From assembly GCF_000716675.1 (NCBI RefSeq), contig NZ_JNXT01000001.1, positions 248,001-312,000 of the forward strand: a DNA stretch of 64,000 bases, read 5' to 3'. The DNA comes from Streptomyces alboflavus. GTDB taxonomy: Bacteria > Actinomycetota > Actinomycetes > Streptomycetales > Streptomycetaceae. Shown here in pieces: positions 1-64,000 of this stretch; positions within the stretch are counted from its first letter, which is position 1, and each line of letters begins with the position of its first letter. The notes beneath the pieces are model-generated. The model did not search any database. It was given only the letters and a program-made list of their open reading frames with translations, and was not told where the DNA came from. A program made the position numbers and the translations under genes.

Positions 1-359
1 CGGCGGAGCGCGAGGGCAAGTACGACGTCTACGGCATGGGCTGGTTCCCCGACTTCCCGGACGCCGACAACTTCCTCGCGCCGTTCCTCGACAAGGACAA
101 CTTCCTCGGTTCGCCGTACCGCAACAGCACCATCAACGACGAACTGATCCCCACCTCCCGGCGCGAGGCCGACCGCCTCAGCGCCAGCAAGAGCATCGAG
201 AAGATCCAGGACATCGTGGCCGATGACGTCCCGGTGCTGCCCCTGTGGCAGGGCAAGCAGTACATCGCCGCACGTGACGACATCACGGGCGTCGAATGGG
301 CTCTCAACTCCTCCTCGAACCTGCAGCTGTGGGAGCTCGCCCGCGGCGTGGGCGACTGA
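1..359 (+). CDS. ABC transporter peptide-binding lipoprotein, C-terminal fragment
   Basis: The window opens inside this gene, so only about the last 118 residues are present. They match the C-terminal end of SBP_bac_5 (oligopeptide/dipeptide) extracellular binding proteins: a GWFPDFPDADNF stretch, then IQDIVADDVPVLPLWQGKQY. The same two blocks recur in the complete gene that follows (GWVPDYPDPDNF and LQDIVADELPVLPVWQAKQY), so the two are tandem paralogues. The expected role is capture of peptides outside the membrane for an ABC importer. The permease and ATPase genes are not in the window. Signal peptide and lipobox lie outside the window. Substrate unknown. Confidence 0.9.
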   Translation, partial: AEREGKYDVYGMGWFPDFPDADNFLAPFLDKDNFLGSPYRNSTINDELIPTSRREADRLSASKSIEKIQDIVADDVPVLPLWQGKQYIAARDDITGVEWALNSSSNLQLWELARGVGD

Positions 360-401
360 CCGGCGCCCCACCGAGTACGGAAACAACGACAAGGCACGCA
401 A

Positions 402-1982
402 GTGAAAATGCGCAACCAGTGGCTGGCCCTGCCCCTCACCTCCGGCCTGGCCGCCACCCTGCTGACCGGCTGTGGATCGGAGTCGGGCGGTTCCGCCGCC
501 GACAGCGACTCCGTGGTGGTGGGGATGTCCGACGACGTCCTCGCCACCGACCCCGCCTCCGGTTACGACCCCGGCTCGTGGCTGCTGTTCAACAACGTCT
601 TCCAGTCACTGCTGAGCTTCCCCAACGGCGCCACCCAGCCGGAGCCGGAAGCCGCGCGCAAGTGCCGCTTCACCGACCGGCAGACCAAGGTCTTCACCTG
701 CACGCTGCGCGACGGCCTGAAGTTCAGCAACGGCAACGACCTGACGTCGAAGGACGTCAAGTACTCCTTCGACCGCGTCCGGGAGATCAACGACAAGACC
801 GGCCCGGCGATCATGTTCCCGATGCTCGACGAGGTCGAGACGCCGGACGCCAAGACGGTCGTCTTCAAGCTGAAGTTCCCCGACGCGACCTTCCCGAGCA
901 AGATCGCCTCGGGTGCCGGTTCGATCGTCGACCACCGCGAGTACCCCAAGGACAAGCTCCGCGCCGACGGCGAGGCGGTGGGCTCGGGGCCGTACAAGCT
1001 CGACTCGTTCGGCAAGGACGAGGCGGTCTTCTCCGTCAACTCCGGCTACGAGGGCACCGCCAAGACCCGCAACGACGGCGTCACCCTGCGCTTCTTCCAC
1101 GGCGACCGCAAGGGTCTGAAGCAGGCGATCACCGACCACGACATCGACGTCGCCTACCGAGGCCTCGCCGCCGGGGACATAGCCGACCTGGAGAAGGGCA
1201 CCTCCGACAGCAACATGGAGGTCGTCGAGGGCACCAGCGCCGAAGTGCAGCACCTGGTCTTCAACATGAAGGACCCGGTGGCCGGCAAGCTCGGCGTGCG
1301 CAAGGCCATCGCCTACCTCCTCGACCGCGAAGCGCTGGTCGACCAGGTGTACCAGGGCACGGCGACGCCGCTGTACTCGATCGTCCCGGCCGGCATCGGC
1401 GGCCACAACACCGCCTTCTTCGACACCTACGGCGCCCGCCCGCAGCGCGACAAGGCCGCCGCGGCCCTGCGCGGGGCCGGCGTCGACGGCAAGGCCAAGC
1501 TGACGCTGTGGTCCACGCCGTCCCGTTACGGCCCGGCCACCGACGAGGAGCTGCGCGCGATAGCCAAGCAGCTCAACGCCAGCGGCCTGTTCGAGGCGGA
1601 TGTGAAGTCCGTCGAGTTCGAGCAGTACGAGAAGGACATCGAGGCCGGGAAGTACGGCGTCTACGTCAAGGGCTGGGTGCCGGACTACCCGGACCCGGAC
1701 AACTTCACGCAGCCGTTCTTCGGCAAGGGCAACGTCCTGTCGAACCACTACGAGAACAGCGACATCACCGGGAAGATCATCCCGTCGACGGCCGCGCAGA
1801 GCGACCGCAACTCGACTGACACGGACTACGCCAAGCTCCAGGACATCGTCGCCGACGAGCTGCCCGTCCTCCCGGTCTGGCAGGCCAAGCAGTACGCGGT
1901 CGTGCAGGAGAACGTCTACGGCGTGGAGTCCTGCCTGGACGCGTCGACCGTCTTCCGCTTCTGGGAGCTCAGCAAGGACTGA
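402..1982 (+). CDS. Peptide ABC transporter substrate-binding lipoprotein (SBP_bac_5)
   Basis: A 526-residue binding protein. The N-terminus is a lipoprotein signal with a short basic start, a hydrophobic run and the lipobox LLTGC at about residues 20-24, so it should be anchored on the outer face of the membrane. The rest has the usual length and blocks of family 5 binding proteins, including the early DPASGYDPGSW and the late DIVADELPVLPVWQ. The start is GTG at 402, with an in-frame ATG two codons later as the alternative. It follows a paralogue by 42 bp on the same strand and ends at a strong bidirectional terminator. It probably works with, or diversifies the ligand range of, the neighbouring binding protein. 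No permease genes are seen here, and the ligand is not predictable. Confidence 0.92.
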   Translation: MKMRNQWLALPLTSGLAATLLTGCGSESGGSAADSDSVVVGMSDDVLATDPASGYDPGSWLLFNNVFQSLLSFPNGATQPEPEAARKCRFTDRQTKVFTCTLRDGLKFSNGNDLTSKDVKYSFDRVREINDKTGPAIMFPMLDEVETPDAKTVVFKLKFPDATFPSKIASGAGSIVDHREYPKDKLRADGEAVGSGPYKLDSFGKDEAVFSVNSGYEGTAKTRNDGVTLRFFHGDRKGLKQAITDHDIDVAYRGLAAGDIADLEKGTSDSNMEVVEGTSAEVQHLVFNMKDPVAGKLGVRKAIAYLLDREALVDQVYQGTATPLYSIVPAGIGGHNTAFFDTYGARPQRDKAAAALRGAGVDGKAKLTLWSTPSRYGPATDEELRAIAKQLNASGLFEADVKSVEFEQYEKDIEAGKYGVYVKGWVPDYPDPDNFTQPFFGKGNVLSNHYENSDITGKIIPSTAAQSDRNSTDTDYAKLQDIVADELPVLPVWQAKQYAVVQENVYGVESCLDASTVFRFWELSKD

Positions 1983-2020
1983 CGCCGCAGCTCAGGCCGA
2001 GGCCTGAGGTGAGGCGAGCG

Positions 2021-2057
2021 CGAGTGAGGGGGCGCCCACCGGGCGCCCCCTCACTCG
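2021..2057. terminator. Bidirectional intrinsic terminator
   Basis: A perfect 17-bp stem (2021-2037 with 2041-2057) has a three-base loop. It lies between the convergent binding-protein gene and the response-regulator gene. A second smaller palindrome (CTCAGGCC, 1991-1998, with its complement 2001-2008) sits just upstream. Confidence 0.85.
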
Positions 2058-2086
2058 TGCTCTTCGTTCGCCGCCTTGCCGCCGGG

Positions 2087-2758
2087 CTACTGCGCTCCCG
2101 GCCGGACGAGGCCGCTCTCGTAGGCGTACACCGCCGCCTGCACGCGGTCGCGCAGGCCGAGCTTCGTCAGGACGTGCCCCACATGCGTCTTCACCGTGGT
2201 CTCGCTGACGAACAGGTCCGCGGCGATCTCCGCGTTGGAAAGACCGCGCGCCACCAGCTTCAGGACCTCGACCTCGCGGTCGGTGAGGGTGTGCAGCGTG
2301 TCCGGGACCGGCTCGTCGCCCGAGGGGAGGTGCCCGGCGTACTTGTCGAGGAGGCGGCGCGTGATGCTCGGCGCGAGCATCGCCTCGCCCGCGGCGACCA
2401 CCCGGATCGCCTGCACCAGCTCGTTCGCCGGCGCGTCCTTCAGGAGGAAGCCGCTGGCACCGGCGCGCAGCGCCTCCACCACGTACTCGTCGAGGTCGAA
2501 GGTGGTCAGGACGAGGACCTTCGCCGGACCGTCCCGGCCGGGTCCCGTGATCTGGCGGGTCGCCTCGACCCCGTCCATCCGCGGCATGCGGATGTCCATC
2601 AGGACGACATCGGGCTGCAACGCCCGGACCTGGTCGAGAGCCTGCAGACCGTCTCCGGCCTCGCCGACGACCGCGATGTCCTGCTCGGCCTCCAGGATCA
2701 TCCGGAAACCCGTGCGCAGCAGCGGCTGGTCATCGACCAGTAGGACGCGGATGGCCAC
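2087..2758 (-). CDS. NarL/LuxR-family response regulator
   Basis: A 223-residue two-component regulator. The receiver domain occupies about residues 1-120, with the acidic pair at VLLVDDQ (residues 9-10) and the phosphoacceptor Asp55 in VLMDIRMPRMDG. The conserved Thr and Lys follow at VLVLTTFD and FLLKDAP. A LuxR-type helix-turn-helix fills about residues 155-205 (LTDREVEVLKLVARGLSNAE, VSETTVKTHV). It should bind DNA as a dimer after phosphorylation by a histidine kinase. No kinase gene is adjacent, so its partner is elsewhere. The gene lies 15 bp downstream of the nuclease gene on the same strand and may be co-transcribed with it. Targets unknown. Confidence 0.93.
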   Translation of the reverse strand: MAIRVLLVDDQPLLRTGFRMILEAEQDIAVVGEAGDGLQALDQVRALQPDVVLMDIRMPRMDGVEATRQITGPGRDGPAKVLVLTTFDLDEYVVEALRAGASGFLLKDAPANELVQAIRVVAAGEAMLAPSITRRLLDKYAGHLPSGDEPVPDTLHTLTDREVEVLKLVARGLSNAEIAADLFVSETTVKTHVGHVLTKLGLRDRVQAAVYAYESGLVRPGAQ

Positions 2759-2773
2759 GTAACTCTCCTTCGC

Positions 2774-3655
2774 CTAGCTCGGGCCCATTCTGCCCTGCTC
2801 CGCGTCCGGCGACTCCGGCGGCCTCACCGGAAGGGGATACGGCGGCGGCGTGCCGCCGAATTCCGGACAGACCGCCTGGTGGTCGCACCAGCCGCACAGC
2901 TTCGTCGGCCGCGGTCGCCAGTTGCCCGTCTCCGTCGCCAGCACGATGGCGTCCCACAGCGCGAGCAGCTTGCGCTCGACCCGCTCCAGGTCCGTCGCTA
3001 CCGGGTCGTACGTGATGACGTCGCCGCTGCCCAGATAGACGAGCTGGAGCCGGCGCGGGATCAGGCCTTTCAGGCGCCACACCACGAGGGCGTAGAACTT
3101 CATCTGGAACAGGGCGCCCTCCGCGTACTCGGGGCGGGGGGCCTTGCCGGTCTTGTAGTCGACGATGCGGACCTCGCCGGTGGGGGCGACGTCGACGCGG
3201 TCGATGATGCCGCGCAGCTTCAGGCCCGAGGCCAGCTCGGCCTCCACGAACAGCTCCCGCTCGGCGGGCTCGAGGCGGGTGGGATCCTCCAGCGTGAACC
3301 ACCGCTCGACCAGCTTCTCCGCGTCGGCCAGCCACTGGGCCGCGCGCTCGCCCGCGCCGTCGTCGGCGAACAGCTCGGCCAGCTCCGGCTTGGCCTCGCG
3401 CAGGCGGTCCCACTGGCCGGGGACGAGCGCCTTGGCCCGGGGCGCGGTGCGCTCCGTCGCGGGCGCGTCGAAGAGTCTCTCCAGGACCGCGTGGACCAGG
3501 GTGCCCCGCGTCGCGGCCTCGCTCGGCTTCTCCGGCAGCTTGTCGATCACCCGGAAGCGATACAGCAGTGGGCACTGCATGAAGTCGCTCGCGCGCGAGG
3601 GCGACAGGGACGCAGGGCGCGCGGCCACCCTGACGTCGTCGGTCCTGGTTTCCAT
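2774..3655 (-). CDS. RecB-family PD-(D/E)XK exonuclease with probable Fe-S cluster
   Basis: A 293-residue nuclease of the RecB/Cas4-like PD-(D/E)XK group. The catalytic core is visible as IIDRVD followed by VRIVDYKTGK, which supply the metal-binding acids and the catalytic Lys. A Cys at residue 28 (DFMQCPLLYRF) and three C-terminal Cys (KLCGWCDHQAVCPEF) match the split four-Cys arrangement that holds a 4Fe-4S cluster in AddB/Cas4-type nucleases. The start is ATG at 3655; longer readings upstream run into the promoter region of the divergent protease gene. The gene stands alone, without AddA/RecC partners or CRISPR genes. A DNA-repair role is likely, but the exact substrate is unknown. Confidence 0.88.
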   Translation of the reverse strand: METRTDDVRVAARPASLSPSRASDFMQCPLLYRFRVIDKLPEKPSEAATRGTLVHAVLERLFDAPATERTAPRAKALVPGQWDRLREAKPELAELFADDGAGERAAQWLADAEKLVERWFTLEDPTRLEPAERELFVEAELASGLKLRGIIDRVDVAPTGEVRIVDYKTGKAPRPEYAEGALFQMKFYALVVWRLKGLIPRRLQLVYLGSGDVITYDPVATDLERVERKLLALWDAIVLATETGNWRPRPTKLCGWCDHQAVCPEFGGTPPPYPLPVRPPESPDAEQGRMGPS

Positions 3656-3784
3656 GACAACAGACCCTACGACCCGCCACTGACAACGGCCGCATACCAT
3701 CGACGACAGACCCTCCCGCCCTGCATGATCGTGTGTGTACCGCGCCACAGCAGGAGCGGGGGACGCTTCGAACGAGGGGACATC

Positions 3785-5578
3785 GTGGACGAAAGCGGCG
3801 GCAGCGGCAGGCCGCAGTCCGACGAGCACGCGCCCGCCCAGGCGGAAGACGCGTCCGGCCAGGCGGAGACCGCGCCTGGCGGGGCGGCGAGTGCGTCCGG
3901 CCAGGCGGAGACCGCGCCCGGCAGCGCGGCGAGCGCGTCCGACGAGGTGCCGAGCGCGGCTGTGCGGGCGGAGAGCGCGCCCGTCCAGGCGGGGGAGGGG
4001 CAGGCCCGGGTCCGGCCCGATGGCGACAGCACCCCGGACCGTCCCGACAGCACCCCGGACCGTGCCGACGGGGCACCCGCCCGTGCCGACGGCGCACCCG
4101 CCCGTCCCGACGGGGCACCCGGCCGTGCCGACGGCGAGCCCGAAGCGGCGCCGAGCGCGGCACGCCCTGCGGCCGCCGACCCCGCGGCCGCCGACCCCGC
4201 AGCCCCCGTCGGCCCCGACACTCCCACCCGCGGCGAGCCCCGACCTCAGGCCCCCACCGCCCCCGTATCCATCCGCAAGCCCGACCCCGGCGACCGGCCC
4301 ACCCCGGCCAGGGCCCCCGCGCCGACCCCCGAACGGGCCCACGCGCACCACACCGGTGAACCGCTCAAGGGCGCCAAGGACGGCGGGCGGGGCAAGGGCG
4401 ACAAGGGGGACGCGGACGAGCCGAAGAACCCCGGCGGGGGCCTCCTCATGGGGCGCCCCTTCGGCGTACCCGTCTACGTCGCGCCCAGCTGGTTCCTCGT
4501 CGCCGCGCTGATCACCTGGGTGTTCGGCGGCCAGCTCGACCGCGTCCTGCCCGAGCTCGGCAACGCCCGCTATCTCGTGTCACTGTTCTTCGCCGTCGCG
4601 TTCTACGCCTCGGTACTCGTGCACGAGCTGGCCCACACCGTCGCCGCGCTCCGCTTCAAGCTCCCCGTGCGCCGCATCCAGCTCCAGTTCTTCGGCGGCG
4701 TCAGCGAGATCGAGAAGGAGAGCGAGACCCCCGGCCGCGAGTTCGTCCTCGCCTTCGTCGGACCCCTGCTCTCGCTCGTCCTCGCGGGTGTGTTCTACGT
4801 GGGCATGCGTGCCGTGGAACCCGGCACCGTGCCCGGCGTCCTGCTCGCCGGACTGATGATCTCCAACCTGATCGTCGCCGCGTTCAACCTCCTGCCCGGC
4901 CTCCCGCTCGACGGCGGCCGCATGCTCCGCGCCGTCGTCTGGAAGATCACCGGCAAACCCATGAGCGGCACGATCGCCGCCGCCTGGGTCGGCCGCGCGC
5001 TCGCCATCTCCGTCCTCATCGGCCTGCCGCTCCTCAACCAGTCCGGCGCCCTCGGCGGCGAGACCCAGGACATCGGCGGCATGGACACGGTCACCGACGC
5101 CCTGCTCGCCGCGATCCTCGCCGCCATCATCTGGACCGGGGCGGGCAACAGCCTGCGCATGGCCCGGCTGCGCGAGCACCTGCCCGAGCTGCGGGCCCGC
5201 GCGCTCACCCGCCGTGCCGTCCCCGTGGAGACCGACACCCCGCTGTCGGAGGCCCTGCGCCGCGCCAACGCCGCGGGTGCCCGCGCCCTGGTCGTGGTGG
5301 ACACCGACGGCGACCCGCTGTCCGTGGTCCGGGAGGCCGCCATCGTCGGCGTACCGGAACACCGCCGTCCCTGGGTCACCGTCGGCGGCCTCGCCCAGGA
5401 CATCACCGAAGGCATGCGTGTCCCCGCCGACCTCTCGGGGGAGGAGCTCCTGGACCGGCTGCGGGCCACCCCGGCGACCGAGTACCTGGTCGTCGAGACC
5501 TCCGGCGAGATCTACGGCGTCCTGTCCGCCGCCGACGTCGAGCGCGCCTTCGTCAACGCCATGGCCCGGCCCAGCTGA
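3785..5578 (+). CDS. Site-2-type M50 intramembrane metalloprotease with CBS region
   Basis: A 597-residue zinc protease of the M50 family. The first 210 or so residues are a disordered Ala/Pro/Asp/Glu-rich tail. The membrane domain follows, with the zinc motif HELAH at residues 280-284 and the third ligand region LPLDGGR (Asp376). The end (about 475-590) reads as a CBS pair facing the cytosol (VPVETDTPLSEAL, VLSAADV). Such proteases cut membrane-bound anti-sigma factors or regulators, and CBS domains usually sense nucleotides. The chosen start is GTG at 3785, preceded by GAGGGGA. An in-frame ATG at 3725 is the alternative. It is divergent from the RecB-like gene and 68 bp upstream of trmI. 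The long disordered N-terminus is unusual for the family. Substrate unknown. Confidence 0.88.
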   Translation: MDESGGSGRPQSDEHAPAQAEDASGQAETAPGGAASASGQAETAPGSAASASDEVPSAAVRAESAPVQAGEGQARVRPDGDSTPDRPDSTPDRADGAPARADGAPARPDGAPGRADGEPEAAPSAARPAAADPAAADPAAPVGPDTPTRGEPRPQAPTAPVSIRKPDPGDRPTPARAPAPTPERAHAHHTGEPLKGAKDGGRGKGDKGDADEPKNPGGGLLMGRPFGVPVYVAPSWFLVAALITWVFGGQLDRVLPELGNARYLVSLFFAVAFYASVLVHELAHTVAALRFKLPVRRIQLQFFGGVSEIEKESETPGREFVLAFVGPLLSLVLAGVFYVGMRAVEPGTVPGVLLAGLMISNLIVAAFNLLPGLPLDGGRMLRAVVWKITGKPMSGTIAAAWVGRALAISVLIGLPLLNQSGALGGETQDIGGMDTVTDALLAAILAAIIWTGAGNSLRMARLREHLPELRARALTRRAVPVETDTPLSEALRRANAAGARALVVVDTDGDPLSVVREAAIVGVPEHRRPWVTVGGLAQDITEGMRVPADLSGEELLDRLRATPATEYLVVETSGEIYGVLSAADVERAFVNAMARPS

Positions 5579-5646
5579 CCGCGCCCGGGGCGGGCCGCGC
5601 GACCGCGGTGGTCGGCGGCCCCCGCCACGGCCGGTAGGCTGGTCAC

Positions 5647-6549
5647 ATGTCCGAACCGACCGGTGCCGCCCGCCGACGCGGGCCCTTCAAGGTCGGGGAC
5701 CAGGTCCAGCTCACCGACCCCAAGGGACGCCACTACACGTTCACGCTCGAGGCCGGGAAGAACTTCCACACCCACAAGGGTTCCTTCCCGCACGACGAGC
5801 TGATCGGCGCTCCCGAGGGCAGTGTTGTCCGCACCACGGGGAACGTCGCCTACCTCGCGCTGCGTCCCCTGCTCCCCGACTACGTCCTGTCCATGCCCCG
5901 CGGCGCCGCCGTGGTCTACCCCAAGGACGCGGGGCAGATCCTGGCCTTCGCCGACATCTTCCCCGGCGCGCGCGTCGTGGAGGCGGGCGTGGGCTCCGGC
6001 TCGCTGAGCGCCTTCCTGCTGCGCGCCATCGGCGACCACGGCATGCTGCACTCCTACGAGCGCCGCGAGGACTTCGCCGAGATCGCCCAGCAGAACGTGG
6101 AGCGCTACTTCGGCGGCCCGCACCCCGCCTGGCAGCTCACCGTCGGCGACCTCCAGGACAACCTGTCCGACACCGAGGTCGACCGCGTGATCCTCGACAT
6201 GCTGGCTCCCTGGGAGTGCCTGGAGGCCGTCTCCAAGGCCCTGGTGCCCGGCGGCATCCTGTGCGCGTACGTCGCCACCACCACGCAGCTGGCCCGCACC
6301 GTCGAGTCGATCCGTGAGATCGGCGGCTTCAACGAGCCGACGGCCTGGGAATCGATGATCCGCAACTGGCACATCGAGGGCCTGGCCGTCCGCCCGGACC
6401 ACCGCATGATCGGCCACACCGGCTTCCTCCTCACCGCCCGCCGCCTCGCGGACGGCGTCGAGCCGCCCATGCGGCGCCGCCGCCCCGCCAAGGGCGCCTA
6501 CGGCGAGGACTACACCGGCCCGAACGCCGACGGCGGCAGCCCCCGCTGA
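5647..6549 (+). CDS. trmI: tRNA (adenine-58-N1)-methyltransferase TrmI
   Basis: A 300-residue SAM-dependent enzyme that methylates N1 of adenine 58 in the T-loop of tRNA. A small N-terminal beta domain (about 1-75) is followed by a Rossmann methyltransferase domain. The SAM-binding motif I is VVEAGVGSGSLS at about residues 111-122, and the acidic motif DRVILDMLAPWECL holds the catalytic Asp. Length and order fit the homotetrameric bacterial TrmI. In actinobacteria this gene regularly stands next to the proteasome ATPase gene, as it nearly does here. It starts at ATG 5647 and ends before a large hairpin. Confidence 0.95.
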   Translation: MSEPTGAARRRGPFKVGDQVQLTDPKGRHYTFTLEAGKNFHTHKGSFPHDELIGAPEGSVVRTTGNVAYLALRPLLPDYVLSMPRGAAVVYPKDAGQILAFADIFPGARVVEAGVGSGSLSAFLLRAIGDHGMLHSYERREDFAEIAQQNVERYFGGPHPAWQLTVGDLQDNLSDTEVDRVILDMLAPWECLEAVSKALVPGGILCAYVATTTQLARTVESIREIGGFNEPTAWESMIRNWHIEGLAVRPDHRMIGHTGFLLTARRLADGVEPPMRRRRPAKGAYGEDYTGPNADGGSPR

Positions 6550-6602
6550 CCGCCCGCCCGGACGCGCACCCCGCGCGCCCGGCGTACTCCGTACAACGCA
6601 CC

Positions 6603-6652
6603 GGCGCCGCCGCCGAGTTCCCACCGGACCCCGGGAACTCGACGGCGGCGCC
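6603..6652 (+). terminator. Terminator after trmI
   Basis: A 20-bp stem with one mismatch (6603-6622 with 6633-6652) surrounds a 10-base loop 54 bp after the trmI stop codon. Confidence 0.8.
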
Positions 6653-6768
6653 GCCGTGTTGGAGGCGTGCCCTCGCACGGGACCCCGGTGTTCCCCGGCG
6701 CCGTGAGGTGTGACAGCATGCTGGCCACCCCACCTCCACCGGCACAGCCCTCACAGGAGACACTCCTC

Positions 6769-7359
6769 GTGCAGCACCCCGCCGTCCCGGAACTGGCCCA
6801 CACGGTGGACCGGCCGTGGGCCACCCGCCCCATCCACTGGGTGGCCACCGCCGCCGCGCTCGCCGCCGTCGTCGCGGCTTCGGGCTTCCTCCAGCCCGAC
6901 CCGGCCACCGCCGCCCCGACCGACCCCAAGCCCGAGTCCAGGAGCGCCCCGGCACCTGCGCCCGCGCCCGACCCGGCCACCGTCACCTACCCCCTGGAAT
7001 GCCCCGCCGAGTCCGTCGTCACCGAGAAGGCGACCGGCGACCTCGACGGCGACGGCCGCCCCGAGACCGTCGCCGCCGTGCGCTGCCAGGCCGGCTCCGG
7101 CAGCCCGCCGCACGCCCTGTACGTCATCACCCGGCCCCGCGAGGGCAAGCCGCGCGTCGTCGCGACCCTCCTCGACGCCAAGGAGCGCCGCACCGTCAGC
7201 AAGCTCGCGGTGCGCGGGGGCGCCGTGACCGCGACGCTCCTCGGCTACTCCTCGATCGATGTGCCCCGCTACCGCCCCGATCTCCGCGACGAGGCCAAGT
7301 GGCAGTGGAAGAACGGCGCGTTCACCCGCTCGACACCCGGCGAGACGCGCGGCGTGTGA
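6769..7359 (+). CDS. Small membrane-anchored protein of unknown function
   Basis: About 196 residues. One hydrophobic segment near residues 22-41 (WVATAAALAAVVAASGFLQ) is followed by a Pro/Ala linker and a roughly 130-residue extracellular domain. The phrase TGDLDGDGRPETVAAVRC looks like a single FG-GAP/EF-hand-like calcium loop (DLDGDGRPE). Two Cys residues could form a disulphide. The start is set at GTG 6769 because AGGAGA lies eight bases upstream; an in-frame ATG at 6718 lacks such a site. Homologues occur beside the proteasome locus in streptomycetes (recall, not checked). I do not recognise a function. Confidence 0.7.
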   Translation: MQHPAVPELAHTVDRPWATRPIHWVATAAALAAVVAASGFLQPDPATAAPTDPKPESRSAPAPAPAPDPATVTYPLECPAESVVTEKATGDLDGDGRPETVAAVRCQAGSGSPPHALYVITRPREGKPRVVATLLDAKERRTVSKLAVRGGAVTATLLGYSSIDVPRYRPDLRDEAKWQWKNGAFTRSTPGETRGV

Positions 7360-7431
7360 CGCACCCGGCGTCCCACGCGTCGCCGCTGTGGACGGCGCGT
7401 GGGCCCCGGGGACACCCGGCGTACACGAGGA

Positions 7432-7470
7432 GGGGCCCGTGGTTACCTTCAGACGGTAACCACGGGCCCC
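7432..7470. terminator. Bidirectional terminator, 16-bp perfect stem
   Basis: A perfect 16-bp inverted repeat (7432-7447 with 7455-7470) has a seven-base loop. It lies between the convergent small membrane protein and ferredoxin genes. Confidence 0.88.
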
Positions 7471-7498
7471 GTTTCGCTCACGCAGCGAAACAATTCGG

Positions 7499-7813
7499 TC
7501 ACTCTGCGTCGGGGCCGTAGACCTCGACCTTGTCCGAAACCCGACGTACATGAATACAGTCGCCCGGGCACTCCTTCGCGGAGTCGGTGACGTCCCGCAG
7601 CAGCGGCAGGGGCACGGGCGTTGTCGCTCCCGGCGCCTGCAGCAGCTCGTCGTCGCCGCCCTTCACATAGGCCAGGCCATCGATGTCCAGCTCGAAGACC
7701 TCCGGCGCGTACTGGGCACAGATGCCGTCGCCGGTACACAGGTCCTGATCGATCCAGACCTCGAGCAGATCATGGCTCTCGCCGACGGTCTCCGCCTCGT
7801 GCTGCACGGTCAT
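7499..7813 (-). CDS. Ferredoxin (3Fe-4S/4Fe-4S type)
   Basis: A 104-residue acidic protein carrying the small-ferredoxin motif: CTGDGIC (Cys-x5-Cys) near the N-terminus and CPGDCI near the C-terminus. The Cys-x5-Cys spacing is typical of single-cluster 3Fe-4S ferredoxins of actinobacteria, which feed electrons to P450s and other oxidoreductases. An insertion of about 40 residues between the halves and a fifth Cys in CPGDC depart from the minimal 65-residue form. The gene is divergent from arc, with a 254-bp intergenic region. No P450 is adjacent; the nearest is about 23 kb away in the conservon, and a pairing with it would be speculation. Confidence 0.87.
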   Translation of the reverse strand: MTVQHEAETVGESHDLLEVWIDQDLCTGDGICAQYAPEVFELDIDGLAYVKGGDDELLQAPGATTPVPLPLLRDVTDSAKECPGDCIHVRRVSDKVEVYGPDAE

Positions 7814-8001
7814 CTCTCCTGCCGAAACTGCGTCGAGCAGGGCCGACTTTGCTGCAAGTCCGGCCAGCCCTGACGGGTGTTGAACAGTTCGACCCTACAA
7901 CCGGCGGCTTTCCGATGTTGTTGGGTGGGTATTCCCCTGGCGTGAGGGAGAGCGCAAGGGTGAAGATCGGACACACCCCCACCGTCTTTGTGATCTAGGG
8001 G

Positions 8002-8029
8002 TTTCAATCAGCACCCACCCAGGTAGGGT
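8002..8029 (+). promoter_or_regulatory. Possible promoter of arc
   Basis: A TAGGGT hexamer (8024-8029) resembles the streptomycete -10 element. A weak TTTCAA (8002-8007) lies 16 bases upstream. It is about 40 bases before the arc start, in the region shared with the divergent ferredoxin gene. The -35 match is poor. Confidence 0.3.
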
Positions 8030-8067
8030 CAGGAAGCGTCCAGCTCCCCTTGGAGGAGGTGAGGACC

Positions 8068-9834
8068 GTGGCAGCCCACGACGACGACATCAACCGCGGC
8101 ATCCGGCCGGGGCGAGGGTCTGAGGACCCAGCCGGTCAGGTTGCCTATCTCGAGCAGGAAATCGCCGTCCTGCGACGCAAGCTCGCCGACTCTCCGCGTC
8201 ATACGAGGATTCTCGAAGAGCGGATCGTCGAGCTGCAGACCAACCTGGCAGGCGTGTCCGCGCAGAACGAACGGCTCGCCAACACGCTCCGCGAGGCCCG
8301 CGACCAGATCGTGGCCCTCAAGGAGGAGGTCGACCGGCTCGCACAGCCGCCGGCCGGCTTCGGAGTCTTCCTCACGGCGAACGAGGACGGCACTGCCGAC
8401 ATCTTCACCGGCGGCCGCAAGCTCCGTGTGAACGTCAGCCCGAGCGTCGAACTCGACGATCTCAGGCGCGGCCAGGAAGTCATGCTCAACGAAGCGCTCA
8501 ACGTGGTCGAGGCCATGGAGTACGAGAGCGTCGGGGACATCGTCACCCTCAAGGAGATCCTTGAGGACGGCGACCGGGCCCTGGTGGTCGGGCACACCGA
8601 CGAGGAACGGGTGGTGAGGCTCGCCGAGCCGCTCCTGGACGTCACCATCCGCCCCGGCGACGCCCTCCTGCTCGAGCCCCGCTCCGGCTATGTCTACGAG
8701 GTCGTACCGAAGAGCGAAGTAGAGGAACTGGTCCTCGAAGAGGTCCCGGACATCAGCTACGAGAAGATCGGCGGCCTCGGCGGTCAGATCGAGATGATCC
8801 GTGACGCCGTCGAGCTCCCCTACCTCTACCCCGACCTCTTCAAGGAGCACGAACTGCGGCCGCCCAAGGGCGTCCTGCTCTACGGCCCGCCCGGCTGCGG
8901 CAAGACACTGATCGCCAAGGCCGTCGCCAACTCCCTTGCCAAGAAGGTCGCCGAGGTCACGGGGCAGCCCGCGGGGAAGAGCTTCTTCCTCAACATCAAG
9001 GGCCCCGAGCTCCTCAACAAGTACGTCGGCGAGACCGAGCGGCACATCCGCCTGGTCTTCCAGCGCGCACGCGAGAAGGCGAGCGAGGGCACCCCCGTCA
9101 TCGTCTTCTTCGACGAGATGGAATCCCTCTTCCGCACCCGCGGCAGCGGCGTCAGCTCGGACGTGGAGAACACCATCGTCCCCCAGCTGCTCGCCGAGAT
9201 CGACGGTGTGGAAGGCCTGGAGAACGTCATCGTCATCGGCGCCTCCAACCGCGAGGACATGATCGACCCGGCCATCCTGCGGCCCGGACGCCTCGATGTG
9301 AAGATCAAGATCGAGCGCCCGGACGCCGAGGCGGCCAAGGACATCTTCGCCAAGTACCTCACCGAGCGCCTGCCGCTGCACTCCGACGACCTCGCCGAGC
9401 ACAGCAGCGACAAGGCCGCCACCGTGCACGGCATGATCCAGTCCGTCGTGGAGCAGATGTACGCGGAGTCCGAGGAGAACCGCTTCCTCGAAGTCACGTA
9501 CGCCAACGGCGACAAGGAAGTCCTCTACTTCAAGGACTTCAACTCCGGCGCCATGATCGAGAACATCGTCGGCCGCGCCAAGAAGATGGCCATCAAGGCC
9601 TTCCTCGAGCAGAACCAGAAGGGCCTCAGGGTCTCTCACCTCCTCCAGGCTTGCATCGACGAGTTCAAGGAGAACGAGGACCTGCCCAACACCACCAACC
9701 CGGACGACTGGGCCCGCATCTCCGGCAAGAAGGGCGAGCGGATCGTGTACATCCGCACGCTCGTCACCGGCAAGCAGGGCGCCGACACCGGACGCTCCAT
9801 CGACACGGTGGCCAACACCGGTCAGTACCTGTAG
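8068..9834 (+). CDS. arc: Proteasome-associated AAA ATPase Arc (Mpa homologue)
   Basis: A 588-residue hexameric unfoldase that recognises Pup on tagged proteins and threads them into the 20S proteasome. An N-terminal coiled coil (about 20-80) binds Pup, and tandem OB-type domains follow. The AAA module has Walker A GPPGCGKT at residues 273-280 and Walker B VIVFFDE at 344-350. The protein ends in GQYL, the C-terminal docking motif with a penultimate Tyr that opens the proteasome gate. The start is GTG 8068, preceded by GGAGGTGAG. It is the first gene of the pupylation region and ends at its own hairpin, so dop is probably transcribed at least partly from a separate promoter. Confidence 0.97.
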
Positions 9835-9843
9835 ATGGCAGGG

Positions 9844-9878
9844 CGGCTGCGGGTGCCCTCCACGGGTACCCGCAGCCG
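9844..9878 (+). terminator. Terminator after arc
   Basis: An 11-bp perfect stem (9844-9854 with 9868-9878) is followed by ACTGTTTTCC, ten bases after the arc stop codon. The remaining gap to dop (9879-10093) holds no gene. A TAGGCT at about 9975 could be a -10 element for dop. Confidence 0.8.
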
Positions 9879-10093
9879 ACTGTTTTCCGCCGGTCGCGGG
9901 CGCCTCGCAGCCGCGTCACCAACCCAGCGAGAGCAAAGCAGGAAATGATCTCCCCACCAGCGCAGAGGCGTTCTAGGCTCTTCCGTACCGCCGAGTCGCG
10001 CAGTGCGGGGACGGGCACCGCACACGCACCGGAGAACCAGCGGTACTTGAGCGGCGCCCCCGACCGAGGGCGCCGCCGGGCAAGGAGGGCCGC

Positions 10094-11605
10094 ATGACCG
10101 TACGGCGAGTAATGGGCATCGAGACGGAGTACGGCATCTCCGTCCCCGGCCACCCCAACGCCAATGCCATGCTCACCTCGTCCCAGATCGTCAACGCCTA
10201 CGCCGCGGCGATGCACCGGGCGCGACGCGCCCGCTGGGACTTCGAGGAGGAGAACCCGCTGCGGGACGCGCGGGGCTTCGACCTCGCCCGCGAATCCGCC
10301 GACGCCAGCCAGCTCACCGACGAGGACATCGGCCTCGCCAACGTGATCCTCACCAACGGGGCCCGCCTCTACGTCGACCACGCACACCCCGAGTACAGCG
10401 CCCCGGAGGTCACCAACCCCCGCGACGCCGTCCTCTGGGACAAGGCCGGCGAACGCATCATGGCCGAGGCCGCCGAACGGGCCGCCGCGCTCCCCGGCGC
10501 CCAGCCGATCCACCTCTACAAGAACAACACCGACAACAAGGGCGCCTCCTACGGCACGCACGAGAACTACCTGATGAAGCGGGAGACCCCGTTCTCGGAC
10601 ATCGTGCGCCACCTCACGCCCTTCTTCATCTCCCGCCAGGTCTTCGCCGGGGCTGGCCGCGTCGGCATCGGCCAGGACGGCCACGAGCACGGCTTCCAGC
10701 TCAGCCAGCGCGCCGACTACTTCGAGGTCGAGGTCGGCCTGGAGACCACCCTCAAACGGCCCATCATCAACACCCGGGACGAGCCGCACGCCGACGCCGA
10801 GAAGTACCGCCGCCTGCACGTGATCATCGGCGACGCGAACCTCTCGGAGATCTCCACCTACCTCAAGCTCGGCACCACCTCGCTGGTCCTCGCCATGATC
10901 GAGGACGGCTTCATCGCGGTGGACCTGGCCGTCGACCAGCCCGTGCGCACCCTCCACCAGATCTCCCACGACCCGACGCTCCAGCACCTGGTCACGCTCC
11001 GTAGCGGTCGCACGCTCACCGCGGTGCAGCTCCAGATGGAGTACTTCGAGCTGGCCCGCAAATACGTCGAGGAGCGGTACGGCGCCGACGCGGACGACCA
11101 GACCAAGGACGTCCTGTCCCGCTGGGAAGACGTCCTGAACCGCCTGGAGAACAACCCGATGAGCCTCTCCGGAGAGCTCGACTGGGTCGCCAAGCGGGAA
11201 CTCATGGAGGGCTACCGGCGCCGTGACGGCCTCGACTGGGACGCCGCGCGCCTGCACCTGGTGGACCTCCAGTACGCGGACGTACGCCCCGAGAAGGGCC
11301 TCTACAACCGCCTCGCGGCCCGCGGCAAGATGAAGCGCCTCCTGGACGAGGGCGACGTGGAGCGGGCCCGCACCAAGCCGCCCGAGGACACCCGCGCCTA
11401 CTTCCGGGGCCGCTGTCTGGAGCAGTACGCCGACGACGTCGCCGCGGCCTCATGGGATTCGGTCATCTTCGACCTGCCCGGACGGGACTCGCTCCAGCGC
11501 GTGCCCACCCTGGAGCCGCTTCGCGGAACGCGTAATCACGTCAAGGAGCTCCTCGACCGCTGCCGCACGGCGGAGGATCTGGTCCGGGTGCTCTCCGGGG
11601 GCTGA
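10094..11605 (+). CDS. dop: Pup deamidase/depupylase Dop
   Basis: A 503-residue member of the carboxylate-amine ligase (glutamine-synthetase-like) fold. It converts the C-terminal Gln of Pup to Glu and also removes Pup from substrates. The N-terminus IGMETEYGI-like block (here [15 protein letters not shown]) carries the metal-binding Glu. The ATP-binding and Pup-groove blocks [31 protein letters not shown] and [19 protein letters not shown] are all present. It is longer than PafA and has the Dop-specific insertion after the first block (about residues 38-75). ATG 10094 follows AAGGAGGG. It is homologous to pafA at 16364 and needed upstream of it because Pup here ends in Gln. Confidence 0.97.
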
Positions 11606-11646
11606 AAGGCGGCTGAAAGGCCGGCGGCGGGGGAATCACAGAGGTG

Positions 11647-11676
11647 GGCCCCGCACGTTGTACGAAGTGCGGGGCC
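11647..11676 (+). terminator. Hairpin between dop and pup
   Basis: A perfect 10-bp GC-rich stem (11647-11656 with 11667-11676) has a ten-base loop. It could terminate dop transcripts or set the ratio of dop to pup mRNA. Confidence 0.7.
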
Positions 11677-11680
11677 GATG

Positions 11681-11704
11681 TCAGACCCGGCTTGTAGGGT
11701 CTGA
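11681..11704. promoter_or_regulatory. Inverted repeat in the pup promoter region
   Basis: TCAGACCC (11681-11688) and its exact complement GGGTCTGA (11697-11704) flank an eight-base spacer, 34 bases before the pup start. It could be an operator, or a second hairpin following the one at 11647. The pup ribosome site GGTGAGG lies just before ATG 11738. Confidence 0.45.
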
Positions 11705-11737
11705 TCAAGAAACGTCTAACCGAGCGGGGTGAGGTAG

Positions 11738-11956
11738 ATGGCGACCAAGGACACCGGCGGCGGACAGCAGAAGGCGACGCGTTCCACCGAGGAGGTCGAG
11801 GAGCAGACGCAGGACGCGCAGGCTTCCGAGGACCTCAAGGAGCGCCAGGAGAAGCTGAGCGACGACGTGGACTCCGTCCTGGACGAGATCGACGACGTCC
11901 TCGAGGAGAACGCAGAGGACTTCGTGCGCTCCTTCGTTCAAAAGGGTGGCCAGTAG
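11738..11956 (+). CDS. pup: Prokaryotic ubiquitin-like protein Pup
   Basis: A 72-residue, highly acidic, mostly disordered modifier. The helix-forming Arc-binding region is about residues 30-58 (SEDLKERQEKLSDDVDSVLD). The protein ends in Gly-Gly-Gln, so it must be deamidated by Dop before PafA can ligate the new C-terminal Glu to lysines of targets. Length and C-terminus are typical for actinobacterial Pup. The stop codon overlaps the start of the next ORF by 11 bases, which suggests translational coupling. Confidence 0.98.
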   Translation: MATKDTGGGQQKATRSTEEVEEQTQDAQASEDLKERQEKLSDDVDSVLDEIDDVLEENAEDFVRSFVQKGGQ

Positions 11957-12203
11957 GCCGCCTCTCCCTTGGTTTCCAAGGGCGGGCCAGGGCTGCCGAG
12001 TGCGCTGCGAAAGCGCGGCGGCCCATGTGGATCACTGCCGCGGGACGGGTAGGGTCCCTGGCGTACTGTGCTTCAACTGCAATTCGGCGATCGGCAAGTT
12101 GGGAGATGCTCCCGGCACCTTGCGCCGGGCCATCAGTTACCTGGAAGGAAACCCGTGGAAGCCAACACTCGAAAGCCCGGGCGTCTGCCGGCTGCCTTCC
12201 TGA
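11946..12203 (+). CDS. Endonuclease VII-like (HNH/zinc) small protein between pup and prcB
   Basis: An 85-residue reading frame with the core of recombination endonuclease [23 protein letters not shown] followed by LGD and a LxxAxxYL helix. The Asp-His pair and the downstream CFNC pair are the usual catalytic and zinc-binding elements. An N-terminal CRVRC could supply the other zinc ligands. It begins at GTG 11946, inside the last codons of pup (11-base overlap), and runs 49 bases into prcB. It is shorter than phage endonuclease VII at the N-terminus. A gene of this type is, to my recollection, found at this place in other streptomycetes. Its link to the proteasome is unknown, and expression is not proven by the sequence. 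Confidence 0.62.
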
Positions 12204-13000
12204 CCCCTGGTTCATCGTCCTTCATGGACTTTCTCTCCGAGCACCAGCCGGAAATGCTTCCCGGCAAGCGGCAGTTGCCGCCCACGCAAGGGGTGCTCGA
12301 GGCTCCGCACGGCACGACCATCGTGGCGACGACGTTCCCCGGCGGCGTGGTGCTCGCCGGTGACCGTCGCGCCACGATGGGCAATGTCATCGCGCAGCGC
12401 GACATCGAGAAGGTCTTCCCGGCCGACGAGTACTCGGCGGTGGGCATCGCGGGCACGGCCGGTCTCGCCGTGGAGATGGTGAAGCTGTTCCAGCTGGAGC
12501 TGGAGCACTTCGAGAAGGTCGAGGGCGCGACGCTGTCCCTGGAGGGCAAGGCCAACCGGCTCTCCACGATGATCCGGTCCAACCTGGGCATGGCGATGCA
12601 GGGCCTCGCGGTCGTCCCGCTCTTCGCGGGGTACGACGTGGACCGTGCCAAGGGCCGCATCTTCTCGTACGACGTGACGGGCGGCCGCAGCGAGGAGCAC
12701 GGATTCGCGGCGACGGGCTCGGGCTCGGTCTTCGCGCGCGGCGCCATGAAGAAGCTGTACCGCGACGACCTGACGGAGGAGCAGGCGACGACGCTCGTCG
12801 TGCAGGCGTTGTACGACGCCGCGGACGACGACTCGGCGACGGGCGGTCCGGATGTCGCCCGGCGGATCTATCCGATTGTGACGGTGATCTCCGAAGAGGG
12901 CTTCCGGCGGCTGGCGGAGGCGGAGACCTCCGAGATCGCGCGCTCGATTCTGGCTCGTCGTCTGGAGCAGCCGGACGGTCCGCGCGCCGCGCTGCTCTGA
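12155..13000 (+). CDS. prcB: 20S proteasome beta subunit PrcB
   Basis: A 281-residue Ntn-hydrolase precursor. A 53-residue propeptide ends in APHG and is cut to expose the catalytic Thr54 ([11 protein letters not shown]). The catalytic Lys and Asp neighbours are seen in [11 protein letters not shown], and the SGS-type loop in [12 protein letters not shown]. It forms the inner beta rings of the barrel. Start GTG 12155 has GGAAGGA just upstream; this fits the conserved propeptide beginning [14 protein letters not shown]. The first 49 bases overlap the end of the endonuclease-like ORF. It forms one unit with prcA, 49 bases downstream. Confidence 0.97.
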
Positions 13001-13049
13001 GTGCCCGTAGTTGTTGTGTGAATTTTTGACAGAAAGGGACGGATAGCCG

Positions 13050-13859
13050 GTGTCGACGCCGTTCTATGTCTCACCCCAGCAGGCCATGGCCGACCGGGCG
13101 GAATACGCCCGCAAGGGCATCGCCCGCGGTCGCAGTCTGGTCGTGCTGCAGTACGCCGATGGCATTGTGTTCGTCGGTGAGAACCCGTCCCGTGCGCTGC
13201 ACAAGTTCAGCGAGATCTATGACCGGATCGGTTTCGCCGCGGCCGGTAAGTACAACGAGTACGAGAACCTCCGCATCGGCGGCGTCCGCTACGCCGATCT
13301 GCGGGGATACACCTATGACCGTGACGATGTGACGGCCCGCGGCCTGGCGAATGTGTACGCGCAGACGCTGGGCACGATTTTCTCCAGCAACGCCGAGAAG
13401 CCCTACGAGGTCGAGCTGGTCGTGGCCGAGGTCGGCACGACGCCGGACGGCGATCAGATCTACCGCCTGCCGCACGACGGCTCGATCGTCGACGAGCACG
13501 GCTCGGTCGCGGTCGGCGGCAACGCCGAGCAGATCAGCACGTATCTCGACCAGCGCCACCAGGACGGGATGACGCTCGCCGAGGCGCTGAAGCTCGCGGT
13601 GCAGTCGCTGTCGCGCGACACCAACGGCAGTGAGCGGGAGATCCCCGCGGAGCGCCTGGAGGTGGCGGTCCTCGACCGTACGAGGCCGCAGCAGCGGAAG
13701 TTCAAGCGGATCGTCGGCCGACAGCTGGAGCGGCTGCTCGGCGAGGACGGAGCGACGGGCGGGGCGGAGGACGCGGAGGACGGCGCGGAGCCGGACGCCG
13801 GTTCCGAGACCGGCTCGGACTCCGGCTCCGACTCCGGTTCGGGCTCCGCAGAGAAGTAG
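13050..13859 (+). CDS. prcA: 20S proteasome alpha subunit PrcA
   Basis: A 269-residue alpha-ring subunit that forms the gated outer rings and docks the Arc C-termini. It starts with the gate-forming segment [20 protein letters not shown], and the alpha-type core follows ([21 protein letters not shown]). It lacks the catalytic Thr. The last 40 residues are a Gly/Ser/Asp/Glu-rich acidic tail with [11 protein letters not shown] repeats, which is longer than in mycobacterial PrcA and should be disordered. GTG 13050 is the start. The gene ends at a hairpin shared with the convergent LacI-type gene. Confidence 0.97.
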
Positions 13860-13888
13860 GTCCGCGCCCCGCGGATCAGTGGTACATG

Positions 13889-13925
13889 GCCCCGTGGCCC
13901 GGCGTTCAGCGCCGGGACGCGGGGC
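13889..13925. terminator. Bidirectional terminator between prcA and lacI-type gene
   Basis: A two-part stem (GCCCCG 13889-13894 with 13920-13925, and an inner CCCGGC/GCCGGG) is 30 bases after prcA. It overlaps the end of the convergent regulator gene. Confidence 0.75.
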
Positions 13926-14940
13926 TCTGTGCTGTCGAGCCGCGGACCACGAGGTGCGCGGGCAGGGCCGCCGGTTCGGGGGCGCGGCCGTCGAGGACGG
14001 CGATGAGGGTGGCCATGCCCTGCTCGCCGAAGCGCTCCGCGGGCAGGGCGACGGTGGTGAGTTCGGGCTCGACGGCGGTGGCGAGGGTCAGATCGTCGAA
14101 GCCGGTGACGCTGAGGTCGTCCGGGACGTGCAGGCCGAGGCGACGGGCCGCCTTGCAGACGCCCGCGGCGAGGATGTCGTCGTCGCAGACCACGGCGGTG
14201 GGGCGGGGGCCCGGTCCGCCGAGCGCGGCCTCGGCGGCGACGCGGGCGTCGTCGACGGTGAGGAGCGCCTTGGCGGTGCGCACGGTCGCGCCGCTGCCCC
14301 GGACGGCGGCGACGAGGGCGTCGCGGCGGACGTGGAAGGTCCAGGAGTCGACGTCGGCGGCCAGGTGCAGGAGGTCGCGGTGGCCGAGGGCGAGCAGGTG
14401 CTCGGTGGCCTGACGCATGCCGTCGGCGATGTCGAGGTTGACGGTGCTCGCGCCGAGGCTCCCGGCGGGGTCGCTGTCGAGCATGACGAGGGGGAGCTCG
14501 TCGCCGCGGATCGCGCCGAGGGCCTCGGAGGCCATGGAGGAGGCGAGGACGCCGTCGAGTGAGGCGCGGGCGGAGTCGAAGGGGTCGCGGGCCGGGGCGG
14601 TGAGGTCCGGCGTGGGGTAGAGGACGACGCCGAAGCCGTGCCGGGCGGCGACGCGGGCGGCGCCGGTGTGCACCCGCGCGAAGAACTCGTTGGTGAGGGC
14701 GGGCACCACGAGGAGCGCGGTGCGGGTGCGGCCCAGGCGGAGGTTGCGGGCGGCGAGGTTGGGCCGGTAGCCGAGCTCGCGGGCGGCGGCGCGGACGCGC
14801 TCGGCGGTGCGCTCGGCGACCCGGCCCTGCCACTTGTCGCCCAGGACGAGGGAGACGGTGGCCTGCGAGACCCCGGCGGCGCGGGCGACGTCACGGCTGG
14901 TGGGGCGGGGGGCCGCGGTGTCGCGCTGGGGTCCGGCCAC
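13906..14940 (-). CDS. LacI-family transcriptional regulator
   Basis: A 344-residue repressor. The N-terminal DNA-binding domain has the LacI helix-turn-helix (TSRDVARAAGVSQATVSLVLGD) and the hinge ARELGYRPNLAARNLR. A periplasmic-binding-like effector domain follows, ending in VTGFDDLTLATAVEPELTTV. The start is GTG 14940, with AGGAGA seven bases before; earlier in-frame codons have no ribosome site. It is divergent from the MFS exporter gene, with a large inverted repeat between them, so local control of the exporter is likely. LacI effectors are usually sugars or nucleosides, but the actual ligand is unknown. The pair is inserted between prcA and pafA, an order I recall from other streptomycetes. 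Confidence 0.93.
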   Translation of the reverse strand: MAGPQRDTAAPRPTSRDVARAAGVSQATVSLVLGDKWQGRVAERTAERVRAAARELGYRPNLAARNLRLGRTRTALLVVPALTNEFFARVHTGAARVAARHGFGVVLYPTPDLTAPARDPFDSARASLDGVLASSMASEALGAIRGDELPLVMLDSDPAGSLGASTVNLDIADGMRQATEHLLALGHRDLLHLAADVDSWTFHVRRDALVAAVRGSGATVRTAKALLTVDDARVAAEAALGGPGPRPTAVVCDDDILAAGVCKAARRLGLHVPDDLSVTGFDDLTLATAVEPELTTVALPAERFGEQGMATLIAVLDGRAPEPAALPAHLVVRGSTAQSPASRR

Positions 14941-15018
14941 GGACGTCTCCTGGTCGCTGCGGGGCGCCCGGCGCACGGCGGGCGCGCACGGGCAGTGGAC
15001 TGGTGAACAGCGCACATG

Positions 15019-15048
15019 GTACGTATGACCTCGCGACGTTATACGTAC
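15019..15048. promoter_or_regulatory. Probable operator for the LacI/MFS pair
   Basis: GTACGTAT (15019-15026) and its exact complement ATACGTAC (15041-15048) are separated by 14 bases. Each arm contains the palindrome TACGTA, and the arms are 22 bases apart centre to centre, about two helical turns. The site lies 79 bases before the LacI start and 47 before the MFS start, where either promoter would sit. Confidence 0.6.
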
Positions 15049-15094
15049 AACTAAAGGCGCCTCGGCGCGCGGGCGGGCGAGGAGAGGCTCACAG

Positions 15095-16354
15095 ATGGCT
15101 TCCGGTTACGGCGAGATCCTGCGCGCGCGGTACGCGACGCGCCTCCTTGCGGGCACCCTCGTGGGCCGCCTGCCGAACGCGACGGCGGCGATCGGCATCG
15201 TGCTGTTCGTCCGCGCGGAGGGCGGCTCGTACAGCCTGGCCGGTGCCCTCGCCGCGGTCTACGGAGTGGCGACGGCCGTGGGGCAGCCGCTGCTCGGGCG
15301 CCTGGTGGACCTGCACGGCCAGCCGCGCGTCATGCTGCCGGCGGCCGTCGTCTCGGGCCTCGGCATGGCGGCCTTCGCGTTCACCGGCCCCGACACGCTC
15401 CTCGCCGCGTACGCCGCGATGGTGGTCGCCGGTCTGTTCACGCCGCCGCTGGAGGGCGGCCTCAGGGCGCTGTGGCCGGACGTGCTGCGCAAGGAGAGCC
15501 AGGTGCACACGGCGTACGCGATGGACGCCGTGGCGCAGGAGGTCATGTTCACCGTCGGGCCGCTCCTGGTGACCGGGCTCGTGTCGCTGTGGTCGGCGAG
15601 CGCGGCGCTGCTCGTGGTGAACGCGATCGGTGTGCTCGGAGCCCTCTCCGTAGTGGTGTCACGCCCTTCGCGCGCGTGGCGGTCCGCCCCGCGTGAGGCG
15701 CACTGGCTCGGCGCGCTGCGCTCCCCGGGGCTGCTCGCGCTCCTCGGCGCGTTCCTGTTCGTGGGGACGGCGCTCGGCGCGATCACGGTGGCGGGGGTGT
15801 CGTACGCGGACGGGCACGGCGGTGACGCGGTGTACGGCTGGATGATGGCGGCCCTCGGCCTCGGGGCGCTGGTGGGCGGGACGGTCTACGGAGCGCGGCA
15901 GTGGAGCGGCGCCCCGGAACGGCGCCTGGTGCTGCTCGTCGCGCTGCTCGCGGTCTGCTACGTGCCGCTGGTCCTGATGCCGGGCGCGGTGGGGATGGTG
16001 GCGCTGACGGGGCTCGCCGGGGTGTTCCTCGCGCCGGCGCTCGCGTGCGCGTTCATCGTCGTGGACCGGCACGCGCCCCGGGGCACGGTCACGGAGGCGT
16101 TCTCGTGGTTGGTGACGACGTTCACGGTGGGCACGTCGGTCGGGACGGCGGCGGGCGGTCCCGTGGTCGAGTGGGCCGGGACGCGGTGGGGGTTCGCGGT
16201 TCCGGGGCTCGCGGGTGCGGCGGCACTGCTGGTGCTCGTGTGCACGGGGCGGGCGTTCGCATCCGCAGGTGTGGGCCCGGTGGTTGCGGGTTCATCGGAA
16301 AATGATCGAAACGGTGCTGCCGAACCCGGTTTCAGTGCGGGGCATCGGGCGTAA
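15095..16354 (+). CDS. Major facilitator superfamily transporter
   Basis: A 419-residue membrane protein with about 12 hydrophobic segments in two halves. The loop GRLVDLHGQPRVM after the second segment resembles the MFS motif A (GxLaDrxGrrxxl). The set is drug-exporter-like, but the substrate cannot be read from sequence. It starts at ATG 15095 after GAGGAGAGG. It is divergent from the LacI-type gene and shares a palindromic operator region with it, so induction by the LacI ligand is likely. The stop codon is nine bases before pafA, so pafA may be read from the same transcript. Confidence 0.9.
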   Translation: MASGYGEILRARYATRLLAGTLVGRLPNATAAIGIVLFVRAEGGSYSLAGALAAVYGVATAVGQPLLGRLVDLHGQPRVMLPAAVVSGLGMAAFAFTGPDTLLAAYAAMVVAGLFTPPLEGGLRALWPDVLRKESQVHTAYAMDAVAQEVMFTVGPLLVTGLVSLWSASAALLVVNAIGVLGALSVVVSRPSRAWRSAPREAHWLGALRSPGLLALLGAFLFVGTALGAITVAGVSYADGHGGDAVYGWMMAALGLGALVGGTVYGARQWSGAPERRLVLLVALLAVCYVPLVLMPGAVGMVALTGLAGVFLAPALACAFIVVDRHAPRGTVTEAFSWLVTTFTVGTSVGTAAGGPVVEWAGTRWGFAVPGLAGAAALLVLVCTGRAFASAGVGPVVAGSSENDRNGAAEPGFSAGHRA

Positions 16355-16363
16355 TGTTCAGTC

Positions 16364-17725
16364 ATGGACCGCCGCATTTTCGGGCTGGAGAACGAGTACG
16401 GCGTCACGTGCACGTTCAGGGGACAGCGCCGTCTGTCGCCTGACGAAGTGGCGCGCTACCTCTTCCGCCGTGTTGTGTCATGGGGCCGCAGCAGCAACGT
16501 CTTTCTGCGGAACGGCGCCCGCCTGTATCTCGACGTGGGTTCACACCCGGAATACGCCACACCCGAGTGTGACAACGTGACCGAGCTGGTCACGCACGAC
16601 AAGGCAGGCGAGCGCATTCTGGAAGGCCTGCTCGTCGACGCCGAACGCCGCCTGCACGAGGAGGGAATCGCGGGCGACGTCTATCTCTTCAAGAACAACA
16701 CCGACTCGGCGGGAAACTCCTATGGTTGTCATGAGAACTATCTCGTGGCCCGGCACGGGGAGTTCTCGCGTCTCGCGGACATCCTGATTCCGTTCCTCGT
16801 CACCCGGCAGTTGCTGTGCGGCGCGGGCAAGGTGCTGCAGACCCCGCGCGGCGCGGTGTACTGCGTGAGCCAGCGCGCGGAGCACATCTGGGAGGGTGTG
16901 TCGTCGGCGACGACACGCTCACGACCGATCATCAATACGCGTGACGAACCGCACGCGGACGCCGAGCGCTACCGCCGCCTGCATGTGATCGTCGGCGACT
17001 CGAACATGTCCGAGACGACCATGCTCCTGAAGGTCGGCGCGACCGATCTCGTCCTGCGGATGATCGAAGCGGGCACGGTGATGCGGGATCTGACGCTGGA
17101 GAACCCGATCCGGGCCATCCGCGAGGTCAGCCACGACATCACGGGCCGCCGCAAGGTCCGCCTGGCCAGCGGCCGCGAGGCCTCCGCCCTCGAGGTGCAG
17201 CGCGAGTACTACGAGAAGGCGGTCGACTTCGTCGAGCGCCGCGGCATCCGCACCGGCACGGTCGAGCAGGTCCTGGAGCTCTGGGGCCGCACGCTCGACT
17301 CGATCGAGAGCGAGGACCTGGACCGCATCGCCACCGAGATCGACTGGGTGATGAAGTACAAGCTCATCGAGCGGTACCGCGCCAAGAACAACATGACGAT
17401 GTCGCACCCGCGGGTCGCGCAGATAGACCTCGCCTACCACGACATCCACCGCCGCCGGGGCCTGTACTACCTCCTGGAGAAGAAGGGGCAAGCCGCCCGG
17501 ATCTGCAACGACTTGAAGATCTTCGAGGGCAAGTCGGTGCCGCCGCAGACCACCCGGGCCCGGCTGCGCGGCGACTTCATCCGGCGCGCCCAGGAACAGC
17601 GCAGGGACTTCACGGTGGACTGGGTGCACCTCAAGCTCAACGACCAGGCGCAGCGCACCGTGTTGTGCAAGGACCCGTTCCGTTCCGTCGACGACCGGGT
17701 GGAGAAGCTCATCGCCGGAATGTGA
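16364..17725 (+). CDS. pafA: Pup-protein ligase PafA
   Basis: A 453-residue ligase that joins the C-terminal Glu of Pup to lysine side chains of target proteins using ATP. It shares the glutamine-synthetase-like fold with Dop: [12 protein letters not shown] at the N-terminus with the metal-binding Glu residues, [36 protein letters not shown] and [19 protein letters not shown]. It lacks the Dop insertion, and the length is normal for PafA. ATG 16364 lies nine bases after the MFS gene. It ends at a 12-bp hairpin, separating it from the FKBP genes. Confidence 0.97.
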
Positions 17726-17817
17726 GCCGGGCATGACCGCCGGGTGACGAGCCCGCGGTCGGTGGGTGGCCGGATTGTGGCCCACGAGACGCCAGGGTGT
17801 TGTGGGAACGCAACGCG

Positions 17818-17846
17818 GGGCGCCGTACGTTCCTCGTACGGCGCCC
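17818..17846 (+). terminator. Terminator after pafA
   Basis: A perfect 12-bp stem (17818-17829 with 17835-17846) has a five-base loop and is followed by TTCTCAC. Confidence 0.85.
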
Positions 17847-17909
17847 TTCTCACTGCGTAGAGTTGCGCGCACGCCAACCCACAAGATCGATCGATACGAG
17901 GCCCCCACC

Positions 17910-18905
17910 GTGCGCCGACGCTCACTTCTCCTGGCCGTTCCGGCCGGCCTGCTGACCCTGGCCGGATGCGGCGACGACGACAAGTCCGACAAGGCCAAGT
18001 CCAAGGACAGCCCGTCCCCGTCGAATTCCACGCCGCCGAAGGCGAAGATCGTCGACGGCCCCGTGCCCGCCGTGACCAAGGGCACCAAGTTCGGCGAGAA
18101 GCCCACGGTCGCCAAGGGCTCCGGCAAGCCGTCGACCGACCTCGCGGTGAAGACGCTCATCGCGGGCAAGGGCGCCACGGTCGCCAAGGGCGACTACCTC
18201 CAGGCCCACTACCTGGGCCAGATCTGGGACACGGCCAAGGTCTTCGACAACTCCTACGACCGCAAGGCCCCGACGATCTTCCCGATCGGCGTCGGCCAGG
18301 TCATCCCGGGCTGGGACCAGGCCCTGGTCGGCAAGAAGATCGACAGCCGCGTCGAGCTCGCCATCCCCCCGGAGCTGGGGTACGGCAAGCAGGGCAACAA
18401 GCAGGCGGGCATCAAGGGCACCGACACCCTGGTCTTCGTCGTCGACATCGTGAACACGTTCAGCACGAAGAGCTCCGCCAAGGGCAAGGAAGTCGCCCAG
18501 GACAACAAGGACCTGCCGAAGATCGGGACGAACACCGACGGCAAGGCCCCCTCCATCGACGTGCCGAAGACGGACGCCCCGAAGAAGGTCGCGTCGGCCT
18601 ATGTCATCGAGGGCGACGGCGACGAGGTCAAGGAGAGCGACACCCTCCTCTGCCAGTACAAGGGCGTGCTGTGGGCGGACGGCAAGCAGTTCGACTCCTC
18701 GTACAAGAGCGGTCAGCTCGCGCAGTTCTCGCTGGCGCAGGTCATCCCCGGCTGGCGTGAGGGCCTGAAGGGCAAGAAGGTCGGCAGCCGCGTCCTGGTG
18801 GTCGTGCCGCCGAAGGAGGGCTACGGCGACAAGCCGCCGCAGGGCAGCTCCATCAAGAAGGACTCCACGCTGGTCTTCTCCGTGGACATCCTCGCCAAGA
18901 GGTGA
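17910..18905 (+). CDS. Lipoprotein with two FKBP-type peptidyl-prolyl isomerase domains
   Basis: A 331-residue exported protein. The signal peptide starts with a basic run (VRRRS) and ends in the lipobox LAGC, giving a lipid-anchored Cys20. Two FKBP domains follow. The first (about 75-185) has VIPGWDQALVGKKIDSRVEL and the family pattern of a VFDNS-type pocket; the second (about 220-331) has VIPGWREGLKGKKVGSRVLV. FKBPs catalyse cis-trans isomerisation of Xaa-Pro bonds, here outside the cell, where they may help exported proteins fold. GTG 17910 is chosen because it begins the signal peptide. It is followed 64 bp downstream by a cytosolic FKBP on the same strand. Confidence 0.92.
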   Translation: MRRRSLLLAVPAGLLTLAGCGDDDKSDKAKSKDSPSPSNSTPPKAKIVDGPVPAVTKGTKFGEKPTVAKGSGKPSTDLAVKTLIAGKGATVAKGDYLQAHYLGQIWDTAKVFDNSYDRKAPTIFPIGVGQVIPGWDQALVGKKIDSRVELAIPPELGYGKQGNKQAGIKGTDTLVFVVDIVNTFSTKSSAKGKEVAQDNKDLPKIGTNTDGKAPSIDVPKTDAPKKVASAYVIEGDGDEVKESDTLLCQYKGVLWADGKQFDSSYKSGQLAQFSLAQVIPGWREGLKGKKVGSRVLVVVPPKEGYGDKPPQGSSIKKDSTLVFSVDILAKR

Positions 18906-18969
18906 TCACCCCTGGGACGGATGGCAGACTGTCCCGGTTGCCCATCACGCACATGAGCAGGAGTTTTTC

Positions 18970-19344
18970 GTGAGCATCGACAAGCCCGAGGTCGACTTCC
19001 CCGTCGGTGAGCCCCCCACCGAGCTGCAGATCAAGGACATCTGGGAGGGTGACGGCGCCGTCGCCAAGGCGGGCGACTTCGTCAAGGTCCACTACGTGGG
19101 CGTGGCCTTCTCCACCGGCGAGGAGTTCGACGCCTCCTGGAACCGCGGCAACCCGCTGGAGTTCCAGCTCGGCGCCGGCCAGGTCATCTCCGGCTGGGAC
19201 CAGGGCGTGCAGGGCATGAAGGTCGGCGGCCGGCGCGAGCTGACCATCCCGGCCCACCTGGCGTACGGCGACCGCGGCGCCGGCGGCGGCCGCATCGCCC
19301 CGGGCGAGACGCTGATCTTCGTCTGCGACCTGGTCTCGGTCTGA
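18970..19344 (+). CDS. FKBP-type peptidyl-prolyl cis-trans isomerase, cytosolic
   Basis: A 124-residue single-domain FKBP with no signal peptide. The domain signature is clear: GDFVKVHYVGV, FDASWNRGNPLEFQLG, VISGWDQGVQGMKVGGRREL, and ending TLIFVCDLVSV. The active-site Trp and the Phe/Asp pocket residues are present, so it should be active and FK506-sensitive by family. GTG 18970 follows AGGAG. It lies just downstream of the two-domain lipoprotein and just before a strong terminator, so the two FKBPs form their own unit. Confidence 0.95.
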   Translation: MSIDKPEVDFPVGEPPTELQIKDIWEGDGAVAKAGDFVKVHYVGVAFSTGEEFDASWNRGNPLEFQLGAGQVISGWDQGVQGMKVGGRRELTIPAHLAYGDRGAGGGRIAPGETLIFVCDLVSV

Positions 19345-19418
19345 GCCGCCCCTGAGCCGCTCCCGGACGTGTCCGCGTCGGATCCAGGTCCGACCCACGT
19401 CCGACCGGAAGTGTCCGT

Positions 19419-19452
19419 CGAGGGCCCCTGCCAACCCCGGCAGGGGCCCTCG
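19419..19452 (+). terminator. Terminator after FKBP gene
   Basis: A perfect 14-bp stem (19419-19432 with 19439-19452) has a six-base loop and is followed by GCTTTTGCC. Confidence 0.9.
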
Positions 19453-19512
19453 GCTTTTGCCACCACACCCCGGGGCGGTACGGTCGTCGACCGGGAGAGA
19501 GAAAGGGCGTCG

Positions 19513-20529
19513 ATGGCCATTGCCAAGGCCGAGCGGCTGATGAATCTGGCGCTGTGTCTGCTCGGGACGAGGCGTCCGCTCAGCAAGCGTGAGCTGCGGG
19601 AGTCCATCGAGGCCTACGTCGAGGCCTTCGGGCCGGGGCCCGGCGCGGCCTTCGGACCGGGCCGGAGCGCGCTCTCCGGGTCGTCCGCCGGGTCCGAGGA
19701 CTCCTTCAACCGCATGTTCGAGCGCGACAAGGACGACCTCCGCGAACTCGGCCTGGTCATCGAGACGGTGGAGAACCTGGACGGCGAGGTCGGCTATCTC
19801 GCCCGCCGCGACAGCAACCGGCTCCCGCCCATCACGCTCGACGCCGAGGAGGCCGCCGCCCTCGGCCTCGCCGCGAAGGTCTGGCAGCAGGCCCGGCTCG
19901 CGGGCGCGGCCAGCGGCGCCCTGCAGAAGCTGCGCGCCGCGGGCCTGCCCGAGGACGTGGACCCGTACGAGTCGCACGGCGCCCTGGAGCCGCACATCCC
20001 CGTGCACGAGGCGGCCTTCGAGCCGTTGATGCTCGCCTGCCGCGACCGGCGCCCCGTCGTGTTCGACTACCGCAAGGCCACCGCCGCGCGCCCCGAGCAG
20101 CGCCAGGTCGAGCCCTGGGCCCTGGAGTGCTGGCGCGGCCACTGGTATCTCGCGGGCTGGGACCGCGACCGGGAGGCCGAGCGCGTGTTCCGGCTCTCCC
20201 GCATCACCGGAAAGGTCCGCTCGCGCGCCGGGAAGTTCCGCGCCGAGGTGCCCGACGTGGTGACCGTGCGCGAGACCGTGGCGAGCTGGGCGGGGGAGCG
20301 GGCCGACGGCACCGCGCTGATCCGGCTGCGCAAGGGCGCCGGCTATCCGCTGCGCGCCAAGGCCGTCGCCGCCAGGGAACTCGGCGAGGGCTGGGACGAG
20401 TTGGAGATTCCGTACGGGCACGGCCTGGACGCCTGGCTGGTGGAGTTCGGGCCCGACGTGGTGGTCCTGGAGCCCGCCGAGCTGCGGGCGGACGTCGTGG
20501 ACCGGCTGCGCGCCGTGGCCAAGGGCTGA
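19513..20529 (+). CDS. pafB: WYL-domain transcriptional regulator PafB
   Basis: A 338-residue protein with an N-terminal winged helix (LMNLALCLLGTRRPLSKRELRE), a central linker and a WYL domain (about 165-260, with VFDYRKATA and WYLAGWDRDREAERVFRLSRI). The WCX-type end follows. In mycobacteria PafB and PafC form a heterodimer that activates LexA/RecA-independent DNA-damage genes, and the WYL domains sense single-stranded DNA. A Gly/Pro-rich insertion at about residues 43-60 (FGPGPGAAFGPGRSALSGSS) interrupts the winged helix region and is unusual. ATG 19513 is the start. It is 18 bp upstream of pafC in the same operon. Confidence 0.92.
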   Translation: MAIAKAERLMNLALCLLGTRRPLSKRELRESIEAYVEAFGPGPGAAFGPGRSALSGSSAGSEDSFNRMFERDKDDLRELGLVIETVENLDGEVGYLARRDSNRLPPITLDAEEAAALGLAAKVWQQARLAGAASGALQKLRAAGLPEDVDPYESHGALEPHIPVHEAAFEPLMLACRDRRPVVFDYRKATAARPEQRQVEPWALECWRGHWYLAGWDRDREAERVFRLSRITGKVRSRAGKFRAEVPDVVTVRETVASWAGERADGTALIRLRKGAGYPLRAKAVAARELGEGWDELEIPYGHGLDAWLVEFGPDVVVLEPAELRADVVDRLRAVAKG

Positions 20530-20547
20530 GGGGAACGAAAGCGAGCA

Positions 20548-21567
20548 ATGGCCACGAACGCCATCGACCAGACCAGGCGGATGCTGTCCCTGGTGACCTA
20601 TCTGCGCGAGCGCCCGGGCGCCCGCGTCGCCGACGTGGCCCGTGCCTTCGGCATCACCCCCGACGAGCTGATCTCCGACCTGGACGTGCTTCCGCTGTGC
20701 GGGACCAGTTTCCGCGGCGGGGACCTGCTCGACATCGACACCGACGGCGACCGCATCTGGTGGCGCAACCCGGGTGCCCTCGGCGCGGACACGGCCGAGC
20801 CGCTGCGGCTCGCCGCCGACGAGGCCACGGCACTGCTCGTGGCCGCGCGCGCGGTCGCCACGCTGCCCGGACTGCGCGAGGGCGACCGGCTCGCGCTGCT
20901 CCGGGCCACGGCGAAGCTGGAGGAGGCCGCGGGTGAGGCGGCCGGGGCCAGCTCCCGGCTCTCGGTCACCTTCGAGTCCGAGGGCGGCGTCTTCGCCGAC
21001 GTGGACCGCGCCATCTCCGAGCGGCGCAGACTCTGGATCCGCTACTACTCCCCGGCCCGCGACCAGCTCAGCGAGCGCGAGATCGACCCGATCCGGCTCG
21101 TCAGCGTCGGCCACACCTATGTGGAGGCGTGGTGCCGCCGCTCCGAGGCGCGCCGCACCTTCCGGCTCGACCGGGTCGCCGAGATCAAGATCCTGGACGA
21201 GCCGTCCGCACCGCCCGAGGTCGAGCTGCGGGACCTCTCCGCGGGCCTGGTGCAGCCCGCCGCCGAGGACCCCGAGGTCGTGGTGGAGGTCGGCCCCGGC
21301 GGCCGCTGGGTCGCCGAGTACTACCCGCACGACAGCGCGGACGAGCTGCCCGACGGCGGCCTGCGCATCACCCTGCGCACCCCCGACCCGGCCTCGCTGC
21401 GCCGTCTCGCCCTGCGCCTCGGCCGCGACGGCCGCATCGTCTCGCCGCAGGACCTGACGGACAGCGCACGGCGTGCGGCCCAGGAGGCGCTCGCGGCCTA
21501 TGAAGAGGAGGAGGCCGAGGGGCACGTGGGGGAGCGCCCGGGCGGGGCCGGTGTCGCCGGAGCGTGA
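20548..21567 (+). CDS. pafC: WYL-domain transcriptional regulator PafC
   Basis: A 339-residue partner of PafB with the same layout. The winged helix (RMLSLVTYLRERPGARVADV) comes first and the WYL domain (about 150-235) later, with LWIRYYSPARDQLSEREIDP and VEAWCRRSEARRTFRLDRV. A C-terminal WCX domain ends in an acidic tail. It begins with ATG 20548, 18 bp after pafB, so a single transcript and joint assembly are expected. Linkage to pafA is the usual actinobacterial order, interrupted here by the two FKBP genes. Confidence 0.92.
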   Translation: MATNAIDQTRRMLSLVTYLRERPGARVADVARAFGITPDELISDLDVLPLCGTSFRGGDLLDIDTDGDRIWWRNPGALGADTAEPLRLAADEATALLVAARAVATLPGLREGDRLALLRATAKLEEAAGEAAGASSRLSVTFESEGGVFADVDRAISERRRLWIRYYSPARDQLSEREIDPIRLVSVGHTYVEAWCRRSEARRTFRLDRVAEIKILDEPSAPPEVELRDLSAGLVQPAAEDPEVVVEVGPGGRWVAEYYPHDSADELPDGGLRITLRTPDPASLRRLALRLGRDGRIVSPQDLTDSARRAAQEALAAYEEEEAEGHVGERPGGAGVAGA

Positions 21568-21610
21568 CCGTGGCGCGGGTGGAGAACGGAACCGAGGAGA
21601 GATGCGCAGT

Positions 21611-21865
21611 ATGTCACTGATGCCCCTTTCGCCCCAGTCGGTGGCCGCGGTTCTCTTCAAGGCCGCCTGCCCGGACTGCCGCGCCCGCTTCGAACTGTCC
21701 GCGGGGGCCCTCCGGTTGGCCATCGGCGCCAGCCGTCGTACGACCTTCTACTCCTTCACCTGCCCCGAGTGCGGCACCGCCGTCCGCAAGCCCGCGGGGG
21801 AGCGCATCGTCGAGCTGCTCACCGGGGGCGGGGTGCGGACACTGCGGCTGCACTCGACCGTCTAG
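21611..21865 (+). CDS. Small zinc-ribbon protein
   Basis: An 84-residue basic protein with two CxxC pairs, CPDC near residue 20 and CPEC near residue 53, spaced as in a zinc ribbon. No catalytic motif is seen. ATG 21611 is preferred because GAGGAG lies upstream at a workable distance; the in-frame ATG at 21602 directly abuts that site. It lies 43 bp after pafC and 9 bp before the next small gene, so all may be co-transcribed. Function unknown. Confidence 0.75.
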   Translation: MSLMPLSPQSVAAVLFKAACPDCRARFELSAGALRLAIGASRRTTFYSFTCPECGTAVRKPAGERIVELLTGGGVRTLRLHSTV

Positions 21866-21874
21866 GCTCGGCAC

Positions 21875-22072
21875 ATGTTCTGGGCGATGCTGGCGGTGGG
21901 CACGGGGTTCTGCGGACTCGCCGTCCTGAGTGTGTTCGCGATCAAGGTCTTCATCGAGGCGCAACGGCTCGGCCGGCAGGTGTCGGAGACCACCCGGCGG
22001 ATCAACCGCGCCGCCGAGGATCTGGAGAAGGCCGCGACCGCCGTGGCCCACTCGGGCCGGGACCTCCGCTGA
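21875..22072 (+). CDS. Small single-span membrane protein
   Basis: 65 residues: a hydrophobic N-terminal segment (about 2-25, with WAMLAVGTGFCGLAVLSVF) followed by a charged helix with heptad-like spacing (RQVSETTRRINRAAEDLEKA). This layout resembles small DUF948-like membrane-anchored coiled coils, though the match is loose. ATG 21875 comes nine bases after the zinc-ribbon gene. Nothing further can be said about its role. Confidence 0.65.
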   Translation: MFWAMLAVGTGFCGLAVLSVFAIKVFIEAQRLGRQVSETTRRINRAAEDLEKAATAVAHSGRDLR

Positions 22073-22311
22073 CCGCCCGCCTGGGCCGGTCCTCCGCACG
22101 GGGCCGGGTGCGGCCTGTCAACTCCCCATACCCGGCAGGTACGCTGCTGAAGTGGTCCGAAATGTGAGGCGCGGGCCGCAACTGGGAGTATGCACGGGGA
22201 TTGCCCTGCGTTTACTCCAGGGGGTTACGATCGCTGCCAAGCCCGGTGGTCGGACGACTGTCCGACACCCGGTCCCGAAATCTGACGCCTCGGTGAAGAA
22301 GGTAGACAGCT

Positions 22312-22611
22312 ATGGGTAGGCTCGGCCCCACCGAGATCATCCTGATCCTCGTCATCCTGGTCCTGCTCTTCGGCGCGAAGAAGCTCCCGGACATGGCCCG
22401 GTCCCTCGGCAAGTCGGCACGCATCCTCAAGAGCGAGGCCAAGGCCATGAAGTCGGACGGCAAGCAGGACGAGAAGGCCCCGGCCGACCCGCCCGCGCCC
22501 GCCGACCAGAGCGCCCCGCAGCAGCAGCCCCGCACCATCCAGGCGGCCCCCGGCGACGTGACCAGCTCCCGTCCGGTCGCCGAGCCGACCGACCACACGA
22601 CGCAGCGCTGA
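22312..22611 (+). CDS. tatA: Sec-independent translocase subunit TatA
   Basis: A 99-residue TatA. A short N-terminal part (MGRLGPTE) leads into the membrane helix (about 8-21, [16 protein letters not shown]), the FGAKKLPD hinge, the amphipathic helix ([20 protein letters not shown]) and a Pro-rich disordered tail. TatA monomers pool to form the passage for folded, twin-arginine-tagged proteins. It sits 50 bp before tatC, forming the usual tatAC operon. TatB is normally encoded elsewhere. Confidence 0.96.
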
Positions 22612-22661
22612 TCCAAGGCCGGCTGCCACCGCCGGCCTGCCGCACGAGATGAGGACGTGGG

Positions 22662-23609
22662 TTGCTCAAGTCTGCCCGCAAGAAGGAGAGGGACCCCGAG
22701 GGGCGGATGCCCCTCGCGGACCATCTGCGCGAGCTCCGCAACCGGCTCGCGAAGGGGATGCTGGCGATCACGATCGTCGCGATCGTCGCCGCGTTCTACA
22801 GCGAGCAACTCATGGAGTTCCTCGCTGACCCCGTGCCCCGCTGCAAGGAGGGCATGTCGACGACCGGCGGTGAGTGCGCCACCGTCGCGTACACGGATCT
22901 CCTCTCGCCCTTCACCACGACGGTGAAGGTGTCCCTCATGGCGGGCATCATCGGGGCCAGCCCGATCTGGCTCTACCAGCTCTGGGCCTTCGTCGCGCCC
23001 GGACTGCACAAGAGCGAGCGCAAGTACACCTACGCCTTCGTGTCCGCGGCCGTGCCGCTGTTCTTCGGCGGCGCCTGGCTCGCGTACGTGATCATGCCCG
23101 TCAGCATCCGGGTGCTGCTCGGCATCACGCCCGAGGGCTCCGAGAACATCCTGCCGATGGACAAGATCCTCGACTTCAGCGTCAGGATGGTCCTGGTCTT
23201 CGGCGCCTCCTTCGAGCTGCCGCTGCTGCTCGTCATGCTCAACATGACCGGCATGGTCACCGGCCGCCGCATGCTCGGCTGGTGGCGCGGTGTCGTCATG
23301 GGCGTCTTCGTCTTCGGCGCGGTGGCGACCCCCACGACCGACCCCGTCGGCATGCTCGCGCTCGCCGGACCCATCGTGGTCCTGTACTTCCTCGCCGTCG
23401 GCTTCTCCGTCCTGAACGACCAACGCCGCCGACGCGCCGACCCGGACGCGGAACTCGACGACGACGAGGCGTCCGACCTCGACCTCACCCCCGAACCCGT
23501 CAACGGGAACGAGCCCGTCCCCGCCGCCAAGGCGCTCCCCGAGCAGACCGACGGCAGCGGCTCCGAGGGCCGCACGTCCCGGTACAACGGCTACGACGAC
23601 GTCACCTGA
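22662..23609 (+). CDS. tatC: Sec-independent translocase subunit TatC
   Basis: A 315-residue protein with six membrane helices, the twin-arginine signal receptor. The family marks are present: MPLADHLRELRNRL at the N-terminus, the Pro-rich second segment ASPIWLYQLWAFVAPGL, and the Glu-containing VFGASFELPLLLVML. An acidic tail of about 60 residues follows the last helix. The start is TTG 22662, giving MLKSARKKERDPEGRMPL; the next in-frame ATG (MPLADHL, 45 bp on) would remove the basic N-terminal tail that streptomycete TatC proteins share. It is the second gene of the tatAC operon. Confidence 0.95.
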   Translation: MLKSARKKERDPEGRMPLADHLRELRNRLAKGMLAITIVAIVAAFYSEQLMEFLADPVPRCKEGMSTTGGECATVAYTDLLSPFTTTVKVSLMAGIIGASPIWLYQLWAFVAPGLHKSERKYTYAFVSAAVPLFFGGAWLAYVIMPVSIRVLLGITPEGSENILPMDKILDFSVRMVLVFGASFELPLLLVMLNMTGMVTGRRMLGWWRGVVMGVFVFGAVATPTTDPVGMLALAGPIVVLYFLAVGFSVLNDQRRRRADPDAELDDDEASDLDLTPEPVNGNEPVPAAKALPEQTDGSGSEGRTSRYNGYDDVT

Positions 23610-23692
23610 GCGGCACGACGACACCACTCGGGCGCCGGGGCACTGAGCCCCACGACTGGTTGCGGCGCCGGACCGCTGTGTAGGGTCCGCCC

Positions 23693-24583
23693 GTGACCAG
23701 CGAGATCACCCTCTTCGTCAATCCCACCGCGGGCCGCGGCCGGGGCGCGCACGCCGCGCAGCCGGCCGCCGCCGCGCTGCGCGCCGCCGGATTCTCCGTA
23801 CGGACCGTCATCGGCGAGGACGCCGGGGACGCGCTGCGCCGGGCCAGGACCGCCGTCGACGGGGGCACCGGCGCCCTGATAGCCGTCGGCGGCGACGGCA
23901 TGGCGAGCCTCGCCCTGCAGGCCGTCGCCGGGACCCGCACGCCGCTCGGGGTGATCGCCGTCGGCACCGGCAACGACTTCGCGCGCGCCCTCGGCCTGCC
24001 CGTGCGGGACCCCGCCGCCGCGGGCGCCCTCGTCGCCGCGGCCCTGAAGGAGGAGCGGATCCGGGACGTCGACCTCGGGCGGGTCGGCGCGACCTGGTTC
24101 GGGACGGTGCTCGCCTCCGGGTTCGACTCGCGGGTCAACGACCGCGGCAACCGCATGCGCTGGCCCACCGGACGGTTCAAGTACGACCTCGCGATGCTCG
24201 CCGAACTGGCCGCGTTCAAGCCGGTGCCGTACCGCGTCACACTGGACGACGGCGTCGTCCACGAGGTCGACGCGACGCTCGTGGCGATCGGCAACGGCAG
24301 CTCGTACGGCGGTGGCATGCGGATCTGCGCCGACGCTGACATGAGCGACGGGCTCTTCGACGTGACCGTCGTCGGGGACTGCAGCCGCACCACGCTCCTG
24401 AAGGTCTTTCCGCGGGTCTACAAGGGCACGCATCTGGACCACCCGAAGGTCACCGTGCACCGGGCCGCGACGGTGCGGATCGAGGCGCAGGGCACTACCG
24501 GGTACGCGGACGGGGAGCGCCTCGGGGAGCTGCCGCTGACCGCCACCTGTGTGCCGGGGGCGGTGCGCGTCCTGGGGCCGTGA
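23693..24583 (+). CDS. Diacylglycerol kinase family lipid kinase
   Basis: A 296-residue member of the DagK/YegS family. The N-terminal part has the nucleotide-binding block TLFVNPTAGRGRG, then AVGGDGMASLALQ (the usual GGDGT motif, with Met for Thr) and the phosphate loop VGTGNDFARALGLP. The C-terminal beta domain contains IGNGSSYGGGM and ADMSDGLFDVTVV, with the acidic metal-binding residues. It should phosphorylate diacylglycerol or a related lipid at the membrane. Start is GTG 23693. The gene follows tatC by 83 bp and precedes the helicase gene by 112 bp. Confidence 0.9.
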   Translation: MTSEITLFVNPTAGRGRGAHAAQPAAAALRAAGFSVRTVIGEDAGDALRRARTAVDGGTGALIAVGGDGMASLALQAVAGTRTPLGVIAVGTGNDFARALGLPVRDPAAAGALVAAALKEERIRDVDLGRVGATWFGTVLASGFDSRVNDRGNRMRWPTGRFKYDLAMLAELAAFKPVPYRVTLDDGVVHEVDATLVAIGNGSSYGGGMRICADADMSDGLFDVTVVGDCSRTTLLKVFPRVYKGTHLDHPKVTVHRAATVRIEAQGTTGYADGERLGELPLTATCVPGAVRVLGP

Positions 24584-24695
24584 GCCGGTCCCGGCACCCG
24601 TGCCCCACCCGCCGCACGCCCGCGACCTGCGGATTCGCCCCGGTCCCGATAATGATCGTCCGTTGTCAGTGGTGGCCGGTAGGCTCGAAAGCACG

Positions 24696-27506
24696 ATGAC
24701 AGAGGACCTCTCACCGGCCGAGCGGTATGCGGCGGCGCGTCAGCGTGCCGCCGAGCAGGCCACCGCGCTCGCGTCCTTCCGCGAGATGTACGAATTCGGC
24801 CTCGACCCCTTCCAGATCGAGGCGTGCCAGGCGCTCGAAGCCGGCAAGGGCGTGCTCGTGGCCGCCCCCACGGGCTCCGGCAAGACGATCGTCGGCGAGT
24901 TCGCCGTGCACCTCGCCCTCCAGCAGGGCAAGAAGTGTTTCTACACCACGCCGATCAAGGCGCTCTCCAACCAGAAGTACGCGGACCTCGCCAAGCGGTA
25001 CGGCGCGGACCAGGTGGGTTTGCTCACGGGCGACAACAGCGTCAACTCCGAGGCACCGGTGGTCGTGATGACCACCGAGGTCCTGCGGAACATGCTGTAC
25101 GCGGGCTCCCAGTCCCTGCGCGGCCTCGGCTATGTGGTCATGGACGAGGTGCACTACCTCTCCGACCGCTTCCGCGGCGCCGTCTGGGAGGAAGTGATCA
25201 TTCACCTCCCGGAGTCGGTCACGCTGGTGTCGCTCTCGGCCACGGTGTCGAACGCGGAGGAGTTCGGGGACTGGCTCGACACGGTCCGCGGTGACACCGA
25301 AGTGATCGTTTCCGAGCACCGCCCCGTGCCGCTGTTCCAGCACGTGCTCGCGGGCCGCCGGATGTACGACCTCTTCGAGGAGGGCGAGGGCCAGCGCAAG
25401 GCGGTCAACCCGGACCTGACCCGGATGGCCCGCCAGGAGGCCAGCCGGTCGTACAACCCGCGGGACCGCCGCAAGGGCAAGATGATCCGCGAGGCCGACC
25501 GCGAGCGGGAGCGCCGGTCGCGGTCGCGGATCTGGACCCCGGCCCGCCCCGAGGTCATCGAGCGCCTGGACGCGGAGGGCCTGCTTCCCGCCATCACGTT
25601 CATCTTCAGCCGCGCCGGCTGCGAGGCCGCCGTGCAGCAGTGCCTGTACGCGGGACTGCGCCTGAACGACGACGAGGCGCGCCTGCGGGTGCGTGAACTC
25701 GTCGAGGAGCGCACGGAGTCCATCCCGAACGAGGACCTCCACGTCCTCGGCTACTACGAATGGCTGGAGGGCCTGGAGCGCGGCATCGCCGCCCATCACG
25801 CGGGCATGCTGCCGACCTTCAAGGAGGTCGTGGAGGAGCTGTTCGTCCGCGGCCTGGTGAAGGCCGTGTTCGCCACCGAGACCCTCGCGCTCGGCATCAA
25901 CATGCCCGCGCGCAGCGTCGTCCTGGAAAAGCTCGTGAAGTGGAACGGCGAACAGCACGCCGACATCACCCCGGGCGAGTACACCCAGCTGACCGGCCGC
26001 GCGGGCCGCCGCGGCATCGACGTCGAGGGCCATGCGGTCGTCCTGTGGCAGCGCGCCATGAGCCCCGAGCACCTGGCGGGCCTCGCGGGCACCCGCACCT
26101 ACCCCCTGCGCTCCAGCTTCAAGCCGTCGTACAACATGGCGGTGAACCTGGTCGAGCAGTTCGGGCGGCACCGCTCGCGCGAGCTTCTTGAGACGTCCTT
26201 CGCGCAGTTCCAGGCCGACAAGTCGGTTGTCGGGATCTCCCGGCAGGTGCAGAAGAACGAGGAGGGCCTCGAGGGCTATCACGCCTCGATGACCTGCCAC
26301 CTCGGGGACTTCGAGGAGTACGCGCGGCTGCGCCGCGAGCTGAAGGACCGCGAGAACGAACTGGCCAAGCAGGGCGCCAACCAGCGCCGTGCCGCCGCCG
26401 CTGCCGCCCTGGAGAAGCTGAAGCCGGGCGACGTGATCCATGTGCCGACCGGGAAGTACGCGGGCCTCGCGCTCGTGCTCGACCCGGGGCTGCCCGCGGG
26501 CCGCGCCAACGGCCACCGCGGCTTCGAGCACCAGGACGGGCCGCGCCCGCTGGTGCTCACCGCCGAGCGGCAGGTCAAGCGGCTGGCGTCGATGGACTTC
26601 CCGGTGCCCGTCGAGGCCGTGGAGCGGATGCGGATCCCGAAGTCGTTCAACGCGCGCTCCCCGCAGTCGCGCCGCGACCTCGCCTCCGCGCTCCGCACCA
26701 AGGCCGGGCACCTGGTGCCCGAGCGCCATCGCAAGGGCCGCGCGGCCGCCGCCGACGACCGCGAGATCTCCCGGCTGCGCGCCGAGCTGCGCGCGCACCC
26801 GTGCCACGGCTGCGACGAGCGCGAGGACCACGCCCGCTGGGCCGAGCGGTACTACCGCCTGCGCCGCGACACCCAGCAGCTGGAGCGGCGCATCGAGGGC
26901 CGCACCAACACCATCGCCCGCACCTTCGACCGCATCGTCGCCCTGCTCACCGAGCTGGACTATCTGCGCGGCGACGAGGTCACCGAACACGGCAAGCGCC
27001 TCGCCCGGCTGTACGGCGAACTGGACCTGCTGGCCAGCGAATGCCTGCGCGCCCGGGTCTGGGAGGGCCTTGGTCCCGCCGAACTGGCGGCGTGCGTCTC
27101 GGCGTTGGTGTACGAGGCCCGGGTCGGCGACGACGCGCTCGCACCCAAGCTGCCCTCCGGCGGGGCCAAGGCGGCGCTCGGCGAGATGGTCCGCATCTGG
27201 GGGCGGCTCGACGCCCTCGAGGAGGAGTTCAAGATCAGCCAGGCCGAGGGCGTGGGGCAGCGCGAGCCCGACCTCGGCTTCGCCTGGGCGGCGTACATGT
27301 GGGCGAGCGGCAAGGGCCTCGACGAGGTGCTGCGCGAGGCCGAGATGCCGGCCGGTGACTTCGTGCGCTGGTGCAAGCAGGTCATCGACGTGCTCGGGCA
27401 GATCTCGGCGGCGGCGCCGCGCGAGGACAGCACGGTCGGCAAGAACGCGCGCAAGGCGGTGGAGCAGCTGCTGCGCGGTGTGGTGGCGTACAGCTCCGTC
27501 GGCTGA
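24696..27506 (+). CDS. DEAD/DEAH-box RNA helicase, Mtr4/HelY-like
   Basis: A 936-residue superfamily 2 helicase. The conserved motifs are clear: Q-like region FGLDPFQIEACQALE, Walker A APTGSGKT, TPIKALSNQKY, DEVH box VMDEVHYLSDRFRG, SLSATVSN, then the second RecA domain with FATETLALGINMPAR and QLTGRAGRRGID. A large C-terminal part (about 600-936) resembles the DSHCT region of Mtr4/Ski2-type helicases. Mycobacterial HelY is of this family. A role in RNA unwinding or decay is expected. ATG 24696 is the start, with GATAAT at 24648 as a possible -10 element. It ends at a 12-bp hairpin. Confidence 0.93.
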   Translation: MTEDLSPAERYAAARQRAAEQATALASFREMYEFGLDPFQIEACQALEAGKGVLVAAPTGSGKTIVGEFAVHLALQQGKKCFYTTPIKALSNQKYADLAKRYGADQVGLLTGDNSVNSEAPVVVMTTEVLRNMLYAGSQSLRGLGYVVMDEVHYLSDRFRGAVWEEVIIHLPESVTLVSLSATVSNAEEFGDWLDTVRGDTEVIVSEHRPVPLFQHVLAGRRMYDLFEEGEGQRKAVNPDLTRMARQEASRSYNPRDRRKGKMIREADRERERRSRSRIWTPARPEVIERLDAEGLLPAITFIFSRAGCEAAVQQCLYAGLRLNDDEARLRVRELVEERTESIPNEDLHVLGYYEWLEGLERGIAAHHAGMLPTFKEVVEELFVRGLVKAVFATETLALGINMPARSVVLEKLVKWNGEQHADITPGEYTQLTGRAGRRGIDVEGHAVVLWQRAMSPEHLAGLAGTRTYPLRSSFKPSYNMAVNLVEQFGRHRSRELLETSFAQFQADKSVVGISRQVQKNEEGLEGYHASMTCHLGDFEEYARLRRELKDRENELAKQGANQRRAAAAAALEKLKPGDVIHVPTGKYAGLALVLDPGLPAGRANGHRGFEHQDGPRPLVLTAERQVKRLASMDFPVPVEAVERMRIPKSFNARSPQSRRDLASALRTKAGHLVPERHRKGRAAAADDREISRLRAELRAHPCHGCDEREDHARWAERYYRLRRDTQQLERRIEGRTNTIARTFDRIVALLTELDYLRGDEVTEHGKRLARLYGELDLLASECLRARVWEGLGPAELAACVSALVYEARVGDDALAPKLPSGGAKAALGEMVRIWGRLDALEEEFKISQAEGVGQREPDLGFAWAAYMWASGKGLDEVLREAEMPAGDFVRWCKQVIDVLGQISAAAPREDSTVGKNARKAVEQLLRGVVAYSSVG

Positions 27507-27539
27507 CGTACATCGGCTGACGCACATCAGCTCTGGGGC

Positions 27540-27569
27540 GGCCCCTGCCGGGTGAAACCGGCGGGGGCC
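27540..27569 (+). terminator. Terminator after helicase gene
   Basis: A 12-bp stem with one G-U pair (27540-27551 with 27558-27569) has a six-base loop and is followed by TTCTTCG. Confidence 0.88.
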
Positions 27570-27961
27570 TTCTTCGTGCCCGCGCTTGTGCCGGGGCGCC
27601 GCGTGCCCCCTGATCGTCACTGCGTGCAGCGCTCCGGTCGCCATGCGTGCAAATGGGGCTGAGTGTATGCCTGTCGGCGGGCGCTCGCAGAGGGTTGCCG
27701 AATATGACTCCAGCGTGATGCGAGCGGACTAAGCTCGCCCGAAGCGCGGCGAGTTGAACGAGTTGCGACGGATTCGCGCGCTTGTTCCCAGATATTCGAA
27801 AGTTCGTTTTCTCGCGTGGGTCCGAACCCGGCGGAAGACGCGCCATACATCACACGCCTTCATACCCCCCACATCGATCACATGCACCACCTGCATTACC
27901 AGCGTCACCCCCGTACACATCCCCAACTTCCTCCCCCAAGACGAGTGTTCAGAGGGCATAC
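27570..27961 (+). other. Gene-free region upstream of the conservon
   Basis: This 392-base stretch holds no convincing gene. A hairpin GCGAGC/GCTCGC lies at 27720-27738. From about 27841 to 27940 the top strand is nearly free of G (about ten in 100) and rich in A and C, very different from the rest of the window. That is typical of an unstructured 5' leader. It leads to the cvnA start at 27962, preceded by GAGGG. Confidence 0.6.
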
Positions 27962-29593
27962 ATGGTGAGTGTTCAATCGCCTCCCGGTGGCCGAGAAGTC
28001 CCTTACGCACGCGTGCTGTTGCTGCCCGCCATGGTCATGGCAGCGGCGACGGGAGCCGCCGTCGCCGCGGTGACCGAACCGGCCCGGATCGCGGTCGGCT
28101 GGTGCGGTGCCATCGCCACGCTCGTGGTCGTCGCCGTCGGCGCCGAGGCCGCGCGCCGCGGCCGCGTCATCCGGGACCTGCACCGGAGCCACGCGAAGCA
28201 GACCGCCCACCTCCAGCGCCGCATCGAGACCCACGACGAGGACACCGTCCGGCTCGGCCGCGACCTGCTGCCGGAGACCCTCTACCGGGTCCGGCAGGGC
28301 GAGGCGCCCTCGGAGGTCATCCGGCACGTCATCGACGGCGACGCGACCAACTGCCGACTGCCACAGGCCCAGCGCATCCTGCTCCGCTCCATCCTGGACG
28401 TCCTCGACCGCGAGGAGGCCATGCGGGAGAACTCGCAGCGCGCCTTCGTCAACATCGCGCGCCGCGTGCAGTCCATCGTCCACCAGCAGGCCGCGGAACT
28501 GCGTGACATGGAGGAGTTCCACGGGCGCAACCCCGAGGTCTTCGACGACCTGCTGCGCATCGACCACGGCACGGCCCTCATCGGCCGCCTCGCCGACTCC
28601 ATCACCGTGCTCGGCGGCGCCCGCCCGGGACGTCAGTGGCCGAGGCCGGTACCGCTGTTCAGCGTGTTGCGCGGCGCCATGTCCAGGATCCTGGAGTACC
28701 AGCGCGTCGACCTGCACTCCATCGCCAAGGTCAATATCCACGGCACCAAGGTGGAGCCCCTGATCCACGCCTGCGCCGAACTGCTCGACAACGCCACGCG
28801 CTACTCGCCGCCGCAGACCCGGGTGCACGTCACCGCGGTCGAGGTGCAGACGGGCATCGCCGTGGAGATCGAGGACGGCGGCGTCAGCCTCAGCGAGGAG
28901 GCCCGCGCCCGGGCCGAGCGGATGCTGGAGAAGGCCCAGCAGGGCATGGACCTGAACGACCTGGGCGAGACGCCACGCCTCGGCATGGCCGTCGTCGGGC
29001 GCCTCTCGCAGATGTACAACCTCCAGGTGTCGCTCAGGCAGTCCGCGTACGGCGGCGTGCGCGCCGTCCTCATCGTGCCGCGCGACATGCTCACCACCGA
29101 GGCCGCGCCGGGCCTCGCGCACGGCATCGGCGCCTCCGCCGTGCCGCGCGTGAACGCCGACGGCACGATCATCGAAGAGGCCCGTGACATCCGCCGCAAG
29201 AAGCCGCGCAAGGTCACCACGGTGCCCCGCCCCTCCATGCCGCTCTCGGTGTCCATGGAGGACGAGATCCCCGAAGTCACCGAGTGGACGGCCAACGGCC
29301 TTCCGCAGCGCAGGAGTCGCGTCAAGATGTCGCTCAGCGAGCGCTACGCGCAGGAGGCCGAGGCCCAGCGCCGCGCCGAGGCGGCCATGGCCGCCGCCCC
29401 GCCGCCACCGCCGCCGCCCGCCCCGAAGGAGGAGAAGGAACCCGGTCTGTGGATCGAGGCCTTCATGAAGGGCGTCAACGGCGAGGACCCGACCGCGGGC
29501 GACCGCCCCGGCGACCCTGCGGCCCAGCGACAGGTCCGCAATCAGAACGACCACGGCAGCACCGACAACGCCGATGAGGGGGGCTGGAAGTGA
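27962..29593 (+). CDS. cvnA: Conservon sensor-kinase-like protein CvnA
   Basis: A 543-residue membrane protein, first gene of a conservon. Two hydrophobic segments (about 15-38 and 45-62) are followed by a coiled region and a histidine-kinase-type ATPase domain with N-box ELLDNATRYSPP at about 273-284 and a G-box VEIEDGGVSLS. A clear phosphoacceptor His in a standard DHp box is not evident, as in other conservon sensors. The C-terminus is a disordered Pro/Glu tail. In S. coelicolor the CvnA9 protein acts at the membrane with CvnB-D in a G-protein-like complex controlling development. This locus may be the cvn9/rar equivalent by gene order (recall). ATG 27962. Confidence 0.92.
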   Translation: MVSVQSPPGGREVPYARVLLLPAMVMAAATGAAVAAVTEPARIAVGWCGAIATLVVVAVGAEAARRGRVIRDLHRSHAKQTAHLQRRIETHDEDTVRLGRDLLPETLYRVRQGEAPSEVIRHVIDGDATNCRLPQAQRILLRSILDVLDREEAMRENSQRAFVNIARRVQSIVHQQAAELRDMEEFHGRNPEVFDDLLRIDHGTALIGRLADSITVLGGARPGRQWPRPVPLFSVLRGAMSRILEYQRVDLHSIAKVNIHGTKVEPLIHACAELLDNATRYSPPQTRVHVTAVEVQTGIAVEIEDGGVSLSEEARARAERMLEKAQQGMDLNDLGETPRLGMAVVGRLSQMYNLQVSLRQSAYGGVRAVLIVPRDMLTTEAAPGLAHGIGASAVPRVNADGTIIEEARDIRRKKPRKVTTVPRPSMPLSVSMEDEIPEVTEWTANGLPQRRSRVKMSLSERYAQEAEAQRRAEAAMAAAPPPPPPPAPKEEKEPGLWIEAFMKGVNGEDPTAGDRPGDPAAQRQVRNQNDHGSTDNADEGGWK

Positions 29594-29997
29594 TCCAGCA
29601 GCGGGCCAACTTCGACTGGATGCTCAAGGAGCTCGCCGACGGCGTGCACGGCACCCGGCAGATCGTGGTGCTCTCCGCCGACGGGCTGCGCATCGCGCGC
29701 CACGGCGGCGACCCGGACGCCGCCGACCGGCTCGCGGCGGCCTGCGCGGGGCTGCAGAGCCTCGCCGCCGCCGTGGCCACCGAGATCCCGGAGAGCGACG
29801 GCACCATGCGGATGGTGATCATCGAGGTCGACTGCGGCTACTTCTACATGATGGCCGCGGGCGCCGGGGCCTATCTCGCCGTGCTCGCCGAGGAGACCGT
29901 CGACGCGGGACTCATCGGCAACCGCATGCGGGACCTGGTCGTCCGGATCGGCGCGCACCTCACGAGCCCGCCGCGGCGAGACGGGCAGGCCGTATGA
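29590..29997 (+). CDS. cvnB: Conservon roadblock/LC7 protein CvnB
   Basis: A 135-residue roadblock/LC7-fold protein (FDWMLKELADGVHGTRQIVV, SADGLRIARHGG). Such proteins act as regulators or exchange factors of small GTPases, like MglB with MglA. GTG 29590 overlaps the cvnA stop codon by four bases (GTGA), indicating translational coupling. The next gene begins four bases before its end. It is expected to bind CvnD. Confidence 0.93.
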   Translation: MIQQRANFDWMLKELADGVHGTRQIVVLSADGLRIARHGGDPDAADRLAAACAGLQSLAAAVATEIPESDGTMRMVIIEVDCGYFYMMAAGAGAYLAVLAEETVDAGLIGNRMRDLVVRIGAHLTSPPRRDGQAV

Positions 29998-30404
29998 CTC
30001 ATCCGCTACACCCCCCGCAAGGCGATGAACCCGATGCCCGCTTCCAGGCGGACGTGCCGGTCCGACGTGAACGCCGCAGCCCCGAGAACCCCGAGCGGCT
30101 GTACATCCTCACCGGCGAGGACTCCGAACGGGCACCCCTCGACCTGGTCACGCTGATCGTCGCCAAAGGCGATCCCTCCCCGACGGCACAGCCCGAACAG
30201 TCCGCCGTGGTGCGGCTGTGCCGGACGCCGCTGTCCGTCGCGGAGCTGTCGGCCTACATGGCCCTGCCGTTCAGCGTGGTGACCGTGGTCCTGACGGACA
30301 TGCTCGCGGCGGACTTAGTGCTGGCGCGCGCCCCCATCGTGCGCTCCGCGCTCCCCGACCGTTCCCTTCTCGAAGCGGTGATGCATGGACTTCAAAAGCT
30401 CTGA
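29994..30404 (+). CDS. cvnC: Conservon DUF742 protein CvnC
   Basis: A 136-residue DUF742 protein. The recognisable core is RLYILTGEDSE, then a winged-helix-like region (VVRLCRTPLSVAELSAYMAL, VLTDMLAADLVLARAP) that resembles a DNA-binding fold without an obvious recognition helix. In conservons this protein joins CvnB and CvnD in the membrane complex. ATG 29994 overlaps cvnB by four bases (ATGA). Its end overlaps cvnD by 20 bases. Confidence 0.92.
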   Translation: MTHPLHPPQGDEPDARFQADVPVRRERRSPENPERLYILTGEDSERAPLDLVTLIVAKGDPSPTAQPEQSAVVRLCRTPLSVAELSAYMALPFSVVTVVLTDMLAADLVLARAPIVRSALPDRSLLEAVMHGLQKL

Positions 30405-31014
30405 CACGCTCACCTCCGGCGCGATCACAGGCCCCCGCGCGCAGGACGTCCTGCCCGCCACGGCCACGGCCGCCGTGAAGGTCGTCATCGTGGGCGGGTT
30501 CGGAGTCGGCAAGACGACGATGGTGGGCTCGGTCAGCGAGATCCGTCCGCTGACCACCGAGGAGACCATGACGCAGGCCGGCATCGGCGTCGACGACAAC
30601 TACGGCTCCGAGACCAAGACCGCCACGACCGTCGCGATGGACTTCGGCCGGATCAGCATCTCCGACGAGCTGGTGCTCTATCTGTTCGGCACCCCGGGCC
30701 AGGAGCGGTTCTGGTTCCTGTGGAACGGCCTCTTCGAGGGAGCGCTCGGCGCCGTCGTCCTGATCGACACCCGCCGCCTGCAGGTCAGCTTCGACGTGAT
30801 CGGACGCCTGGAGGAGAAGGGCGTGCCGTTCATCATCGCCGTCAACGACTTCCCCGACGCGCCGCGGCACCCGATGGACGCCCTGCGCAGGGCGCTCGAC
30901 CTGGAGCAGGGCGTGCCGATCGTGCACTGCGACGCCCGGCACCGGGCCTCCAGCAGGGACACCCTGATGACGCTCATGCGCTATCTGCACTCCCTCGCCG
31001 TGGCCAAGGCCTGA
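30385..31014 (+). CDS. cvnD: Conservon small GTPase CvnD
   Basis: A 209-residue Ras-like GTP-binding protein. The P-loop GGFGVGKTT spans residues 37-45, the switch II region is LYLFGTPGQERFWFLW (Gly and Gln as in DxxGQ-like motifs, with Thr-Pro before it), and VNDF fills the NKxD position. It is the output GTPase of the conservon complex. ATG 30385 lies within the last 20 bases of cvnC, so translation is coupled. The P450 gene follows after 126 bases. Confidence 0.94.
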   Translation: MDFKSSDTLTSGAITGPRAQDVLPATATAAVKVVIVGGFGVGKTTMVGSVSEIRPLTTEETMTQAGIGVDDNYGSETKTATTVAMDFGRISISDELVLYLFGTPGQERFWFLWNGLFEGALGAVVLIDTRRLQVSFDVIGRLEEKGVPFIIAVNDFPDAPRHPMDALRRALDLEQGVPIVHCDARHRASSRDTLMTLMRYLHSLAVAKA

Positions 31015-31140
31015 GCCCGCCCCCGCCATCCGCACGCCCACCCCCCCCGCCATCCGCACCCCCGGAACCTCACCACCCGGACCTCTCACCACCCGGACCT
31101 CTCACCACCCCGGAACCTTCACGACCCCGGAGCCACCACC

Positions 31141-32649
31141 GTGACGACTCCCTCCCGGCACTCCCCCTACTCCGCATCGAGCCCCGGCACCGACCCCGCC
31201 GCCGCCCCGCCCCCCGGCTGCCCCGCCCACCAGTCCTCCGGCTTCGGCCGCGACGGAATGCGCCGCCTGTACGGCCCCGAGGCGGACCAGGACCTCGCGG
31301 GCGTCTACGAGAAGCTGCGCGCCGAACACGGCCCGGTGGCCCCGGCGCTGCTCCACAACGACGTCCGCGTCTGGGCGGTGCTCGGCCACAGCGAGAACCT
31401 GCACATGGTCCGCACGCCGTCCCAGTACACCCGCGACTCCCGTGTGTGGAGCGCGGTCCGGGACGGCACAGCGGGCCCCGACCACCCGCTCGCACCCGTG
31501 TTCAGCTGGCAGCCGATGGCCTCCTTCGTCGAGGGCGCCGAACACCAGCGGCTGCGCGGCGCGGTCACCGGCGCCATGGCGGGCCTCGACCACCGCGGCA
31601 TCCGCCGCCACATCAACCGCTACAGCAACAAACTCCTCAACGACATCTGCGAGACCGGCGAGGCCGACCTGGTCAGCCAGTTCGCCGAGCATCTGCCGAT
31701 GATGGTGATGCTGCACGTCCTCGGCATGCCCGAGGACTACAGCGAGCGCATGGTGCAGGCGGCCCGCGACATGATCAAGGGCACCGAGACGGCCATCGCC
31801 AGCAACGCGTACGTGATGGAGGCTCTCACCCGGCACGTCGTGCGCCGCCGCGCCCAGCCCGAGGAGGACTTCACCAGCGCCCTCATCGCCCAGCCCGCGC
31901 AGCTCACCGACGACGAGGTCGCCGCCCATCTGCGCCTGGTGCTCATCGCCGCCTACGAGGCCACGGCGAACCTCATCGCGAACGTGCTGCGGATGGTCCT
32001 CACCGACCCGCGCTTCCGTGCCCAGCTCAGCGGCGGCCAGATGACCGTGCCCGAGGCGGTCGAGCAGTCGCTCTGGGACGAGCCGCCGTTCAGCGCCATG
32101 GTCGGCTACTTCGCCAAGCAGGACACCCAGCTCGGCGGCCAGCAGATCAAGGCGGGCGACGGACTGCTGCTCGGCATCCAGCCGGGCAACGTCGACCCCG
32201 TCGTGCGCCCCGACCTGTCCGCCAACATGCAGGGCAACCGCTCCCACCTCGCGTTCAGCGGCGGGCCGCACGAGTGCCCCGGCCAGGACATCGGGCGCGC
32301 CATCGCCGACACCGGCGTGGACGCGCTGCTCATGCGGCTGCCCGACGTCGAACTCCGCGTGGACGAGCGGGAGCTGAGCTGGCGCTCGTCGATCCTGTCG
32401 CGGCATCTGGTGGCGCTGCCGGTGCAGTTCGGCAAGCGGCCGCCGCAGGACGTCACGGCCCGGCCGATGTCGCACGTGCCGACGCCGCGCAAGCACTGGG
32501 AGGTGACGTCCCCGGCGCCGCGGCCCGAGGTGCCGGCCGAGGCGCCGCAGCCGGTCGCCGCCGCCGCCCCGGCCGCGGAACCGGCGGCCGCGCCGGTCCG
32601 GCGCAAGGGCGCCTGGCGGCGCTTCCTGGAGTGGTGGCGGGGCTACTGA
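31141..32649 (+). CDS. Conservon-linked cytochrome P450, CYP157-like, lacking ExxR
   Basis: A 502-residue P450. The haem-ligand motif FSGGPHECPGQ contains the axial Cys379. The K-helix, where P450s carry Glu-x-x-Arg, reads EQSLW at residues 308-312 with no Arg, the signature described for the CYP157 family. The I-helix is also odd: AAYEAT replaces the usual A-G-x-D/E-T, so the acid next to Thr is missing. An extra tail of about 60 residues is rich in Pro and Ala and ends in a basic, Trp-rich stretch (WRRFLEWWRGY) that might touch the membrane. GTG 31141. P450s end several conservons (cvnE/rarE type). Substrate unknown, and catalysis is uncertain. Confidence 0.93.
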   Translation: MTTPSRHSPYSASSPGTDPAAAPPPGCPAHQSSGFGRDGMRRLYGPEADQDLAGVYEKLRAEHGPVAPALLHNDVRVWAVLGHSENLHMVRTPSQYTRDSRVWSAVRDGTAGPDHPLAPVFSWQPMASFVEGAEHQRLRGAVTGAMAGLDHRGIRRHINRYSNKLLNDICETGEADLVSQFAEHLPMMVMLHVLGMPEDYSERMVQAARDMIKGTETAIASNAYVMEALTRHVVRRRAQPEEDFTSALIAQPAQLTDDEVAAHLRLVLIAAYEATANLIANVLRMVLTDPRFRAQLSGGQMTVPEAVEQSLWDEPPFSAMVGYFAKQDTQLGGQQIKAGDGLLLGIQPGNVDPVVRPDLSANMQGNRSHLAFSGGPHECPGQDIGRAIADTGVDALLMRLPDVELRVDERELSWRSSILSRHLVALPVQFGKRPPQDVTARPMSHVPTPRKHWEVTSPAPRPEVPAEAPQPVAAAAPAAEPAAAPVRRKGAWRRFLEWWRGY

Positions 32650-32667
32650 GCCCGTGCGCTCACCGGC

Positions 32668-33636
32668 TCACTCGTCGCGCGCCGACCCGGCCCACGTGTC
32701 GTACGCGGACCAGGCTGCCAGCGAGCGCCCGCTCTCGAAGCGGCGCGCGGCGCCCGTCACGGGGTCGGTGAACTCCAGGACCCGGGCGAGGAGTTGCAGG
32801 GGGCGCCGGAAGTCGTCCGGCGCCCCCTGCGGGCGCACCTCGGGGTAGAGCGGATCGCCCAGGATGGGCAGGCCGATGGCGTTCATGTGGACGCGGAGCT
32901 GGTGGGTGCGGCCGGTGTGCGGGAGCAGCCGGTAGCGCGCCAGACGGCCGTCGTGCTCGACGAGTTCGACGCGGCTCTCGCTGTTCGGCTCGGCGCCGGG
33001 GACCTCGTAGGCCGCGAGGACGCCCCGCTCCTTGACGATGTGGCTGCGCACGGTGCGGGGCAGGTCCACCGCGGGGTCGTACGCGGCCACGGCCTCGTAC
33101 TCCTTGTGCACCCTGCGGTCGCTGAACAGGGTCTGGTAGGCGCCGCGTTCCCCGGGGCGCACCGTGAACAGGAGGAGTCCGGCGGTGAGTCGGTCCAGGC
33201 GGTGGGCGGCGCCGAGCGCGGGGATGCCGAGCCGGTCGCGCAGCCGGGCGAGGGCGGTCTCGGCGATGTGGCTGCCGCGCGGCATCGTGGCGAGGAAGTG
33301 CGGCTTGTCGGCGACGACGATGTGCTCGTCGCGGTACACGACGTCGATGCTGTCCGGCACCCGGGGCTCCTCCGGCAGGTCCCGGTGGAACCACAGGTAG
33401 GCGCCCGGGACGTACGGCGCGTCCGGTGCCACGGGCCCGCCGTCGGCGCCGACGACCCGGCCCTCGCTCAGCATCGCGTCGACCACGCCGGGCGGCGCCG
33501 AGAGCCGGTCGACGAGATGGTCCCGTACGGTCGTCCACGCCACGTCGTCCGGCAGCCGGACCCGCACGGGGTCGACGCCGTCGCGCTGCGGCAGGGGAGC
33601 GGGCGGAGTGCGGCGTCTGCGGGTCACACCGGGCAA
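32668..33636 (-). CDS. RluA-family pseudouridine synthase
   Basis: A 322-residue enzyme that isomerises uridine to pseudouridine in RNA. The catalytic Asp lies in the HRLDRLTAGLLLF motif, within the RluA-type core. DEHIVVADKPHFLATMPRG precedes it, and KEYEAVA and HTGRTHQLRVHMNAIGLPI follow. The exact RNA target (23S rRNA or tRNA) cannot be assigned from sequence. The chosen ATG at 33636 gives a basic N-terminus. It is divergent from the GNAT gene, 90 bases away. Confidence 0.92.
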   Translation of the reverse strand: MPGVTRRRRTPPAPLPQRDGVDPVRVRLPDDVAWTTVRDHLVDRLSAPPGVVDAMLSEGRVVGADGGPVAPDAPYVPGAYLWFHRDLPEEPRVPDSIDVVYRDEHIVVADKPHFLATMPRGSHIAETALARLRDRLGIPALGAAHRLDRLTAGLLLFTVRPGERGAYQTLFSDRRVHKEYEAVAAYDPAVDLPRTVRSHIVKERGVLAAYEVPGAEPNSESRVELVEHDGRLARYRLLPHTGRTHQLRVHMNAIGLPILGDPLYPEVRPQGAPDDFRRPLQLLARVLEFTDPVTGAARRFESGRSLAAWSAYDTWAGSARDE

Positions 33637-33725
33637 GCGTACGGGGCGCGGTGGCGGCGGGGCGGCCGCGTGCCCGGCCCGGAAACTCGCTGTCCTGTGC
33701 GGCGGCCGCGCTGCACGATGACGGC

Positions 33726-34325
33726 ATGCCTTACAAGATCCCGAACGTGGTGGAGTCCGGTACCTTCGCGGGCCGGGCGCAACCGACCCTTCCCGCCGTC
33801 GGCGGACTGCTGCTGCGCCCCTGGGCGCCCAAGGACGCGCCCGCCGTGTACGAGGCGTTCCAGGACCCGGTGCTGCAGCGGTGGCACGCGCGCGTGGCCG
33901 ACTCCGAGGACGAGGCCCGCGAGTGGATCGAGGGCTGGCGCGCGGACTGGACCGAGGAGCGGACCGCGACCTGGGCGGTGGTGGACGCGGCCACCGACGA
34001 GGTGGCGGGCCGGGTCGCCCTGCGCGAGATCGTCTTCTCCGACGGCCAGGCGGAGATGGCCTACTGGACGCTGCCCCGCGCCCAGGGTCGCGGTGTCGCG
34101 CCCCGCGCGGTGACCGCCCTCGCCCACTGGGCGCTGGACGTGGTCGGCCTGCACCGCCTGGAGCTCTACCACGCCACCGCCAACGAGGCGTCGTGCCGGG
34201 TGGCCCTGAAGACCGGCTTCGCCCCGGAGGGCACGAAGCGGAGCGCGGTGCTGCACGAGGACGGCTGGCACGACATGCATCTGCACGCGCGGATCAAGGG
34301 GGACGGGGCGGGCGCGGCGCGTTGA
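33726..34325 (+). CDS. GNAT-family N-acetyltransferase (RimJ/RimL-like)
   Basis: A 199-residue acetyltransferase of the RimJ/RimL subgroup. After an N-terminal segment the GNAT core starts at LLLRPWAPKDAPAVYEAF. The acetyl-CoA-binding motif A is YWTLPRAQGRGVAPRAVTAL, and LHRLELYHATANEASCRVAL is the characteristic motif B. It should transfer acetyl groups to a protein N-terminus or small molecule. ATG 33726 is chosen over longer readings, which overlap the divergent gene's promoter. It ends at a strong hairpin shared with the convergent siderophore gene. Confidence 0.9.
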   Translation: MPYKIPNVVESGTFAGRAQPTLPAVGGLLLRPWAPKDAPAVYEAFQDPVLQRWHARVADSEDEAREWIEGWRADWTEERTATWAVVDAATDEVAGRVALREIVFSDGQAEMAYWTLPRAQGRGVAPRAVTALAHWALDVVGLHRLELYHATANEASCRVALKTGFAPEGTKRSAVLHEDGWHDMHLHARIKGDGAGAAR

Positions 34326-34348
34326 GGCAGCGCGTGCGTGGCCCGCGC

Positions 34349-34391
34349 GCCTGAGGGCGGCCACCCCCGACCGGGGCGGCCGCCCTCAGGC
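34349..34391. terminator. Bidirectional terminator
   Basis: A 14-bp perfect stem (34349-34362 with 34378-34391) lies between the convergent GNAT and siderophore-interacting protein genes. Confidence 0.87.
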
Positions 34392-34482
34392 GGCGTGACG
34401 CACCGGCACCGCGTACCGACGACGCCGACAACGCCGACCGCGCCGACAACGCGCGAAGGCGCACCTGGTGCCGACGCGGCCC

Positions 34483-35322
34483 CTACGCCGCTTTCTGCTC
34501 CTGCTCCGCCTCCACCTGCGCGTTCCACTCCGGCTTCGAGGCCTGCCAGCCGTCCTCGTTGTGGCCGAGGCGCCAGTAGCCGGAGACGGAGAGGCGTTCG
34601 CGCGGGACCTGGTGCTCGACGCGCAGGACGCGACGCAACTCCTTCACGAAGCCCGCCTCGCCGTGCACGAAGGCCTGCACGTCACCGGCGGGGAAGTCGA
34701 GCGCGCGGACCGCCTCGACCAGGGCCTGGCCGACGGGACGCTCGCCCCGGTGCAGCCAGACGACCTCCGCGTGCGTGTCGATCTGCTGCTCCTCGTCGGG
34801 GCCCTCGACCTCCACGAAGGCGCGCACGTCGGCGCCCTCGGGCAGGGACTCCAGGGCGGCGGCGATGGCGGGCAGCGCGCTCTCGTCACCGGCGATCAGG
34901 TGCCAGTCGGCGGTGGGGTCGGGGGCGTACGCGCCGCCGGGGCCGAGCATGCGGACCGTCTCGCCGGGGCGGACGCTGCGCGCCCAGGGCCCGGCGAGGC
35001 CCTCGTCGCCGTGGATGACGAAGTCGAGGGCGAGCTCGCGGGCCTTGGGGTCCCACCAGCGCACGGTGTACGTGCGCGTCACGGGCCACTGCTCGCGCGG
35101 CAGTTCCTCGCGGATCCGCTGGATGTCGAAGGGTTCCGGATACGTCACCCCGGCGGGCGCGAAGAGCAGCTTCACGTAGTGGTCCGTGCAGTCCCCGGCC
35201 GTGAATTCCGCCAGGCCCTCGCCGCCGACGACCACGCGCCGCATGTGTGGTGTCAGCTGCTCGGTGCGCACGACCTGCGCGATGTGGGGCTTGGGAGTCC
35301 TGCGTGCGGGTCGCTCTGCCAT
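34483..35322 (-). CDS. Siderophore-interacting protein (FAD-dependent ferric reductase)
   Basis: A 279-residue SIP/ViuB-family flavoprotein that reduces iron in imported ferric siderophores. The FAD-binding barrel carries TRTYTVRWW, and the NAD(P)H-side domain begins at WHLIAGDESALPAIAAAL. The C-terminal block VHGEAGFVKELRRVLR is also typical. The start is ATG 35322, preceded by AGGGGAAGG. A 19-bp iron box lies 32 bases upstream, so expression should rise when DmdR/IdeR is free of iron. No siderophore synthesis genes are nearby. Confidence 0.94.
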   Translation of the reverse strand: MAERPARRTPKPHIAQVVRTEQLTPHMRRVVVGGEGLAEFTAGDCTDHYVKLLFAPAGVTYPEPFDIQRIREELPREQWPVTRTYTVRWWDPKARELALDFVIHGDEGLAGPWARSVRPGETVRMLGPGGAYAPDPTADWHLIAGDESALPAIAAALESLPEGADVRAFVEVEGPDEEQQIDTHAEVVWLHRGERPVGQALVEAVRALDFPAGDVQAFVHGEAGFVKELRRVLRVEHQVPRERLSVSGYWRLGHNEDGWQASKPEWNAQVEAEQEQKAA

Positions 35323-35353
35323 GGCGTCGGCCTTCCCCTGAAACACAAATTGG

Positions 35354-35372
35354 TTAGGTAAGCCTAACCTAG
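35354..35372 (-). promoter_or_regulatory. Iron box (DmdR/IdeR operator)
   Basis: Read on the minus strand this 19-mer matches the actinobacterial iron-box consensus TTAGGTTAGGCTCACCTAA at 17 of 19 positions. It lies 32 bases upstream of the siderophore-interacting protein start, where repressor binding would block transcription. Confidence 0.88.
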
Positions 35373-35440
35373 CAGCTCGTCGTGGCGGCGCGGATAGGCC
35401 ATTGGGGCAGTGCGGAGAGCGCGCGGGCAGGGCGACGAGC

Positions 35441-36379
35441 TCACCGGGCCAGGACCGACAGGAGCCGGTGCACGGCCCCGCCGAGCCCCCACCGGGTCGC
35501 GAGATCCTCCAGTGCGGCCGGATCGCGCGGCTCGCGCGGCACCGCGACGTCCACGTCCGGCAGCGGCACGTCGCTCGCGACCCGGACCACCTTCGGGGCC
35601 ACGGCCACATAGGCGCGGGACTCGTCCAGGCGCTTGCGCTGCGACGGCGTGAGCTTGGACCGGGGGTCGTCGACCGCCGCCATGATCCCGGCCAGGTCGC
35701 CGTACGCGTCGAGCAGCTTGGCCGCGGTCTTCTCGCCGATGCCCGGCACCCCGGGGAGGCCGTCGCTCGGGTCGCCGCGCAACAGGGCGAGGTCCACATA
35801 GCCGGGGCCGTCCACGCCGTACTTCCCGCGCAGCCACGCCTCGTCGGTCACCTGAAGGGTGCCCACTCCCTTCAAGGGGTAGAGGACGCGGATGCCGCGG
35901 GCGTCGTCCACGAGCTGGTACAGGTCGCGGTCGCCCGTGATGATGTCGACCGAGCCCGTGGCCCGCGCCGCGTACGTCCCGATCACGTCGTCGGCCTCGT
36001 ACGCCGCCACGCCCACGCGGGCGATGCCGAGGGCGTCCAGGACGTCCTCGATGACGGGGACCTGGGGGGAGAGGGTGTCGGGGATCTCCTCGGCGTCCGG
36101 GTCCGGGGTGCCCGCGGGGGCCTCCTCGGCGACGCGGTGCGCCTTGTACGAGGGGATGAGCTCCACGCGCCAGTGCGGGCGCCAGTCCGCGTCCATGCAG
36201 GCGACCAGGTCGTCGGGGTCGTGGTCCTGGACGAGGCGGGTGATGAATTCGAGCAGGCCGCGCACCGCGTTCACCGGGGTGCCGTCCGGGGCCCGCACCG
36301 ACTCGGGGACCCCGAAGTAGGCCCGGAAGTACAAGGACGCCGTGTCGAGCAGCATCAGCCGCCGCGTTGCTTGAGTCAC
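35441..36379 (-). CDS. 5'-3' exonuclease (PolA N-terminal/FEN-like)
   Basis: A 312-residue structure-specific nuclease like the N-terminal domain of DNA polymerase I, but free-standing. Metal-binding acids are visible in LMLLDTASLYFRAYF, AYEADDVIGTYA, ITGDRDLYQLVDD and LLRGDPSDGLPGVPGIG, the last also being the helix-hairpin-helix that grips DNA. The helical clamp region PSYKAHR is present too. It should remove RNA primers or flaps. GTG 36379 is preferred; ATG 36355, eight codons later, is possible. It is divergent from the betaine transporter operon and shares a 224-bp region with it. Confidence 0.92.
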   Translation of the reverse strand: MTQATRRLMLLDTASLYFRAYFGVPESVRAPDGTPVNAVRGLLEFITRLVQDHDPDDLVACMDADWRPHWRVELIPSYKAHRVAEEAPAGTPDPDAEEIPDTLSPQVPVIEDVLDALGIARVGVAAYEADDVIGTYAARATGSVDIITGDRDLYQLVDDARGIRVLYPLKGVGTLQVTDEAWLRGKYGVDGPGYVDLALLRGDPSDGLPGVPGIGEKTAAKLLDAYGDLAGIMAAVDDPRSKLTPSQRKRLDESRAYVAVAPKVVRVASDVPLPDVDVAVPREPRDPAALEDLATRWGLGGAVHRLLSVLAR

Positions 36380-36488
36380 GTGCGCATCATGCCGCACGGC
36401 ACTGACAGGAACAGTCGAAGAACAGTGGTGAATGTGACCTGGGCCACTCTTGAGTTTGGGTCCTGTAAGCGTGGGAAGGCGCGCACGC

Positions 36489-36579
36489 GGAGCGAACCCG
36501 GTCGAGTTTTCAACTTCTTGACGGGCAAGCGGGCAGACCCGCGTCGCTCCACGGCCCGCCGGCGGGGGAGGCGGGCCGT
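36489..36579 (+). ncRNA. Candidate structured leader with terminator before the betaine transporter operon
   Basis: The leader folds by eye into a compact three-way junction. P1 is 36489-36495 with 36544-36550 (7 bp). P2 is 36497-36506 with 36517-36525 (9 bp, one bulge, one G-U). P3 is 36529-36533 with 36538-36542 (5 bp, CAGA loop). It directly abuts a perfect 10-bp terminator-like hairpin (36551-36560 with 36570-36579). The 5' strand of P3 (36529-36534) can pair instead with the terminator's 5' strand (36554-36559), giving a mutually exclusive fold. The ribosome site follows 14 bases later. No known riboswitch consensus is recognised. Confidence 0.5.
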
Positions 36580-36603
36580 CTTGGTTCAACCCGAGAGGTG
36601 TAT

Positions 36604-37713
36604 GTGTCCAGGCTGCAAGCCGAGCACCTGTACAAGGTGTTCGGCAGACGACCCGATGACGCGGTGGAGAAACTCCGCCACGGAACCGACCGTGAAGAGC
36701 TGCGCGCGAAGGGGACCACCGCCGCGGTGATCGACGCGTCCTTCACCGTCGAACCGGGCCAGATCTTCGTCGTCATGGGTCTCTCCGGCTCCGGCAAGTC
36801 CACGTTGCTGCGCATGCTCAACGGGCTTTCGGAGCCGACGGCCGGGCAGGTGCTCTTCGACGGGCAGGACCTGACCAAGCTCAGCGCGCGCGAGCTGCGC
36901 GAGGTGCGCTCCAAGAAGATCAGCATGGTCTTCCAGCACTTCGCCCTGTTCCCGCACCGCAGCGTCCTCGAGAACGCCGCGTACGGCCTCGAGGTGCAGG
37001 GGCTGCCGCGCGCCGAGCGCGAGAAGCGGGCCCTGGAGGCCCTTGAGCTCGCCGGGCTCAAGGGCTGGGAGAAGTCCTGGCCCGACGAGCTGTCCGGCGG
37101 CATGCAGCAGCGCGTGGGCCTGGCCCGCGCGCTCGCCACGGACGCCGACCTGCTGCTCATGGACGAGTCGTTCAGCGCGCTCGACCCGCTGATCCGCCGC
37201 GACATGCAGGACCAGCTCCTGGAGCTGCAGAAGCGGCTGAAGAAGACCATCGTCTTCATCACCCACGACCTGAACGAGGCCATGCGCCTGGGCGACCAGA
37301 TCGCCGTCATGCGCGACGGCCGCATCGTCCAGATCGGCACGTCCGAGGACATCCTCGTCACCCCGGCCAACGACTACGTCGCCGCGTTCACGCAGGACGT
37401 CGACCGGTCCCGGGTCCTGACCGCGGGCGCCATCATGGCCGACCCGGACAAGGACTTCGTGATGGCCGACGCCCCCGCGACGGTCACCGAGGACACCCCG
37501 ATCATCGAGCTGTTCACGCCCTGCTCCACCAGCGGCGTGGCGGTCGCCGTGACCGGCGCCGACGGCAAGCTCGTCGGTGTCGTACCGCGGGCGCGGCTGC
37601 TTGCCGTGCTCGGAGAGCCCGCCCCGTCGGAGCCGCAGGACGCGGTCGTTCCGGCACAGCAGGCCAAGGACAACGGCGGCAAGAACGTGGGCAAGGTGAG
37701 CAGCGGTGCCTAG
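36604..37713 (+). CDS. Glycine betaine/proline ABC transporter ATP-binding protein (OpuAA/ProV-like)
   Basis: A 369-residue ATPase that powers osmolyte import. The N-terminus LYKVFGRRPDDAVEKLRHG and spacing fit ProV/OpuAA. Walker A is GLSGSGKST, the signature LSGGMQQRVGLARAL, and Walker B LLLMDESFSALDPL. The Q-loop is seen in VFQHFALFPH. A C-terminal region of about 95 residues contains a reduced CBS-like part (VAVTGADGKLVGVVPRARLL), the place where this family senses ionic strength or cyclic di-AMP. GTG 36604 is preferred because GAGAGG lies five bases upstream; an in-frame GTG at 36598 is the alternative. The permease gene overlaps its end by eight bases. Confidence 0.93.
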   Translation: MSRLQAEHLYKVFGRRPDDAVEKLRHGTDREELRAKGTTAAVIDASFTVEPGQIFVVMGLSGSGKSTLLRMLNGLSEPTAGQVLFDGQDLTKLSARELREVRSKKISMVFQHFALFPHRSVLENAAYGLEVQGLPRAEREKRALEALELAGLKGWEKSWPDELSGGMQQRVGLARALATDADLLLMDESFSALDPLIRRDMQDQLLELQKRLKKTIVFITHDLNEAMRLGDQIAVMRDGRIVQIGTSEDILVTPANDYVAAFTQDVDRSRVLTAGAIMADPDKDFVMADAPATVTEDTPIIELFTPCSTSGVAVAVTGADGKLVGVVPRARLLAVLGEPAPSEPQDAVVPAQQAKDNGGKNVGKVSSGA

Positions 37714-40315
37714 GATTCCCTTCGGCGACTGGGTCAATGACGCGGTCGAGTGGTCCAGAACCCATATGGACTGGCTGTTCGACTTCATCAAGACCCTCTT
37801 CCAGAACATGTGGGACGGCGTCTACGACGTCCTCTCCGGGCCCGAGCCGCTCCTGATGGCGGGCATCCTCGCCGTCGTCGCGTTCTGGCTGCGCGGTCTG
37901 CTCGGCGGTGTGCTCGCCTTCGCGGGCTTCGCGTTCATCGTGTCCCTGGAGTTGTGGGACAACGCGATGATGACGCTGTCCCTGGTGCTCGTCTCGACCT
38001 TCGTGGCGCTGGTGATAGCCGTGCCCGTGGGCATCTGGGCGGCCCGCTCCAAGACGGTCAGCGGCATCGTCAGGCCGGTCCTCGACCTGATGCAGACGCT
38101 GCCCGCGATGATCTACCTCATCCCGGCGCTGCTGTTCTTCCGCATGGGCGCCCCCGCGGGCATCGTCGCCACGATCGTCTTCGCGCTCGCCCCGGGCGTG
38201 CGCATGACGGAGCTCGGCATCCGCCAGGTCGACAAGGACCTGGTCGAGGCCGCCGACGCGTTCGGCACCACGCCCCGCAACACCCTCTTCCGGGTCCAGC
38301 TCCCGCTCGCGCTGCCGACGATCATGGCCGGTGTCAACCAGGTCATCATGCTCGGCCTCTCCATGGCCGCCCTGACCGGCATGGTCGGAACGCCGGGTCT
38401 CGGCGCCGACGTCAACGCCGCCATCGGCCAGCTCGACGTCGGCCTCGGCGCGGAGGCGGGCATCTCCATCGTGATCCTCGCCATCTACCTGGACCGCGTC
38501 ACCAGCGGCCTGGGCGGCCAGGTCTCCCCGCTCGGACGCCGCGCGCTCGCCAAGCTGCGGGCCGCGCAGGGCCTCAACGTCTGGAACTACCGTCCCCGGC
38601 CCGTCGTCGCGATGGCCGGTGTCGTCGCCCTCGCGCTCGTCGCGGGCGGCATGGGCATCTTCGGCGACAGCGACGACGAGGCCGTGGCCGACTCCAAGAA
38701 CGTGGGCCAGGGCAAGGAAGTCAAGATCGGCTACATCCCCTGGGACGAGGGCGTCGCCTCCACCTTCCTGTGGAAGGAGGCCCTGGAGCAGCGCGGCTTC
38801 AAGGTGACCACCAGCCAGCTCGAGGCCGGCCCGCTGTACACCTCCCTGGCGCAGGGCGACATCGACTTCCAGACCGACTCCTGGCTGCCGACGACGCACG
38901 CCTCGTACTGGAAGAAGTACGGCAAGGACCTGGAGGACCTGGGCTCCTGGTTCGGCCCCACGTCCCTGGAGCTGACCGTCCCCGCGTACATGAAGGACAT
39001 CAACTCCCTCGAGGACCTCAAGGGCAAGGCCGGCACCTTCGACGGCAAGATCACCGGCATCGAGACGAGCGCCGGAATGATGGGCCTGCTCAAGGACAAG
39101 GTCCTGGACGCGTACGGCCTCAAGAAGGAGTACAAGGTCGTCGACGGCTCGACGCCCGCGATGCTCGCCGAGCTGAAGGCGGCGTACGCCAAGAAGGAGC
39201 CGATCGTCACCACCCTGTGGTCGCCGCACTGGGCCTACAGCGACTTCAAGCTGAAGAAGCTCAAGGACCCGAAGGGCGCCTGGGGCAAGGGCGACGGCGT
39301 GCACACGCTGGCGCGCAAGGGCTTCTCGAAGGAGAACCCGCAGATCGGCAAGTGGCTAAAGAACTTCAAGATGAGCGAGAAGCAGCTCACCAGCCTCGAA
39401 GCCGAGATCAACAAGGCGGGCAAGGGCAAGCAGCAGGAGGCCGTGCGCACCTGGCTGAAGAAGAACCCGGGCGTCCTCGACAAGATCGCGCCGCTGCCGA
39501 AGAACTCCGGCGGCGACGAGAACAAGCGCCCGCTGAAGGCCGCGTACTTCGCCTGGGACGAGAACATCGCCGTCACCCAGCTGTGGAAGCGCGTCCTGGA
39601 GAAGCGCGGCTACAAGATGGAGCTGACCCCGGCCGACGTCGGCCCCGCCTACACCGGCCTCGCGCAGGGCGACCTCGACCTCAACCTCGACGCCTGGCTG
39701 CCGACCGCCCAGAAGCAGTACTGGGACAAGAACAAGGCGAACCTCAAGGACCTCGGCTCCTGGTACAGCCCGACGTCCCTGGAGGTCGCTGTCCCGTCCT
39801 ACGTCAAGGACGTGAAGTCCCTGGAGGACCTCAAGGGCAAGGGCGACAAGTTCAACGGCAAGATCATCGGCATTGAGCCGGGCACCGGCGTGATGCAGGC
39901 GCTCAAGGACAAGGTCCTGCCCGGGTACGGCCTGGAGGGCGAGTACGAGATCGCCGCGGGCTCGACCCCCGCGATGCTCTCCGAGCTGAAGTCCGCGTAC
40001 GCCAAGAAGGAGCCGATCGCGGTCCTGCTCTGGTCGCCGCACTGGGCCTACAGCGAGTACGACCTCACCAAGCTGAAGGACCCCAAGGGCGGATTCGGCA
40101 AGGGCAACACGATCCGCACGCTCTCCAGCAAGGACTTCCCCGGCCAGTACCCGCAGCTCACGAAGTGGCTCAAGAACTTCAAGATGAGCGAGAAGCAGCT
40201 GGCGAGCCTGGAGAACGAGATCAACAAGGCGGGCAAGAACAACGAGCCCAAGGCCGTCGACGCCTGGCTGAAGAAGAACCCGGGCTTCGAGGAGAAGATG
40301 ACGGCCGTGCAGTAG
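37706..40315 (+). CDS. Glycine betaine ABC permease fused to two tandem substrate-binding domains
   Basis: An 869-residue fusion. Residues about 1-290 form an OpuAB/ProW permease (six or so membrane helices, coupling loop EAADAFGTTPRNTLFRVQLPL). One more membrane segment (about 295-315) leads to two OpuAC-type binding domains in series, about 333-590 and 610-869. Each repeats the same blocks: IPWDEGVAST / FAWDENIAVT, GSWFGPTSLELTVP / GSWYSPTSLEVAVP, LWSPHWAYSDF / LWSPHWAYSEY. The Trp residues that build the betaine cage are kept in both. OpuA-type permeases fused to one binding domain are known; two in a row is less usual. GTG 37706 overlaps the ATPase gene by eight bases. Confidence 0.94.
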   Translation: MPRIPFGDWVNDAVEWSRTHMDWLFDFIKTLFQNMWDGVYDVLSGPEPLLMAGILAVVAFWLRGLLGGVLAFAGFAFIVSLELWDNAMMTLSLVLVSTFVALVIAVPVGIWAARSKTVSGIVRPVLDLMQTLPAMIYLIPALLFFRMGAPAGIVATIVFALAPGVRMTELGIRQVDKDLVEAADAFGTTPRNTLFRVQLPLALPTIMAGVNQVIMLGLSMAALTGMVGTPGLGADVNAAIGQLDVGLGAEAGISIVILAIYLDRVTSGLGGQVSPLGRRALAKLRAAQGLNVWNYRPRPVVAMAGVVALALVAGGMGIFGDSDDEAVADSKNVGQGKEVKIGYIPWDEGVASTFLWKEALEQRGFKVTTSQLEAGPLYTSLAQGDIDFQTDSWLPTTHASYWKKYGKDLEDLGSWFGPTSLELTVPAYMKDINSLEDLKGKAGTFDGKITGIETSAGMMGLLKDKVLDAYGLKKEYKVVDGSTPAMLAELKAAYAKKEPIVTTLWSPHWAYSDFKLKKLKDPKGAWGKGDGVHTLARKGFSKENPQIGKWLKNFKMSEKQLTSLEAEINKAGKGKQQEAVRTWLKKNPGVLDKIAPLPKNSGGDENKRPLKAAYFAWDENIAVTQLWKRVLEKRGYKMELTPADVGPAYTGLAQGDLDLNLDAWLPTAQKQYWDKNKANLKDLGSWYSPTSLEVAVPSYVKDVKSLEDLKGKGDKFNGKIIGIEPGTGVMQALKDKVLPGYGLEGEYEIAAGSTPAMLSELKSAYAKKEPIAVLLWSPHWAYSEYDLTKLKDPKGGFGKGNTIRTLSSKDFPGQYPQLTKWLKNFKMSEKQLASLENEINKAGKNNEPKAVDAWLKKNPGFEEKMTAVQ

Positions 40316-40336
40316 TCCGCAGCCGTCACCGTCCCC

Positions 40337-40374
40337 GAGGGGTGGGCCCCGCCGCACGGCGGGGCCCACCCCTC
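40337..40374 (+). terminator. Terminator after the betaine transporter operon
   Basis: A perfect 18-bp inverted repeat (40337-40354 with 40357-40374) starts 22 bases after the stop codon. It is one of the longest hairpins in the window. Confidence 0.92.
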
Positions 40375-40681
40375 AGGGCGTTCCCGGGGCCCGGCGGCTT
40401 CCGGACACCGCGCGGGGGCGCCGCTCCCGGGGGATCCGGACAGGTGATCTACTGGCGCGTGCGGTCACCGTCCGCGCACGGCCCGTACGGGGCGCGCGGG
40501 GGCCCGCGGCGGCCGTAACCGGCGCCCGAAGCGCCCAACTGGGTAAAACCGTTTGGCGAACATGCGTAGGGTGCAGAAAACCCTTCAGGGTGACAGCGTC
40601 GGCCCGCCGGGGTGACGACGAGGGCAGGACGGCCGGTGCGCGCGGCAGCGGGGCCGGGAGCGGAAGAAGGGAGCCGGGGCC
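40375..40681 (+). other. Gene-free region upstream of the XRE-cupin gene
   Basis: No gene is seen in these 307 bases. A short A/T-richer stretch around 40540-40590 (TAAAACCG, GCAGAAAACCCTT) probably holds the promoter. AGGGT/ACCCT repeats lie there at about 40577-40593, but no clear -35/-10 pair can be assigned. Confidence 0.4.
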
Positions 40682-41257
40682 ATGGACGAGCACAAGGAGA
40701 CCCTCCGGGTGGGCGCGGCCGTGCGGCGTCGTCGGCGCCGCCTCGAGCTGACGCTCGCCGTCGTCGCCGGACGCAGCGGCCTTTCGGTGCCCTTCCTCAG
40801 CCAGGTCGAGAACGAGCGGGCCCGGCCCAGCATGCGCTCCCTGGAGCGGGTCGCCGACGCCCTCGGCACGACCGCCGTGGAACTGCTCGCCGCCGCCGAC
40901 CCGGCCTGCACGGTCGACGTGGTGCGCGCCGACGACGACGTGAGCCTCGCGGGCGGCACTCCCGAGACGCATGTGCGGGACTTGGTCCGCGGCCACCACC
41001 AGCTGCACGCCTTCGAGTACGTCGGCGACCACGACGAGGGCCGCGAGTTCCAGCACCGCAACGACGAGCTGATGTACGTCATCGGCGGCGCCGTCGAGGT
41101 CGAGGCCGAGGGGCGGGCCTACCGCCTCGGGCCCGGCGACAGCCTGTATCTGACGGGCGGGGTGCGGCACCGCTGGCGCGCCACGGCCGCCGACGCCCGT
41201 GTCCTCGTCGTCGCGGTCGGCGACCACATCGAGGCCGTGGACGGCGAGCGGCGCTGA
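40682..41257 (+). CDS. XRE-family regulator with C-terminal cupin domain
   Basis: A 191-residue regulator. The N-terminal helix-turn-helix (about 8-65) contains [19 protein letters not shown] and GLSVPFLSQVENERARPSMR. The cupin domain (about 110-185) includes HRNDELMYVIGGAVEVEAEG and LGPGDSLYLTGGVRHRWRA, with metal- or ligand-binding His/Glu residues. This MerR-like arrangement is typical of regulators of amine, polyamine or amino-acid use (PuuR type). ATG 40682 follows GGAG. The next gene starts three bases after its stop, so it probably controls that gene or both. Ligand unknown. Confidence 0.9.
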   Translation: MDEHKETLRVGAAVRRRRRRLELTLAVVAGRSGLSVPFLSQVENERARPSMRSLERVADALGTTAVELLAAADPACTVDVVRADDDVSLAGGTPETHVRDLVRGHHQLHAFEYVGDHDEGREFQHRNDELMYVIGGAVEVEAEGRAYRLGPGDSLYLTGGVRHRWRATAADARVLVVAVGDHIEAVDGERR

Positions 41258-41260
41258 GCG

Positions 41261-42058
41261 ATGCCCTCCGTGCGGGTGGTCTCCCTGGTGCCGTCGCTGA
41301 CCGAGGCGGTCGCCGTGACCGCGCCCGGCGTCCTGGTCGGCGCGACCGACTGGTGCACGCACCCGGCGGACCTCGACGCCGTCCGGATCGGCGGCACCAA
41401 GAACCCTGACGTCCCGGCGATCGTGGCGCTCGCCCCCGACCTCGTGATCGCCAACGAGGAGGAGAACCGCGCCCCGGACATCGCGGCGCTGCGGGCGGCG
41501 GGCGTCGAGGTCCTCGTCACCGAGGTGCGGGGCCTCGACCAGGCGTTCCGCGAGCTGGAGCGGGTGCTCGCCGCGTGCGGCGCCGGGCGGCGGCCGGGGT
41601 GGCTGGTGGACGCGGAGGCCGCGTGGCGGGACGTCGGCGGCATCGCGGACCTCAGGGGCGCCGCCGCTACGGCCGAGGCAACCCGGCCGGGCGGGCGGCG
41701 GCTGCGGGCGGCGGTGCCGATCTGGCGCAGGCCCTGGATGGTCCTCGGGCGGGACACGTTCGCGGGGGACCTGCTTGCCCGCCTCGGTGTCGACAACGTG
41801 TACGCGGGGCACGCCGAGCGCTATCCCCGGGTCGCCATCGACGAGCTGCGGGACGCGGGGCTGGACTTGGTGGTCCTGCCGGACGAGCCGTACAGGTTCA
41901 CACGGGACGACGGGCCGGAGGCGTTCCCGGAAGCGCTGCCCGCCGCGCTCGTCAGCGGCCGCCATCTCACGTGGTACGGGCCGTCGTTGGCCGAGGCGCC
42001 CGGGGTCCTTGGGGAGGCGCTGCGGGCCGCGTACGGCGGACGCGGCCCGAGGGGCTGA
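41261..42058 (+). CDS. BtuF/TroA-like metal- or cobalamin-binding domain protein, apparently cytosolic
   Basis: A 265-residue protein with the fold of periplasmic binding proteins for vitamin B12 or haem (helical backbone metal receptor). The blocks VVSLVPSLTEAVAV, GATDWCTHPADL, IGGTKNPDVPAIVALAPDLVIAN and DNVYAGHAERYPRV match. It has no signal peptide or lipobox, so it should stay in the cytosol, unlike true transporter receptors. Free-standing relatives of this kind are common and of unknown role. ATG 41261 is three bases after the XRE-cupin stop. No transporter genes are adjacent. Confidence 0.85.
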   Translation: MPSVRVVSLVPSLTEAVAVTAPGVLVGATDWCTHPADLDAVRIGGTKNPDVPAIVALAPDLVIANEEENRAPDIAALRAAGVEVLVTEVRGLDQAFRELERVLAACGAGRRPGWLVDAEAAWRDVGGIADLRGAAATAEATRPGGRRLRAAVPIWRRPWMVLGRDTFAGDLLARLGVDNVYAGHAERYPRVAIDELRDAGLDLVVLPDEPYRFTRDDGPEAFPEALPAALVSGRHLTWYGPSLAEAPGVLGEALRAAYGGRGPRG

Positions 42059-42106
42059 CGCCCGAAAGCCGCCCGCGCCCCGGCCGCACCCCGCCCCGGG
42101 GACCGC

Positions 42107-43240
42107 TCAGCGCGGAGCCGCGAGCAGCTTGCCGCTGGCCACCCCGCGCAGGGTCTGCACCAGTGCCACCAGCCACGCCGACACGAGCACCACGAACAGC
42201 GCCACGGCCAGCCAGTCGTACGCCGCGAGGCCGGTGTGTCCGCCCAGGCCCTCGGCGCCCGTCACACACGTACCGACGGGGAAGGTGAAGGCCCACCAGG
42301 TCATCGCGAAGCCCATGCCGCGCCGCCGGGCGCGCAGCACCAGCGCGGTCGCGAGCGCGAGCCACAGCAGCGCGAAGCCCATGACGGGCACCCCGAACAG
42401 CACGGCGAAGGCGGCGAAGCCCTGGTCGTAGGGGGCGGGCAGGACGCCGGGGGCGACGTCGGCGAACTTGTTGGCGGCGGTGGTCGACTGGCCGAGGGGG
42501 CCGAGGACCAGGAACAGGGTGGGGGTGAGCGCGAGGGGCAGCGGGCCGTCGTGCACCAGGCGGGCGAAGATCAGGGGCAGCATCACCAGGGTGGCGAGCA
42601 GGCTCAGGCCGAACATCGCGAAACAGCCGTACAGCAGGGTCTGCTGGGCCTGACCCGCGGGCAGGTGCGGGACGAGCAGCGGGCCGACGGCCGCCGACAC
42701 CATGGGCGCGACGACGGGCAGCAGCCACACGGGCGAGGCGCTGCCGGCCTGGACGCGGTGGCGGACCACCATCAGGTACGGGATGGTCACGGCTGCGGCG
42801 AGGCCGATGGCCGTACCGGCGGTGAACAGGACCGTGTCGAGGGCGACCGCGGCCGTGGTGCCGATCCAGTCGGAGCCGACGAGCACCGCGCCCGCGCCCA
42901 CGGCGAGCAGCGCCATGGCCAGGCAGCCGTAGAACGGGGCCATGGCCGGATCGGCGAGGTGGGCGCGGGCCTGGTCGCGGTGGCGCACGTGGTGGACGGC
43001 GCGTGCGCCGAGCAGCGTCACCAGCATCACGAGCGACAGGGCCCATATCGCGGTCACGGCCGAGCGCAGGCCCGGGACGTCCACGGGCAGGGCGGCACCG
43101 GCGTTGGCGATGATGGCGGTGCCCATCACGGAGGCGTACCAGTTCGGTCCGAGGTGGCGGACGGCGGCCGCACGGGGCCCTCGGGCGGGGTGGGCCGGGG
43201 AGGGCGAGGCCGATGCGGGAAGGGGGGCGACGGTGACCAT
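42107..43240 (-). CDS. TDT-family (TehA/SLAC1-like) membrane transporter
   Basis: A 377-residue membrane protein with about ten hydrophobic segments. The N-terminus LGPNWYASVMGTAIIANAG is the family hallmark of tellurite-resistance/dicarboxylate transporters, shared with plant SLAC1 channels. Later blocks include TPTLFLVLGPLGQSTTAANK and MTWWAFTFPVGTC. Possible substrates are C4-dicarboxylates, sulphite or other anions. ATG 43240 is the start. It is divergent from a LysR-type regulator gene 70 bases away, a common pairing for this family (for example sulphite exporters). Confidence 0.9.
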   Translation of the reverse strand: MVTVAPLPASASPSPAHPARGPRAAAVRHLGPNWYASVMGTAIIANAGAALPVDVPGLRSAVTAIWALSLVMLVTLLGARAVHHVRHRDQARAHLADPAMAPFYGCLAMALLAVGAGAVLVGSDWIGTTAAVALDTVLFTAGTAIGLAAAVTIPYLMVVRHRVQAGSASPVWLLPVVAPMVSAAVGPLLVPHLPAGQAQQTLLYGCFAMFGLSLLATLVMLPLIFARLVHDGPLPLALTPTLFLVLGPLGQSTTAANKFADVAPGVLPAPYDQGFAAFAVLFGVPVMGFALLWLALATALVLRARRRGMGFAMTWWAFTFPVGTCVTGAEGLGGHTGLAAYDWLAVALFVVLVSAWLVALVQTLRGVASGKLLAAPR

Positions 43241-43310
43241 GACTCCACGGTGCGCCCGTCCGGCCGGGCCCACCAGGGATGTCTTCGCTATGAGGACATA
43301 ACCTGGGCTT

Positions 43311-44330
43311 ATGAGTGCTTCGGGCGAGGGCGAGGGCCAGGGCGGCGGGACATCGGCGCGGTCCGGTGCCGGTGCGGGCGGTGTGCCGGGTGCCGCCGAC
43401 GCGTCGGGCGGTGCTTCTTGTACGACGGGTGGGGCGCCCTTGGCCCACCGAGTGCCCGACCTGGCTGCCCTCGAACTCCTCCTGGCGGTGGCGCGCCTCG
43501 GCAGTCTCGGCAGGGCCGCGCGGGAACTCGGCATCACCCAGCCCGCGGCCAGCGGGCGGATCCGGTCCATGGAGCGGCTGCTCGGCGTGGCCCTCGTGGA
43601 CCGCTCGCCGCGCGGGTCGCGGCTCACCGGGGCGGGCGCGCTCGTCACCGACTGGGCGCGGCGGATCGTCGAGGCGGCCGAGGCCTTCGACGCGGGGGCG
43701 CAGGCGCTGCGGGACCGGCGGGACTCGCGCCTTCGGGTCGTGGCGAGCATGACCATCGCGGAGTATCTGCTGCCCGGCTGGCTCGTCGCGCTGCGCGCGC
43801 GGTGGCCGGACACGGCGGTGTCGCTGCTCGTCGGGAACTCGGCGGTGGTGGCCGAGCGGCTGCTCGCCGGGGAGGCCGACGTCGGGTTCGTCGAGGGGAT
43901 CGGGGTGCCGGCCGGGCTCGACGGGGTCGTCGTCGCGCAGGACCGGCTCGTCGTGGTCGTCGCGCCCGGGCACGCCTGGGCGCGGCGGCGGGCGCCGATC
44001 GGGGCCGCGGAGCTGGCGGCTTCGCCGTTGATCCTGCGGGAGGAGGGGTCCGGTACGCGGGCCGTCCTGGACGCCGCGCTCGGGGGGCTCGCGCGGCCCC
44101 TGCTCGAACTGTCCTCGACCACCGCCGTGAAGTCCGCCGCCGTCAGCGGGGCCGGGCCCGCGGTGCTCAGTGAGCTGGCCGTGGGGGAGGAGCTTGCCGC
44201 TCGGCGGCTCGTCGGGATTCCCGTGGACGGGGTGCGGTTGCGGCGGGAGCTTCGGGCCGTGTGGCCGGTGGGGCACGTGCCGGCCGGGCCGGTGCGGCAG
44301 CTCTTGAGCTTGACCCGGGGGGTCGGGTGA
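43311..44330 (+). CDS. LysR-family transcriptional regulator
   Basis: A 339-residue regulator. A Gly/Ser/Ala-rich N-terminal extension of about 45 residues precedes the winged helix (LAALELLLAVARLGSLGRAA, GITQPAASGRIRSMERLLGV). The effector-binding domain begins at LRVVASMTIAEYLLPGWLVA. The extension is longer than usual; an internal start near residue 44 is possible, though ATG 43311 fits the divergent promoter spacing. It should control the neighbouring TDT transporter gene from the 70-bp intergenic region. Inducer unknown. Confidence 0.92.
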   Translation: MSASGEGEGQGGGTSARSGAGAGGVPGAADASGGASCTTGGAPLAHRVPDLAALELLLAVARLGSLGRAARELGITQPAASGRIRSMERLLGVALVDRSPRGSRLTGAGALVTDWARRIVEAAEAFDAGAQALRDRRDSRLRVVASMTIAEYLLPGWLVALRARWPDTAVSLLVGNSAVVAERLLAGEADVGFVEGIGVPAGLDGVVVAQDRLVVVVAPGHAWARRRAPIGAAELAASPLILREEGSGTRAVLDAALGGLARPLLELSSTTAVKSAAVSGAGPAVLSELAVGEELAARRLVGIPVDGVRLRRELRAVWPVGHVPAGPVRQLLSLTRGVG

Positions 44331-44682
44331 CCCTTGGCGTGGGGCGCCCTCCGTCGGCCTGCGCCCCGGCCACCCTCACCCTCAGCCCGGCCTGCGCCCC
44401 CGCGGTTTCTCCCACCCGCCCGCCCGTTTGCCCTTGGCCGCGGGGTGGGCGTCTCGCCTTCGCTCCGCCTGCGGTCCCCGGTCGTCCGCGTCGCGCCCTG
44501 CGGCTGCGCCCGCAGCTTCTCCCACCCGCCCACCCGTTTGCCCTTGGCCGCAGGGTGGGCGTCCCGCCTTCGCCCCGCCCGCGGTCCCCGGTCGACCGCG
44601 TCGCGCCCTCGGCCTGCGATCTGCGCGCCCTCGGCCTGGGGAGGGTGGGAGGGGTGAAGCACGGCCGACTGTGCGGGCGCGC
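44331..44682. other. Gene-free region carrying a 110-bp tandem duplication
   Basis: Between the convergent LysR and GATase genes. It shows no reading frame with protein family features. Most of it is the two-copy repeat annotated separately, plus partial copies of the same C-rich motif (GGCCTGCGCC) at 44355-44405 and 44615-44640. Confidence 0.6.
44407..44619. repeat. Tandem duplication, period 110 bp
   Basis: Copy one starts at 44407 and copy two at 44517. Over their first 103 bases they differ at only a handful of positions. Each begins TTCTCCCACCCGCCC and contains the sequence GTTTGCCCTTGGCCGC. It is non-coding. Confidence 0.88.
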
Positions 44683-45435
44683 TCAGGCCCCGGAACCCGC
44701 CGCCCCCACAAAACTCCTCATCACCCGTACGTCCACCCCCGCCTCCGGATGCCACTGCACTCCGAGGACCCACCCGGGAGCGGGCAGTTCGATGGCCTCG
44801 ACGGTGCCGTCGTCGGCGTGGGCGGAGGGGATCAGGCCGGCGCCGAGGCGGTCCACGGCCTGGTGGTGGTAGGTGGGGACGTCGGTCGCGGGGTCGGGGA
44901 CGATCTCGGCGTAGCGCGTGCCGGGGACGGGCTTCACGGTGTGGGCGCTGAAGACGCCGGGTGCCGCCGCGTGGCCGTCGAGGTGCTGGACGAGGGTGCC
45001 GCCGAGGGCGACGTTGAGGAGCTGCATGCCCCGGCAGATGCCGAGCAGGGGCGTGCCGGAGTCCAGCGCCGCCCGGATCAGGGCGAGTTCCCAGGCGTCC
45101 CGTTCGTGCGCGGGCGGCCCGGTGCGGTCCTCGCGCGGCGCGCCGTAGTGGGACGGGTCCACGTCGGGGCCGCCCGCGATGACGACGCCGTCGAGGCGGG
45201 CGACGACGTCGGCGGCGTACCGCGGATCGTCGGGCGGCACCATCGACGCGAGGCCGCCCGCGGCCTGGACCAGGCGCGGGTATCCGGCCGGCAGGAGGGC
45301 GGCCGGGAGCTCCCAGACGCCCCAACTCGCCTTCGTCTCCAGGTAGGTGCTGACGCCGATCAGCGGCCTGGTCGCCGCGTCCTTGGTGTTCAACGTGCTC
45401 AAGTCGCTCTCCGTGTTGCTGTGTTGCCGTGTCAT
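44683..45435 (-). CDS. Class I glutamine amidotransferase-like gamma-glutamyl hydrolase (PuuD-like)
   Basis: A 250-residue peptidase C26 protein. The nucleophile Cys134 lies in LLGICRGMQLLN, and the His/Glu pair is in LGVQWHPEA. The N-terminal PLIGVSTYLE and IAGGPDVDPSHYG blocks fit gamma-glutamyl-GABA hydrolases. Beside a GlnA4-type ligase and dehydrogenases it probably frees glutamate from the gamma-glutamylated product of the ethanolamine route (inference). The ATG at 45435 lies in a 10-bp repeat and has no clear ribosome site; a TTG at 45402, with GGAGAG just upstream, is an alternative start. It lies 85 bp downstream of the permease gene, same strand. Confidence 0.88.
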   Translation of the reverse strand: MTRQHSNTESDLSTLNTKDAATRPLIGVSTYLETKASWGVWELPAALLPAGYPRLVQAAGGLASMVPPDDPRYAADVVARLDGVVIAGGPDVDPSHYGAPREDRTGPPAHERDAWELALIRAALDSGTPLLGICRGMQLLNVALGGTLVQHLDGHAAAPGVFSAHTVKPVPGTRYAEIVPDPATDVPTYHHQAVDRLGAGLIPSAHADDGTVEAIELPAPGWVLGVQWHPEAGVDVRVMRSFVGAAGSGA

Positions 45436-45470
45436 GCCGTGTCATGCCGTGTCATGCCGTGTTATGTCGT
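45421..45470. repeat. 10-bp tandem repeat at the start of the GATase gene
   Basis: Three exact copies of GTCATGCCGT (45431-45460) are flanked by degenerate copies on both sides. On the minus strand each exact unit carries an ATG, and each is in a different reading frame. Only the one at 45435 opens the amidotransferase frame. Confidence 0.9.
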
Positions 45471-45520
45471 GCTGTGCCGGGGGCGTTCCGGGGCCTGTGG
45501 TCGTCCTGGGCCGGTCGACG

Positions 45521-46975
<1,455 letters not shown>

Positions 46976-47178
46976 GGGCACGGCTCCCTGCGGCGGCATT
47001 CAACGGCACTCAATGGAATGGAGCCATACCTTTGCGGTGGTGAGGGTCAGAAAGCAAGACCCTTGCGTTACGCCGTGGTTAATCGAGCGAGCCGCGGGGG
47101 AGCGGGGGTGTGCGCGCCCGCGCTCCCCGGCCCGGTTCCCGGGCGCCGCCGCGCCCCCGCCCGCCGCGCGCCTCCGCC

Positions 47179-47925
47179 TCAGGTCAGGAACCCCCGCAGC
47201 AGCGCCGCCGTCCCCCCGCAGTGCTCGCGCATCATCTCCCGCGCGCCGTCCGCGTCGCCGTCGAGCACCGCCTCCACGAGCGCGGTGTGCTGGCGCTGGG
47301 AGTGCTCCAGGTTCCGTACCAAAAGGGGGATGCAGTCCAGGAGCTCGTTGACCGTGGCGCGGACCGCGGCGTACTGCGCGGTGAGCGACGGGGAGCCGGA
47401 CAGCTCGGCCAGGGTGAGGTGCAGCAGGGTGTCCTGGCGGCGGTATTCGGCGAGCGGCGCGTCATGGGTGCGGGCGAGGGCATCCCGCAGCCGCCCCGCC
47501 TGTCCTTCGTCGAGCCCGTGCGCGGCGCACAGGCCCGCCGCGCCCACCTCCAGGACCTCCCGGAAGCGCAGCGCGTCCTCCACGTCCACGTCCGCGATGC
47601 GCCGGCGCAGCTCGTCCTCGCCCGCCGCCTCCGGGCGCGGGCGCACGAACGTGCCGCCGTAGCGCCCCCGGCGCGACTCCACGAGCCCCTGGTCCTGGAG
47701 CACCTTCAGGACCTCGCGCAGCGTGACCCGGCTGATCCCGAGCCGGTCGGCGAGCTCCCGCTCGGCCGGAAGCCGCTCCCCGCCCGGCACCAGGCCGAGG
47801 CGGACCACCTGGAGGATCTGCTCCAGGGCCTCCTCGAAGCCGTTGCCCGCCCGGACCGGACGCAGGACCTGCGTCAGCCGGTCGTCACCCCGCAGGTGCG
47901 AGTCGTCCGTCTCCGCGTGCGACAT
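47179..47925 (-). CDS. FadR-type GntR-family regulator
   Basis: A 248-residue repressor. The winged helix (about 20-85) has LPAERELADRLGISRVTLRE and VLQDQGLVESRRGRYGGTFV. The all-helical FCD domain (about 100-240) has the metal-binding His residues typical of this group (TLLHLTLAEL, HTALVEAVLDGD). The start is ATG 47925; an in-frame TTG at 47946 is less likely. It is divergent from the GlnA4-like gene with only 78 bp between, and upstream of the permease and GATase genes on its own strand. It is therefore well placed to control both arms of the ethanolamine cluster. Confidence 0.92.
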   Translation of the reverse strand: MSHAETDDSHLRGDDRLTQVLRPVRAGNGFEEALEQILQVVRLGLVPGGERLPAERELADRLGISRVTLREVLKVLQDQGLVESRRGRYGGTFVRPRPEAAGEDELRRRIADVDVEDALRFREVLEVGAAGLCAAHGLDEGQAGRLRDALARTHDAPLAEYRRQDTLLHLTLAELSGSPSLTAQYAAVRATVNELLDCIPLLVRNLEHSQRQHTALVEAVLDGDADGAREMMREHCGGTAALLRGFLT

Positions 47926-48003
47926 CTGCCCGTACCCCCTTCCCAAGCAATGGTTCTCGGCAATACCTTATGGCCACTCGGCTGACCCAAGGAGGCTTTT
48001 CCC

Positions 48004-49368
48004 GTGGCAGACCGCACACCCCCGCTCGGCATCGAGGAGCTGCGTGCTCTCGTGGCGAGCGGCGAGATCGACACTGTCGTCCTGGCCTTCCCCGATATGC
48101 AAGGGCGGCTCCAGGGCAAGCGGTTCGCCGCCCGGTTCTTCCTCGACGAGGTCCTCGAGCACGGCACGGAGGGCTGCAACTACCTTCTCGCCGTCGACAC
48201 GGAGATGAACACGGTCGACGGATACGCGATGTCCTCCTGGGACCGCGGCTACGGCGACTTCGCCATGCACGCCGACGTCTCCACCCTGCGCCGCGTCCCC
48301 TGGAACGAGGGCACGGCCCTGCTTATGGCCGACCTCGCCTGGAACGACGGCGAGCCCGTCGTGGCCGCCCCGCGCCAGATACTGCGCCGCCAGCTGGACC
48401 GCCTCGCCGAGCTCGGCTACAGCGCCCACGTCGGCACGGAGCTGGAGTTCATCGTCTTCAAGGACACCTACGAACAGGCCTGGGACGCGGGGTACAAGGA
48501 CCTGACGCCCGCCAATCAGTACAACATCGACTACTCCGTCCTCGGCACCGGACGCATCGAGCCGCTCCTTCGCCGCATCCGCAACGACATGGCCGCCGCG
48601 GGCCTGACCGTGGAGTCCGCCAAGGGCGAGTGCAACCCCGGCCAGCACGAGATCGTGTTCCGCTACGACGAGGCCCTCGTCACCTGCGACCAGCACTCCA
48701 TCTACAAGACGGGCGCCAAGGAGATCGCCTCGCAGGAGGGCGTCTCGCTCACCTTCATGGCGAAGTACAACGAGCGCGAGGGCAACTCCTGCCACATCCA
48801 CCTCTCGCTCCAGGACGCCGACGGCAACAACGCCATGGCCGGGGACGGGCCCGGGGGCATGTCCGACGTGATGCGGCACTTCCTCGCCGGTCAGCTGACG
48901 GCGCTGCGCGACTTCTCGCTCCTGTACGCGCCCAACATCAACTCCTTCAAGCGCTTCCAGCCGGGCTCCTTCGCGCCGACGGCCGCCGCCTGGGGCTACG
49001 ACAACCGCACCTGCGCGCTGCGCGTCGTCGGCCACGGCCGGTCCCTGCGCTTCGAGAACCGGCTGCCCGGCGGCGACGTCAACCCCTACCTGGCCGTCGC
49101 CGGCCTGGTCGCCGCGGGCCTGTACGGCATCGAGCAGAAGCTGGAACTGCCCGAGGCCTGCACCGGCAACGCCTACACCGGCGACTACGAACACGTCCCG
49201 ACGACGCTCCGCGAGGCCGCCGAGCTGTGGGAGAACAGCCCCGTCGCCAAGGCCGCCTTCGGCGACGAGGTCGTCGCGCACTACCGCAACATGGCGCGGG
49301 TCGAGCTGGACGCCTTCGACGCCGCGGTGACCGACTGGGAGCTCCGCCGCTCCTTCGAACGCATGTGA
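48004..49368 (+). CDS. glnA4: Glutamine-synthetase-like gamma-glutamylethanolamide/polyamine ligase (GlnA4-type)
   Basis: A 454-residue member of the glutamine synthetase superfamily. The metal- and ATP-binding blocks are present: VGTELEFIVF, ESAKGECNPGQHEIVFRYDEA, GNSCHIHLSL and the C-terminal RFENRLPGGDVNPYLAVAG. The adenylylation-loop Tyr region of true GlnA is not kept. In S. coelicolor the protein at this relative place (GlnA4) joins glutamate to ethanolamine; assignment here rests on gene context and recall, and a polyamine ligase (GlnA3/PuuA) is the alternative. GTG 48004 follows AAGGAGG. It heads an operon with the aldehyde dehydrogenase and SDR genes. Confidence 0.85.
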   Translation: MADRTPPLGIEELRALVASGEIDTVVLAFPDMQGRLQGKRFAARFFLDEVLEHGTEGCNYLLAVDTEMNTVDGYAMSSWDRGYGDFAMHADVSTLRRVPWNEGTALLMADLAWNDGEPVVAAPRQILRRQLDRLAELGYSAHVGTELEFIVFKDTYEQAWDAGYKDLTPANQYNIDYSVLGTGRIEPLLRRIRNDMAAAGLTVESAKGECNPGQHEIVFRYDEALVTCDQHSIYKTGAKEIASQEGVSLTFMAKYNEREGNSCHIHLSLQDADGNNAMAGDGPGGMSDVMRHFLAGQLTALRDFSLLYAPNINSFKRFQPGSFAPTAAAWGYDNRTCALRVVGHGRSLRFENRLPGGDVNPYLAVAGLVAAGLYGIEQKLELPEACTGNAYTGDYEHVPTTLREAAELWENSPVAKAAFGDEVVAHYRNMARVELDAFDAAVTDWELRRSFERM

Positions 49369-49377
49369 GGCACTTCC

Positions 49378-50748
49378 TTGCTCGATTCCCTTCAGGTACT
49401 GAATCCGGCGACGGAGGACGTCGTCGCGACCGTCCCCGCCGCCACCGCAGAGGACGTCGACGCGGCCGTGGCGCGCGCCGCCGCGGCGCAGGTGGCATGG
49501 GCCGCCGCGGCCCCCGCCGACCGCGCCAGGCTGCTGCGCCGCTTCGCCGCCGTCATCGACGGACACGTCGAGGAACTGGCGCGGTTGGAGGTGCGCGAGG
49601 CCGGTCACGTCATCGGCAACGCGCGCTGGGAGGCGGGCAACGCCCGCGATCTGTTCGACTACGCGGCCGGCGGCGCCGAGCGCCTCAACGGGCGCCAGAT
49701 CCCCGTGTCCGGCGGCCTGAACGTCACGATCCTCGAACCCCTCGGCGTCATCGGCGTCATCGCGCCCTGGAACTTCCCGATGCCCATCGCCGCCTGGGGC
49801 ACCGCCCCGGCCCTCGCGGCGGGCAACGCGGTCGTCCTCAAGCCCGCGGAGACGACGCCCCTGACCGCCCTGCGCCTGGCCGAACTCGCCCTGGAGGCGG
49901 GCCTTCCCGAGGGCCTGTTCCAGGTCCTGCCCGGTGAGGGCGCCGTCGCCGGGAACGCGCTCGTCGAGCACCCGGGCGTCGCCAAGATCGTGTTCACAGG
50001 GTCCACCCGCGTCGGCAAGCAGATCATGGCCAAGTGCGCGGACCGCGTGAAGCGCCTGACCCTGGAGCTCGGCGGCAAGAGCCCCAACATCGTCTTCGCC
50101 GACGCCGACGTGGAGGCCGCCGCCCTCGCCGCGCCCGGCTCCTTCCTCGACAACTCAGGACAGGACTGCTGCGCCCGCACCCGCATCCTCGTCGAGCGCT
50201 CCGCGTACGACCGCTTCGTCGAGGTCCTGGAGCCCGCCGTCGAGTCGTACGTCGTCGGGGACCCGGCCGACGAGAAGACGCAGATGGGGCCGCTGATCTC
50301 CCGGGCCCAGCTGGAGCGGGTGCGGTCCTACGTGCCCGCGGGCACCGGCATCCGCGGCAGCGCCCCCGAGGGGCCGGGCTTCTGGTTCCCGCCGACCGTG
50401 CTCACCGACGCCGGGCCGACCTCCGCGGTGGCCGTCGAGGAGGTCTTCGGGCCCGTCGCCGTGGTCCTGCCGTTCGATGACGAGGCCGACGCGGTGCGCC
50501 TCGCCAACGCCACCGAGTACGGCCTCTCCGGCTCGATCTGGACGCGGGACGTGGGCCGGGCGCTGCGCGTCTCGCAGGCGGTGCGGGCCGGGAACCTGTC
50601 CGTCAACTCGCACTCCAGCGTGCGCTATTGGACCCCCTTCGGCGGCTACGGCCTGTCCGGCCTCGGGCGTGAGCTCGGCCCGGACGCCCTCGCCGCCTTC
50701 ACCGAAACCAAGAACGTCTTCATCAGCACGGAAGGGCCCGCCCAGTGA
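49378..50748 (+). CDS. NAD(P)-dependent aldehyde dehydrogenase
   Basis: A 456-residue ALDH. The catalytic Cys264 is in NSGQDCCARTRILVE, the general base Glu in LTLELGGKSPNIVF, and the cofactor-binding Asn in IAPWNFPMP. The length and order match betaine/gamma-glutamyl-aminobutyraldehyde dehydrogenases. In the proposed pathway it would oxidise the aldehyde formed from the gamma-glutamylated amine. TTG 49378, with GAGG just before, is the start, nine bases after the GlnA4 gene. The SDR gene overlaps its stop by four bases. Confidence 0.93.
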   Translation: MLDSLQVLNPATEDVVATVPAATAEDVDAAVARAAAAQVAWAAAAPADRARLLRRFAAVIDGHVEELARLEVREAGHVIGNARWEAGNARDLFDYAAGGAERLNGRQIPVSGGLNVTILEPLGVIGVIAPWNFPMPIAAWGTAPALAAGNAVVLKPAETTPLTALRLAELALEAGLPEGLFQVLPGEGAVAGNALVEHPGVAKIVFTGSTRVGKQIMAKCADRVKRLTLELGGKSPNIVFADADVEAAALAAPGSFLDNSGQDCCARTRILVERSAYDRFVEVLEPAVESYVVGDPADEKTQMGPLISRAQLERVRSYVPAGTGIRGSAPEGPGFWFPPTVLTDAGPTSAVAVEEVFGPVAVVLPFDDEADAVRLANATEYGLSGSIWTRDVGRALRVSQAVRAGNLSVNSHSSVRYWTPFGGYGLSGLGRELGPDALAAFTETKNVFISTEGPAQ

Positions 50749-51533
50749 CCCAGGCTCAGGAAAACATCTGCCGCCGCCTCGTCGGCCGCACCGCCGTCAT
50801 CACCGGCGCCGGCAGTGGCATCGGCCTCGCCACCGCCCGCCGTCTCGCCGCCGAGGGCGCGAACGTGGTGTGCGGCGACATCGACGAGATCGCGGGCAAG
50901 AAGGCCGCAGAGGAGGTCGGCGGCACCTTCGTGAAGGTCGACGTGACCGACGCCGAGCAGGTCGAGGCGCTGTTCAAGACGGCGTACGACACCTATGGCT
51001 CCGTTGACGTCGCCTTCAACAACGCGGGCATCTCGCCGCCCGACGACGACTCCATCCTGGACACCGGCCTGGAGGCCTGGAAGCGCGTCCAGGAGGTCAA
51101 CCTCACCTCCGTCTACCTGTGCTGCAAGGCCGCCATCCCCTACATGCGGCGCCAGGGCAAGGGCTCCATCATCAACACGGCCTCGTTCGTGGCCCGGATG
51201 GGCGCGGCCACCTCGCAGATCTCCTACACCGCGTCCAAGGGCGGCGTCCTCGCCATGTCCCGCGAGCTGGGCGTGCAGTTCGCCCGCGAGGGCATCCGCG
51301 TGAACGCGCTGTGCCCCGGCCCGGTGAACACCCCGCTGCTCCAGGAGCTGTTCGCCAAGGACCCCGAGCGCGCCGCCCGCCGCCTCGTGCACATCCCCGT
51401 GGGCCGTTTCGCCGAGGCCGAGGAGCTCGCCGCCGCGGTCGCGTTCCTCGCCAGCGACGACTCGTCGTTCGTGAACGCCACGGACTTCCTGGTCGACGGC
51501 GGCATCTCCGGGGCGTACGTCACGCCCCTGTAG
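50745..51533 (+). CDS. Short-chain dehydrogenase/reductase
   Basis: A 262-residue classical SDR. The NAD-binding motif AVITGAGSGIGLATARRL is at about residues 16-33, FNNAGIS follows, then the catalytic Ser in IINTASFVAR and YTASKGG (Tyr and Lys). The C-terminal PGPVNTPLLQELF and FLVDGGISGAYV are also family blocks. It probably oxidises the alcohol of gamma-glutamylethanolamide to the aldehyde used by the preceding ALDH (inference). GTG 50745 overlaps the previous stop codon (GTGA), so it is translationally coupled. It is the last gene of the operon. Confidence 0.93.
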   Translation: MTQAQENICRRLVGRTAVITGAGSGIGLATARRLAAEGANVVCGDIDEIAGKKAAEEVGGTFVKVDVTDAEQVEALFKTAYDTYGSVDVAFNNAGISPPDDDSILDTGLEAWKRVQEVNLTSVYLCCKAAIPYMRRQGKGSIINTASFVARMGAATSQISYTASKGGVLAMSRELGVQFAREGIRVNALCPGPVNTPLLQELFAKDPERAARRLVHIPVGRFAEAEELAAAVAFLASDDSSFVNATDFLVDGGISGAYVTPL

Positions 51534-51574
51534 TCCACCCCGCCTGTAGTTCACCTCTCCTGTAGTTCACCCAG
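51527..51574. repeat. 16-bp tandem repeat, three copies, at the SDR stop codon
   Basis: Units start at 51527, 51543 and 51559, with core CCTGTAGTYCACC. The first unit contains the stop codon of the SDR gene; the next two repeat the CTG-TAG sequence in the non-coding region. Confidence 0.85.
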
Positions 51575-51587
51575 AGGCAACCGACCT

Positions 51588-51619
51588 GTCAGCCGGGCGT
51601 CGTGAGGCGCCCGGCTGAC
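51588..51619 (+). terminator. Terminator after the ethanolamine operon
   Basis: A perfect 12-bp stem (51588-51599 with 51608-51619) has an eight-base loop, 55 bases after the SDR stop. Confidence 0.85.
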
Positions 51620-51636
51620 CTGCGTAGACAGGCACC

Positions 51637-52944
<1,308 letters not shown>

Positions 52945-52966
52945 GACTGCTGTACCGTCCACGCAC

Positions 52967-54265
52967 ATGCGTAACAGAAACGTTCTGGCGTTGACGCTGG
53001 CCTCGGCCGCCGCCCTGGTGGCCGGGCCCGTCACGCTTCCCGCTGCCGCCGCCACGGCCGCGCCCGCGCCGCACCCCGGCGCCCACTGTCCCCAGCTGTC
53101 GAAGAAGCTCTCCTGGTACGGCGACAACCGCGCCCGCCTCGAGAAGGTCATCGACGAGCGGGGCACCTGTTCCAACCCGCACCTCGGTCACGGCACCAAG
53201 CGCCCGGTCGCCGCCTTCGACTGGGACAACACCATCACCAAGAACGATGTCACCGACGCCACCATCAGCTGGGCGCTGCGGCACGACAAGATCCTGCGCC
53301 CCAAGAGCTGGAAGTCCTCCAGCAAGTGGATGACGGCCGCGGGCCACCGCGCCCTGACCAAGGCCTGCGGCACCAAGGTTGCTGTCGGCAAGCCGCTGCC
53401 CACCTCCACGAACGGTGCCTGCGCCGACGAGATCCTCCAGATCCGCGAGGACGGCACCACGATGAGCGGCGCCGCCGCCTTCGAGGGCACGTGGAACCAC
53501 CGTCGCACCGTTCCGCAGTACGCCTGGGTGCCCCAGCTGTTCGCCGGACGCACCGTCAAGCAGCTGGAGTCGTACGCGAAGAAGGCCCGCACGGAGGCCC
53601 TCGCCGCGCCGATCGGCACCACCCGCACCATCGGCAGCCACACCGTGCCGGGGTACGTGCGCTACTACGACCAGCAGCGCGATCTGATCCGCACCCTGAA
53701 GAAGGCCGGGTTCGACGTCTACATCGTCTCCGCGGGCTCCGAGCCCGTCGCCGAGGTGTGGTCGCGGAGCGTCGGCATCGACCGCGCGCACACCGTCGCC
53801 ATCCGCTCCGTCCTCGACGGCAAGGGCCGCATCACCACCTGGAACCAGGGCTGCGGCGGCGTCGGCGTCAACAAGGGCGACGTCATCCCGTACATCGACG
53901 GCAAGCGCTGCTTCGTCAACCAGGAGATCTACCGGGTCAAGGGCAAGAAGGCCTGGGACAAGCAGCGCTGGAGCAAGCGCATCGCGATCGGCGGCGGCGA
54001 CGCCGACACCGACGTGACGTTTGTCGGCGACGCCACCGGCGCGCACCTCGTGCTGAACCGCAACAAGGGCGAGTTCATGTGCCGGGCGTACGACAACGCC
54101 GACGGGCGCTGGGTCGTGAACCCCATGTTCATCGAGCCGCTGCCGCAGAAGAGCGGCACCTACCCGTGCTCCACGTCCGCCTACAACGCGCCGGACGGCG
54201 GCAGGACGCCCGTGCTGCGCGGCGACGGCTCCGTGGTGCCCGACCAGGTCGACTCGGTGTACTGA
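52967..54265 (+). CDS. Exported HAD-family phosphatase, phosphorylcholine-phosphatase-like (copy 2)
   Basis: A 432-residue paralogue of the preceding gene, 22 bp downstream. A signal peptide (MRNRNVLALTLASAAALVAG, ending near AAATA) is followed by the same phosphatase domain. Motif I FDWDNT again puts the nucleophile at Asp85, and the late motif reads IGGGDADTDVTF. The two proteins appear to be about half identical overall, yet share a 60-base stretch without a single difference. ATG 52967 is the start. The two genes probably form one transcript that ends at a 30-base palindrome. The reason for keeping two copies is unknown. Confidence 0.83.
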   Translation: MRNRNVLALTLASAAALVAGPVTLPAAAATAAPAPHPGAHCPQLSKKLSWYGDNRARLEKVIDERGTCSNPHLGHGTKRPVAAFDWDNTITKNDVTDATISWALRHDKILRPKSWKSSSKWMTAAGHRALTKACGTKVAVGKPLPTSTNGACADEILQIREDGTTMSGAAAFEGTWNHRRTVPQYAWVPQLFAGRTVKQLESYAKKARTEALAAPIGTTRTIGSHTVPGYVRYYDQQRDLIRTLKKAGFDVYIVSAGSEPVAEVWSRSVGIDRAHTVAIRSVLDGKGRITTWNQGCGGVGVNKGDVIPYIDGKRCFVNQEIYRVKGKKAWDKQRWSKRIAIGGGDADTDVTFVGDATGAHLVLNRNKGEFMCRAYDNADGRWVVNPMFIEPLPQKSGTYPCSTSAYNAPDGGRTPVLRGDGSVVPDQVDSVY

Positions 54266-54320
54266 CTCGGTGCACTGACTCGGTGCGCCGAGAGGTGTAC
54301 TGAGACCGGACTGCGGGTGA

Positions 54321-54350
54321 CGGGCCGGGTTCCGCGCGGAACCCGGCCCG
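54321..54350 (+). terminator. Terminator after phosphatase pair
   Basis: A perfect 30-base palindrome forms a stem of up to 15 bp, 56 bases after the second phosphatase gene and followed by CTCTGG. Confidence 0.85.
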
Positions 54351-54393
54351 CTCTGGTTGGTGGTGGCTCGGGGCCACGTCCTAGAGTGCCGGG

Positions 54394-55359
54394 ATGAGCA
54401 TGACGCCTCCTCCCGGCTGGTACCCGGACCCGTCGACGCCCGGCACCGAGCGCTGGTGGGACGGCTCCGCGTGGACCGAGCACCGGCGGGCGCCCGCCGC
54501 CCCCACGGTGCCTGTCGGGTACCAACCGGCAGAGCCGCAGCCGGGCTTCGCCACCACCGTGATGCAACCGGTGCCCGCGGGCGGCGGGAGCGGCGGCAAC
54601 CGTGCCAAGACCGTCGCCATCTGCGCGGCCGGCGCCGTCCTCGTCGCCTCCATCGTCACCGGCGTCGTCGTGCTCCAGGGCGACGACGGCGACCCGCAGG
54701 GCAGCACCGCGCCCACGACGTCGGCGGTGGCGGACCCGAGCCCGACGGAGTCCTCCCCGGCGCCGGAGACGTCCGCGCCCGACGAGGACCCCGACACCAT
54801 CGTCGACCAGCTCAACGGCATCACGCTGCCGGTGCCGACCGGCTGGGAGAAGGCCGAGAACACCGTCGGGGACGAACTCACCCTGCAGACCCCCGACACC
54901 TACGACTGCCCCGGCGACCCCGGCCTCTGCCGCCAGGGAAAGATCACGTCGAGCACGGCCACGGGCACCGACGAGCGCTCGCCGGAGAAGCTCGCCAAGA
55001 AGGACATCAAGGACGCGGTCGACGCCGCGTACGACGAGGACTCCATCGGCCGCGAACCCTTCGGCGGCATGACCGGGCACCAGCAGGTCAAGGCGGGCAC
55101 GGTCGCGGTCGGTGGCCGCAGCGGCTACTTCGTGCGCTGGCGCGTCCACACCGAGAAGGGCCCCGGCGGGTACGTCCAGTCCCTCGCGTTCCCGTCCAGC
55201 ACCGGCTCCGAGGCGATGGTCATCGTCCGCTTCACCATCGACGCGGCGAAGGGCGCGCCGCCGCTGTCCGACATCGACAAGGTCATCAAGGGCATCAGGC
55301 CGGTGGGGGACAGCGAGACGGGCGGAGGAGTGGGGAACAGCGTCGAGCCGACGCCGTGA
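54394..55359 (+). CDS. DUF2510 membrane-anchored protein
   Basis: A 321-residue protein. The first 30 residues are a DUF2510 motif (PGWYPDPSTPGTERWWDGSAWT), common in actinobacteria and thought to lie on the inner side of the membrane. A Pro-rich linker, one membrane helix (about 75-95), and a Thr/Ser/Pro-rich spacer lead to a folded outer domain of about 190 residues with a CPGDPGLC Cys pair. ATG 54394 is the start. It stands alone and is convergent with the next gene. Function unknown. Confidence 0.85.
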   Translation: MSMTPPPGWYPDPSTPGTERWWDGSAWTEHRRAPAAPTVPVGYQPAEPQPGFATTVMQPVPAGGGSGGNRAKTVAICAAGAVLVASIVTGVVVLQGDDGDPQGSTAPTTSAVADPSPTESSPAPETSAPDEDPDTIVDQLNGITLPVPTGWEKAENTVGDELTLQTPDTYDCPGDPGLCRQGKITSSTATGTDERSPEKLAKKDIKDAVDAAYDEDSIGREPFGGMTGHQQVKAGTVAVGGRSGYFVRWRVHTEKGPGGYVQSLAFPSSTGSEAMVIVRFTIDAAKGAPPLSDIDKVIKGIRPVGDSETGGGVGNSVEPTP

Positions 55360-55423
55360 ACCGACGCCGTGAGGCGGGGCCGACGGGCGGGGCTGACGGC
55401 AGGGGGGCCGTATCGCCGGAGGG

Positions 55424-56626
55424 CTAGAGGAAGGTGTGGCCCTCGCCGCGGTACGTCGGGACGCTGCCCGTCACCCGGTCGCCCTCCACCAGGTACAGCT
55501 TCTCGAACCGCTCGCACAGCTCACCGGCCTTGGCGTGCCGGAACCACACCTTGTCGCCGATGCGCAGGTCGTCCGCGGGCGGCCCGATGAGCGGGGTCTG
55601 CACCTCGCCCGCGCCCTCCTGCGGGTCGTACCGCAGCCCGTCCGGCAGATACGGCACCGGTGAGCGGTCGGCCCCCGCGACGCCCGACGCCGGATAGCCG
55701 CCGCCGAGCACGGTGACCACACCGGGCCCCGGCCTGCGCACGACCGGCTGGGCGAACAGGGCGGCCGGACGCCCGCTGAACGACGTGTAGTTGTCGAAGA
55801 GCCGCGGCACGTAGAGCCCCGACCCCGCGGCGATCTCGGTCACCGCGGCCTCGGCGGCGGTGTGCTGGACGCTGCCCGTGCCACCGCCGTTCACGAACTC
55901 CAGGCCCGGCGCCGCGGCCCGGACCGCGCGGATGGTCGCGGCACGGCGGTCCGCCAGCTCCTTGCGGGCGGCGGCCTGCATCATCCGCACGGCCCGCGAC
56001 TTGGCCGGATGCCCCTCGACGGCGTCCCCGACCCCGGCCACATGACCCTCGTACGCCATCACGCCCACGAGCCGGAAACCGGGCCTCCTGACGATCGCCC
56101 GGGCCAGGGCCGCGACCTGCGCGGGCTCGTGCAGCGGCGAGCGCCGTGCGCCGATCCGCACCCGGCCGCCGAGCAGCTTCAGGGCGGTGTCCAACTCCAG
56201 GCACACCCGGACCTCTTCGCGGCCGCCGTCGCGGGCGTCGTCGATGAGCCGCAGCTGCGCCGGGTCGTCGACCATGACGGTGACGGCTGCGGCGAGCTTG
56301 GGGTCGCCGGTCAGCTCCGCGAAGGCGGCGCGGTCGGCGGAGGGGTAGGCGAGCAGGACGTCGCCGAAGCCGGAGCGGGCGAGCCACAGGGACTCCGCCA
56401 GGGTGTACGACATGATGCCCGCGAACCCGTCCCGGGCGAGCACCCGCTCCAGGAGCGCCCGGCACCGCACGGACTTGCTCGCCACCCGGATCGGCTTGCC
56501 CCCGGCCCGCCGCACCAAGTCGTCGGCGTTGGCGTCGAACGCCTCCAGGTCGACGACGGCGAGCGGCGCGTCGAGGTGCGCGGTGGCCCGGTCGTAACGG
56601 GCCCGGTCTGCGGCTCGGCCTCTCAT
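55424..56626 (-). CDS. D-threonine aldolase/alanine racemase-fold PLP enzyme
   Basis: A 400-residue PLP-dependent enzyme of the type III fold. The PLP Lys51 is in IRVASKSVRC, after DAPLAVVDLEAFDAN. The middle has YEGHVAGVGDAVEGHP, and the C-terminal D-Ser-dehydratase-like domain starts near VTVLGGGYPASGV and includes IGDKVWFRHAKAGELCERF, with a His and Cys for a metal site. It probably cleaves or deaminates a D-amino or beta-hydroxy amino acid. ATG 56626 is chosen. It is divergent from the next gene (149 bp apart). Substrate not assignable. Confidence 0.85.
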   Translation of the reverse strand: MRGRAADRARYDRATAHLDAPLAVVDLEAFDANADDLVRRAGGKPIRVASKSVRCRALLERVLARDGFAGIMSYTLAESLWLARSGFGDVLLAYPSADRAAFAELTGDPKLAAAVTVMVDDPAQLRLIDDARDGGREEVRVCLELDTALKLLGGRVRIGARRSPLHEPAQVAALARAIVRRPGFRLVGVMAYEGHVAGVGDAVEGHPAKSRAVRMMQAAARKELADRRAATIRAVRAAAPGLEFVNGGGTGSVQHTAAEAAVTEIAAGSGLYVPRLFDNYTSFSGRPAALFAQPVVRRPGPGVVTVLGGGYPASGVAGADRSPVPYLPDGLRYDPQEGAGEVQTPLIGPPADDLRIGDKVWFRHAKAGELCERFEKLYLVEGDRVTGSVPTYRGEGHTFL

Positions 56627-56775
56627 GAACGCAGCCTGCCAGACGTGGCTACCGCAGGGTAGGGGATGATCCGGGCAGATCACCCGGGGCCGCGGCCTTG
56701 TGCCCGTGGGCGCCGGGTCAGCCCGTAGAGTGACGCGCACGCAGGGAGCGCGCGACGCGACGGAACGGGGGGTGC

Positions 56776-59286
56776 ATGAGCACGGAGGCGCGACGGCCCC
56801 CCGTCCCCCCACGTCCCGGCACCCCACCACGGGTGCCGCCGCCCGCACGCGACGTGACCGACCCTCCACCCGAGCCTGCCGCGCCGGGTTCGACGACTGC
56901 TCCATTCGGCCCTGCGGGGAGGGCCTCCGGTTCGGCTCGGACGGCTCCTGAGTCCGTGGGGGCGGCGTCCGCGACTTCCGGCTCGGCCGGGGCGGCCACT
57001 GAACCTGCGGGGGCGGCGTCCACGACTTCCGGCTCGGGCGCGGGTGCGTTCGGCAGCGCGCTCGCTCCGGGTGTTCCGTCCGTTCCGCCCGTGCCGTCCG
57101 TTCCGCCCGCCCCGGCGGAGCCGCCGCCTCCGGTCGCGACCGCGCGCTTTCCCGATGTCCGCCCGCCGACGGCTCGTGCTGAGGTGCCGCGGGGAGCGGG
57201 CGAGGGCTCGGCTGGTGGTGCGACCCGTGGCCCGTCCCATGGTGATACGTCTCTGCGGGGTACGGGGGGCGGTGCGGGCGCGTCCGGTGCCTCGGGCACG
57301 GTTGGTGCCGGTGCCGGTGCCGGTGCCGGTGCCGGTGCCGGTGCCGGTGCTGGTCGTGGTGGTGATGGTGCTGGTGGCGCGAGCAGTGCTGGTGGTGCGT
57401 CCGAGGCGGACGACGGTGGCGACCTCGACGAGGAGCCGTCGGTGGACGACCAGGACTCGCTGGTCGCGGACTTGATGGCGCCGTTCGACCGGGTGCGGCC
57501 TCCGAAGCCCGCACGGGAGGACGCCGCCGCCGAGCGGATGCCGGACACGTCTCCGCCGCCGCCCGCCTCGGCGCGCCTGCCGGACGCGCCTCCGTCCGTG
57601 CCGCCGCCCGCCGAGGGCCTTGCCCCGGGTACCGCGGGTACGAGCGGCACCTCGCCGGTGCCGCCCCGTCCGAGCACCCCCAACCCGCTCCCCGCCGTGC
57701 CGACTTCACGTCCACGCCCAGCGGCGGCCCGGGCCACCGCCGTCCCCGCGATGCCGACGACGGCACCAGGGGTGCCCGCGCGCCCGTCGAGCCCTCCCGC
57801 CTCCGTGCCGAACACCGGGGAACGGGGTGCCGCCGAGTCGCCGGGTACGCAGGACCGACCTGACGCTGCGGCTTCGGCGCTGGGTGCGAGGGGCTTGGGC
57901 GCGGACATTGCTTCTGCCCCGGGTGCGGCCACCGCTCCTGCCCCGGGTGCGGGCAATCCACCTGCCGAAGCCGCCGCCGGTACCGCGCCGAGCGCGCAGG
58001 GCCGACGTACCGCTGCCCACACGGCCCCGGCCACGAAGGACCTGCGCACCGCCGCTCCTGCCCCGGACGTGAGTGACCCCCGCACCACCGCCGCCGCCCG
58101 CCAACTGGCCACACCCGCAACGCCGTTGGGTCCGCCCTCCGCCTCGGCGGGTCGCATCCAGCCCGAGACGGGCGGGAGCAGCCCCGTGCCCCCCGCGCGC
58201 ACGAGCGCGACCCCCGCCGCACCCCAAGCCCCCGCCGCACCGCAGTCCCGACCCGGCGTCGCCCCGCCGTCGATCCCCGCGCCGCGCGATGGTGGCCCGC
58301 AGGGGCCGGACGGCGGGGAGACGGAAGGCCGGAGCGGTGGGGCCCCCGGCGTCACCGCCGCCGGAACGGGGGCCGTGCGGGCCTTTGCCGCGCGGCGGAC
58401 CGCTGCCGCTCGTCGGGCCGTCGGGGCCGTGGATCTGACGCCGGGGCCCGACACGGGCCGGCCCTTCGTGTTTCTCGCGCGGCCCGCGCTGTACGACGAC
58501 ACCACCACCCGGCTGCGCCCCGTCGGCGCCTGGGTGCGGCCCCGTGCGGCGGCCGCCGCGGCCTGTGTGGTGCTCGGGCTCGGGCTCATCGGCGGTGCGG
58601 CGACGGGGAGTTGGCTGACGGGGGAGTCGGACGCGGCGGGCGGCTCGCGGAACGCGTACGTCGAGGCGGGGGAGCTGTGGCACAGCGTGCCCGTCGACGA
58701 ACTGTTCCCGCCCTCGATCAAGGGCGAGGGCGCGGGCCCCGGCGGCGCCGACCGCACCTGGAACCGCGTCGCCGTCGCCCCCGACAGCACCTGCAAGGAC
58801 GCCTTCGACCCCCTGCTCCGCAAGGCCCTCGCCCCTGCGGGCTGCCTGCGCCTGCTGCGCGCCACGTACGCGGACGCGACCCGCAGCCACGTCACCACCG
58901 TCGGCCTGCTGTTCACGAAGGCGGACGCCGAGGCGATGCGGGCCCTGCGCACCCGGTTCACCGAGGAAGGCCTCGACTCCCGGCCGGACCTGATGCCCCG
59001 TCCGTACGCGGCCAAGGGCACCCTGGCCGCCGGCTTCGGCGACCTCCAGCGCGCCACCTGGACCCTGTCCGTCCTGCCCGACGCCCCCGTCGTCGCCTAC
59101 GCCGTCTCCGGCTTCGCCGACGGCCGCGCCGTCACCGACCCGGAACCCGCCGCCGAGGCCATGAAGGCGGACGCCACCTCCGCCCCCGGCCAGGCGGGGC
59201 TCGGCAACGACGCGAAGGGCATCGCCGACCGCGTCGAGCGAGGCCTGCGCAAGACCGTCACCGCGGCCACGGAGAAGTCCTCATGA
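56776..59286 (+). CDS. Large Pro/Ala-rich disordered protein with one membrane helix, paired with a subtilase
   Basis: An 836-residue protein. The first 590 or so residues are low-complexity Pro, Ala, Gly, Ser and Arg/Asp, including a run of Gly-Ala dipeptides (177-191). One membrane helix follows (about 592-612, AAACVVLGLGLIGGAATGSW) and then an outer domain of about 220 residues with a Cys pair (STCKDAF, PAGCLRLL). The disordered part therefore faces the cytosol. ATG 56776 is the start. Its stop overlaps the start of the mycosin-like protease gene (ATGA), so the two are translationally coupled. I do not recognise the outer domain. It might anchor or be cut by the protease (inference). Confidence 0.75.
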   Translation: MSTEARRPPVPPRPGTPPRVPPPARDVTDPPPEPAAPGSTTAPFGPAGRASGSARTAPESVGAASATSGSAGAATEPAGAASTTSGSGAGAFGSALAPGVPSVPPVPSVPPAPAEPPPPVATARFPDVRPPTARAEVPRGAGEGSAGGATRGPSHGDTSLRGTGGGAGASGASGTVGAGAGAGAGAGAGAGAGRGGDGAGGASSAGGASEADDGGDLDEEPSVDDQDSLVADLMAPFDRVRPPKPAREDAAAERMPDTSPPPPASARLPDAPPSVPPPAEGLAPGTAGTSGTSPVPPRPSTPNPLPAVPTSRPRPAAARATAVPAMPTTAPGVPARPSSPPASVPNTGERGAAESPGTQDRPDAAASALGARGLGADIASAPGAATAPAPGAGNPPAEAAAGTAPSAQGRRTAAHTAPATKDLRTAAPAPDVSDPRTTAAARQLATPATPLGPPSASAGRIQPETGGSSPVPPARTSATPAAPQAPAAPQSRPGVAPPSIPAPRDGGPQGPDGGETEGRSGGAPGVTAAGTGAVRAFAARRTAAARRAVGAVDLTPGPDTGRPFVFLARPALYDDTTTRLRPVGAWVRPRAAAAAACVVLGLGLIGGAATGSWLTGESDAAGGSRNAYVEAGELWHSVPVDELFPPSIKGEGAGPGGADRTWNRVAVAPDSTCKDAFDPLLRKALAPAGCLRLLRATYADATRSHVTTVGLLFTKADAEAMRALRTRFTEEGLDSRPDLMPRPYAAKGTLAAGFGDLQRATWTLSVLPDAPVVAYAVSGFADGRAVTDPEPAAEAMKADATSAPGQAGLGNDAKGIADRVERGLRKTVTAATEKSS
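57304..57351 (+). repeat. Hexanucleotide GGTGCC repeat inside the disordered protein gene
   Basis: Seven perfect GGTGCC units (57304-57345) plus an imperfect one encode alternating Gly-Ala. Copy number may vary between strains without a frameshift. Confidence 0.92.
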
Positions 59287-60458
59287 CCCTGCGCGTACTG
59301 CGCATTGCGGCGGTCACCGCCCTCGCCACCACCTGCGTGCTGCTGCCCGCCACCGGCACCGCGTACGCCGACGACGGCATCCGCGCCCAGCAGTGGGCCC
59401 TCGACGTGATGCGCACCGACGAGGCCTGGCGCACCACCAAGGGCGAGGGCGTCACCGTCGCCGTGCTCGACACCGGTGTGGACGCCTCCCACCCCGACCT
59501 CGTCGGCAACGTCCTGACCGGCAAGGACATGGTCGGCTTCGGGGCCCGCCGCGGCGACAGGTCCTGGGCCCGGCACGGCACCGCCATGGCCGGGATCGTC
59601 GCCGGTCACGGGCACGGCGCGGGCCGCCGCGACGGTGTGCTCGGCATCGCCCCCGAAGCCCGGATCCTGCCGGTCCGGGTGATCCTCGAAGACGGCGACC
59701 CCGCCCGCAAGAAGGCCCGCTCCACCCGCGGCAACGCCCTCGCCGAAGGCATCCGCTGGGCCGCCGACCACGGCGCCGACGTCATCAACCTCTCCCTCGG
59801 CGACGACTCCAAGTCCGCCCACCCGGAGCCGACGGAGGACGCCGCCGTCCAGTACGCGCTGCGCAAGGGCGCCGTCGTCGTCGCCTCGGCGGGCAACGGC
59901 GGCGAACGCGGCGACCACATCTCGTACCCCGCCGCCTACCCCGGCGTCATCGCCGCCACCGCCGTCGACAGCAACGGCGTGCGCGCCCCCTTCTCCACCC
60001 GCCGCTGGTACGCCACCGTCGCCGCGCCCGGCGACGACGTCGTGATCGCCGACCCCAACCGCAGGTACTACGAGGGCTGGGGCACCAGCGCCGCGGCCGC
60101 GTTCGTCTCCGGCGCCGTCGCCCTCATCCGCGCCGCCCACCCCGGCCTCGGCCCCGCCGAGATCAAGAAGCTCCTGCGGGACACCGCACGCGACACCCCG
60201 GCCGGCGGCCGCGACGACTCCCGCGGCTTCGGCCTCATCGACCCGGTCGCCGCCCTCGCCCGCGCCGACAGGATCAAGCCCCAGTCCCTGCGGACGACGG
60301 CCCGCACCGACAAGTACTTCGGCCCCGGCCCGGACAAGGCGCCCGCGGACGAAGGACCCGCGGGCTGGGTCGGCCCCCTGGCCGGAGGCCTCGGAGTGGC
60401 CCTGCTGGCGGCGGGCGTGTGGCTCTGGCGGGGGCGGGCGGCTTCGGCACGCCGGTAG
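59283..60458 (+). CDS. Mycosin-like S8 serine protease, membrane-anchored
   Basis: A 391-residue subtilase. A signal peptide ends near ATGTAYA. The catalytic residues are Asp63 (VLDTGVD), His98 (RHGTAMAG) and Ser269 (GTSAAAAF). The Ser motif lacks the usual Pro (GTSMAxP). A C-terminal membrane helix (about 360-385, followed by WRGRAASARR) anchors it with the protease outside. This layout is that of mycosins, the proteases of type VII secretion systems. No EccC, EccD or WXG100 genes are present here, so it is an orphan or belongs to another system. ATG 59283 overlaps the preceding stop codon by four bases. Confidence 0.9.
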   Translation: MTLRVLRIAAVTALATTCVLLPATGTAYADDGIRAQQWALDVMRTDEAWRTTKGEGVTVAVLDTGVDASHPDLVGNVLTGKDMVGFGARRGDRSWARHGTAMAGIVAGHGHGAGRRDGVLGIAPEARILPVRVILEDGDPARKKARSTRGNALAEGIRWAADHGADVINLSLGDDSKSAHPEPTEDAAVQYALRKGAVVVASAGNGGERGDHISYPAAYPGVIAATAVDSNGVRAPFSTRRWYATVAAPGDDVVIADPNRRYYEGWGTSAAAAFVSGAVALIRAAHPGLGPAEIKKLLRDTARDTPAGGRDDSRGFGLIDPVAALARADRIKPQSLRTTARTDKYFGPGPDKAPADEGPAGWVGPLAGGLGVALLAAGVWLWRGRAASARR

Positions 60459-60477
60459 GGCGGGTGCTGTCAGGCGC

Positions 60478-60517
60478 GGGTGGCCTCGTGTGCCGGTGGG
60501 TGGCCTCGTGTGCCGGT
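60478..60517. repeat. 20-bp tandem duplication
   Basis: Two adjacent copies of GGGTGGCCTCGTGTGCCGGT lie in the intergenic region between the mycosin-like gene and the SseB gene. Confidence 0.85.
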
Positions 60518-60583
60518 GCGGGAGCCCGGTGGCGCGGGAGGGCGGCCCGCGAGCGCCGTCCCACGGCGGGCTAGGGTCGGACC

Positions 60584-61309
60584 GTGGCGAACAAGAACAT
60601 TCCCGACTCCCCCTTCTCCGACGACGACGGGTCGCCCGACCCCGCGCTGCGGGCGGCGCTCGGTGCCTGGGCCGAGGACCGGACCGCCCACGGGCCCGTG
60701 CTCGCGGCGCTCGCGGAGGCCCGGCTCCTCGTGCCTGTCGTCGCCGTGCTCGGTGAAGTAGAGGAGGACGAGAACGGACTGCGGCGCGAGAAGACCAGCG
60801 ACATGGCCGTGCCCACCCTCAAGGCGGGCCACCGCACCGCCCTGCCCGCCTTCACCTCCACCGAGGCCCTGGCCCTGTGGGACCCCGAGGCCCGCCCCGT
60901 CGCCGTACCGCTGCACCAGGCGCTCCAGGCCGCCGCGCACGAGAAGGCCGACACGATCGTGCTCGACCTCGCGGGCCCCGTCCCGTACGAGCTGAACCGG
61001 CCCGCCCTGATCGCCCTCGCCGAGGGCCGCCGCAGCACCGACGCGCTCACGGACCCGGCCGTCGTCGACGCGGTGCGGGCCGTCGTCGCCGCCGAGCCCG
61101 CCGTGCTCCGCGCCCACCTCGGCCCCGGCACGGCCGACGGCACCCTCGCCCTGGTCCTCGACCCCACCGCCCCGCAGGCCGCCGCCCAGCGCGTCGCCGA
61201 AGCGCTCGCGGCCGACGAAACGCTGAGGGCCCGCCTGGTGCGCGGCCTCGACCTGGCACTCCTGCCGACCGAGGCGACGCCACCGGGCGAGCCGCTCTAC
61301 GTACGCTGA
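60584..61309 (+). CDS. SseB-family protein
   Basis: A 241-residue cytosolic protein with the SseB N-terminal-domain pattern: LAEARLLVPVVAVLGE, KTSDMAVPTLKAG, LPAFTSTEALALWDPEARP and AADTIV-like DTIVLDLAGP. A second, weaker half follows (about 140-241). The biochemical function of this family in actinobacteria is unknown. GTG 60584 is the start. It is convergent with the DUF1844 gene, 46 bp away. It regularly lies near infC in streptomycetes (recall). Confidence 0.82.
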   Translation: MANKNIPDSPFSDDDGSPDPALRAALGAWAEDRTAHGPVLAALAEARLLVPVVAVLGEVEEDENGLRREKTSDMAVPTLKAGHRTALPAFTSTEALALWDPEARPVAVPLHQALQAAAHEKADTIVLDLAGPVPYELNRPALIALAEGRRSTDALTDPAVVDAVRAVVAAEPAVLRAHLGPGTADGTLALVLDPTAPQAAAQRVAEALAADETLRARLVRGLDLALLPTEATPPGEPLYVR

Positions 61310-61355
61310 CGCGTGCGTGCCTTCCTGCTCTGACGTGCGCGCGGTCCTGCGGGCG

Positions 61356-61742
61356 TCAGCCGAAGACGGGACCCGTGTACTTCTCGCCGGGACCCTGACC
61401 GGGCTCGTCCGGCACCAGGGACGCCTCGCGGAACGCCAGCTGCAGCGACTTCAGGCCGTCCCGCAGCGGCGCCGCGTGGAAGGAGCTGATCTCCGTCGCG
61501 CTCGCGTCCATCAGACCGGCGAGCGCCTGGATCAGCTTGCGGGCCTCGTCCAGGTCCTTGTGGGCCTCGCCCTCCTCGGCGAGGCCCAGGTTCACCGCCG
61601 CCGCGCTCATCAGGTGCACCGCGACCGTCGTGATCACCTCGACCGCGGGAACGTCCGCGATGTCGCGGGTCATGGCGTCGAAGCCGGGGCTCTGGGGTGC
61701 GTCGTGGGGGGCGGGGGTCGCCGCGGGACTCGTGTCACTCAT
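61356..61742 (-). CDS. DUF1844 family small protein
   Basis: A 128-residue protein with the DUF1844 core: VPAVEVITTVAVHLMSAAAV, NLGLAEEG and DLDEARKLIQALAGLMDAS. Short N- and C-terminal tails are Pro-rich. It contains two predicted helices and no catalytic motif. ATG 61742 is the start. It is divergent from infC, and the two share a promoter region with a symmetrical GGTTAGC/GCTAACC element. Function unknown. Confidence 0.85.
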   Translation of the reverse strand: MSDTSPAATPAPHDAPQSPGFDAMTRDIADVPAVEVITTVAVHLMSAAAVNLGLAEEGEAHKDLDEARKLIQALAGLMDASATEISSFHAAPLRDGLKSLQLAFREASLVPDEPGQGPGEKYTGPVFG

Positions 61743-61770
61743 GCCCCTCACCCTAGAGCCGCGTCCCGGC

Positions 61771-61801
61771 GGTTAGCCCCACCCCCCGGGACCTGCTAAC
61801 C
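61771..61801. promoter_or_regulatory. Symmetrical promoter-like element between DUF1844 gene and infC
   Basis: GGTTAGC (61771-61777) and its complement GCTAACC (61795-61801) lie 17 bases apart. On the plus strand TTAGCC and TAACCT, 18 bases apart, could serve as -35 and -10; the mirror image exists on the minus strand. It could equally be an operator. Confidence 0.45.
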
Positions 61802-61814
61802 TTGTGTAACGACC

Positions 61815-62019
61815 GGCTGGACACCCGCGTGCCAACGCAAGCGTCCGGCCCACAAGTGGAGGCTCCGATCTCCCACCTGGCCGCTCCATGGAGCGGCGGG
61901 TCACCGGTCAGGCGGACACCGCGCAGCGCGTGATGCACCGCCCGATGCGCCCCGTGATCACCACGGAGGTGCTCCGGTATTCGTTGGAGCCCCTTCTGTG
62001 ATCAGTCGGGGCATTTTTT
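61815..62019 (+). ncRNA. infC operon leader with terminator/antiterminator
   Basis: The leader has a hairpin at 61815-61850 (8-bp stem) and another at 61881-61896 (6 bp, CATG loop). A terminator follows: GCCCC 61989-61993 with GGGGC 62008-62012, an inner CTG/CAG helix and T6 at 62014-62019. Upstream GCCCC (61949-61953) and TGATCA (61955-61960) can pair with 62008-62012 and 61999-62004. That would break the terminator, while GCTCC 61971-61975 pairs with GGAGC 61986-61990. This is the layout of a transcription attenuator. In Bacillus the same operon is controlled by L20 through its leader. The ligand here is not known. Confidence 0.72.
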
Positions 62020-62101
62020 GTGTTCCGGCGCGGTTGGTCGAGAAAACAGACGTAACGCGGCTGTCCGCCAGACGGTCGCGTGGTGCTACCGAGGAGGATC
62101 C

Positions 62102-62761
62102 ATCAGCGCCGAGCCCCGCATCAACGACCGGATTCGCGTTCCCGAGGTGCGACTTGTCGGTCCCAGCGGCGAGCAGGTCGGGATTGTCCCGCTTGCCAAG
62201 GCCCTGGAGCTTGCGCAGGAGTACGACCTGGACCTGGTCGAGGTCGCGGCGAACGCCCGTCCGCCCGTGTGCAAGCTCATGGACTACGGGAAGTTCAAGT
62301 ACGAGTCGGCCATGAAGGCCCGTGAGGCGCGCAAGAACCAGGCGCACACGGTCATCAAGGAGATGAAGCTCCGGCCGAAGATCGACCCGCACGACTACGA
62401 CACCAAGAAGGGTCACGTCGTCCGGTTCCTCAAGCAGGGCGACAAGGTCAAGATCACGATCATGTTCCGTGGTCGCGAGCAGTCCCGTCCGGAGCTCGGC
62501 TTCCGGCTGCTGCAGCGGCTCGCGGAGGACGTCCAGGAGCTCGGGTTCATCGAGTCGAACCCGAAGCAGGACGGCCGAAACATGATCATGGTCCTCGGTC
62601 CGCACAAGAAGAAGACCGAGGCGATGGCCGAGGCCCGTGAGGCCCAGGCGGCTCGCAAGGCGGACGCGAAGGCCAACCCCGGCAAGTCGCAGAACGCCGC
62701 CGAGGAGGAGCTTTCCGAAGCCCCCGCCGAGGCCCCGGCCGAGGCTCCCGCCGAGGCCTGA
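62102..62761 (+). CDS. infC: Translation initiation factor IF-3 (apparent AUC start)
   Basis: A 219-residue IF-3 that keeps ribosomal subunits apart and checks initiator tRNA and start codon. The N-terminal domain begins at [17 protein letters not shown], with linker [19 protein letters not shown] and C-terminal domain [18 protein letters not shown]. An Ala/Glu-rich tail ([10 protein letters not shown]) follows. The only reading that starts beside the strong ribosome site GAGGAGG (62091-62097) uses ATC at 62102; no in-frame ATG, GTG or TTG lies near. Rare starts (AUU, AUC) are known for infC in other bacteria and allow IF-3 to limit its own synthesis. It heads the infC-rpmI-rplT operon. Confidence 0.93.
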
Positions 62762-62867
62762 TCCCCGGACGCGAGTCCAGGGATCGCCAATCGAACACAT
62801 GACGCTCCGGGATGCCCGGTCTCACGACCGGGCATCGGAGTGCCACTGACGAGGAGAGAACGGCGCT

Positions 62868-63062
62868 ATGCCGAAGAACAAGACGCACAGCGGTGCCAAG
62901 AAGCGCTTCAAGGTCACCGGCTCCGGCAAGGTGCTCCGCGAGCGCGCCGGCAAGCGCCACCTGCTCGAGCACAAGTCGTCCCGCCTGACGCGCCGCCTCA
63001 GCGGCAACGCCGAGATGGCCCCGGGTGACACCGCCAAGATCAAGAAGATGCTGGGCATCTGA
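62868..63062 (+). CDS. rpmI: 50S ribosomal protein L35
   Basis: A 64-residue, very basic ribosomal protein with the L35 pattern: [20 protein letters not shown] at the N-terminus and [14 protein letters not shown] in the middle. Length is normal. It is the second gene of the infC operon, 106 bp after infC, with GAGGAGAG before ATG 62868. Confidence 0.98.
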
Positions 63063-63166
63063 TCGATCTCGCGCCTCCGGCGACGGGGGCTTCCGGCAAG
63101 GACCGGGACCAATTCGTTTCCGGGCCGTGTGACGACCACCACGGCCCCGCTACAAGGAGTTAACAA

Positions 63167-63550
63167 GTGGCACGCGTCAAGCGGGCAGTCAACGCCCACA
63201 AGAAGCGTCGGGCGATCCTCGAAGCGGCCAGCGGCTACCGCGGCCAGCGTTCGCGCCTGTACCGCAAGGCGAAGGAGCAGGTCACCCACTCCCTCGTCTA
63301 CAACTACAACGACCGCAAGAAGCGCAAGGGCGACTTCCGTCAGCTGTGGATCCAGCGCATCAACGCCGCTGCCCGCGCCAACGGCATCACCTACAACCGC
63401 TTCATCCAGGGTCTGAAGGCCGCCAACATCGAGGTGGACCGCAAGATCCTCGCCGAGCTGGCCGTGAACGACGCCAACGCGTTCGCCGCGCTGGTCGAGG
63501 TCGCGCAGAAGGCCCTGCCGTCCGACGTCAACGCCCCCAAGGCCGCGTGA
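63167..63550 (+). CDS. rplT: 50S ribosomal protein L20
   Basis: A 127-residue ribosomal protein needed for early assembly of the large subunit. The pattern is clear: [40 protein letters not shown] and [16 protein letters not shown]. In Bacillus and E. coli L20 also represses its operon by binding leader RNA. GTG 63167 follows AAGGAG. It is the last gene of the operon, ending before a 17-bp hairpin. Confidence 0.98.
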
Positions 63551-63571
63551 CGTTGCACTGAGCTTGAGCCG

Positions 63572-63610
63572 TGAGTGGACCCGCAGGCCGTGTGCCTGCG
63601 GGTCCACTCA
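63572..63610 (+). terminator. Terminator of infC-rpmI-rplT operon
   Basis: A perfect 17-bp stem (63572-63588 with 63594-63610) has a five-base loop, 21 bases after the rplT stop. Confidence 0.92.
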
Positions 63611-63726
63611 TGTTCGGTTCGAGGTTGGTCCGGCACCGCCGAAGAGCGATCATGTGGCTGAGCGCCGTCGCGGCGGACAAGAACTTCAGCACCCTCCGGC
63701 CCCTACGTACACCTGAAAGCGACCCG

Positions 63727-64000
<274 letters not shown>

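Follow-up and report, generated by a model that had tools for sequence, protein, structure and literature searches.

A probable L20-responsive transcription attenuator, related to the Firmicutes L20 leader, upstream of infC-rpmI-rplT in Streptomyces alboflavus

The window analyzed here, a stretch of 64,000 nucleotides from S. alboflavus (contig NZ_JNXT01000001.1, positions 248,001 to 312,000), contains infC, rpmI and rplT in that order, recognized by the Pfam families IF3_N/IF3_C, Ribosomal_L35p and Ribosomal_L20. The leader upstream lies between this operon, the same one that follows the L20_leader family of Rfam, and a divergent DUF1844 gene (61356-61751, minus strand) whose start and that of the leader RNA are separated by about 57 nt. 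The features to which we refer, numbered from the first letter of the window, are as follows.

61808-62019, plus strand: whole leader RNA, read here as attenuated; full-length match to Rfam RF02830 (Scr1601)
61811-61816, plus strand: P1 5' strand GACCGG, predicted to close the 5' domain by pairing with 61904-61909 (Rfam structure line, letters)
61904-61909, plus strand: P1 3' strand CCGGUC (Rfam structure line, letters)
61817-61848, plus strand: predicted P2 hairpin, 61817-61822 with 61843-61848, variable in sequence (letters, MFE fold)
61854-61856, plus strand: AAG in the conserved core, counterpart of the one that precedes the first L20_leader hairpin (invariant columns of alignment A2)
61858-61873, plus strand: P3 hairpin GGAG/CUCC, 61858-61861 with 61870-61873, putative equivalent of the first L20_leader hairpin (covariation, RF00558 co-registration)
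61861-61869, plus strand: predicted antiterminator strand 1, GGCUCCGAU, in P3 and its loop (duplex tests, truncated folds)
61875-61901, plus strand: P4 ACCUG/CGGGU, 61875-61879 with 61897-61901, putative equivalent of the second L20_leader helix (covariation, letters)
61881-61886 with 61891-61896, plus strand: P4 inner helix (letters)
61947-61972, plus strand: hairpin GCGCCCCGUG..CACGGAGGUGC of the antiterminated state, predicted to sequester the 5' arm of the compound terminator (constrained and truncated folds)
61949-62012, plus strand: compound terminator hairpin (RNAfold, Rfam structure line, covariation within the genus)
61983-61991, plus strand: predicted antiterminator strand 2, GUUGGAGCC, overlapping the terminator 5' arm (MFE folds for transcript ends 61991, 61998 and 62005)
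61989-62012, plus strand: local terminator hairpin named in the initial annotation (-13.1 kcal/mol)
62014-62019, plus strand: terminator U tract, T6 (letters)
62091-62098, plus strand: infC Shine-Dalgarno stretch GAGGAGGA (letters)
62102-62761, plus strand: infC (IF3), AUC start codon (Pfam IF3_N, IF3_C)
62868-63062, plus strand: rpmI (L35; Pfam PF01632)
63167-63550, plus strand: rplT (L20), the proposed effector (Pfam PF00453)

A core of the form AAG-N-GGAG..CUCC-C-ACC-YG..CRGGU is common to the infC leaders of other families of the class. Loci L013 and L188, in which no IF3 start was recognized, were dropped, and L103-L113 are duplicates of genus genomes. A search pattern for this core found 176 of 179 leaders, including all 38 outside Streptomycetaceae, against 15 of 895 shuffles; the three leaders that it missed have the core with a longer loop. 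Covariation was assessed in alignment A2, for which 53 diverse stretches were prepared and 49 aligned, with L119, L122, L125 and L128 omitted as near-duplicates or misfits and the ends of L072, L144, L175, L187, L190 and L192 set by eye. In the 15 pairs of the core, 93.7% of cells were paired and double changes were seen in nine pairs and 38 cells, against 4.6 pairs and 10.4 cells after shuffling; within P3, both sides had changed in four of the five pairs. Because the core sequences were picked with the motif pattern, AAG and CACC are in part invariant by construction. When the full 5' domain was aligned (A1, 48 sequences, MAFFT and RNAalifold), the only helices recovered were P3 and, in its outer part, P4, because P1 and P2 align badly. 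An automatic search for P1 by helix score gave unreliable picks and was dropped, so that P1 and P2 rest on the Rfam structure and on single-sequence folds.

A covariance model built from the 49 core sequences (R1), all of them from the class Actinomycetes and none from Firmicutes, matched 34 of 396 genomes of the phylum at E <= 0.001, with one match each. These comprise all 12 genomes of the genus, 18 of the 26 other genomes of the class (30 of 38 for the class as a whole) and four of other classes; the eight class genomes that were missed all belong to one family. Every one of the 34 matches lies before infC, as judged by compared positions in 32 cases and by reading the loci in two. At the criterion used, 15 of 39 leaders of other classes were without the core, and these were excluded from the terminator, duplex and ensemble-fold tests described below. 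Upstream of infC in four loci of other classes (L226, L229, L242 and L259), a frame for a cold-shock-type protein (KWFSNEKG.., by eye) was seen; three of these leaders are without the core.

The initial annotation had pointed to Rfam's L20_leader model (RF00558) as a check on the leader. This model gives no match in 61500-62400 at E <= 10, none in the strain's own genome, where its gathering score is not reached, and none in the 20 leaders of the class that were scanned, while recovering its controls from B. subtilis, T. maritima and L. lactis. Likewise, 20 leaders outside Streptomycetaceae had no match to any Rfam family at the cut-offs, and in a second set of 20 leaders, partly the same, the only matches that bear on the leader were weak ones to Scr1601 (L177 and L179). 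Across the phylum, 55 of the 381 genomes had an RF00558 match at E <= 0.001, which in one of them was over the cut-off, and all 55 belong to classes other than that of the window; at this threshold, G019, G239 and G295 have two matches per genome. Rfam's L20_leader model misses this branch in the window's class.

The two models meet in other classes. Among 41 infC loci from those classes, four of which had been chosen as R1 matches (L217, L241, L256 and L261), R1 gave E <= 1 in 24, with 13 of these below 0.01. When 20 such loci were scanned with all of Rfam, L20_leader appeared at E <= 1 in 11, once over the cut-off (L255, 65.6 bits). In seven loci matched by both models (L255, L249, L236, L260, L248, L245 and L232), the two matches start two bases apart, at R1 E-values of 0.09-0.13 in three of the seven and 0.04-0.05 in two. 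A pattern scan of named genomes for the L20 leader yielded at least 80 loci, from which 50 contigs with Firmicutes-type labels (384036 bases) were taken for R1. At E <= 10, the model gave seven matches, all of them at the site of the L20-leader pattern and on the same strand, with best E-values of 4.9e-4 and 1.3e-3, and it was silent in the other 43; in six of the seven matched loci, RF00558 is over its cut-off. A crude motif test for IF3, in which a miss does not mean absence, picked up infC downstream of the pattern in 30 of the 80 matches listed. The L20-leader pattern followed by the IF3 motif was also seen in L282, L294 and L316, labeled WOR-3, Hydrogenedentes and Acetofilamentum, which reflects either a wider spread or a binning error.

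Common descent with L20_leader is thus supported at the level of sequence profiles, by the R1 matches and the shared register. As in L20_leader, the first hairpin is preceded by AAG and followed by C-[A/G]CC, judging from the letters, the covariation, the RF00558 consensus and the description in PMC6097659, and we infer that these letters correspond to the H1/H2 junction that binds L20 in B. subtilis. We take the leader to be a branch of the L20 leader that is homologous but far diverged and that, in the computable features tested, acts like L20_leader; we have not filed it as a member of RF00558, since the curated gathering score is not reached. The core homology also favors L20 as the likely signal, the first of those suggested in the initial annotation. 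In the strain's own 23S rRNA (L193), AAGCGGGA..ACUCCCACC (4386-4421, near the 3' end) and CUAAGUGGGAAAGG (2529-2534, in the region presumed to bind L20) both resemble the leader core. An AAGUGG lies in that presumed L20-binding region, and ribosomal mimicry by the leader core is at most suggestive.

An attenuator of the same design could sense IF3, L35 or the state of ribosome assembly in place of L20. IF3 and L35 are encoded in the operon, and an AUC start codon implies that IF3 controls the infC mRNA (PMC5472188); however, IF3 control at the start codon requires no 5' domain, and the junction conserved here is the one known from the L20 leader, where mutations relieve repression in B. subtilis according to PMC6097659. 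We regard such another signal as improbable and continue with L20 as the putative effector.

The whole leader is present in Rfam under another name. Scr1601 (RF02830) matches 61808-62019 over model positions 1-209 with 167.4 bits (gathering score 100, E 6.7e-35), which is the only match in the genome and ends precisely at 62019, the end of the U tract. Within the genus, 148 of 150 genomes carry a match, as do all 147 of the 147 genomes with a completeness of 90% or more and a contamination of 5% or less. In the family Streptomycetaceae, matches were found in 113 of 121 genomes from 16 of 17 genera, and 64 of them are over the cut-off. Across the phylum, 13 of 396 genomes had a match, and the 12 over the cut-off are the strain's own and 11 others of the genus; the weak match in G020, where infC is on another contig, was taken as chance. 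The statement in the initial annotation that no such actinobacterial leader had been described is thus correct only in part: the RNA is a described sRNA family, while the titles listed in our search of the open-licence literature included no actinobacterial L20 or infC attenuator and no such role for Scr1601. Expression of scr1601 was confirmed in S. coelicolor, as stated in PMC8388888 with reference to Vockenhuber et al., and in the same source the S. ambofaciens homologue is placed among UTRs and not kept as an sRNA. Twelve earlier sRNAs look like 5' UTRs according to PMC3765725, in the main text of which "1601" does not occur. Term-seq in S. clavuligerus gave 117 premature ends, with known units including ribosomal protein leader attenuation (PMC8269248; infC is not named in that text).

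Scr1601 could alternatively be what Rfam's type assignment says, a trans-acting sRNA with its own promoter and terminator that ends before infC by chance. Its confirmed expression would fit this reading, as would the several promoters that infC is said to have in Streptomyces (PMC5472188), any of which, if it lay within the leader, would also bypass the switch. Our promoter scan found none in 20 kb, that of the leader itself included, and hence is uninformative on a separate sRNA promoter. Nevertheless, the treatment of the S. ambofaciens homologue, the position of the core before infC in all 34 phylum matches and its similarity to the L20 leader speak against a free-standing sRNA, to which we give a slimmer chance than to an alternative signal, and Scr1601 is better read as a product of the infC leader.

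The letters from which the initial annotation had drawn its attenuator are correct one by one: GCCCC at 61949-61953, TGATCA at 61955-61960 and again at 61999-62004, GGGGC at 62008-62012, T6 at 62014-62019, GCUCC at 61971-61975 opposite GGAGC at 61986-61990, and GCCCC at 61989-61993. They had been arranged into two competing states, an antiterminator pairing 61949-61960 with 61999-62012 against the local hairpin 61989-62012, with a third helix (61971-61975/61986-61990) blocking the 5' arm of the terminator. On folding of 61949-62019 with RNAfold, however, the pairings from 61949, 61955 and 61971 all fall into one compound hairpin, the supposed blocking helix included. This hairpin has -37.8 kcal/mol without its tail, against -13.1 kcal/mol for the local hairpin alone. 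With the tail, it reaches -39.5 kcal/mol (z -6.6; equaled by 0 of 200 shuffles) and abuts AUUUUUU; the structure line of Rfam likewise shows it. Since the strand at 61949/61955 closes this long hairpin ending at T6, it belongs to the terminator, and GCCCC 61949 with TGATCA 61955 was rejected as an antiterminator because it forms the base of the stronger terminator. The attenuator as first drawn is accordingly very unlikely. Its pairings exist and are kept in 58 aligned genus sequences, but its antiterminator helix ends at the U tract and should itself terminate, it requires the terminator's own 3' arm in order to form, and in 75-nt MFE folds that arm is paired locally in 12 of 105 leaders of the genus and 15 of 32 from other genera of the family.

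Covariation was also assessed within the genus. Usable stretches were obtained from 97 of 105 leaders by cutting at an anchor resembling GCCCC and an end resembling GGGGC, leaders without the anchor (L043 and L044 among them) being excluded, and 58 were aligned (A3). In these 58 Streptomyces sequences, 93.1% of the cells of the compound hairpin were paired and 17 were double-changed, where shuffling gave 7.4, whereas the local terminator was 75.4% paired and did not exceed shuffles; the GCCCC/GGGGC columns hardly vary, in part because of the anchor-based cutting, and leave that pairing undecided. For the hairpin 61952-61956/61962-61966, inside 61947-61972, six pairs were counted; 95.1% of their cells were paired and 15 showed double changes, where shuffles gave 1.6. 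The T tract had been called rare in this genome, and T6 is indeed unique in the window, yet dinucleotide shuffles of the window hold 0.65 +/- 0.91 such tracts, with at least one in 43 of 100, so that its rarity is not significant. The compound hairpin is absent from the output of a generic terminator scan. Across core-bearing leaders, 55 of 63 had a best hairpin-plus-T score of -24 or lower (median -29.8), whereas 57 of 378 dinucleotide shuffles did (median -18.6), and the leaders thus share with L20_leader a Rho-independent terminator between the core and infC. The terminator finder picks wrong hairpins in some leaders (e.g., L001, L010, L144, L161, L177 and L179); for the duplex and ensemble tests, the L001 terminator was set by hand to the Rfam-defined hairpin and the other mispicks were kept as found.

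A likelier partner for the terminator lies in P3. In the window, 61861-61869 pairs with 61983-61991 in the MFE structures of transcripts ending at 61991, 61998 and 62005, and the fold flips from antiterminator to terminator once 62008-62012 are added, the terminator fold being better by 1.9 kcal/mol in the transcript ending at 62012 and by 3.1 kcal/mol in that ending at 62019. The antiterminated fold locks GCCCC 61949 into the hairpin 61947-61972. Duplexes of the P3 segment with the 5' arm of the terminator were examined in 41 leaders, one per family, from which those with a terminator score above -22.9 had been dropped. True pairs averaged -15.6 kcal/mol against -12.6 kcal/mol for swapped pairs, a difference reached in 0 of 20000 permutations, and the effect was found in the class (23 leaders, p 0.00035) and in other classes (18 leaders, 0 of 20000) as well as against shuffled arms (0 of 300 in the class and other classes alike). 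Within Streptomycetaceae, where relatives are not independent, the swap effect was smaller (p 0.0002 for 122 unique pairs, p 0.008 for 37 distinct P3 sequences). In ensemble folds of transcripts cut before the terminator 3' arm, at least three P3-arm pairs were expected in 20 of 41 leaders and in 55 of 200 swapped controls. Full-length transcripts reached that number in 4 of 41 leaders, and a clean switch between truncated folds was seen in 16 of 41.

The terminator excess, the P3-arm complementarity and the folds of the window together support an attenuator before infC-rpmI-rplT, as the initial annotation had proposed; the antiterminator that it named was wrong, and both the sensor and the likelier partner are to be sought upstream, some 80-140 nt from the interval that it had marked. 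The modeled antiterminator would involve the hairpin of the L20 site, and its agreement with L20_leader in this respect, reached by computation and less marked in the ensemble folds, assumes that B. subtilis uses this hairpin. Attenuation through a ribosome on a short leader ORF ending near 62001 is scarcely credible, since the window does offer an in-frame ATG at 61933 or 61945 that runs to TGA at 61999-62001 but 52 of 101 genus leaders are without an ATG/GTG ORF ending within 40 nt before the terminator end, the lengths scatter in the others, and no conserved short ORF overlapping the switch was found among these 101.

Translation of infC may add a second layer. The Shine-Dalgarno stretch is followed by ATC at 62102, at the conserved infC start, while the first ordinary start in the infC frame in the ORF list is a TTG at 62018, inside the U tract. 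ATC is the reported start codon of Streptomyces infC (PMC5472188), and gene callers will consequently misplace the start. By fixed spacing, infC starts with ATC in 137 of 138 Streptomycetaceae; the same holds for 37 of 38 other leaders of the class, the last of which has ATT. L066 also has ATC, at a shifted place; in this single genome, the infC start region carries a short tandem duplication. Control by IF3 through the AUC codon, which has been described for infC, would act on the mRNA that results from read-through. Directly before the Shine-Dalgarno stretch, a GC-rich inverted stretch conserved in Streptomyces (ACGCGGCTGTC..GACGGTCGCGT, 62053-62079) is a possible translational control hairpin, for which a quick alifold of 92 sequences gave no support.

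We consider it likely that the leader is an L20-responsive transcription attenuator that is homologous to the L20 leader of Firmicutes and has diverged from it. Homology, a conserved core, a terminator, its complementarity to P3 and the near balance of two folds were established computationally, and from these we infer L20 binding, the direction of control and termination in the strain. By default, the P3 strand 61861-61869 would pair with 61983-61991 during leader synthesis and thereby occupy the terminator 5' arm, the hairpin 61947-61972 would occupy the 5' strand of the compound stem, and transcription would reach infC-rpmI-rplT. Excess free L20 could bind where P3 and P4 join, at AAG/C-ACC, and keep P3 closed; L20 is proposed in this role because its presumed junction stays constant here. 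With P3 held closed, no antiterminator would form, the 61949-62012 hairpin would fold before the U tract, and the polymerase would stop near 62019, leaving the short RNA known as Scr1601. In B. subtilis, L20 binding stabilizes a terminator in the leader of the same operon, according to PMC10931766.

Previous surveys describe a narrower distribution. PMC6097659 states that the L20 RNA of the B. subtilis type occurs in Firmicutes alone, and PMC3766115, in which L20 leaders are limited to Firmicutes and Thermotogales, suggests re-examining lineages seemingly without such motifs. New leaders of ribosomal protein genes, including actinobacterial ones for L17 and L31, are described in PMC7247131, whose main text does not contain "infC" or "bL20", and intrinsic terminators are few in some actinobacteria according to PMC2965389. 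An independent hint comes from M. tuberculosis, in which a 326-nt infC 5' UTR is reported to be more abundant than the coding part, with a ratio of 2.6 during exponential growth that rises to 4.9 in stationary phase (PMC3207917). On balance, it is somewhat more probable than otherwise that the L20 leader is ancient, having probably existed before Firmicutes and Actinomycetota split and perhaps in more phyla, as the same pattern before the IF3 motif in contigs labeled WOR-3 and Hydrogenedentes would suggest. It may have been masked in GC-rich genomes because the letters of its hairpin changed and its product was cataloged as a separate sRNA family. An L20-responsive infC leader would explain an orphan Rfam sRNA, and the related elements before infC in many other actinobacteria make it a concrete, widespread and apparently overlooked element by which these bacteria could balance IF3, L35 and L20.

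Among known systems, the leader is closest to L20_leader (RF00558), with which it shares the operon, an AAG-N-hairpin-C-[A/G]CC core, a second helix closing with GG and then a terminator, and a terminator 5' arm complementary to the first hairpin. In contrast to that family, its hairpin reads GGAG/CUCC and not AGAAGC/GCUUCU, it adds P1 and P2 around the core, its terminator is compound and GC-rich, and it scores far below the cut-off. It is a full-length member of Scr1601 (RF02830), although we read as the attenuated product of the infC leader what Rfam types as an sRNA. Actinobacterial leader-peptide attenuators place a terminator and an antiterminator ahead of an operon, an arrangement that the leader shares, whereas it is without a conserved leader ORF. 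Finally, the L20 operator of rpmI-rplT in E. coli responds to the same repressor protein; there, however, repression is translational and uses a pseudoknot and an irregular hairpin, with infC outside L20 control, as described in PMC10931766, whereas the leader in the window has a transcription terminator before infC.
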